Below the pieces are notes generated by a model that saw only the letters and a list, made by a program, of their open reading frames with translations, had not been told where the DNA came from and did no database searches. A stretch of 32,906 nucleotides of DNA from Clostridiaceae bacterium (GTDB lineage: Bacteria; Bacillota; Clostridia; Oscillospirales; Acutalibacteraceae): the NCBI GenBank assembly GCA_016285645.1, contig JAEERC010000024.1:1-32906 (forward strand). Reading direction: 5' to 3'. A program made the position numbers and the translations under genes. Shown piece by piece: positions 1-32,906 of this stretch; positions within the stretch are counted from its first letter, which is position 1, and each line of letters begins with the position of its first letter.

Positions 1-32
1 TCATCCTGAGCCAGGATCAAACTCTCTAAAAA
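1..32 (-). rRNA. rrs: 16S ribosomal RNA, 5' end only (gene runs off the left edge)
   Basis: The reverse complement of the first 25 bases is the universal bacterial 16S 5' primer site (AGAGTTTGATCCTGGCTCAG followed by GATGA). The gene is transcribed leftwards out of the window, so only the first ~30 nt are present. The exact mature 5' end is not visible; about position 32 is an estimate. The AT-rich leader and promoter to the right fit a genuine rRNA operon start. Confidence 0.95.
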
Positions 33-210
33 TTGTATAATATGCTTTCGCTTATTATCTCTTTTCAGAGCGTCTCTGCTCTTATCTAATCTTTGTTTCC
101 AAAAATTACTGTTTGTTGAGTCCAAAAACTCAAATTAATCTTAAGGGTTTCTTTGAATCGTTGTTTAATTTTCAAGGTGCGCTGCCGCCCTCTTTTTCGG
201 CGGCTCGATT

Positions 211-240
211 AATATACCACAAGTCAACCGCAAATGTCAA
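211..240 (-). promoter_or_regulatory. rRNA operon promoter
   Basis: On the minus strand, TTGACA (235-240) and TATATT (211-216) are separated by 18 nt, with a TG two bases before the -10 box. An A/T tract lies directly upstream (about 241-265), like an UP element. The promoter lies ~180 nt before the 16S start, and the leader between them carries the A/T-rich ACCTTGAAAATTAAACAACG-type sequence common in clostridial rRNA leaders. Inferred from consensus match and position. Confidence 0.7.
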
Positions 241-467
241 CAAAAATTTTTCTAATTTTTTTGTGTTTTTACAACGCCTCCGCGTGTTTCGTAAATCGGC
301 GCCGTTTTCGCGTGTTCTATATATAGTGCCCCCGCCCTTCGTGACGGGCTATATATTATATAATGTAATATATTGTAAAGGGCGAGCGGGGGTGTTTAAT
401 GCCGAATGCCGAATGCTAAATCAAGGAGCTTCGCCGACTATATGTCCTCACGGACGGGCGTGAACGC

Positions 468-491
468 GGCACGGAAGAATCCGTGCCCTAC
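468..491 (-). repeat. REP-like palindrome, GTAG foot (copy 1, stem type B)
   Basis: Read on the minus strand: GTAG, then stem GGCACGGA, loop TTCT and stem TCCGTGCC. It is identical over 24 nt to the plus-strand element at 5402-5425. The GTAG directly at the hairpin foot is the tetranucleotide recognised by REP-associated transposases in E. coli. A RAYT gene lies at 18670 in this window. Confidence 0.75.
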
Positions 492-502
492 GGCGTAACC
501 GA

Positions 503-562
503 GTTATGTCATTCCGAGGGAGGAACTTGTTCTGACCGTGGGAATCTCTGCAACAGATTGCC
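503..562 (+). repeat. 60-nt dispersed direct repeat A, copy 1
   Basis: Begins GTTATGTCATTCCGAGGG and ends CAACAGATTGCC. It matches 10628-10687 in the same orientation at 58 of 60 positions (two C/T differences). It is non-coding in both places. Function unknown; it resembles dispersed intergenic repeats seen in clostridial genomes. Confidence 0.8.
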
Positions 563-716
563 GCGTCGCTTCGCAAAATGCCCCCTTGCGATTCCCGGAA
601 TCTCGCCGCTGCCGCGCTCGCCTTCCGACCGCTGCGCCAACAAACGCTCGCTTCATCGCCCACCTGGCGCGCTCTTGTTTGTTGCCCGCCGCTTACGCAT
701 TTTTCCGTCTTTTTAT

Positions 717-3700
717 TTACTGCTCTTTAATATACGCGCCGGGGTTGAAAAGGTGTTTGAAGAACCATATCAGCATATCGAAAAAGCCGTGTTTGATTTT
801 CACGGTCTCCGTTTCGCTTTCGTGAACAACCTCGCCCGCTTTGTTTATGAATTTCGCCTGCACGGTGTAGTCCGCCTTAGCGTTTTCTACCGTGAAGGTC
901 TCGCCCGTGCCCTCATCGCTGCCGTTTATGAACCAGTGAACGGCAACATCGTCGTTCGGGTCGGTGATTTCGGCTTTGAAGGTCATCGTCGTGCGGTAGT
1001 CCTCGGTGCGCTCAGCAACAAAATTGCCTATCTGCACTCTCGGCGGCGCGTTTTCAATAACGAACTCCGTTTTATCGCCCTCTTCCGCGGTTTCGGGCAG
1101 AATCTCCAGCACGCCGTAGGTGTCCTCATCCACCGCGCCGAAGGAGTAGGTAACGCCCATATACTCAAACTCCGCGTTGTCGGCGAGCGGCTTGATTATA
1201 ATCTCTTCCGCTTCGTCAGGAATTTCATAAATCACGCCCGTGTCGGCGGCTTCTCCGCCTTTGACGAACGATTTTCGGATGTTTTCGCCAAGAACCTTAA
1301 TTGCTTTGTCAAATTCGGCGAACAGATATCTTCTGTATTCATGTTCATCGAATCTGTTGGCGATTGAAAAATATGTTTCAACATCCATAAGGTCTATGCC
1401 TCTTATTTTACTGTCAACAACAATTCTGCTGCCGGCGGCGCTGTCTTCCGCCTCGCGGATGTATCCGTCCGCACCCATATAGAAATACATCAATTTACCG
1501 GGATGTTCGTTGTCGTAAACATACAGTCTGTCCTGACCGTCAACCTGTTTGTAGTAAAGGAAATTTACCGCGTGACCTCCGGCGGGATAATACCAGATGC
1601 CGACATTCAGCTTTCCCTTGTTGTTGTATTCAGGGTGGGCTTTTATCCAGTCAATGCAGGAGTTCCAGTCGGAACGGGTGTATTTTTTATTGTTTTCGCC
1701 GTCCGGTCTTTCATCCTTGTCCAGGCTGCCGCCCGCGACTATCGCGTCAATTTCGGCGCCCTTGGAGCCCTTTGGACCGACAACCCCCTGAATAGTGTGA
1801 TATTTACAGATTACCGGCTCCGCGCTTTCACGGCTTACGGAACTGAGCGGCGTGTCCGCGTCCGCTCCGAAATCCGCTCTGTCAAGTATATTCAGATAAT
1901 AGCCGGAGCCCGTAACAGCCATACCGAAACAGCAGTTCGGTTTTTCTGAACTGAGCCACTTTTTCCACCATTCATGCAAATGGTAAAAATTGGAAAAGTT
2001 GTAGGAATCCTTGCCGAGCCCGTAATAAATAAAATGTATATCCGCTTCCGTAAGATCTTCGTTTCCGGAATCTATTTCTATGTTTTCCCACTCTTCTTCC
2101 GTTCCGTAATAATAGACATCCTTAAGTTCGGTGCAGTTATAAAAAGCACCACCCCCTATGCTTGTCACATTTCCGGGTATGGTAACGCTAGTGAGCCCCT
2201 TGCATCCACAAAAAGCATAATATCCTATTTCTGTCACGCTGTCGGGGATATCTATGCTTGTCAGACCGGTGCAATCGGAAAAAGCCCAATCTCCTATATT
2301 TTTCACACTGTCTGGAATCTCTATACTTGTAAGCCCGGTGCAATTACCGAAAGCATAATCTCCTATGCTTGTCACGCTGTTTGGAATGTTTATGCTTGTC
2401 AACCTGTCACAACCGGCAAAGGCATCTCCGTCTATGCTTCTAACGCTGTTCGGAACAGCAATACCCACAAGCTGTCGACAGCCCCAAAAAGCACGGACTG
2501 CAACACTGATAGTGCCGTCTTTGATTGTATATTCACCTGAAATACCGTCTTCTGCTTTAACGAGATGCTTGCCGATATATAAAACACCGTTTTCCCAGTT
2601 GCTTTTGTCATTATAAAAGGCGGTTCCTACAAACGCATCGGTACTTATGCTTATTATATTGTCAGGAATGATTATACTTGTCAGCCCGGTACAACCGAAG
2701 AAAGCCAAGCAGCCTATGCTTGTTACGCTGTCAGGAATTTCTATGCTTGTCAGCCCGGTACAACCGGAGAAAGCACTATCTTCTATTTTTATCACGCCGT
2801 CGGATATCTCTAAACTTGTAAGCCCTCTACAATTACTAAAAGCGGCAAATCCTATATTTATCACACTGCCTGGAATTTTTAAACTCGTCAATCCAACACA
2901 ACTATCAAATGCTCCGTCACCTATGCTTGTAACGCTATTTGGAATATTTATGCTTGTCAGTTCGGCGCAATCGCAGAAAGTGTATATGCCTATGCTTTTA
3001 ACACTGCCAGGAATGGATATGCTGGTAAGCCCAGTGCAATAATAAAACGCTGAATCTCCTATGCTTGTTACACTTCCATCAGAAGGAATAACGCTGTTTT
3101 TACAGCCCGCGATTAATGTTTTATTCTCGGTTTCAATAAGGCAATTACCATTGGAATGGTAAACCGAATTGTTCTTTGAAACCGTAATGCTTTCAACCCC
3201 ACTGCATGCACTGAAAACTCCTTCTCCTATACTTGTAACATCTTTGGGAATAACTATGTTTTTGAGCCCAGTGCAATAGGAAAATGCATAATTTCTTATG
3301 CTTGTAACGCTGCCGTCGGAAGGAATGTTGCTGTTTTTACAGCCGCGAATCAATGTTTTGCTTGCGGTTTCAATAAGGCAATTCCCTGAAGAATGATAAA
3401 ATGGGTTTTCGTTTGAAACTGTAATTTGCTCAATTCCTGAACAACCATCGAATACCGCACTTTCTATTATCGAAACGCTTTTAGGAATTGATATGCTTAT
3501 TAATGCTTCACAACCTTGAAATGCTCCGTACTCAATCTCCGTAACACTATCGGGTATTTTTATTGCCGTGAGTGATGTACAGTTAAAAAACGCTTGTCGT
3601 CCTATTAATTTAATGCCTTCAGGTACTGTTATGCTTTCAAGTCCTTCGCAGTCAGAAAACGCCAAACCGCCAATGCTTGTTACTCCGGGTTTAATAACTA

Positions 3701-3986
3701 TGGTTTTAATTCTAAATATGTATGGAGACCATGTAGGATCTGGGCTGGAATAAATGGTATAATCCTCCATCTCCCCCGTGCCTGAAATTGTCAGCACTCC
3801 GTCATCCGAAAGAGTCCAGGTCAGGTTTTCGCCGCAGGTGCCGCTCTCAACCGCCGATGCTCTCACGCTCAGGGCGTCAAAAAGTGTGCCGAGCGCGTCG
3901 GCAAAGCCCTCGCCGCCCGCCGCGGCGGTGCCGGTAAGCAGGATAAGGCAGAGCAGAAGCGATACGGCTTTTTTCATCGTCTTCAT
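717..3986 (-). CDS. Secreted BspA-like leucine-rich-repeat protein with papain-like cysteine protease-like domain
   Basis: 1089 residues. An N-terminal signal peptide (about 1-24; MKK, then LLLCLILLTG) indicates export. Residues ~95-630 are ~20 BspA-type LRRs of ~23 residues built on the pattern SIxIPxSVTSIGxxAFxxC. Two successive ~79-residue copies (about 182-260 and 261-339) share an island around GNCLIET. Residues ~660-880 are not LRR. CCFGMA (Cys685/686), GGHAVNFLYY (His805) and VYDNEHPG (Asp825) are spaced like a papain-like Cys-His-Asp/Asn triad; peptidase activity is inference. A beta-rich Ig-like segment follows (~975-1065). The C-terminus is an aromatic amphipathic tail (GFFDMLIWFFKHLF). 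Likely a cell-surface adhesin or processing protein. The ATG start has AAAGGATG upstream and its own promoter. An LRR sequence is seen again in the protein at 7619-8731. Confidence 0.9.
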   Translation of the reverse strand: MKTMKKAVSLLLCLILLTGTAAAGGEGFADALGTLFDALSVRASAVESGTCGENLTWTLSDDGVLTISGTGEMEDYTIYSSPDPTWSPYIFRIKTIVIKPGVTSIGGLAFSDCEGLESITVPEGIKLIGRQAFFNCTSLTAIKIPDSVTEIEYGAFQGCEALISISIPKSVSIIESAVFDGCSGIEQITVSNENPFYHSSGNCLIETASKTLIRGCKNSNIPSDGSVTSIRNYAFSYCTGLKNIVIPKDVTSIGEGVFSACSGVESITVSKNNSVYHSNGNCLIETENKTLIAGCKNSVIPSDGSVTSIGDSAFYYCTGLTSISIPGSVKSIGIYTFCDCAELTSINIPNSVTSIGDGAFDSCVGLTSLKIPGSVINIGFAAFSNCRGLTSLEISDGVIKIEDSAFSGCTGLTSIEIPDSVTSIGCLAFFGCTGLTSIIIPDNIISISTDAFVGTAFYNDKSNWENGVLYIGKHLVKAEDGISGEYTIKDGTISVAVRAFWGCRQLVGIAVPNSVRSIDGDAFAGCDRLTSINIPNSVTSIGDYAFGNCTGLTSIEIPDSVKNIGDWAFSDCTGLTSIDIPDSVTEIGYYAFCGCKGLTSVTIPGNVTSIGGGAFYNCTELKDVYYYGTEEEWENIEIDSGNEDLTEADIHFIYYGLGKDSYNFSNFYHLHEWWKKWLSSEKPNCCFGMAVTGSGYYLNILDRADFGADADTPLSSVSRESAEPVICKYHTIQGVVGPKGSKGAEIDAIVAGGSLDKDERPDGENNKKYTRSDWNSCIDWIKAHPEYNNKGKLNVGIWYYPAGGHAVNFLYYKQVDGQDRLYVYDNEHPGKLMYFYMGADGYIREAEDSAAGSRIVVDSKIRGIDLMDVETYFSIANRFDEHEYRRYLFAEFDKAIKVLGENIRKSFVKGGEAADTGVIYEIPDEAEEIIIKPLADNAEFEYMGVTYSFGAVDEDTYGVLEILPETAEEGDKTEFVIENAPPRVQIGNFVAERTEDYRTTMTFKAEITDPNDDVAVHWFINGSDEGTGETFTVENAKADYTVQAKFINKAGEVVHESETETVKIKHGFFDMLIWFFKHLFNPGAYIKEQ

Positions 3987-4031
3987 AAAAACATCCTTTC
4001 GGGCAAAACAGAATGAAAATCTCTGTTTTTT

Positions 4032-4060
4032 ATAATATCATTTATAATTATATTTATCAA
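4032..4060 (-). promoter_or_regulatory. Promoter of the large LRR protein gene
   Basis: Minus strand: TTGATA (4055-4060), 17-nt spacer, TATTAT (4032-4037). It lies ~45 nt before the start codon at 3986 in very AT-rich DNA. Consensus-based inference of a housekeeping sigma promoter. Confidence 0.65.
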
Positions 4061-4166
4061 TAAATAATTCGTTTTGTTCCTTAACCGGACAAACCTGCCG
4101 GACATAACGCCCTGCAGGTTCATCCGTACATAATATATGATTAATGCCGGTGGCTGTCGTGAAAAG

Positions 4167-4346
4167 TTATCTTCTGTCCGCGAGGCGGGTATAAGGAGCT
4201 GCTTCGGTCTCCCTTCTTATCTCCTCTTCGGATTTATGCCTGAGGGAGTTCGACAAGCCGTCAAAAATCAGGTTGCCGATAAAGCCGATCGCGGCAATAA
4301 GCGCCGTGCCCGCACCGATTATAAGAACAGCGAAAAGTACATTCAT
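4167..4346 (-). CDS. Small single-pass membrane protein (59 aa)
   Basis: Begins MNVLFAVLII and ends YTRLADRR. One hydrophobic segment (residues ~3-28) is followed by a short charged cytoplasmic tail (RHKSEEEIRRETE). A good ribosome binding site (AAAGGGGTG) lies 5 nt before ATG, and the gene starts only 12 nt after the stop of the gene upstream, so it is very probably the last gene of a three-gene operon (5243 to 4167). No family recognised. Its layout of an N-terminal helix plus charged tail resembles that of its two operon partners, so the three may form one membrane assembly; that is inference only. Confidence 0.7.
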   Translation of the reverse strand: MNVLFAVLIIGAGTALIAAIGFIGNLIFDGLSNSLRHKSEEEIRRETEAAPYTRLADRR

Positions 4347-4358
4347 ATTTTCACCCCT

Positions 4359-4835
4359 TTAAAACAGTTTGTGCTTAACCTTGAGGTTGAGCGGATAATT
4401 CTTGACCGCCGTATTCGGGTCAAGGTTCAGGAATATGTTTTCAATCAGCGTCATAAGACGGTTCATGCCGATAGAATCCTCATACATTCCTTTGTATGTC
4501 TTCCAGCTTGTGAACTCAAACCTGTAAACCGCCGTGCCGGACGCCTCATCGAAATAGGTTGAAAAAAGGCGGGCGGTGTATTTTTTACCGTTGAACTGCG
4601 CCTGAGATGTTGTTCCGCTGACTTCGCAGGGAAAGGCGTTCTCCGCGAATGCCTCGGCGAGTTTATTCTTTGTGCCGATACGCGCGCAGAATTCCGTGCC
4701 GCGCTCGGCGAATTTGCTGTCGCGTTTTACAATATATCCCTTTTCAATTAGGTCCTTCTGCTCTCCTCTGAGCTTGAGCCCTATAACAACGCCTATGGCA
4801 ATCGCGACCGCGCTTATAATGATTCCGATTAACAT
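4359..4835 (-). CDS. Hypothetical membrane-anchored protein (158 aa)
   Basis: An N-terminal transmembrane helix (residues ~2-24, LIGIIISAVAIAIGVVIGLK) is followed by a soluble domain of ~130 residues with alternating beta strands (KKYTARLFSTYF, GTAVYRFEFTSWK) and a Lys-rich C-terminus. Family not recognised. It is the middle gene of a compact operon, 12 nt downstream of the gene ending at 4848 and 12 nt before the 59-aa gene. The start is the first ATG after a GGGGGAGAAAA-type ribosome binding site. The soluble domain could face either side of the membrane; the positive residues after the helix (LRGEQKD) suggest cytoplasm. Confidence 0.8.
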   Translation of the reverse strand: MLIGIIISAVAIAIGVVIGLKLRGEQKDLIEKGYIVKRDSKFAERGTEFCARIGTKNKLAEAFAENAFPCEVSGTTSQAQFNGKKYTARLFSTYFDEASGTAVYRFEFTSWKTYKGMYEDSIGMNRLMTLIENIFLNLDPNTAVKNYPLNLKVKHKLF

Positions 4836-4847
4836 TTTTTCTCCCCC

Positions 4848-5243
4848 TTATCTCATAACGCGGCGGTCAAAATCCGCGAAATAAATCGCGCCCGATGTGT
4901 TCACCGCCGCCCCGTTCATAACGGGAGGGTTGAACTGCGTGCGGGGCTCGGATGCCTGAAACGCGACAACATTATTCTGCCGGGCGTCCGCGTTCACGGC
5001 GTTCTGCTGAGCGTTTGCCTGCTTTTCGCGGCTGCGGTTAGCGACGGACTGTCTGATTTTTTCCTCCGCTTTTTCACAGCCCCTGTCAATGGCGTCCTCA
5101 ACAAGACGGATAATTATAAAACCGATTATCGAAACCGTTATGAACGCCACCACGCCGAGTGTGACATTTTCCGTAGCCGCCCAGGCGGCAAGCCCGAGCA
5201 TTGCCCCGAGAATAACCGAATTGTAAGCGTAAGTTCTTTTCAT
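4848..5243 (-). CDS. Hypothetical two-helix membrane protein (131 aa)
   Basis: Start chosen at the ATG encoding MKRTYAYNS because AAGGAG lies 9-10 nt before it; an in-frame ATG 21 nt upstream (MMKEKK) overlaps that site. Two hydrophobic segments (residues ~10-24 and ~29-47) are followed by a charged helical stretch (VEDAIDRGCEKAEEKIRQSV), a Gln/Asn/Ala-rich linker and a C-terminus ending DFDRRVMR. No family recognised. First gene of the 5243-4167 operon. Confidence 0.75.
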   Translation of the reverse strand: MKRTYAYNSVILGAMLGLAAWAATENVTLGVVAFITVSIIGFIIIRLVEDAIDRGCEKAEEKIRQSVANRSREKQANAQQNAVNADARQNNVVAFQASEPRTQFNPPVMNGAAVNTSGAIYFADFDRRVMR

Positions 5244-5401
5244 TGTTTTTTTCTCCTTCATCATTTTTCCGGATTTTCCGTCCGTTCATTGACCATACAA
5301 TAACACACCCGCGCACATTTTCCGCTTTCACGGCGCGAACGGTACGATTTTCGGCGCGAGTGTTTGTCGGCGCAGTGGTCACTGCAAAGCCCATATAGCA
5401 T

Positions 5402-5425
5402 GTAGGGCACGGATTCTTCCGTGCC
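5402..5425 (+). repeat. REP-like palindrome, GTAG foot (copy 2, stem type B)
   Basis: GTAG, stem GGCACGGA, loop TTCT, stem TCCGTGCC. Identical to the element at 468-491 but in the opposite orientation. It lies between divergently transcribed genes. Together with the pair at 18955/19171 it shares GTAGGGC at the foot, while the rest of the stem differs. Confidence 0.75.
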
Positions 5426-5440
5426 GTTCGCCACACCCGC

Positions 5441-5515
5441 CTTGCCCGTTTCACTCGCAAGCCACCCTTTCCGTTCCCGGAGAGGGCTGCGACGGACAAG
5501 AGGTTTGATATAAAC
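5441..5515 (+). repeat. Degenerate dispersed repeat B, copy 1
   Basis: Shares a CTTGC...CGCAAnCCACC start and a GACGGAC...GGTTTG...TAAAC end with 10791-10862, with a divergent GC-rich middle in each copy. The flanking CGCCACACCCGCC at 5429-5441 appears inverted at 10742-10754, suggesting a composite or rearranged element. Non-coding. Confidence 0.5.
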
Positions 5516-5618
5516 GCAACGGGAAACGGGAAACTCACCGCATATAATCAGGCGCGGATAGCGTCCGCCTTGCATTGTTATTCAAAATTAACAATTAAAC
5601 ATTTATTTAATGTTCCTA

Positions 5619-5647
5619 TTGAAAAATGCGGATGATAAATATATAAT
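5619..5647 (+). promoter_or_regulatory. Promoter of the metallophosphoesterase gene
   Basis: TTGAAA (5619-5624), 17-nt spacer, TATAAT (5642-5647), about 40 nt before the ATG at 5690. Near-consensus housekeeping promoter. Confidence 0.7.
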
Positions 5648-5689
5648 ATTTCCCATAGGGATTAAAAATATCAGGTGAGGAGAAGGATA

Positions 5690-6814
5690 ATGAAAAAAAC
5701 CGTTCTTAAAGTTATTGCGATTCTGCTCTGCGCGGTTATTCTCGCAATGCCGCTGCTTACCGCGTTTGCCGGCAACGACGCGTTCGCGGAGAACGCCTAC
5801 GCCAACATCGTAACGGTCTCCGACTGCCAGGACTGGGGCTCTCTCGCGTTTGTCAGGTTCGCGAAAATTCTCAACTACATGAAAAACGACGGTCTGCCCG
5901 AACCCGATTCCGTGCTCGCGGGCGGCGATTTTTCACGCGCGATGTACAATTACGCGACCCTCGGCATAATCGAACTGCGCGAGGCATACTGCAGTGTTTA
6001 CACGGGCGCAAATCCCGATGATGTAATCTGCTGCCAGGGCAACCACGACCTGCATGTCGCCAACTTTCCGCCCTCGGGAATGTACGATATGAGCACCTAC
6101 AACCTCTGGCTTATAAACGAGGACGACTTCCCGTGGGAGCAGTATGACGGCTCTTCAAAGGAAGCGCAGGTAAAGGCGCTCGCCGCGAAAATGGAGGAGA
6201 CCTTCGACCTGCTTATCAGAGCGGGCGATATGCGCCCCGTAATCGTGCTCACCCACGTTCCTCTTCACCACAGCCCCCGCAGCAGCTACGGTGACAATAT
6301 GTATTCCTCATATTTATTCAATGTAATCAACAAAGCCGCCGAAACGCTCGATATAATCTTCCTGTTCGGCCACAACCACTCGGGCAAAAGCGACGACTAT
6401 ATAGGCGGCTCAATAAACTATATGGCGCCCGGCGACACAATCCGCATTCCCATCACCACGCAGAGAGGCGCCGAATGCTACACCGTGGAAACGCTCAACT
6501 TCACCTACACTAACTGCGGATATATCGGCTACTGCAACAACAGTGAAAATGACACCTCCACAAAGGCGCTCGCCCTCGGGCTTATCAGATTCCTGCCCGA
6601 CAGATTCATATTCCTCAAATATACCGAAAAGGGCGGCTTCCTGCGCAAGGATGTTGTTGAAAGGAAAAACACCGCGAAGGAAAACGAGATGGTTGTAAGA
6701 ACCGAGGCAAAGCGGATGGATCATCACAACTCCGCCTTCTGGAACACCGAACTTGCCGTTCTCGGCCCGATAATCCGCTTCTTCCTGAGTATGTTCACGG
6801 CTTTCGTTCTTTAA
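5690..6814 (+). CDS. Exported calcineurin-like metallophosphoesterase
   Basis: 374 residues starting at ATG 5690 (MKKTVLKV), which sits 6 nt after AGGAGAAGG; an upstream GTG at 5675 overlaps that site and is rejected. A signal peptide or anchor (1-27) ends at LLTAFAG. The metallophosphoesterase motifs occur in order: SDCQD (Asp45), AGGDF (Asp80), GNHD (117-120), LTHVPLHH (His189) and GHNH (227-230), giving a two-metal phosphodiesterase/monoesterase fold. The first motif is D-x-Q rather than the usual D-x-H. The C-terminus (PIIRFFLSMFTAFVL) is hydrophobic and may be a second anchor. Monocistronic: own promoter and a strong terminator. Substrate unknown. Confidence 0.9.
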   Translation: MKKTVLKVIAILLCAVILAMPLLTAFAGNDAFAENAYANIVTVSDCQDWGSLAFVRFAKILNYMKNDGLPEPDSVLAGGDFSRAMYNYATLGIIELREAYCSVYTGANPDDVICCQGNHDLHVANFPPSGMYDMSTYNLWLINEDDFPWEQYDGSSKEAQVKALAAKMEETFDLLIRAGDMRPVIVLTHVPLHHSPRSSYGDNMYSSYLFNVINKAAETLDIIFLFGHNHSGKSDDYIGGSINYMAPGDTIRIPITTQRGAECYTVETLNFTYTNCGYIGYCNNSENDTSTKALALGLIRFLPDRFIFLKYTEKGGFLRKDVVERKNTAKENEMVVRTEAKRMDHHNSAFWNTELAVLGPIIRFFLSMFTAFVL

Positions 6815-6837
6815 TTGAAAACATTATATAATACGAA

Positions 6838-6874
6838 AATCGCCCCGCAGGCAAATTCTGCCTGCGGGGCGATT
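6838..6874. terminator. Bidirectional intrinsic terminator
   Basis: A perfect 16-bp stem (AATCGCCCCGCAGGCA / complement) with 5-nt loop AATTC, between convergent genes ending at 6814 (+) and 6900 (-). It is flanked by A's on one side and TGATTTT on the other. Confidence 0.85.
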
Positions 6875-6899
6875 GATTTTCGGGTTTTATTTAATTATT

Positions 6900-7622
6900 T
6901 CAATATCCGTAAGAATAATCACCATAACCATAATCGTAATCATCTCCGCCATAATAATCGGTTCCCTGTTCCATTGAAAATGTCGGTGCGACGCTGAAAT
7001 CACTTCTTTCTATGGTAATGGTGTATGACAAATCAGATTTAACCGTTTGGGTTGTGTCTATGCCGCACTGGGCTTCAAAGGCATCCTCACCGCTGTTTCC
7101 GTAATCATCGCAGTAAACAAGATTGTAAAGTCTGACATCAAGATATTCGTTTTCAGCGGTTATAACAATTGTGCCCTTTGTCGCTCCATAGGCGAAATCC
7201 AGATGTGTCAGCGCAAACTCCGATTTTGCGGTAGCGAGAACATCTTCAGCCGCCGATGAAACCATCGCATCACGCGATTTTGCAACATATTTGACAAACT
7301 GAGGTCCCAGAATCGCGCCGAGAATAATCAACACCGGCAGAATCACCGCAGCTGCAATTCCACAGCCTATAGCCACCGCAGCTCCCTTTTTCTTCTTAGA
7401 AGGTTGACCCGGAACCGGCTGATTCGGATATTGCGGATTGGGATACTGCTGATATTGCTGACCTGCATACTGCTGACCGGCGTATTGTTGATAATTTGTC
7501 TGCTCAAAGTTGTTTACCGTGTTCTGCTGTATGTTGTTTGCAACGGAATAAACCGGGTTGCCGCAGGATGCGCAGAAAGATGCGCCGTCCGTAATTTCCG
7601 CTCCGCATTTATTACAAATCAT
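6900..7622 (-). CDS. Zinc-ribbon membrane protein
   Basis: 240 residues. An N-terminal zinc ribbon (CNKCG...CASCG, Cys3/6/17/20) is followed by a Gln/Tyr/Pro-rich linker with repeated QQYAG units (~35-72), a KKKK stop-transfer and a transmembrane helix (~80-105). An extracytoplasmic domain of ~110 residues follows, ending in a Tyr/Gly/Asp-rich tail (DYGYGDYSYGY). The layout matches cytosolic zinc-ribbon sensor-like membrane proteins common in Bacillota; function unknown. It overlaps the upstream LRR gene by 4 nt (ATGA), so it is translationally coupled as the third gene of a transporter-LRR-ribbon operon. Confidence 0.85.
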   Translation of the reverse strand: MICNKCGAEITDGASFCASCGNPVYSVANNIQQNTVNNFEQTNYQQYAGQQYAGQQYQQYPNPQYPNQPVPGQPSKKKKGAAVAIGCGIAAAVILPVLIILGAILGPQFVKYVAKSRDAMVSSAAEDVLATAKSEFALTHLDFAYGATKGTIVITAENEYLDVRLYNLVYCDDYGNSGEDAFEAQCGIDTTQTVKSDLSYTITIERSDFSVAPTFSMEQGTDYYGGDDYDYGYGDYSYGY

Positions 7623-8731
7623 TTCGTTTCTGTCCTTTCAGCCGAGTAATTCACATCAATCGTCTTTTTGAGAAGCATCCAGTCGTATTTCGGAAGCCAC
7701 TGGTCGCCCTGCTCAACGCCCGCCTTGAAGGCGTCTTCGCTTTTTGCCACGTTCATCACGGCTACGCCTTTGACCTCGCCGTTGTCCTTATAGCAGGTGT
7801 CCCAGAACGCGTGGTGGCCGATATATGTTACGCTCTCCGGTATGAAAACATAGCTGAGCGCCTGGTCGTAGCTGAAGGCGTCCGAGCCGATGTATTCGAG
7901 CCCTTCGGGAAGGGATTTGTATTCCTTCGCGCCCGAATAGGTTATAACCTCGGCAAGCGATGTTGACTTGAAGAAGGCGAGGGTTTCAATCGTTTTGACT
8001 CCCTCGGGCATATAAACCTTTACAAGGTTTGCGTAATTGAACGCGAGCTCGCCTATTTTTGTGACAGTTTCGGGTATTTTATAGGTCTGCACCTTTTCGA
8101 TATAGGCATCGTTGTATTCCGGGTTGTCGGGCCAGATTTCCTCCTTGTAGCCCGCCTGCTCCCTGAGATAGGCGTCGTGGTCTATGGGGTAGCATATAAC
8201 CTCGGTCATATCCTTGTTGTAGAGCACGCCGTCAAGGTCGCAGTAAAACTCGTTTTCGGGGTCAACGTGAATGTTGCGCAGGTTCCAGACGCTGTAGAAG
8301 GACTTACCGTCAATCTGCTTAACATCCTTGCCGATTTTTATTTCAACCAGCTTGTCGTCGCAGTTGAAGGCGTATTCGCGCACGCTTGTTATGGGCCTTG
8401 ATTTGTCGCCCTCGCAGAAGTCAATCGTGATTTCGGTTATTTCGCCGGGGTTGCTGAATTTATCAAGCTGCCATCCGCCCTCAATTTCAGCGAAATCGTA
8501 GGTGTCGCTGTGCACGGCCAGCACGGAGAAAAACACCGAAACGCTTATTGCCACAAGAAGAATGGCGACAACGAGAATTTTCTTTTTGCGCGCGTTTTCA
8601 ATGGGCTTGCCTATTAACGGGGCTTTGAGACCTTCAATCTGATAGTTCCAGACCTCGTCCTCGGGGATATCGAGTTTTATCTCGTTATAGACCGCGGTGG
8701 TGTCCTTTTTGACCTTTTCTTTTTTGCTCAT
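7619..8731 (-). CDS. Membrane-anchored BspA-like leucine-rich-repeat protein
   Basis: 370 residues. A cytoplasmic N-terminus (~1-50) is followed by a single TM helix (ILVVAILLVAISVSVFFSVL, ~49-69) and an extracytoplasmic region with BspA/LRR_5-type repeats (EITIDFCEG, VREYAFNCDDKLVEIKIG, IPETVTKIGELAFNYANL, LPEGLEYIGSDAFSYD, IPESVTYIGHHAFWDT). The repeats are more diverged than in the 1089-aa protein and the membrane anchor is N-terminal. It overlaps both neighbours by 4 nt. Co-transcription with a transporter suggests a surface-exposed accessory role, but no ligand can be named. Confidence 0.88.
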   Translation of the reverse strand: MSKKEKVKKDTTAVYNEIKLDIPEDEVWNYQIEGLKAPLIGKPIENARKKKILVVAILLVAISVSVFFSVLAVHSDTYDFAEIEGGWQLDKFSNPGEITEITIDFCEGDKSRPITSVREYAFNCDDKLVEIKIGKDVKQIDGKSFYSVWNLRNIHVDPENEFYCDLDGVLYNKDMTEVICYPIDHDAYLREQAGYKEEIWPDNPEYNDAYIEKVQTYKIPETVTKIGELAFNYANLVKVYMPEGVKTIETLAFFKSTSLAEVITYSGAKEYKSLPEGLEYIGSDAFSYDQALSYVFIPESVTYIGHHAFWDTCYKDNGEVKGVAVMNVAKSEDAFKAGVEQGDQWLPKYDWMLLKKTIDVNYSAERTETK

Positions 8732-10509
8732 ACCGTCACCCCGCTTTCCGCGTTTTCATCAACCGGCGGGAGATCATCCTTCGCCTCGGTGCCGTCCAGA
8801 CTGCCGTGCGTCGCCGCCTCACGCGCCTTGAGCACCTCCATAACCATTGCCTGCTTGCGGTCGTCATAATCCCATTTCAGGTACGGTATGGTCATAAGCA
8901 CATAGCCGACTATGTCGATTATTATGGGCACGACTATTATATTGATTCTCGATGAATCAATAAACAGAACATCCCAGTTGCTGTTGAAGCCGTATCTCAG
9001 AAGCATAAGCGGAATAATCAGACCCACGAACGAGGTAACGGGGCCGGTGAACCAGCCGAACACGCCCGAGAAATTCTCCAGACGCTCGCCCGAGAGGTAC
9101 ATCTGATAGTCGTTTATTCTTATATCCATATCGTGACCCGCCGTGACGGGAATGGTCTTTGTCATCTCCATAAAGATAAGCGTGATGACGCAGATTGTGC
9201 CGCAGAGATAGACCTTGTCGCCCAGCAGAAGAAGGGCGAGCACGATTATGCCGTTGCCTATTGCCCTTGAAAGCTGGTAGAAAATCATAAGCTGTTTATA
9301 TGAAAAACGCCTGAGGAAATACGGGGCGAAAAAGTCGGGCGGCGTGCCCGCGAAGGATACGAGCGCCACGAGCAGACTGTAGATAAGTCCGCTCAGGCGG
9401 AAAGTGTAGAGGTAGAGAATTGTGGCAAAGGGGAGCATGCCGTTGCCGAGCGAGTCAATAAGACCGACAATGGTGTTTACCCACTTGTATTTGTTGCGCA
9501 TTACGCCGAACATGCCGTCCCAGAAACTGATTGAAACCTTTTTTTCAAGCGGCGGCTGGGGAATCCTCTCCTTGATTCTGCCCGCCAGCAGCATTGTAAC
9601 CGCCACGCAGAAGGTGAAGAAGCCGGGAATAATCCATTTGAAAAGGTTTATATCCGCCCATTCATAGCGCAGCATACCGATAAACACGGGCATGAGAATC
9701 GCCACAATGGAATTGAGGAAGTGCGAAAGTTTTATAGGAATTGTGCGCACCCATATACGCTCCCTTACGTCGGGGCTTATGTTCTGGGCGCACATTTCAA
9801 GCGAGTTGTCAAACGGGAACAGGTTGAATATGGCGAACATAAGGTTTGCAACCCATACTCTCGTTATAACATCGGGAATATTGTAGAAGGGAAGCCAGCC
9901 GATGAGAATTACGGTTATGCACTTGGGAATGGCGTTGCAGTAGAGACCGTATTTATATCTGCCGTATTTCGGAATGAGCTTTTTGCGCCAGAAGATGTTT
10001 CTCGCGCCGGCCCAGCCGTTCCACAGAAGGTGCGTGCCGAGAATCTTGAACGCGGAGGCGCAGTTTATGCCCTCGAGCGAGTTCATAAAGGTTACGAACC
10101 TGCCGCTCTGATTCAGAAGCGCCGCGGGATTGCCTGCAATCATCGCTATACCCACAACCGTAAGCAGCATATAAACGGCGTAGAATTTGCGCTCGTTCTT
10201 CTTCGGCATAAAGCCGAGGTTGTCCGCTATATACCAGGTCATCATAGTCCAGATATAGTTGAGCGGCATGTTGATAATGTTGATAACCGAGAATGTCAGG
10301 TAGGGCAGCTTGTAGTGATACATCATAAGGTAGCACGAGGCCGCGAAAACGATGTATTCAAGAGTCTTGTTGCCCGAATAGTTGAAGCCTACCGCGAGGA
10401 AGATGTCCTTATATTCCCTGTACGGAACATACTTGCCCTCGGGCGGGGTCTTCCAGTGGTCTTTGACATTGTGGTAAAAACCCGAAATCTTTTTGCCGAG
10501 TTCCGCCAT
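8728..10509 (-). CDS. MFS/GPH-type multi-spanning transporter
   Basis: 593 residues from the ATG encoding MAELGKK, preceded by AAGGGGG; an in-frame upstream ATG at 10578 lies inside the promoter and is rejected. About 12 hydrophobic segments are visible from residue ~38 to ~560, with a soluble N-terminal stretch (KTPPEGKYVPYREYKD) and an acidic C-terminal tail. General similarity to the glycoside-pentoside-hexuronide:cation symporter branch of the MFS is my best placement. The first conserved GPH loop (D-x-x-x-G) is poorly kept, so substrate and even transport activity are uncertain. First gene of the 10509-6900 operon. Confidence 0.75.
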   Translation of the reverse strand: MAELGKKISGFYHNVKDHWKTPPEGKYVPYREYKDIFLAVGFNYSGNKTLEYIVFAASCYLMMYHYKLPYLTFSVINIINMPLNYIWTMMTWYIADNLGFMPKKNERKFYAVYMLLTVVGIAMIAGNPAALLNQSGRFVTFMNSLEGINCASAFKILGTHLLWNGWAGARNIFWRKKLIPKYGRYKYGLYCNAIPKCITVILIGWLPFYNIPDVITRVWVANLMFAIFNLFPFDNSLEMCAQNISPDVRERIWVRTIPIKLSHFLNSIVAILMPVFIGMLRYEWADINLFKWIIPGFFTFCVAVTMLLAGRIKERIPQPPLEKKVSISFWDGMFGVMRNKYKWVNTIVGLIDSLGNGMLPFATILYLYTFRLSGLIYSLLVALVSFAGTPPDFFAPYFLRRFSYKQLMIFYQLSRAIGNGIIVLALLLLGDKVYLCGTICVITLIFMEMTKTIPVTAGHDMDIRINDYQMYLSGERLENFSGVFGWFTGPVTSFVGLIIPLMLLRYGFNSNWDVLFIDSSRINIIVVPIIIDIVGYVLMTIPYLKWDYDDRKQAMVMEVLKAREAATHGSLDGTEAKDDLPPVDENAESGVTV

Positions 10510-10537
10510 AACCAACCCCCTTAAAAATAGTTGATTT

Positions 10538-10566
10538 ATTTTATCATATAAAAATATCCTTTGCAA
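10538..10566 (-). promoter_or_regulatory. Promoter of the transporter-LRR-zinc-ribbon operon
   Basis: Minus strand: TTGCAA (10561-10566), 17-nt spacer, TAAAAT (10538-10543), with TGA just before the -10 box. It lies 28 nt before the chosen start at 10509, which supports that start over the upstream ATG. Confidence 0.7.
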
Positions 10567-10627
10567 CAGGAAAAACAATACCCTTTACCGTATGTTTCAT
10601 ATATCTCATATGGCGGAAAGCAGCTGT

Positions 10628-10687
10628 GTTATGTCATTCCGAGGGAGGAACCTGTTCCGACCGTGGGAATCTCTGCAACAGATTGCC
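10628..10687 (+). repeat. 60-nt dispersed direct repeat A, copy 2
   Basis: 58 of 60 positions identical to 503-562, same orientation. Both copies are intergenic and lie near other repeat elements. Confidence 0.8.
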
Positions 10688-10790
10688 ACGGCAGTGTGCG
10701 CACAAGTGCCCTCTCCGAGAACGGAGAGGGTGCCCCGAAGGGGCGGGTGTGGCGATTATATAATCGGCGCTTAGCGCAGACTCCTTCCGT

Positions 10791-10862
10791 CTTGCTCACT
10801 TTGTTCGCAATCCACCTCCCCCATAGGAGGAGGCCACGACGGACAGAGGGTTTGTTGTAAAC
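10791..10862 (+). repeat. Degenerate dispersed repeat B, copy 2
   Basis: Matches 5441-5515 at both ends (CTTGC...CGCAATCCACC and GACGGACAGAGGGTTTG) with a different middle. Non-coding. Confidence 0.5.
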
Positions 10863-10864
10863 TG

Positions 10865-10890
10865 AAAAAGCCGCCCGCGGGCGGCTTTTT
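10865..10890 (-). terminator. Intrinsic terminator of the lipase-GH16 operon
   Basis: A 26-nt perfect palindrome: AAAAAGCCGCCCG followed by its complement, ending in TTTTT on the minus strand. It starts directly after the GH16 stop codon at 10892. Confidence 0.8.
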
Positions 10891-10891
10891 C

Positions 10892-11809
10892 TCACATCAT
10901 ATCCTTATACTGGTAACATCTTACATAATCGACTTTAAACTCCGCGGGCCAGTTCTCCGCCGGGGTTTTGCTTATTTCGCCCGTGCCGTGGCGGTCGGAA
11001 TTCTGCACTCCGTTCTCCCCCGCGAACTCGACCGAAAGCAGCAGATACTCGGGGTTCCGCGACACTCCTCCGTCGGGAACGAGGCGTCCCGTTTCCTTGC
11101 CGTTTATATAGAAAATGTATTCGTCCTTCGTCCACTCGACACCGTAGGTGTTGTACTCCTTGTACGGGTCGTTTTCGAGATACTGCTTGCCGATGGAATC
11201 GCCCTTGTGGTCGTCGCCGTAGCCGTCGTAGTGAATGCCCGTGGAGATATAGTCGCCGCCGAAGGCGTAATCCTTATAGTAGAACGACTCAAAAACATCG
11301 ACCTCGGTGCCGTCGGTACCCGTGCCGTCAACATTGTAAACGCCGTCGTCGTTCATAAGCCAGAACGCGCTCCACAGCCCCGTCGCCGCGGGCAGAATGC
11401 ACCGCACCTCGAAATAGCCGTAAGCCTGCTCAAACCTGCCCCTGCTCACAACCTTGCCCGTGTACCAGCCGGGCTTGTAGGGCTTTATCCAGTCATATTC
11501 CGTGTAGCGGTAGGGCAGTGCCTCGTCCTTGTATTCGGCTGAAATTACAAGGTTCCCGTTCTCCACGCGCACCATATCCTCGTGCCAGTAGCCGCCTTTG
11601 CGCTCGGTAATCCACCAGGAAAAATCCCATTTCGTTCTGTCGAGAGCGTCACCGTCGAACTCGTCGCTCCAGACAAGTTCGAACTTGCTCATATCGATTT
11701 CGCTGCCCTTTGTATAGGGCTTTCCGCTTATCTGCCCCGCGAGAGAGTTGAAAAACATACTCACCCCGAGGAAGAACGAGATAATCGCTTTGAATAAAGG
11801 TCTGAGCAT
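10892..11809 (-). CDS. Exported GH16-family glycoside hydrolase (beta-glucanase-like)
   Basis: 305 residues. The N-terminal hydrophobic segment (~1-25, ISFFLGVSMFFNSLAG) is a signal peptide or anchor. The GH16 beta-jelly-roll follows: LVWSDEFDGDALDRTKWD near the start, GYFEVRCILP, LWSAFWLMN, then the catalytic motif EVDVFE (Glu169 nucleophile, Asp171, Glu174 acid/base; the ExDxxE form), YGVEWT and YINGKE. GH16 enzymes cleave beta-1,3(4)-glucans, agarans, carrageenans or xyloglucan; the precise substrate cannot be read here. Length is normal for a one-domain enzyme, without a binding module. Second gene of an operon 16 nt downstream of the lipase gene. Confidence 0.92.
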   Translation of the reverse strand: MLRPLFKAIISFFLGVSMFFNSLAGQISGKPYTKGSEIDMSKFELVWSDEFDGDALDRTKWDFSWWITERKGGYWHEDMVRVENGNLVISAEYKDEALPYRYTEYDWIKPYKPGWYTGKVVSRGRFEQAYGYFEVRCILPAATGLWSAFWLMNDDGVYNVDGTGTDGTEVDVFESFYYKDYAFGGDYISTGIHYDGYGDDHKGDSIGKQYLENDPYKEYNTYGVEWTKDEYIFYINGKETGRLVPDGGVSRNPEYLLLSVEFAGENGVQNSDRHGTGEISKTPAENWPAEFKVDYVRCYQYKDMM

Positions 11810-11825
11810 AAGCCGCCTCCGTAAA

Positions 11826-12995
11826 TTAAAGTGAATTTATCATTGTTATATGCTCGATATAAAAAGGTCTCACATTGTTCGTCATAAGCAGTCCGCCCTG
11901 AAGGGACATATGGTCGCCGTGATACACGGGCATAATATTCCACTCGCCCGGCTCCACGCTGCCCGCCTCGTATTCCTTCTGCGGCGCGTTGAACGGCGCC
12001 TTCGCCGAAATCGTGTTTACAAGGCCGTCGTTTTCCTGCCAGCTTTCGTCAAGCACCGTGCCCTCGGGAGTGACTCCCGTGTATTTCACAATGAGTTTCG
12101 CGCTGTTTACAAAAAGCGGCTCCATTCCGTTCGTGTCGGCAACCCAGGTGCCGTCCTCATCCTGATATGACATACTGCAGGCGTAGGAGAAATAGTAGAT
12201 GCCCGGTATGGTCTTTATCTTTTCGTTGAGATGAGCCGCTCCGTCAATATCCATATCGTAGGAGGCGGAATCCTCGAAAATCCTGCCGTCCGGGTTTTCG
12301 CGCGAGGCGAAGAACATCACCTTTGTTTCGAGCACCTCGGGTATTGTGCCGCCGTTGTCCTCAACGCCGTGACCCACGAGATAGGCGGTTGTGCCGTTGT
12401 GAGGTGAGGCGAGGGTTGTGATGCTGTAAATCCAGTCCTCCTTGCCGCCCGTGAACAGACCCGAAATCTCGTTTTCATCCGTCACCGCCTGCTCCTCCTC
12501 GCTGCCGTACGCCATAAGGGTCGCGAGCATACGGATTGTTGCCCCGCCGAAGGAGTGGCCGAAAAGGTTTATCTTGTTTTCGCTGTCCCATTTGTCAATG
12601 AGCGGCTTTTTCGAGTAGTCCGTGCCGTATCTGTCGTGGCCGCAGCGTCCGGAATGCTCTTTTCCGTAGTCAACCCTCGTGCCCGTAAGCTGGGCGTAGA
12701 GCTCGCACACCCTGTCCCAGGTGCTGTCCGAGGGCGCGACGGACGCGGCGGCGCAGTCTATACCGCGGGCGCTCAGATATTTCATCAGATTCCCGCCGAG
12801 TATTCCCCAGTAAGGGAAAATGTCGTAGTAGAAAGCGTAACTGCCCCAGCCCGAAAGCCCGTGCACGAAAACATAGGTGTAATCCGTGTTGAAAGCGGAT
12901 TTGTCAATCTCCGCCTTCGGTATGTTCGCCGCGGGAACAAGGAACATTATAACCGCCGTAAACAGCGAAACGATTTTCTGAATTATTATCTGCAT
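11826..12995 (-). CDS. Exported triacylglycerol lipase, family I.5-like alpha/beta hydrolase
   Basis: 389 residues with an N-terminal signal peptide (~1-23). VFVHGLSGWG is the oxyanion-hole strand. GHSFGG carries nucleophile Ser148, the Asp is in ENDGLVNTIS (Asp323) and the His in GDHMSLQG (His362). The order and surrounding words match Staphylococcus/Geobacillus lipases (family I.5). The family's zinc-binding insert is also recognisable (YGKEHSGRCGHDRYG, His114 and His120; SYDMDIDGA supplies the likely Asp), as is TLASPHNGT. It likely hydrolyses glycerides or other esters outside the cell. Start codon fits the upstream AAGGAGAG site. First gene of the lipase-GH16 operon. Confidence 0.92.
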   Translation of the reverse strand: MQIIIQKIVSLFTAVIMFLVPAANIPKAEIDKSAFNTDYTYVFVHGLSGWGSYAFYYDIFPYWGILGGNLMKYLSARGIDCAAASVAPSDSTWDRVCELYAQLTGTRVDYGKEHSGRCGHDRYGTDYSKKPLIDKWDSENKINLFGHSFGGATIRMLATLMAYGSEEEQAVTDENEISGLFTGGKEDWIYSITTLASPHNGTTAYLVGHGVEDNGGTIPEVLETKVMFFASRENPDGRIFEDSASYDMDIDGAAHLNEKIKTIPGIYYFSYACSMSYQDEDGTWVADTNGMEPLFVNSAKLIVKYTGVTPEGTVLDESWQENDGLVNTISAKAPFNAPQKEYEAGSVEPGEWNIMPVYHGDHMSLQGGLLMTNNVRPFYIEHITMINSL

Positions 12996-13027
12996 ACCGT
13001 CTCTCCTTATTATTTCCTTCGGGAATT

Positions 13028-13056
13028 ATTATACAGAATCCGCCGCCCGATTGCAA
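13028..13056 (-). promoter_or_regulatory. Promoter of the lipase-GH16 operon
   Basis: Minus strand: TTGCAA (13051-13056), 17-nt spacer, TATAAT (13028-13033), about 33 nt before the lipase ATG. Divergent from the promoter at 13103-13131. Confidence 0.75.
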
Positions 13057-13102
13057 GCGTTCCAGCCCCGCTCTTTTAATTATTTTGTTAATACATTTTT
13101 AA

Positions 13103-13131
13103 TTGAATTATTTACTTTTATATGTTATATT
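13103..13131 (+). promoter_or_regulatory. Promoter of the DUF951-prfA housekeeping run
   Basis: TTGAAT (13103-13108), 17-nt spacer, TATATT (13126-13131) with TG two bases earlier, in AT-rich DNA ~34 nt before the GTG at 13165. Consensus-based. Confidence 0.6.
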
Positions 13132-13164
13132 TATATTTTGAAGTAATAGCGGAGGTTTTACGGC

Positions 13165-13350
13165 GTGGATGTTCAGGTAGGCGACAGACTTTTGATGAAA
13201 AAACCCCACCCCTGCGGAAGCAGCACCTTTTCGGTGCTGAGAATCGGCGCGGATTTCAGAATCCGCTGCGAGGGCTGCGGGCGCGAGGTTATGAACCCCC
13301 GTGTAAAGGTCGAGAAAAACATAAAGAAAATTCTGCGTGAAGGCGAATAA
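13165..13350 (+). CDS. DUF951 family protein (61 aa)
   Basis: Starts at GTG 13165, with GGAGG nine bases upstream (13151-13155). The sequence is a full-length DUF951 match by eye: [35 protein letters not shown] and a basic C-terminus [10 protein letters not shown]. Three cysteines (Cys18, Cys35, Cys38) suggest possible metal or redox chemistry, and a small beta-barrel-like nucleic-acid-binding role has been guessed for the family; function is not established. It lies 5 nt before prfA, with which it is probably co-transcribed. Confidence 0.92.
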
Positions 13351-13355
13351 TCACA

Positions 13356-14429
13356 ATGCTTGAAAAGCTTAAAAACATTGAAGAAAAATATGAAGATATA
13401 AACGAAAAACTCTTTGACCCCGCCGTTGTGTCGGACATTGAGCAGTACCGCAAACTCCTCAAGGAGCAAAAGCGCATTGAGCCCGTGGTTGAAAAATACC
13501 GCGAATACAAAAAGGCGCTCGCGACGGTTGAGGAGAGCGACTCCCTCCTCGAGGAGGGCGGACCCGACAGGGAGTTTCTCGAAATGGTGCGCGAGGAGAG
13601 GGACGAGGCGGCTGCCTGCCTCGAAAAAACCGGCGAGGAGTTGAAACTCCTGCTTCTCCCCCGCGATCCCAACGACGACAAGAGCGTTATAGTCGAAATC
13701 CGCGCGGGCACGGGCGGCGAGGAGGCGGCGCTTTTCGCGGGCGATCTGTTCCGTATGTATTCGATGTACGCCGAGTCAAAAGGCTGGTCCGCCGAAATAG
13801 TCAACTCAAACGACACCGAACTCGGCGGCTACAAGGAAATAACCTTCACCGTTGACGGCGACGGCGCCTATTCCCGCTTCAAATTTGAGGGCGGGGTCCA
13901 TCGAGTTCAGCGGGTGCCCGAAACCGAGAGCCAGGGCAGAATACAGACCTCGGCTGTGACCGTAGCCGTTCTTCCCGAGGCGGAGGAGGTTGATGTGCAG
14001 ATAAACCCCGCCGACCTTCATATAGACTATTTCCGCGCGAGCGGAGCGGGCGGCCAGAAGGTAAACAAGACCTCATCGGCTGTACGCCTTATCCACATTC
14101 CCACAGGCACGGTCGTCGAATGCCAGGACGAGCGCAGCCAGTATAAAAACAAGGACAGGGCTATGAGCATACTGCGTTCGCGCATTCTCGAGGAGGAGCG
14201 CAGAAAGAGCAGCGACGCCATAGCGGGCGAACGCGCGCGTCAGGTCGGCTCGGGCGACAGAAGCGAGCGCATAAGAACCTACAACTACCACGAGGGCAGA
14301 GTGACCGACCACAGAATCGGGCTGACCCTCTACAAAATAGACGCTATTTTAAACGGCGATCTCGACGAGATTATCGATTCCCTCATAACCGCCGACACAG
14401 CCGAAAAACTCAAGGCGGAAGAAGAATAA
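13356..14429 (+). CDS. prfA: Peptide chain release factor 1 (RF1)
   Basis: 357 residues, normal RF1 length. It reads UAA and UAG stop codons in the ribosomal A site and triggers peptide release. The anticodon-like tripeptide in [14 protein letters not shown] is Pro188-Glu189-Thr190 (PxT, the RF1 type, not the SPF of RF2). The catalytic GGQ loop is [16 protein letters not shown] (GGQ 232-234). The N-terminal helical domain (1-~105) is coiled-coil-like. It is followed after one base by the Sua5-CoaE gene. In many Bacillota prmC, the GGQ methyltransferase gene, lies next to prfA; it is absent here. Confidence 0.98.
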
Positions 14430-14430
14430 A

Positions 14431-16059
14431 ATGAACACGGAATATCTTAAAATCGGGGACATTTCAAAAGACAGACCGCTTATAGAAAAGGCGGGCGAGA
14501 CGCTGCGTAACGGCGGCGTTGTCGCCATACCCACCGAAACGGTTTACGGCCTCGCGGCTAACGCCCTCGATGAAACCGCGGTTAAAAAGATATTCGCGGC
14601 AAAGGGCAGACCTGCCGACAATCCGCTCATAGTTCATGTTTCCGGCGCGGAAGATGTGGCGGCTCTCGTTGAAAGAATTGACCCGCGTTTTCCCGCCCTC
14701 GCCGAAAAATTCTGGCCCGGCCCCCTCACCGTGATTATGAAAAAATCCGCCCTCGTTCCCGATGTAACAAGCGGAGGGCTTGACACCGTAGCCGTGCGCT
14801 GCCCCTCCCACCCCGTCGCCCACGCGATAATCGAGGCGGCAGGCGTTCCCCTCGCCGCTCCGAGCGCGAATATTTCGGGAAAACCCAGCCCCACAAAGGC
14901 GGAGCACGTGCTCGCCGATATGCAGGGCAGAATAGATATGATAGCGGACGGCGGCAGTTGTGAAATCGGCGTTGAGTCAACCGTCATCACCCTCGCCGAG
15001 AATCCGCCCCGCCTTCTCAGACCCGGCGGAGTAACCCCGGGAATGTTAAAGGAATTACTTCCGGATTTAGTCACCGACAAGTCCGTTTTCTCCGCCCTCG
15101 AAAAGGGCGCGAAGGCGGCGTCTCCCGGTATGAAATACAAACATTATTCCCCCTCCGCGGAGGTTGTGCTTTTGAAAGGCACGCTCGAAAACGCCGTAAA
15201 ATATGTAAACAGACACGGCGGCGAGGGCTGCGCGGTGCTCTGCTATGAGGGCGAAGCGCAGAAATTCAATGTGCCCGCCTTTGAATACGGCAGGGAAAAC
15301 GATATGCTGAGCCTCGCGCACGGGGTTTTCGACGCCCTGCGCAAACTTGACAGCGGTTTTACAAGGGCTTATGTGCGCACTCCCGAGCCCGAGGGCGTCG
15401 GTCTCGCCGTCTATAACCGTCTCCTGCGCTCAGCCGCCTTCCGCGTCGCGGACGCGGATAATCCCATTGAGGTTATCGGTCTCACGGGTCCCACGGGCGC
15501 GGGCAAGAGCACGGTAAGTAAATACTTTAAAGATAACGGCTACTATATAATCGACGGCGACCTTCTCGCGAGAGAGGCGGTAAAATCGGGAACCGTACTC
15601 CGCGCGCTTGCGGAGGAATACGGAGCGGACATAATAAATGAGGACGGCTCGCTCGACAGGCGCAAAACCGCCGACAGGGCTTTCGCCTCACCCGAAAAGA
15701 CGAAGCGTCTCAACGAAATCACCCACCCCGCAATCTGCGCGCTTACAAGTATGGAAATAGCGAAGGCGCAGAGTGAAAACGCCCGCGGAGCCGTAATTGA
15801 CGCTGCGGCGCTGCTCGAATGCCCGCCGATTCTCGCCCTGTGCGACAAACTCGCCTGCGTAATCGCGCCCGCTGAGGAACGCCTGCAAAGGATAACCGTC
15901 CGCGATTCCATAACGGAAGAGCAGGCAAAAAGGCGCATCTCCGCCCAGCACCCGGACGATTACTATATTTCGCGCACGGATTACACCATTCACAACGGCA
16001 TAAACGACGATTTCAGACCCGATGCCGACAAGGTCATCGCGGGAGAACGGAACAAATAA
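14431..16059 (+). CDS. Fusion of threonylcarbamoyl-AMP synthase (Sua5/TsaC) and dephospho-CoA kinase (CoaE)
   Basis: 542 residues in one uninterrupted frame. Residues 1-~338 are a complete Sua5: the YrdC domain (VVAIPTETVYGLAANA, KIFAAKGRPADNPLIVHV, SANISGKPSPTKAEHV, GVESTVI, LLRPGGVT) and the C-terminal Sua5 domain (PGMKYKHYSPSAEVVLL to ~330). Residues ~346-542 are CoaE: P-loop GLTGPTGAGKST (350-361), YIIDGDLLAREAV, the LLECPPILALCDKLACVIAP strand and RDSITEEQAKRRISAQ. Sua5 makes threonylcarbamoyl-AMP for t6A37 of tRNA; CoaE phosphorylates dephospho-CoA in the last CoA step. Only a few residues (DADNPIE) link the halves. Upstream is prfA (usual sua5 neighbour), downstream a lytic transglycosylase (often beside coaE in Clostridia), so fusion of two adjacent operon genes is plausible. 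Confidence 0.93.
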   Translation: MNTEYLKIGDISKDRPLIEKAGETLRNGGVVAIPTETVYGLAANALDETAVKKIFAAKGRPADNPLIVHVSGAEDVAALVERIDPRFPALAEKFWPGPLTVIMKKSALVPDVTSGGLDTVAVRCPSHPVAHAIIEAAGVPLAAPSANISGKPSPTKAEHVLADMQGRIDMIADGGSCEIGVESTVITLAENPPRLLRPGGVTPGMLKELLPDLVTDKSVFSALEKGAKAASPGMKYKHYSPSAEVVLLKGTLENAVKYVNRHGGEGCAVLCYEGEAQKFNVPAFEYGRENDMLSLAHGVFDALRKLDSGFTRAYVRTPEPEGVGLAVYNRLLRSAAFRVADADNPIEVIGLTGPTGAGKSTVSKYFKDNGYYIIDGDLLAREAVKSGTVLRALAEEYGADIINEDGSLDRRKTADRAFASPEKTKRLNEITHPAICALTSMEIAKAQSENARGAVIDAAALLECPPILALCDKLACVIAPAEERLQRITVRDSITEEQAKRRISAQHPDDYYISRTDYTIHNGINDDFRPDADKVIAGERNK

Positions 16060-16610
16060 TGAAAAAGGTTTTAATCGCAATAATCTGTATTGTCACGGCG
16101 GCGGTTCTCGCCGTCTGCGGCTCGGGTATTGCCGCGCGGCACCTGTACCCGCTTAAATTCAGCCACGAGGTTGAAAAATACAGCGAACTTTTCGGCGTTG
16201 ACAAATATCTTCTCTGCGCCGTCATCCGCACCGAGAGCGGCTTTGACCCGGACGCCGAATCGCGGGCGGGCGCAATCGGCCTGACCCAGATAACCGAGCC
16301 CACCTTCGAATGGCTCTGCCTCAAATCGGGCGAAAGCGGGGAGTTTGAGGATCTCTACAACCCCGGCGTATCGATTAAATACGGCGCGTACTTCCTGAGT
16401 CTGCTTCTCGATGAGTTTTCCGACACCTCCACCGCCCTCGCCGCCTACCACGCGGGGCGCGGAAGGGTAAACTCCTGGCTCGCGGACAGCGCTTACTCGG
16501 AAAACGGAAGGTTGGTGAGCATCCCCTCGAAGGACACCGCGCACTATGTTTCAAAGGTTGAAAAAGCGTATGAAAAGTACCTTAATATATATTCAGCAAA
16601 GGAGAAATAA
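16059..16610 (+). CDS. Membrane-anchored lytic transglycosylase (SLT domain)
   Basis: 183 residues. An N-terminal hydrophobic helix (~3-26) is followed by a Slt70-type domain: LLCAVIRTESGFDPDAES (catalytic Glu59), AGAIGLTQIT, NPGVSIKYGAYFLSLLL and ALAAYHAGRGRV. It cleaves the MurNAc-GlcNAc bond of peptidoglycan to 1,6-anhydro products without water. Its ATG overlaps the TAA of the fusion gene by one base, so translation is probably coupled. The N-terminus may be a signal anchor facing the wall. Confidence 0.95.
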   Translation: MKKVLIAIICIVTAAVLAVCGSGIAARHLYPLKFSHEVEKYSELFGVDKYLLCAVIRTESGFDPDAESRAGAIGLTQITEPTFEWLCLKSGESGEFEDLYNPGVSIKYGAYFLSLLLDEFSDTSTALAAYHAGRGRVNSWLADSAYSENGRLVSIPSKDTAHYVSKVEKAYEKYLNIYSAKEK

Positions 16611-16613
16611 CCA

Positions 16614-18014
16614 ATGGCAAACGAAACAGTCGAAGCTCTCAAAAAGGAACTGCTCAGCGATAGCCGCAACGGCCTGCTGAAGATTGACGGCGGAGAGGCG
16701 GAAAAGGCGTCCGCCTACTGCGAAAACTATGTTGCGTTTATGAACGCCTGCCGCACCGAAAGGGAATGCGCGTCGTTCATCATCGATTCGGCGAAGAAAA
16801 ACGGCTACGCCGAATTTGACAGGAGCGCGAAATACTCCTGCGGCGATAAAATCTATTTCAACAACAGGGGCAAGAGCGTTGTTCTCTGCACCTTCGGCAG
16901 AAAGCCCCTTTCGGAGGGCGCGAGAATAGTCGCTTCTCATATTGACTCCCCCCGCCTCGACTTAAAGCCCAATCCGCTTTATGAAGACAGCGAACTCGCC
17001 TATTTCAAAACCCATTACTACGGCGGAATCAAGAAATATCAGTGGACTGTCACACCCCTCTCGCTCCACGGCGTAATCATCAAGAAAAACGGCGAAAGCG
17101 TCACCGTAAGCATAGGCGACAAGCCGGGCGAGCCGAAATTCGTCATTACCGACCTTCTCCCCCACCTCGATAAAAACCAGGGCAAGCGCACTCTCGACGA
17201 GGGCGTTACTGGCGAGGAACTGAACATACTCATCGGCTCCTGTCCGCTTAAGGACGGCGAGGGCGACAACCTCGTAAAACTCAATATAATGAAAATCCTC
17301 AACGAAAAATACGGCATTGTCGAGGACGATTTCAAAACCGCGGAACTTGAGGCGGTTCCCGCCTACCCCGCCTGCGATATCGGCTTTGACTCAAGTCTTA
17401 TAGGCGCTTACGGCCACGATGACAGGGTCTGCGCCTACCCCGCCTTCACCTCGCAGATTGACGCGGGCACTCCCGAATACACCTCAATAGCCGTGCTCAC
17501 GGATAAAGAGGAGACGGGCAGCGACGGCGTTACGGGCCTCAATTCCGCCTATCTCAAACATTTCATCTACGACATCGCCGAAAGTCAGGGCTTCTGCGGC
17601 AGGGATGTAATACGCAGATGCGAGTGCCTCTCCGCCGATGTAAACGCCGCTCTCGACCCGATTTACGCCGACGCTCATGAGAAAAACAACGCCGCTTTCC
17701 TCAACAAGGGCATCGTGCTCACAAAATACACGGGTCACAGAGGCAAGGGCGACACCTCGGACGCAAACGCCGAATTTACCGGCAAGGTCGCGCGCATATT
17801 TGACGGCGCCTCGGTCGTCTGGCAGACGGGCGAACTCGGCAAGGTGGATATGGGCGGCGGCGGAACCGTCGCGAAATATCTCGCCGACACGGGCATTGAG
17901 GTAATCGATGTGGGCGTGCCGCTCCTCAGCATGCACGCGCCGTTTGAAATCGCCTCAAAACTCGATATCTATATGGCATACAAAGGATTCAAAGCGTTTT
18001 ACGAAGCAGAATAA
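16614..18014 (+). CDS. M18 family metallo-aminopeptidase
   Basis: 466 residues, normal for the family. Metal-site words in order: ASHIDSPRLD (His109, Asp111), GAYGHDDRVCAY (Asp269/270), TDKEETGSDG (Glu299, Glu300), LSADVNAALDP (Asp342) and LLSMHAPFE (His441), giving a two-zinc peptidase-H fold. A cytoplasmic enzyme that removes N-terminal residues (typically Asp/Glu or Leu) from peptides; specificity cannot be decided here. No signal peptide. AAAGGAG lies 8-9 nt before ATG. It follows the transglycosylase by 3 nt, so it is probably in the same transcript. Confidence 0.95.
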   Translation: MANETVEALKKELLSDSRNGLLKIDGGEAEKASAYCENYVAFMNACRTERECASFIIDSAKKNGYAEFDRSAKYSCGDKIYFNNRGKSVVLCTFGRKPLSEGARIVASHIDSPRLDLKPNPLYEDSELAYFKTHYYGGIKKYQWTVTPLSLHGVIIKKNGESVTVSIGDKPGEPKFVITDLLPHLDKNQGKRTLDEGVTGEELNILIGSCPLKDGEGDNLVKLNIMKILNEKYGIVEDDFKTAELEAVPAYPACDIGFDSSLIGAYGHDDRVCAYPAFTSQIDAGTPEYTSIAVLTDKEETGSDGVTGLNSAYLKHFIYDIAESQGFCGRDVIRRCECLSADVNAALDPIYADAHEKNNAAFLNKGIVLTKYTGHRGKGDTSDANAEFTGKVARIFDGASVVWQTGELGKVDMGGGGTVAKYLADTGIEVIDVGVPLLSMHAPFEIASKLDIYMAYKGFKAFYEAE

Positions 18015-18019
18015 TTTTT

Positions 18020-18673
18020 ATGGAAGAACTGTTCATTCTTGTTTTTGAACTCGCGGGCACGGTGGCGTTTTCCGTTTCGGGAGCGCTGACCGCGATAGAA
18101 AAAAAGATGGATGTGCTCGGCGTGATGATACTCGGGCTGTGCACCGCGACAGGCGGCGGGATAATACGCGATCTTATTCTCGGCTACACGCCGCCCGCGG
18201 CTTTCCGCACCCCGCTTTACTCAATAGTCGCCCTGCTCACGGCGGTAATCATATTCCTGCCACCCGTCACGCGCTCAATCAGGAAAAACGCGCGCAAGTT
18301 TTACGCTGTGCTCACGGTGTTTGACTCGCTGGGTCTGGCGATTTTCACGGTTGTGGGCATTCAGGCGGCTCACACCGAATCGGACGCGCACGGAGTTTAT
18401 CTTTTCCTGTTTGTCGGCGTGCTGACCGGTGTAGGCGGCGGAGTTATGCGCGATATTTTCGCGGGCGAGCGCCCCTCCGTATTTGTTGAGCACATATACG
18501 CCACGGCGTCCATTCTGGGCGCGGCGCTGTGCATTGCCCTCTGGGACACGGCGGGCAGTTACCTTTCAATGCTCGCGGGCTCCGTCTTTATTTTCATACT
18601 GCGTGTTCTTTCCGCGCATTACCGCTGGAACCTCCCGAAAGCCGAAATACAGGAGGAAAACAGCACAAAATGA
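18020..18673 (+). CDS. TRIC cation channel family membrane protein (YicG/UPF0126-like)
   Basis: 217 residues with about seven hydrophobic segments arranged as two similar halves. Each half carries the glycine-rich family motif: LGLCTATGGGIIRDL and GVLTGVGGGVMRDIF. Bacterial TRIC proteins form trimeric monovalent-cation channels. The start lies 6 nt after the aminopeptidase stop with no clear ribosome binding site, which suggests translational coupling. Its TGA overlaps the ATG of the transposase gene (ATGA). Confidence 0.93.
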   Translation: MEELFILVFELAGTVAFSVSGALTAIEKKMDVLGVMILGLCTATGGGIIRDLILGYTPPAAFRTPLYSIVALLTAVIIFLPPVTRSIRKNARKFYAVLTVFDSLGLAIFTVVGIQAAHTESDAHGVYLFLFVGVLTGVGGGVMRDIFAGERPSVFVEHIYATASILGAALCIALWDTAGSYLSMLAGSVFIFILRVLSAHYRWNLPKAEIQEENSTK

Positions 18674-19164
18674 ACAGTCTTCCGAAAAGAAAGCACCCTC
18701 GGCTTAAGCACTATGATTATTCGCAGAACGGCTGTTATTTTGTAACTGTCTGCGTTTCGGATAATTCTGCTGTGTTATCCTGCGTTTCCGCATCAAACGA
18801 AGCCGAGAAACCCGTTGTTGTTCTTACGGAATACGGCAAAGCGGTTGAACGGCAAATACTCCGCGTCTCGGAAGTTTACAATACGGTTAGTGTTGAGAAA
18901 TATATCATTTTACCGAATCATATTCATATTCTTTTCCGGTTTGACAATTCTTGCGGCGGGATTGGGGAATCCCGCCCTACAGAAAAATGTCCCCGATTAT
19001 CTGTGCTGATCCGCGGATTCAAATCAATGGTAACAAAAGAAATCGGAAAACCTATATGGCAGAATTCATTTTATGAGGAAATCATAAAAAATGAAGAACA
19101 TTATCTGCAAGTATGGCAATATATTGATTCAAATGCTCAAAAATGGCTTCAGACTCACCCCTGA
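18670..19164 (+). CDS. REP-associated tyrosine transposase (RAYT), Y1/HUH family
   Basis: 164 residues. N-terminal LKHYDYSQNGCYFVTVCV and the HUH metal motif in LPNHIHILF (His84, His86) identify the IS200-like Y1 superfamily. C-terminal IWQNSFYEEIIKNEEHY (candidate nucleophile Tyr135) and YIDSNAQKW match the RAYT group. RAYTs nick single-stranded DNA at REP hairpins. Residues 96-104 (GGIGESRPT) are encoded by a perfect REP palindrome inside the gene, just after the HUH motif, and an inverted copy lies 6 nt after the stop. The gene is less GC-rich than its neighbours and its ATG overlaps the TRIC stop, which suggests acquisition. Confidence 0.9.
   Translation: MNSLPKRKHPRLKHYDYSQNGCYFVTVCVSDNSAVLSCVSASNEAEKPVVVLTEYGKAVERQILRVSEVYNTVSVEKYIILPNHIHILFRFDNSCGGIGESRPTEKCPRLSVLIRGFKSMVTKEIGKPIWQNSFYEEIIKNEEHYLQVWQYIDSNAQKWLQTHP
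18955..18980 (-). repeat. REP palindrome with GTAG foot inside the RAYT gene (stem type A)
   Basis: Minus strand: GTAG, stem GGCGGGATT, loop CCCC, stem AATCCCGCC. Identical over 26 nt to the plus-strand copy at 19171-19196. It lies wholly within the transposase coding sequence and keeps the reading frame. Confidence 0.85.
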
Positions 19165-19170
19165 AAAAAC

Positions 19171-19196
19171 GTAGGGCGGGATTCCCCAATCCCGCC
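19171..19196 (+). repeat. REP palindrome with GTAG foot downstream of RAYT (stem type A)
   Basis: GTAG (19171-19174), stem GGCGGGATT, loop CCCC, stem AATCCCGCC, starting 6 nt after the RAYT stop. With the inverted copy at 18955 it forms a head-to-head pair about 190 nt apart, like a BIME. It also separates the RAYT gene from the GH31 gene and could act as a weak terminator. Confidence 0.85.
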
Positions 19197-19267
19197 GTTA
19201 CAAAGGCCGTCCGTGAGGACAAAAGCCTTCCCCAAACCCCGACTACCATTTAACACGAGGTATTATT

Positions 19268-21271
19268 ATGATTAAAATCACCGCACTCGGCAAGGGATTT
19301 GAAATATCCCGCAACGGAAGAACAATCTACAGCGCCACGGTCGGCACGGAGGTTTTCCGCGTCGGCACGGGCTCCTGCGTCTATTCCATGAACAGGGGCA
19401 GTTTCTCGGTAAAGGAAAAAATAAAATCCGTCAAGGGCATCCGTCTTGTTGAGGCGGCGGTGTCCCCGGAGGGCGTTGACCTCTGGCTCACCGAGGGTTC
19501 GCTGAGAATAAACCTCATCGGTGAGCGCGTTGAATTCCGCTTCTCCGACTTTGATTCCTACAACCGCCTCTGGATAAAAATTCCCGCCGCCGCGAGGGAG
19601 CACATCTACGGCTGCGGCGAAATATTCACCGAGTTTGACCTGCGCGGCAAAACGGTTGATGTCTGGGTATCCGAGCACATCAACGCCGCCTCCATAGCCA
19701 AAAAACTCGTCAAGATTGCCACGGGCAGGCGCGATTCGCAGAAGAAGGAAAAATTCGAGAAATACGAAACCTACTACGCCCAGCCCACCTTTTTAAGTTC
19801 GGATAAATACTATTTCCACTCCTTCGCCTCCTCCCGCGTGCAGTTCGATTTCACAAACGCCCGCTGGCACGGTGTAAAAATGGACTCCGTCAGCGATTTC
19901 GTGCTCGGCTTCGGCGACACCTTTGAGGATGTTATGGGCGATATCACCGCTGTTGTCGGCAGGCAGCCCGAACTGCCCGACTGGGTGTATGACGGCGAAA
20001 TTCTCGGCATTCAGGGCGGCACCGAGCTTATGATGAGCAAGGTTGACAACACCCTGCGCCACGGTATGAAGGTAAACGGCGTCTGGATTCAGGACTGGGA
20101 AGGCAGGCGTATAACAGCCGCGGGCAAACAGCTTATGTGGAACTGGGAGTGGGACAGAGAACTCTACCCCCGCCTCGATGAAAAGATAAAGGAACTCAAC
20201 GCAAAGGGCATAAAGGTTCTCGGCTACTGCAACCCCTTCCTCGCCATTGAAAAGCCACTCTACGACGAGGCGACCGAGAAGGGCTACTGCGTAAAGGACA
20301 AGGACGGCGACGACTACCTTGTAAAAATCACCACCTTCCCCGCCGCCATGCTCGACCTTACAAACCCCGAAGCGTGGGAATGGATGAAAAATATAATCAA
20401 GAAGAATATGATTGAATTCGGTCTCTCCGGCTGGATGGCGGACTTCGGCGAATATCTGCCGACGGACTGCGTACTTTACAGCGGCGAGGACGCCGAGCTC
20501 GTTCACAACACCTGGCCGGCACGCTGGGCTCAGTTAAACCGCGAGGCGGTCGAGGAGAGCGGCAAGCTCGGCGAAATAATGTTCTTCACCCGCGCCGGCT
20601 ATTCCGACACTCCGCGTTACTCAACAATGATGTGGAACGGCGACAACCACGTGGATTTCAGCGTTGACTACGGTCTGCCGTCCGTAATTCCCGCAATGCT
20701 GTCGCTCACCTGCTGCGGCTTCGGTTTAAGCCATTCCGACATAGCGGGCTACACCACCTTCGCCGTGCTCAGGCGCAGCGAGGAACTCTATATGCGCTGG
20801 GCGGAGATGAACGCTTTCTCGCCGCTTATGAGAGGCCACGAGGGCTTGAACCCCGATCTGAACGCCCAGTTTGACGCGAGCGACGAGGTGCTCAATCACT
20901 CGGTAAGAATGTCGCGCATTCACGCCGCCCTGAAGCCGTATATCAAAGAGGCGGTTAAATACAACGCCGAAAAGGGCGTCGGAGTCGTGAGGCCGCTGTT
21001 CTTCCACTACAACGAGGACAGGGCGTATAAAGAGGGCTATGAATACCTGCTCGGCAGGGATATCCTCGTTGCCCCCGTGCTCCGTCCGAAAGCGGACTCC
21101 CGCGAGGCGTGGCTCCCCGATGACGAGTGGATTCATCTCTGGAGCGGCAAGGAGTATAAAGGCGGCACCGTCACCGTGCCCGCGCCCGTTGGCAACCCGC
21201 CCGTATTTGTACGCAAAAACGCAGACCCCGCTCTGCTTGAAATAATCAAAAATATCAATATCGGAGGATAA
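19268..21271 (+). CDS. GH31 glycosidase, YihQ sulfoquinovosidase-like
   Basis: 667 residues, no signal peptide, so probably cytoplasmic. Numbered against E. coli YihQ (from memory), the active site aligns with a constant offset of -13: nucleophile Asp392 in GWMADFGEYLPTD (YihQ D405), acid/base Asp459 in MMWNGDN (D472). Sulfonate-pocket positions: Gln249 in LGIQGG (Q262), Gln275 in WIQDW (Q288), Trp291 (W304) and Tyr495 in SDIAGY (Y508) are kept, but YihQ R301 is Gln288 (codon CAG). The known function is hydrolysis of sulfoquinovosyl glycerol to sulfoquinovose; here the missing Arg makes the substrate uncertain. The alternative is a glucosidase of the same subfamily. ATG has CGAGG upstream; the transaldolase gene follows after 4 nt. 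Confidence 0.9.
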   Translation: MIKITALGKGFEISRNGRTIYSATVGTEVFRVGTGSCVYSMNRGSFSVKEKIKSVKGIRLVEAAVSPEGVDLWLTEGSLRINLIGERVEFRFSDFDSYNRLWIKIPAAAREHIYGCGEIFTEFDLRGKTVDVWVSEHINAASIAKKLVKIATGRRDSQKKEKFEKYETYYAQPTFLSSDKYYFHSFASSRVQFDFTNARWHGVKMDSVSDFVLGFGDTFEDVMGDITAVVGRQPELPDWVYDGEILGIQGGTELMMSKVDNTLRHGMKVNGVWIQDWEGRRITAAGKQLMWNWEWDRELYPRLDEKIKELNAKGIKVLGYCNPFLAIEKPLYDEATEKGYCVKDKDGDDYLVKITTFPAAMLDLTNPEAWEWMKNIIKKNMIEFGLSGWMADFGEYLPTDCVLYSGEDAELVHNTWPARWAQLNREAVEESGKLGEIMFFTRAGYSDTPRYSTMMWNGDNHVDFSVDYGLPSVIPAMLSLTCCGFGLSHSDIAGYTTFAVLRRSEELYMRWAEMNAFSPLMRGHEGLNPDLNAQFDASDEVLNHSVRMSRIHAALKPYIKEAVKYNAEKGVGVVRPLFFHYNEDRAYKEGYEYLLGRDILVAPVLRPKADSREAWLPDDEWIHLWSGKEYKGGTVTVPAPVGNPPVFVRKNADPALLEIIKNINIGG

Positions 21272-21275
21272 AACA

Positions 21276-21965
21276 ATGAAGTATTTTCTCGACAGCGCAA
21301 AAATCGATGAAATCAGGGAGGCGTATTCCACCTTCGGCATCGACGGCGTAACCACCAACCCCAACCACATTATGAATTCGGGCAAGCCCTTTTACACCGT
21401 AATAGCGGAACTCGCCGCTTTCGTCAAGGAAAACGGTCTTGAGGGCTATGAGAAATTCCCCGTTTCCGTTGAAATCAATCCCCATCTCGACGATGTGGAC
21501 GAAATGATCGCCATGGCGCGCAAAATAAGCGGTATGTGCGAAAACTTCGTCATCAAAATCCCCTGCACCGCTTCGGGCATAACCGCCGCGAGAGCGCTCG
21601 AGAAAGAGGGCATCCGTACAAACCTCACACTCGTATTCTCCGCTTCGCAGGCGATCATAGCCGCCAAAAACGGCTCGCTCTTCGTCTCCCCCTTCATCGG
21701 CTGGAAGGAGCAGAGCGGCGAGGACTGCGCGGCGTATATAGCCGACATCGTCGATATCTATAAAAACTACGGCTACTACGGCAACACTCAGATTATCTGC
21801 GCCGCCGTTCGCACGGGCAAGCAGATTGTTGACTGCGCCGTCGCCGGAGCCGACATTGTCACCGCGGGTCTTCAGGTCTATAAGGACAGCATGTATCACC
21901 CCTTCACGGACCTCGGCCTTTCGAGATTCCAGAACTCCTGGGACAAAACCGTAACTACGGAATAA
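21276..21965 (+). CDS. Small class I transaldolase, putative 6-deoxy-6-sulfofructose transaldolase (SftT-like)
   Basis: 229 residues, the size of the fructose-6-phosphate-aldolase/short transaldolase branch. MKYFLDSA and GVTTNP are the start and Thr/Asn motif; NFVIKIPCT carries Schiff-base Lys94; TNLTLVFSASQA, FVSPFIGW and IVTAGLQVY complete the TIM barrel. The phosphate-binding word ASFR/ASFK of ordinary transaldolases is here AAVRTGK, i.e. Ser to Ala. Being 4 nt behind a YihQ-like gene, it most simply fits the sulfo-TAL pathway, where SftT cleaves sulfofructose and moves dihydroxyacetone to an acceptor, releasing sulfolactaldehyde. The alternative is an ordinary transaldolase. GGAGG lies 8 nt before ATG. 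Confidence 0.85.
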   Translation: MKYFLDSAKIDEIREAYSTFGIDGVTTNPNHIMNSGKPFYTVIAELAAFVKENGLEGYEKFPVSVEINPHLDDVDEMIAMARKISGMCENFVIKIPCTASGITAARALEKEGIRTNLTLVFSASQAIIAAKNGSLFVSPFIGWKEQSGEDCAAYIADIVDIYKNYGYYGNTQIICAAVRTGKQIVDCAVAGADIVTAGLQVYKDSMYHPFTDLGLSRFQNSWDKTVTTE

Positions 21966-21976
21966 TCCCTTCATAT

Positions 21977-22004
21977 TTGACAATTGCGGTTTTTATGATA
22001 AAAT
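21977..22004 (+). promoter_or_regulatory. Promoter of the transporter gene of the sulfosugar-like locus
   Basis: TTGACA (21977-21982), 16-nt spacer, TAAAAT (21999-22004), 44 nt before ATG 22048. It implies the transporter and the 8-TM protein can be transcribed separately from the GH31-transaldolase pair. Confidence 0.65.
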
Positions 22005-22047
22005 CAAATTAATTTCACTCGCGAATATATTTAAAGGAGATATTGCA

Positions 22048-23670
22048 ATGGAAAAAAGCGCTGCGAACACCGCCGCAGGCGAAAAGCTCAATTATAAGCG
22101 GACTTTTCTTATCGGCTTCGGCTTTATGGGCTGTATGCTTATGTGGTCGGTGTACAATTCCTATGTCCCCGTAATATTCAGGGCAAAGCTCACCGAACTC
22201 ACGGGCGGCAATCTTCCCGCCTTCCTCTCGGTCGCGCTTCTCGTCAACGCCATTATGACAATCGATAATGTCTTCGGCGTCATCTTCCAGCCGTTCTTCG
22301 GCAAAAAGAGCGACCACACCCACTCAAAACTCGGCAAAAGAATGCCCTACATCATCATCTGCCTTCCCCTGTGCGCGCTCTTCTTCAGCTTCATTCCCGT
22401 CGCGGCAACCGTCAAGGCGGCAGGGCTGAGCATCGCGCTTATGATGAGCGTCATCATCTTCTTCAACTTCACAATGTCCGTATGGCGCTCCCCCGTTGTT
22501 TCGCTTATGCCCGACTTCACGCCCTCGCATCTTCAGTCCGACGCAAACGCCGTTATCAACATTATGGGCGGCGTAGGTCAGATGATCGGCTTCGTTGTCG
22601 GCACAATAGCCACCGCCGTTGTCGGTCTTCTCGGCTTTACGGCTCTTCACGACGCCCTCAAGGCAAAAACCAACACCCTCGGTCAGATTCTCGAGGTTGA
22701 CGCGGAAGGCGTGCCTGTTGTCAGATATCTTGTTGACAAAGCATCAATCGACGCCACCCGCCTTGAAAACTTCATTGAGAGCGGACGCGACACCCTCACA
22801 ATCGACGGCAAGGATGTTGCCGTAAAGGTCGCCAAACTCACAAACGGCGAACCCACCTATGTAAACTACACGCCCATTTTCGTAATCTCCGCGGTTATCG
22901 CCGTGCTCTGCCTCGTTGTTCTTGTGGCTTTCTACAAGAGAAACAAGCAGTATGACCTCTCCGCGAAGGTTGAACTTGAATCGGCTGAGGAAAAACCCAA
23001 AAAGATAAAAATCCGCGATCTCCCCATCACCAAGGCGGAAAAAAGAAGCCTGCTCGTTATGCTCGCTTCCCTTTTCCTTATAAACAACGCCACCGAGGCG
23101 ATTGTTCCCAATTTCACGAACTTCGCGCTTGACACCCTCGATGTCAAACCGATTTACTCAACTCTTATGATGGCTATTTTCGCCGTCTCCCTCGCCGCCT
23201 TCGGCATTCCCGCGGGCGCCATGGGCAGAAAACTCGGACGCAAAAAGACCATTATAATCGGTCTCAGCGTAATAGTCATAATGTTCGCGATTTATCTCGC
23301 CGTTTCACAGTTTATCAACAATAAGACATTCACCTGGATAGTTCTGTGGATTGCTCTCGTTGTCGGCGGCGCCGCCGTCGGGTGCATCAACATAAACACG
23401 CTTCCGCTTGTTCTTGCCATCGGCGGGCGCGAATATGTCGGCACCTTCACGGGCTATTACTACACCGCCACCTTCTCGGCTGCAATCACCGGCCCCATCC
23501 TCTGCGGTCTTGTTGTCGGTCTGTTCAATGACGACTACAACTTCATGTTCCTGTTCTGCGCGATTATGTTCGCTCTCGGTCTTGCCGTAATCACTCAGGT
23601 TAAACACGGCGAATCCAATGAGATAAGCGAAAAAGAACTTGAACAGATAAGAATGGAAAACGAAGACTGA
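22048..23670 (+). CDS. MFS/GPH-type sugar:cation symporter
   Basis: 540 residues with 12 predicted TM segments. The cytoplasmic loop FGKKSDHTHSKLGKRMPYI is the conserved G-x-x-SD-x-x-x-x-x-x-GKRRPY-like motif of GPH and SUT-type sugar symporters, and a second occurs as GAMGRKLGRKK. A soluble insertion of ~75 residues (about 210-285, TNTLGQILEVDAEGV to YVNYTP) separates TM6 from TM7 and is larger than usual. As the gene after GH31 and transaldolase, it probably imports the glycoside or sulfosugar (role of YihO/YihP in E. coli); inference. AAAGGAG precedes ATG; the next gene starts 19 nt after the stop. Confidence 0.85.
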   Translation: MEKSAANTAAGEKLNYKRTFLIGFGFMGCMLMWSVYNSYVPVIFRAKLTELTGGNLPAFLSVALLVNAIMTIDNVFGVIFQPFFGKKSDHTHSKLGKRMPYIIICLPLCALFFSFIPVAATVKAAGLSIALMMSVIIFFNFTMSVWRSPVVSLMPDFTPSHLQSDANAVINIMGGVGQMIGFVVGTIATAVVGLLGFTALHDALKAKTNTLGQILEVDAEGVPVVRYLVDKASIDATRLENFIESGRDTLTIDGKDVAVKVAKLTNGEPTYVNYTPIFVISAVIAVLCLVVLVAFYKRNKQYDLSAKVELESAEEKPKKIKIRDLPITKAEKRSLLVMLASLFLINNATEAIVPNFTNFALDTLDVKPIYSTLMMAIFAVSLAAFGIPAGAMGRKLGRKKTIIIGLSVIVIMFAIYLAVSQFINNKTFTWIVLWIALVVGGAAVGCININTLPLVLAIGGREYVGTFTGYYYTATFSAAITGPILCGLVVGLFNDDYNFMFLFCAIMFALGLAVITQVKHGESNEISEKELEQIRMENED

Positions 23671-23689
23671 TTGATTCAAAGGAGAAATT

Positions 23690-24562
23690 ATGGAGAGAAA
23701 AGTACCTAAGGGCTACGCGGTGATGTGGGTAATTTTCGCCGCCGCCTACGCAATCTGGATGATTTTCTTTATGCCGAAATATGTTCTTGACAACTATGAG
23801 AATATGCTTTCGGAAATGACCATCGACGGCAAGGTTTACGGCAACCTCAGCGGTATGGTCGGCGCGCACTGGCTCTATCCCCTGTGGGTCATCTTTTCCG
23901 TCGCCTCGCTCCTGCTTTTCATTTTCTATCTCAAAAAATTCCTCTATTGCGAAAAGCAGACCAAGGGTATGGCTGTTGCCGCCTGCGTTATTCTCGTTGT
24001 CGGCTGCGCCTTCGTCGTCGGCTACGGTTTCCTCGGCGAGGAGCCCTTCATCGACAAGGTCAGATATATAACGGCAAGCATGATAGGTATGAACTACCCG
24101 TGGATGTTCCGCCTCTGGGGCGTGCTCGGAGCGGCGAGTCTGTTCATCAACACGCTCTACTGCTACCGCAAATTCAACTATAACAGCAAGGTCGGCATAA
24201 TCGCGGGTTCAATCGGCGCGGTTGCCATCTATGTAACGGTCAACTGCCCCTCGATGGGCGAGAAGGCGCTCTCGTTCTTTCCCCGCCCCCGTATGGTCGG
24301 CCACTGGGCGGGCGCCCTCATATTCGCGTTCGGCTGCGCCGTGCCCGTTGTGCTGTTCCTTTTCAATTCAGCCAAAAGATTAAAGGGCAAATTCGCCGTC
24401 ACGGCGGTTGTGTTTGTAGCCCTGCTCCTGCTTATGCTCGCCCTTCTCATCTTCGTAGGCAAGAGCGCCATTATTGAAAATATCCCGATGGTCGCGGCAT
24501 ACGCCCTTCTTCTCGCGTTCAACTTCACTCATTTCTACGACGAGGCAATCATAACGGAATAA
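23690..24562 (+). CDS. Unknown 8-TM membrane protein
   Basis: 290 residues, about eight hydrophobic helices (starting near residues 9, 63, 93, 145, 165, 205, 235, 262). Loops carry the repeated dipole GxxGxxxWxxPL/GMNYPWMFRLWG and FFPRPRMVGHWAG. No family recognised. A ribosome binding site AAGGAG lies 6 nt before ATG, and the gene is co-directional and closely spaced behind the transporter, ending in a strong terminator. It is therefore part of the transporter unit, perhaps an accessory permease subunit or an exporter of a sulfonated product; that is speculation from position only. Confidence 0.8.
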   Translation: MERKVPKGYAVMWVIFAAAYAIWMIFFMPKYVLDNYENMLSEMTIDGKVYGNLSGMVGAHWLYPLWVIFSVASLLLFIFYLKKFLYCEKQTKGMAVAACVILVVGCAFVVGYGFLGEEPFIDKVRYITASMIGMNYPWMFRLWGVLGAASLFINTLYCYRKFNYNSKVGIIAGSIGAVAIYVTVNCPSMGEKALSFFPRPRMVGHWAGALIFAFGCAVPVVLFLFNSAKRLKGKFAVTAVVFVALLLLMLALLIFVGKSAIIENIPMVAAYALLLAFNFTHFYDEAIITE

Positions 24563-24585
24563 TCCGGAAAACCCGTCAATAAATC

Positions 24586-24612
24586 AAGGGCTGTCGCACG
24601 ACAGCCCTTTTT
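24586..24612 (+). terminator. Intrinsic terminator of the sulfosugar-like locus
   Basis: A 10-bp stem AAGGGCTGTC / GACAGCCCTT with loop GCAC, followed by a T run, 23 nt after the stop of the 8-TM protein. Confidence 0.85.
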
Positions 24613-24628
24613 AAACCCCGGAGGCACT

Positions 24629-25399
24629 ATGACAGCGGTCAGAATAATTCTTTTTGTTTTGTCGGCGCTCTGCGTCATCTTCAATATAAGCCCGCTCCTC
24701 ACAACGGGCGAAATAAACAGCGGACTCGTAACGGGGCTTCTCGCCGCCGCGCTGTTTTTCGTTTACGGCGTTTTCTTTGAGCGCGTAAATTCCTTTTTCG
24801 CCCTCGTGTGGAGAAACACGGCGGGCAGGGTCGCGCTCTCGGTCACGGCGGTTATCCTCGCCGTATGCGTGGCGGTTTCGGGTTTCGCCTTCGCGAACAT
24901 TGTCGCGAAAAGCCGTAAATCGGAACACAAAACGGAATACATCATCGTCCTCGGCTGCAGGGTATATTCGACCGTGCCCGGCATCTTCCTTACAAAAAGA
25001 ATAAACGCCGCTTACGATTATCTCACCGAAAACCCCGGCAGCAAGGCGGTTCTCTCGGGCGGCAGGGGCAGCGGCGAGGATATCTCGGAAGGCAGGTGTA
25101 TGTTCAACACCCTCACGGATAAGGGCATCGACCCGGAGCGGCTTATAATCGAGGACACCTCGTCCTCCACGCTCGAAAATTTCAGAAACTCGCTTGAGAT
25201 TCTCGAAAGCAGAGGCGTAAAGATTGACGAAATAACCGTAGTTACAAACGATTACCACGAATACCGCGCCTCGGGATTTGCGAAAAAATGCGGACTCACC
25301 TCTTATTCATACCCCGCGAAAACTCCCTGGAACGGCTATCTGCCCTTCGCCGTCAGGGAAGTTTACGCCTCCGTAGTCCAGCTCTACCTCGGAAGATAA
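24629..25399 (+). CDS. YdcF/DUF218 family membrane protein
   Basis: 256 residues. Four N-terminal hydrophobic helices (~1-95) are followed by a DUF218 domain: YIIVLGCRV, RINAAYDYLTENPGSKAVLSGG, SEGRCMF, IIEDTSSSTLENFRNSL, VTNDYHEYRA and a C-terminal region ending QLYLGR. The family includes SanA/ElyC/YdcF, implicated in envelope biogenesis; biochemical activity is not settled. GGAGG lies 5 nt before ATG. It starts 17 nt after the terminator and its own promoter is not obvious, so read-through is possible. A shorter paralogue lies at 31229-31843. Confidence 0.88.
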   Translation: MTAVRIILFVLSALCVIFNISPLLTTGEINSGLVTGLLAAALFFVYGVFFERVNSFFALVWRNTAGRVALSVTAVILAVCVAVSGFAFANIVAKSRKSEHKTEYIIVLGCRVYSTVPGIFLTKRINAAYDYLTENPGSKAVLSGGRGSGEDISEGRCMFNTLTDKGIDPERLIIEDTSSSTLENFRNSLEILESRGVKIDEITVVTNDYHEYRASGFAKKCGLTSYSYPAKTPWNGYLPFAVREVYASVVQLYLGR

Positions 25400-25429
25400 A
25401 AAAGGAACTGCTGACGCAGTTCCTTTTTT
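25398..25429. terminator. Bidirectional intrinsic terminator
   Basis: A 14-bp perfect stem AAAAAAGGAACTGC / complement with loop TGAC, overlapping the stop of the YdcF gene and starting 2 nt after the DegT stop on the other strand. T runs on both strands. Confidence 0.88.
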
Positions 25430-25430
25430 C

Positions 25431-26597
25431 TTATTCTCCGTCAATCGCCGCGGTTATGCGGCGCAGGTCGGTGTCGGTCCAATCGGGGCTTATGTCGAGG
25501 TAAGCCGTGCGTGAGAGCAGATCGAGCGATTGCGCGCACATATCGGGCGTGTAATTCATATTGAGCCCCTGATTTTCCTTCATTTTGAAGGGATCCATCG
25601 CGGGGTGGAGCGCCCCTCTGCGCTCCATAATCTGGGTCCAGTTGCAGTAAACGTGCTTGCCCGTGTCAAACGGAACGGTTATGCCGATTCCCTGTTTTTC
25701 CATCTTTTCCTTGAACGCGCGGCAGTCCTTTTCGCTGTCAAAACGGAAGGCGGCGGCAGTGCAGCACGCGCCGTCAAAATCGTTATACGGTATGGGCTTT
25801 ACGGTTTTCACATTTTCATAAACCGCCCTGCAGTTGCGCCTTAAATCGGCTAAAATGCCGGGCAGTCGCTTCAGCTGCTCGCGCATAATCGCGCCCGTGA
25901 TGTCGGACACCCTGTATTCCGCCCCGCCGAAAAGCGGCTCGCTCACCTCGCTGAGCTGGTCGCCGAAGAACGCTACGGCGCTCGCGTCGTGATAGATGAG
26001 CGCACGCTCATAAACGCGGCGGCTGTTTGTAACAAGGGCTCCGCCCTCGCCCGAGGTTATCACCTTGAAAATGTTGAAGCTGAACGCCCCCGCGTCGCCT
26101 ATGGAGCCGAGATATTTGCCGTGATACATGCCCCCGTCGGACTGGCAGGCGTCCTCGAGAACGGCTATGCCGTGCTTTTTCGCGATTTCGCAGATTGCGT
26201 CCATATTTGACGGCAGACCCATTATGTGAACGGGAATAACCGCCTTCGTATGCTCCGAAATATTCTTTTCGAACGATTCGGGGCTCAATGTCATCGTTTC
26301 GTCAATGTCGGCTATTACGGGAATCGCGCCCGCGCCCGTGACCGCGAGAGCCGTGGCGATATAGGTGTAGGCGGGAACAATAACCTCGTCGCCAGGACCT
26401 ATGCCGAGAGCCACCAGCGCCGATTCAATAGCGGCGTAGCCCGAGGTCATCAGCAGGGTGTATTCGGAGCCGACTGTTTTGCTCCACTCCTCCTCGAAGT
26501 GCTGAACCTCCCTGCCCGCGTCGTTTATTTTGAAAAACTGTCCCGATTCGAGCGTGCGCTCAACAGCGAGCGCCTCCTCCTTGCCTATTCTGTACAT
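25431..26597 (-). CDS. DegT/DnrJ/EryC1/StrS-family PLP aminotransferase
   Basis: 388 residues. PLP-fold words: TSGYAAIESALVALGIGPGDEVIVPAYTYIATA, ADIDETMTLSPESFE, VIPVHIMG, VLEDACQSDGG (Asp149) and AFSFNIFKVITSGEGG with Schiff-base Lys178. The family transfers amino groups from Glu or Gln to keto-sugars for envelope glycans or natural products, or catalyses related dehydrations. No sugar-nucleotide genes are nearby; instead it is the last gene of an operon with a ceramidase-like hydrolase (12 nt upstream) and PrsW. Substrate unknown; the family assignment is firm. Confidence 0.92.
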   Translation of the reverse strand: MYRIGKEEALAVERTLESGQFFKINDAGREVQHFEEEWSKTVGSEYTLLMTSGYAAIESALVALGIGPGDEVIVPAYTYIATALAVTGAGAIPVIADIDETMTLSPESFEKNISEHTKAVIPVHIMGLPSNMDAICEIAKKHGIAVLEDACQSDGGMYHGKYLGSIGDAGAFSFNIFKVITSGEGGALVTNSRRVYERALIYHDASAVAFFGDQLSEVSEPLFGGAEYRVSDITGAIMREQLKRLPGILADLRRNCRAVYENVKTVKPIPYNDFDGACCTAAAFRFDSEKDCRAFKEKMEKQGIGITVPFDTGKHVYCNWTQIMERRGALHPAMDPFKMKENQGLNMNYTPDMCAQSLDLLSRTAYLDISPDWTDTDLRRITAAIDGE

Positions 26598-26609
26598 AGC
26601 GCGCCTCCG

Positions 26610-27923
26610 TTAACCGTTTATTATTCTGAGAATTTCGTTTATGAGATTCTGATCGGTCGCGTCCTCAAGCAGGAAGACGCTGCCGTTCAGGAAGCATTCC
26701 ACCTCATAGCCGCCGAGGCAGAGCTGATCCTGCGTGGGCAGATAGAAGTTGTAGCCGTTCGCGTTTGAGAGAACCAGTGTGTGGGCGAAACGGGTTTTTA
26801 GATAGTGCCTGAGCCGCAGCGATATTCCCGAAAACACCTCGAAGGGAACGGGTATGAACAGCGCTTCGCCCAGCGAGACCATCGCCGTGGGAATCTCCTT
26901 CGCCTGCGGCGCTTCTTCGCCGTCGGACAGGAATTTTTCGGTGTCCTTGAGATGCTTGTATTTGAGCGCGAATATGTTTGTAAGATTTTCTGCGTTGCCG
27001 AATTCCTCGAGTTTTTCTTTTATCTCATCGTGCGAGGGCATCGGTTTATAGGGCAGCCGCACGGTGCCTCTGAAGATTTCAAGCTCCCCGCTTCTGTATG
27101 AACCGAGCGAGTTGAGCGCCCTTACAGCGTCAAAGGCGGCAACCGAGCCGAGTTCCTCAATATATGTGATGTCGCCGACGGTCGAGCCGTTTGTAAGGCG
27201 CGGACCCGTGTCGCCGACCGTACCGTTCCAAAAGGCGGTGAGCGTGCCGGTCAGTTCCCGCACCCTGTCGCACATTCCGCCCGACCAGTCGCGGCTGATT
27301 TCGCGGTTTTTGCCGCCCGCCGTGCCGTGGCAGCCGTAGTGAATCATATTGATAATTCCCTTTTTCGTCTCGGAGTTTCTCACGGCGATGAAGGTCATTT
27401 CCGGGTCAAAACTTCCCCACGGATTTTGACCGAACTCTATTCTGCCGTCGGGCATCTGCTGCCTGCGGTTTACGCCGACTTCGCTTCTGACCGTTGAATA
27501 CGCGATTTCCGCGGGCGCGAGCGCCGAGAGAGCGTCCACGGACGCTTTTACTATGCCGGGCAGGAAGAATCTGTCAACATAGGGGCGGTCAACCTCGCCC
27601 CAGCCCTCCGCTCCGGCCACATTCGGCGCGGAGTGGGTATGGGTGGCGGCAATCATAATATTTGAAACGGGCACGCCCGTCTTTTCCGAAACGGCGCCCC
27701 TTATCTCATCGGAAAGTTCCGTCTGCAGATCGCCCACGGTGACGGTTATGAGCAGTGCCGTCTGCCCGTTCTGACTGACAGCCAGAGCGGCGGCGTTCAG
27801 CGGGTCGTGCACAGAGTCGCTCTCCCAGCCCGGTTCATAGCCGTAAAGGCAGGTGCCGATTTCGGGGGTTATATCCGCCGAAGCCGCCCCCGCGAGGAAT
27901 ACATTTTTATCGTACGCGCTCAT
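26610..27923 (-). CDS. Neutral/alkaline ceramidase N-terminal-domain-like hydrolase
   Basis: 437 residues, no signal peptide. FLAGAASADITPEIGTCLYGY and IAATHTHSAPNVAGAEGWG (His95, His97) are the zinc-binding start of the neutral ceramidase fold; IINMIHYGCHGTAGGKN and DWSGGMCDRVRE continue it. Compared with true neutral ceramidases it is short and lacks the C-terminal domain, as is usual for bacterial homologues of unknown substrate. These probably hydrolyse an amide; ceramide activity should not be assumed. The start fits GAGGAGG. Middle gene of the PrsW-hydrolase-DegT operon. Confidence 0.88.
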   Translation of the reverse strand: MSAYDKNVFLAGAASADITPEIGTCLYGYEPGWESDSVHDPLNAAALAVSQNGQTALLITVTVGDLQTELSDEIRGAVSEKTGVPVSNIMIAATHTHSAPNVAGAEGWGEVDRPYVDRFFLPGIVKASVDALSALAPAEIAYSTVRSEVGVNRRQQMPDGRIEFGQNPWGSFDPEMTFIAVRNSETKKGIINMIHYGCHGTAGGKNREISRDWSGGMCDRVRELTGTLTAFWNGTVGDTGPRLTNGSTVGDITYIEELGSVAAFDAVRALNSLGSYRSGELEIFRGTVRLPYKPMPSHDEIKEKLEEFGNAENLTNIFALKYKHLKDTEKFLSDGEEAPQAKEIPTAMVSLGEALFIPVPFEVFSGISLRLRHYLKTRFAHTLVLSNANGYNFYLPTQDQLCLGGYEVECFLNGSVFLLEDATDQNLINEILRIING

Positions 27924-27935
27924 TTTCCCGCCTCC

Positions 27936-28664
27936 TCAAGCAATATATCTGTCGTTTTTCGACGCCCTTTTTACAACGATAAATGACACAATAAACATAG
28001 CCGCCACAAAGCCCATGAAGGAAATGTTTCCGCCCGAGGCGTCCGTTGTGGCGATGTAGTCGTAGAGCCCGTGCAGCAAAACGGGGAAGAGCAGCGCGAA
28101 AAATCTGCATATTTTCGAAACGGTTTCGTGCCCGCGGTTCGAGTATTTTTTAGCCGCTCCGTAGAACACGCCCATAAACACGCCGAAGCAGGCGTGGCCG
28201 GGAATCGCCGTAAGCGCGCGCACCACAGCCACGGAAAAGCCGTAGGACATAACATAACTTATGTTTTCCCACAGCGCGAAGCCCAGCGATACGAAGGTGG
28301 CGTAAACAACGCCGTCAAACTGACCGTTGAACTCGCGACTCGTCCAGGAGTTTTTCTTTAAAAGCAGATATTTTGAACTCTCCTCGGCTACGGCGACAAT
28401 CAGGAAATAGAGGATTATGTTGTAAAGCACGGTGTTTTCGGGTACGAAATGCCCGAGAATTTTAACCGCCACATATTCCTCAACCGAGGCGAGCAGAGCC
28501 GAAAGTATGCCGCCCCTCACAAGGCGCCACAGAAGCCCCGCGCTCTCCTTTTCGAGTTTGTCCGCCTTATACACCATAATCATCAGCGCCACGGCGGGTA
28601 TGACGGCCGCCGCCACAAGCACGAAATTATAGGTGACAATCGGTGTCAGCAGAAAATGAAACAT
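27936..28664 (-). CDS. PrsW-family intramembrane glutamic-type protease
   Basis: 242 residues with about eight TM helices. Family motifs: AVAEESSKYL (Glu94-Glu95, Lys98), FDGVVYATFVSLGFALWEN (Glu133-Asn134), PGHACFGVFMG (His157) and LLHGLYDY (His198). B. subtilis PrsW cleaves an anti-sigma factor; many clostridial homologues have no known substrate and none is adjacent here. First gene of the operon with the ceramidase-like hydrolase (12 nt gap) and DegT. Confidence 0.92.
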   Translation of the reverse strand: MFHFLLTPIVTYNFVLVAAAVIPAVALMIMVYKADKLEKESAGLLWRLVRGGILSALLASVEEYVAVKILGHFVPENTVLYNIILYFLIVAVAEESSKYLLLKKNSWTSREFNGQFDGVVYATFVSLGFALWENISYVMSYGFSVAVVRALTAIPGHACFGVFMGVFYGAAKKYSNRGHETVSKICRFFALLFPVLLHGLYDYIATTDASGGNISFMGFVAAMFIVSFIVVKRASKNDRYIA

Positions 28665-28694
28665 AAAATCTCTCCCGTTGCGCGTTATGAAAAT

Positions 28695-28723
28695 ATTATA
28701 TCACCCGCGGTATGCTATTGCAA
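28695..28723 (-). promoter_or_regulatory. Promoter of the PrsW-ceramidase-DegT operon
   Basis: Minus strand: TTGCAA (28718-28723), 17-nt spacer, TATAAT (28695-28700) with extended TG. Back to back with the promoter at 28750-28778. Confidence 0.75.
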
Positions 28724-28749
28724 ATTAATCTTTGCGCCTCTCTTTTAAA

Positions 28750-28778
28750 TTGACATACGCGCGCGTTTATTTTATACT
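28750..28778 (+). promoter_or_regulatory. Promoter of the ABC-F operon
   Basis: TTGACA (28750-28755), 17-nt spacer, TATACT (28773-28778), 41 nt before ATG 28820. Near-perfect consensus. Confidence 0.8.
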
Positions 28779-28819
28779 GTTACTGTTATAAAAATTCCAA
28801 CCCGAACGGAGAAAAAAGA

Positions 28820-30407
<1,588 letters not shown>

Positions 30408-30418
<11 letters not shown>

Positions 30419-31232
30419 AACTCTCTACATTTCCGACCTGGACGGCACGCTTCTCAGCCCCGGCGCGGTGCTCTCGCCCTACACGAAGGCGGCTCTTGCG
30501 CGCCTTTGCGACCGCGGAATGAACATAAGCGCGGCCACGGCGAGAACGGCGGCGACAGTGCTTAAAATAATCGACGGCACGGGCATAAACACCCCCGTTG
30601 TGCTGATGAACGGCGTGTGCGTCTATGACCTGAAAAAGGGCGAATATGTAAAAATAAACTCAATGGAAAAGCGCGCGGCGCGTGAGGTTATGAATGTTAT
30701 CTCCCGCCACCGTCTCGCGGGCTTTTTCTACACAATAACGGACAACACCCTCGAAACCTTCTACGAATCCACCGACTCCCCCGGCGCTCTCGCCTTTATT
30801 GAGGAGCGTCAGCGCCTCTACGGCAAGGTTTTCACAAAACTCGGTTCTTTTGAGGAAATCCTTGATAAAAACTTAGTCTATTACTCCATTTCCGACACAG
30901 GCGAAAAACTCGGCGAAGCCGCGCGGGAGATGAAAAAAATCGAGGGCATAAGAACCGAATACTACCGCGATATCTATGAGGAAAACTGCTTTTTCCTCGA
31001 GGTCTGCTCATCGGGCGCTTCAAAGAGCACGGCTGTTGACTTTCTGCGCAGGGAATACGGCTTTGACAAAATCGTCGGCTTCGGCGACAATTATAACGAC
31101 CTGCCCCTGCTCGAAGCGTGCGACGAGTTTTACTGCGTGGAAAACGCCGTTGATGAACTTAAAGAAAAATCCGACGGAATCCTGCTGCCCAACAGCGAGG
31201 ACGGAGTCGTAAAATATCTGGAGGCGCTATGA
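30408..31232 (+). CDS. Cof-type HAD-IIB family phosphatase
   Basis: 274 residues from TTG at 30408, preceded by GAGGAG at 30392-30397 and overlapping the ABC-F stop by 11 nt. The only ATG upstream in frame (30378) lies inside the previous gene and has no ribosome binding site. Motifs: LYISDLDGTLLS (nucleophile Asp10, Asp12), the Ser/Thr region SAATART, the C2B cap, a Lys in GASKSTAVDFL and VGFGDNYNDLPLLEAC (DxxxND metal motif). Such enzymes dephosphorylate sugar phosphates, PLP or FMN. Its ending overlaps the next gene by 4 nt. Confidence 0.9.
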
Positions 31233-31843
31233 ACAAAGGCGTAAAAATCCTGCTCGGCGTCACGGGCGGCATCGCGGGATATTTTCTTGTTACCGCGGGC
31301 GCGTATCTGCCGTTCGTCATAAAGGACGCGAACCGCGATTATAACGATGACTGCGAGTATCTTATGATTCTCGGCGGCGACATAATCGGCGCCGACACCC
31401 CGAGCCCCCAGCTGCTTGAGCGTATGAAGGCGGCGGCTGTCTATCTCAGAGAGCATCCCGAGGTAAAAGCAGTGCCCTGCGGCGGCTGTTTCCGCCCGCT
31501 TCAGAAAAAATCCGAGGCGCAGATAATCGCGGATTTCCTCGTTGACAGCGGCATTGACCCCGCCCGCATAATCAAAGAGGACAAATCCACCACCACCTTT
31601 GAAAACTTCAGGTTTGCCCTGCCGCTTATAGAGAAGGATTCAGGCAGAAACGCCGACTGCCTGCGCATAGCGTTCCTGTCATCGAGTTACCATATGCACC
31701 GCGCGGGAATAATCGCGAAAAGGTGCGGAATAAAGAATGTTCTGCGCGTATCCTGCAAAACTCCGGGTGAGGCGTTCAAGCGTTTCGCGCGCGAGTACTT
31801 TGTCGGCTACGAGCTTCTGTACCGCGGTATATTTATTGATTAA
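31229..31843 (+). CDS. SanA/YdcF (DUF218) family protein
   Basis: 204 residues: one N-terminal hydrophobic segment (~5-28), then a DUF218 domain (YLMILGGDIIG, LLERMKAAAVYLREHP, KAVPCGGC, KSEAQIIADFL, IIKEDKSTTTFENFRFALPL, SSSYHMHRAGIIAKRCG). It overlaps the HAD gene (ATGA), so it is coupled to it. It is a shorter, single-anchor paralogue of the protein at 24629-25399; the DUF218 core with the ED-(T/S)-(T/S)-S-T-x-ENF word is shared. Probably an envelope-related function; not established. Confidence 0.9.
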   Translation: MNKGVKILLGVTGGIAGYFLVTAGAYLPFVIKDANRDYNDDCEYLMILGGDIIGADTPSPQLLERMKAAAVYLREHPEVKAVPCGGCFRPLQKKSEAQIIADFLVDSGIDPARIIKEDKSTTTFENFRFALPLIEKDSGRNADCLRIAFLSSSYHMHRAGIIAKRCGIKNVLRVSCKTPGEAFKRFAREYFVGYELLYRGIFID

Positions 31844-31911
31844 AATAATATAATATATAAAATACATAATCCATCTCAAAGGGAGGAATAGTTACGGAAA
31901 AATACAGCGGA

Positions 31912-32739
31912 ATGCCCATGCGTTTTGCCCACACGGGAGTTACCCAGTTCGCGCCCGAAAACACGCTTGAGGCGTTCAGAAAGGCGGCGGAACTCGGCTG
32001 CGAGGGCATTGAACTCGACATCCAGCTCAGCGGCGACGGCGAAATCATCGTCACCCACAACGACAACCTCGCGTATATGACCTTCGAAAAGCACCGCGAT
32101 TCATTAAGGGATCTGACAGCTCAGCAGATAAAAGCGTTCGACATCCCCTACCGCGACGCGCTCAAGCTCAAATACCCGCCCTATCCGTGGACGGAACACT
32201 TCGGCGGCAGGCGTATGATTACCCCGCCCGATTATGTTGAGGACAGGGTGACACATCTCATCACTTTCCCAGAATTCGACGCCTGGCTCGCGACGGTCGG
32301 CTACGACCTGACAGTCGAGGTCGAATTCAAATGCAAGGGTATGTGCCCGCGTATGGACGAGATTCTCGCTTCCTCAAAAAATGTTTCGCAGTACATCCTT
32401 TTCTCGGGCAATTGGGAGGTGCTTGAGGAGATGCAGGAGCACTACCGCAAAAACGGCAAACCCGACGGCCTGCGTCTCGGCGCGAACATCCGCTTCATCA
32501 ACGAGGACACAATGGATTTCGTAAACCGCTCCGATTTGTGGGAAGTCGGTCTCAACAACGAGGCATTCACAAAGAAGGATGTGGAAATGTTTGAGTCAAT
32601 GGGCATAAAGGTTTTCTCAAACCTCGGCGACTACCCCGAATGGTGGCAGGCGATAAACGAATACGGCGTGACCGGCTTCAAAACAAATTTCCCCGACGCC
32701 TATACCGAATGGTGGTCCGCTTGGAAAAAGGAAAAGTAA
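31912..32739 (+). CDS. Glycerophosphodiester phosphodiesterase (GDPD) family protein
   Basis: 275 residues from ATG 31912. GDPD words: RFAHTGVTQFAPENTLEAF, CEGIELDIQLSGDGEIIVTHND, VEVEFKCKGMCPRM, ILFSGNWEVLEEM and GVTGFKTNFPDAY. The usual His-Arg-Gly at the start of the catalytic site is His-Thr-Gly (codon ACG), which may affect activity. The start is odd: GGGAGGA (31881-31887) is 24 nt from this ATG but 6 nt from an in-frame ACG at 31894, which would add six residues. So the true start could be a non-AUG codon or a mutated ATG. It follows YdcF by ~70 nt in AT-rich DNA. No signal peptide. The family hydrolyses glycerophosphodiesters to glycerol-3-phosphate. Confidence 0.88.
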   Translation: MPMRFAHTGVTQFAPENTLEAFRKAAELGCEGIELDIQLSGDGEIIVTHNDNLAYMTFEKHRDSLRDLTAQQIKAFDIPYRDALKLKYPPYPWTEHFGGRRMITPPDYVEDRVTHLITFPEFDAWLATVGYDLTVEVEFKCKGMCPRMDEILASSKNVSQYILFSGNWEVLEEMQEHYRKNGKPDGLRLGANIRFINEDTMDFVNRSDLWEVGLNNEAFTKKDVEMFESMGIKVFSNLGDYPEWWQAINEYGVTGFKTNFPDAYTEWWSAWKKEK

Positions 32740-32799
32740 AAACTCTAAAAATACGCAACCCCGGCGCGGGTTGGGCGGTCATTCATAAGACAGTATTGG

Positions 32800-32906
32800 T
32801 TTTCACGGAAAGCCAAAGCCGCATAACATCGTCAGATTTGCTTACCATACACAAAGTATGCTTTCACAAATCTTCCTTGTTCTGCGGCTCATTTTTCGCG
32901 TGAAAA
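32800..32906. repeat. Long imperfect palindrome at the right end of the window
   Basis: TTTTCACG (32800-32807) pairs with CGTGAAAA (32899-32906), AAGCCGCA with TGCGGCT, and AGATTTG with CAAATCT. An inner CATAC/GTATG hairpin lies at 32846-32860, centre ~32853. The palindrome ends exactly at the last base of the window. The small frame seen here is not a convincing gene. It could be a mobile-element end, a MITE-like repeat or a structured RNA. Confidence 0.6.

Follow-up and report, generated by a model that had tools for sequence, protein, structure and literature searches.

The YihQ-like GH31 gene and its surroundings

The window analysed here is a stretch of 32,906 nucleotides that makes up all of contig C38 of genome G000, a 2.6 Mb draft with a completeness of 97.88. 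It carries a gene for a GH31 protein of the YihQ group and, beginning four bases past the GH31 stop, an SftT-like gene; the pathway genes of G000 are scattered over three contigs. The features are given below in window coordinates except for the last two lines. Codons of single residues were assigned by alignment to YihQ, and all codon coordinates other than that of Gln288 were obtained by arithmetic.

19268–21271, + strand: GH31 protein of the YihQ group, motif QQQWY, 667 aa (sequence and structure matches)
19676–19708, + strand: residues 137–147, loop with a four-residue insert that replaces YihQ QG-VGRNK (alignment)
20012–20014, + strand: Gln249 codon (YihQ Q262)
20090–20092, + strand: Gln275 codon (YihQ Q288)
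20129–20131, + strand: Gln288 codon, CAG, aligned to YihQ R301 (alignment)
20138–20140, + strand: Trp291 codon (YihQ W304)
20330–20335, + strand: Thr355-Thr356 codons (YihQ G368-E369), accompanying Gln288; putative sulfonate contact (arithmetic)
20441–20443, + strand: Asp392 codon, aligned to YihQ D405
20642–20644, + strand: Asp459 codon, aligned to YihQ D472
20750–20752, + strand: Tyr495 codon (YihQ Y508)
21276–21965, + strand: SftT-like sulfofructose transaldolase gene (match to BmSF-TAL, 8bc3, E = 8.1e-87)
22048–23670, + strand: MFS sugar-type carrier, a possible importer of sulfo-sugar glycosides (family search)
23690–24562, + strand: membrane protein, no family match; also behind the MFS gene in four close relatives
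G000 contig C6, 56787–58109: SftI-like isomerase, 66% identical to the SftI-like protein of locus L103 (function by similarity)
G000 contig C47, 11311–12162: sulfolactaldehyde-reductase-like gene, 76% identical to the operon protein of locus L088 (function by similarity)

The GH31 protein scores 788 bits (cut-off 553) against the NCBIfam equivalog PRK10426, a model named alpha-glucosidase that we take to stand for YihQ. The barrel (PF01055, 149.1 bits) and the C-terminal domain (PF21365, 74 bits) are both matched above cut-off and the N-terminal domain (PF13802) below it. Its six best sequence matches among solved proteins are sulfoquinovosidases, the closest being YihQ (5aed, E = 1.7e-199), 8r56 (2.8e-195), 6pnr (9.8e-175) and the A. 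tumefaciens enzyme (5ohy, 7.5e-154). An AlphaFold model derived from 29 sequences (mean pLDDT 87.4, pTM 0.90) retrieved sulfoquinovosidase chains at all Foldseek ranks from 1 to 23 (TM 0.89–0.92), followed at rank 24 by another GH31 protein (TM 0.73). G000 holds no second close match to this protein and three distant ones (E = 7.7e-28, 9.2e-28 and 1.1e-16).

The fingerprint of sulfoquinovosidases in GH31 is QQRWY or KERWY, in which the arginine binds the sulfonate. The first-pass annotation had placed a glutamine at this position, and alignment to E. coli K-12 YihQ confirms that the canonical arginine is absent from the window protein and that Gln288 stands in place of R301; its codon lies within the interval 20092–20142 given there, and re-alignment with YihQ and the A. 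tumefaciens enzyme upheld the exchange. The partners Q249, Q275, W291 and Y495 are kept, as had been claimed, and the catalytic pair D392/D459 is present too. YihQ D472, the counterpart of Asp459, is presumably the acid/base. YihQ D405, the counterpart of Asp392, is the catalytic nucleophile (PMC11968277). The numbering offset of 13, which had been called constant, is so through the barrel (262 to 249, 288 to 275, 301 to 288, 304 to 291, 405 to 392, 472 to 459, 508 to 495) and breaks down in the N-terminal domain (152 to 136, 155 to 143). Four kinds of solved sulfoquinovosidase do keep the arginine, with Gln/Gln in YihQ (5aed), 8r56 and 6pnr and with Lys/Glu in the A. tumefaciens enzyme (5ohy). 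Since the window protein is without the fingerprint arginine, it is not a canonical member of the YihQ group and could only work like one.

The product of the adjoining gene is much closer to BmSF-TAL than to the next other kind of solved transaldolase (E = 3.6e-45). Its HIMNSGKPF and GWKE stretches match sulfofructose transaldolase, and Arg-type loci have HIMLSGKPF. On C6, TauE and GPH genes adjoin the SftI-like gene; the reductase encoded on C47 has domains of the 3-hydroxyisobutyrate-dehydrogenase type. SftI and the reductase are absent from the window, and a missing pathway would hint at another substrate; this reading was rejected because both genes were found elsewhere in G000. DUF4867 (SftX) had no match in this genome.

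Between a glycine-transporter-like gene and the GH31 gene lies a gene resembling REP-associated tyrosine transposases (18670–19164, + strand), at 49.7 bits under the model cut-off of 80. Imperfect palindromes of 20 bases, with ten exact copies in the genome, occur inside it (18956–18975) and behind it (19176–19195); in the relatives L040 and L042 the same gap measures less than 40 bases between matches. About 6 kb before the GH31 gene, 11826–12995 (− strand) encodes what appears by eye to be a secreted lipase-like protein, which could be a candidate sulfolipid lipase. At 25431–27923 (− strand), a DegT-family aminotransferase gene adjoins a neutral-ceramidase-like gene, with no evident tie to the sulfo genes.

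Spread of the glutamine and the residues that accompany it

We scanned public genomes with six query peptides, one of which spans the glutamine, and kept the best 80 of 91 relatives. The motif QQQWY, which the first-pass annotation had proposed to look for across homologues, occurs in 71 of these 80, next to one QQHWY, seven QQRWY and one protein truncated before the motif; the scan is biased towards the query, so that 71 of 80 is not an unbiased frequency. The relative with histidine (L096 / L022) lies on a contig end. Record titles of many public relatives name Clostridia from rumen or gut samples. The 71 glutamines are encoded by CAG (57) and CAA (14), and dN/dS values of 0.02 to 0.16 in five pairs indicate purifying selection.

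Genome samples of increasing taxonomic breadth were searched as well. In the genus of the source, 23 of 45 genomes hold a GH31 match (E ≤ 1e-60), with glutamine in 19, histidine in one and arginine in three. At E ≤ 1e-100, 12 of 200 genomes of the family match (11 Gln and one Arg, in G212); the family genome G145 also holds a distant GERWE protein. An Arg-type query matches seven of 391 genomes of the class: four Arg, two Gln (G000 included) and the mixed genome G351, whose three YihQ-group GH31 proteins comprise two Gln types and one Arg type (L188, L189). Seven of 398 genomes of the phylum match, namely G000 and G709 with Gln, G744, G999 and G920 with QQR, G866 with KERWY and one with a partial protein. 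Plasmid records gave 35 matches, all below 60% identity among the matches listed (20 of 35).

We assembled 102 distinct near-full-length proteins, 81 with glutamine (78 QQQWY, 3 QQQWF) and 21 with arginine (18 QQRWY and one each of QQRYF, KERWY and GERWE). A first tree unites 77 of the 81 Gln rows in a single clade (SH-aLRT 100). The glutamine also occurs outside this clade, in a group of six that mixes three Gln and three Arg rows and in L116, from a Spirochaeta MAG, which attached to a long branch. We also computed a slower tree from 54 of the 102 rows, with position 301 masked and two long rows excluded; it again recovered the main Gln clade (31 of 35 Gln rows, support 100/100) and grouped L116 with the mixed Gln/Arg rows (support 100/97). 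On this tree, the history of position 301 comprises three changes in the best tree, and well-supported branches force at least two. The Gln protein L175 and the Arg-type one of G744 share 72% identity, so that the state of residue 301 differs between close relatives. A further sample of the mixed group comprised only four genomes, two of them with a match.

The exchange at Gln288 is one of a set of changes that the first-pass annotation had not seen. We took 71 rows of the main Gln clade as its core and use YihQ numbers for positions. V150, H153, K158, R293, F337, T368, T369, A373, R438, N473, H474 and N541 do not vary within this core and set it apart from most Arg types; another stretch, four residues longer, takes the place of the GVGR(N/D)K loop, YihQ G368-E369 is changed to Thr-Thr and R541 to Asn. 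Among all 81 Gln rows, 80 have Thr-Thr at 368–369 and one has Thr-Ala. An acidic residue at 369 occurs in none of the 81, as against 19 of the 21 Arg rows, the exceptions being L169 (GA) and L038 (FS). Outside the main clade, L116 has an altered loop with R541 retained, and the Gln rows L170, L173 and L175 keep both GVGRNK and R541, for which reason these two were rejected as partner changes of 301; R541 agrees with it in none of three independent pairs. At F337, T368, A373 and R438 all four rows agree with the core, and position 369 is non-acidic in each of them; F337 and R438 are also found in some Arg rows. Average agreement over the three independent pairs is 3.0 for Ala373, 2.7 for Thr368, 1.9 for the acid and 1.8 for Arg438, numbers too small for any covariation test to reach significance. 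Positions 368–369 and 373 thus track residue 301 best. In GH31 structures, the −1 subsite is lined by the residues that precede the DxTNP motif, so that a contact of the 368–369 stretch with the C6 group is plausible. YihQ E152 and R455, taken to correspond to the residues with which the A. tumefaciens enzyme contacts glycerol, do not vary in any of the 102 rows.

Pathway genes around Gln-type and Arg-type GH31 genes

Among 73 non-Arg public loci, with gene families assigned by Pfam, SftT is present in 64, in 57 of them at most 200 bp downstream of the GH31 gene, SftI in 60, the reductase in 58 and DUF4867 in 47; TauE occurs in 46, a GPH carrier in 44 and a ROK regulator in 27. Many public contigs end early; of the 43 loci with at least 8500 bp downstream, 38 hold SftT and 40 SftI. 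The nine loci without SftT are L047, where 69 bp are left at the contig end, L116 and one clade of seven. In these seven (L090, L091, L092, L094, L095, L097 and L098), the Gln-type GH31 gene is followed by DUF4867, with SftI in six and neither SftT nor the reductase nearby; this is either a shortened cluster or another pathway.

Within the genus, GH31, SftI and the reductase find matches in the identical 23 of 45 genomes, a co-occurrence for which, given shared descent, a simple probability would be misleading, and SftT lies beside GH31 in 20 of 20 non-Arg genomes. DUF4867 is above cut-off in only three of the 45 genomes, G014, G024 and G027, and absent from all 20 non-Arg genomes; perhaps SftX is not a defining pathway gene. 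These three are also the genomes with an Arg-type GH31 in the genus. Since they alone of the 23 have DUF4867, the Arg-type and Gln-type pathways are not identical.

The Arg-type GH31 gene of G014 is located on C21, where 19 kb yielded no further gene of the pathway; C19 of the same genome carries SftT, the reductase, DUF4867, SftI, TauE, ROK and GPH together, with no GH31. Its SftT is 89% identical to the SftT of a Gln operon; the SftT proteins of all three genomes are nearest to Gln-type rows, with no well-supported branch. L186 represents the reverse case, a Gln-type GH31 gene accompanied by SftI and a reductase that match Arg-type copies best. One genus in which seemingly the same pathway operates with either GH31 type offers a clean test of the role of the arginine.

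Gln-type genes also occur in other settings. L116 has transketolase halves and an isomerase of the RpiB type in its vicinity, which tentatively assigns it to the sulfo-transketolase pathway. Near L187 lie a class II aldolase and an SftI-like protein (48% identity to SftI) whose Pfam match is below cut-off. A pathway called sulfo-EMP2, with class II aldolase and SftI-like genes, is described in PMC12890257 and PMC9594981, and the setting of L187 resembles it, so that this assignment, too, would be tentative. At L188 a binding-protein carrier alone stands beside the two Gln-type GH31 genes, and L181 and L184 have few or no other pathway genes. The Arg-type GH31 gene of G351 belongs to a cluster that contains transaldolase as well as transketolase genes.

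Sulfonate recognition and comparison with known systems

We consider it likely that the window gene works as an alpha-sulfoquinovosidase despite having no canonical arginine. The Gln variant is real and conserved. The enzyme is most likely active as a sulfoquinovosidase whose sulfonate pocket differs, and sulfoquinovose is thus probably recognised in more ways than the established one. Sulfoquinovosyl glycerol would be hydrolysed by the usual two-step retaining GH31 mechanism. Tentatively, we predict a Gln/Thr contact to the sulfonate: the Gln288 amide, Trp291, Tyr495 and probably Thr355/Thr356 would hydrogen-bond to it, with a neutral Gln/Thr pocket in place of the Arg301/acidic-369 pair. Of the readings that the first-pass annotation had offered, such another contact is the best supported, as something we infer; pLDDT in the AlphaFold model is below 50 at residues 281–288, 462–464 and 492–496, which form the pocket, and a model of this confidence at Gln288 cannot show an alternative contact. 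Released sulfoquinovose would pass to the SftI-like isomerase, SftT and the sulfolactaldehyde reductase, and the sulfonate would exit by a TauE-type carrier, the window GH31 feeding the sulfo-transaldolase pathway. This pathway can occur without a YihQ-type GH31, as reported for Caproiciproducens in PMC13219744, and gene linkage is therefore no proof of function.

Possible, though doubtful, is a sulfoquinovosidase in which a basic residue elsewhere supplies the charge of Arg301. R425 (YihQ Y438) would be the best candidate by alignment, position 438 being Arg in 80 of the 81 Gln rows and Lys in the remaining one, but R438 is present in four Arg rows too. None of the 71 core rows departs from R280, H137, K146 or H461, yet several Gln rows outside the core lack them; R280 was rejected as the replacement charge, not being conserved in all Gln rows. 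A switch of the GH31 protein to a different glycoside, one of neutral, 6-sulfated or otherwise 6-substituted glucose, with the linked pathway supplied by free sulfoquinovose or by sugar that others release, is improbable. In its favour, the clade's core is devoid of the arginine, R541 and the GVGR(N/D)K loop, and pathways without YihQ exist (PMC13219744). The altered specificity considered by the first-pass annotation is nevertheless at odds with the tight SftT linkage and shared presence in the genus, with the sulfo-transaldolase genes at most non-Arg loci, with Foldseek ranks occupied by sulfoquinovosidase chains, and with three genus genomes that pair the pathway operon with an Arg type in place of the Gln type. 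Gln types near sulfo-transketolase-like genes (L116) and near class II aldolase and SftI-like genes (L187) argue against it as well, as does the retention of the sulfonate-site partners and of the presumed glycerol contacts. That a decaying or very poor enzyme hitch-hikes with the operon is very improbable: several changes do fall in the active-site region, but dN/dS stays low in all five pairs and every one of the 71 core rows keeps the catalytic pair and the QQ-WY partners. That CAG is a misread CGG, one base away, or a polymorphism of the strain was rejected outright, given a glutamine fixed across many genomes (71 of the best 80 of 91 public relatives, 19 of 23 matching genus genomes), the use of both codons and the purifying selection.

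It is quite possible, if short of probable, that GH31 sulfoquinovosidases have a second, widely distributed subclass in the Gln types, which would bind the sulfonate in an uncharged Gln/Thr pocket, have switched state at this residue more than once and serve more than a single sulfoquinovose pathway. PMC13219744 describes a rich yihQ pool in the cow rumen, a large share of it on a long branch with a Mariniplasma protein; the largest variant group (64% of 1220, 47.5% of 1548) lies apart from the known Clostridia cluster. We guess that this long branch is the Gln clade, and the Gln type may be the main rumen yihQ type, an ecological weight that is conjectural. Judged from its primer names (1201–1526), the amplicon of that study would miss codon 301, so that the change could go unnoticed; searches of its main text for terms on the residue returned no mention. 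Literature text searches found, in the text that they covered, no sulfoquinovosidase with a changed R301, although an earlier mention may exist. If many natural enzymes do without the arginine, (i) motif-based annotation misses a large group, (ii) the basis of sulfonate recognition needs restating and (iii) probes or inhibitors built on the arginine contact may not report on all communities.

Comparison with known systems places the window protein closest to E. coli YihQ (5aed, 5oht), with which it shares the fold, the Asp pair, the Gln/Gln/Trp/Tyr partners and a full-length alignment; it differs in Gln for R301, Thr-Thr for G368-E369, Asn for R541 and the replaced GVGRNK loop, and it stands with sulfo-transaldolase genes, whereas E. 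coli has sulfo-EMP genes. SftG of E. rectale (6pnr) and BmSQase (8r56) are alike in sequence family and pathway partners, yet both keep the arginine; the gene order of the Arg-type loci L109–L112, L115 and L118 is unlike that of Gln-type loci. SftG and two other enzymes are active on PNP-sulfoquinovoside, with conserved sulfonate recognition residues (PMC11968277). Table 1 of that paper lists kcat/KM values on PNP-sulfoquinovoside from 1.1e5 to 6.4e5 per M per s; the 6.4e5 given for YihQ disagrees with the kcat and KM of that row, from which about 6.5e4 follows. A changed sulfonate-site residue in a sulfoquinovosidase cluster, recognised from sequence and neighbourhood, is also known for GH188 (PMC11465081); this family is unrelated and NAD-dependent, unlike GH31, and its changed residue makes contact through the backbone, for which reason the site was modelled as intact. 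In the KERWY enzyme of A. tumefaciens (5ohy), the two glutamines are changed and the arginine is kept, the reverse of the window protein, and its activity (PMC11968277) shows that partner residues may vary in working enzymes.
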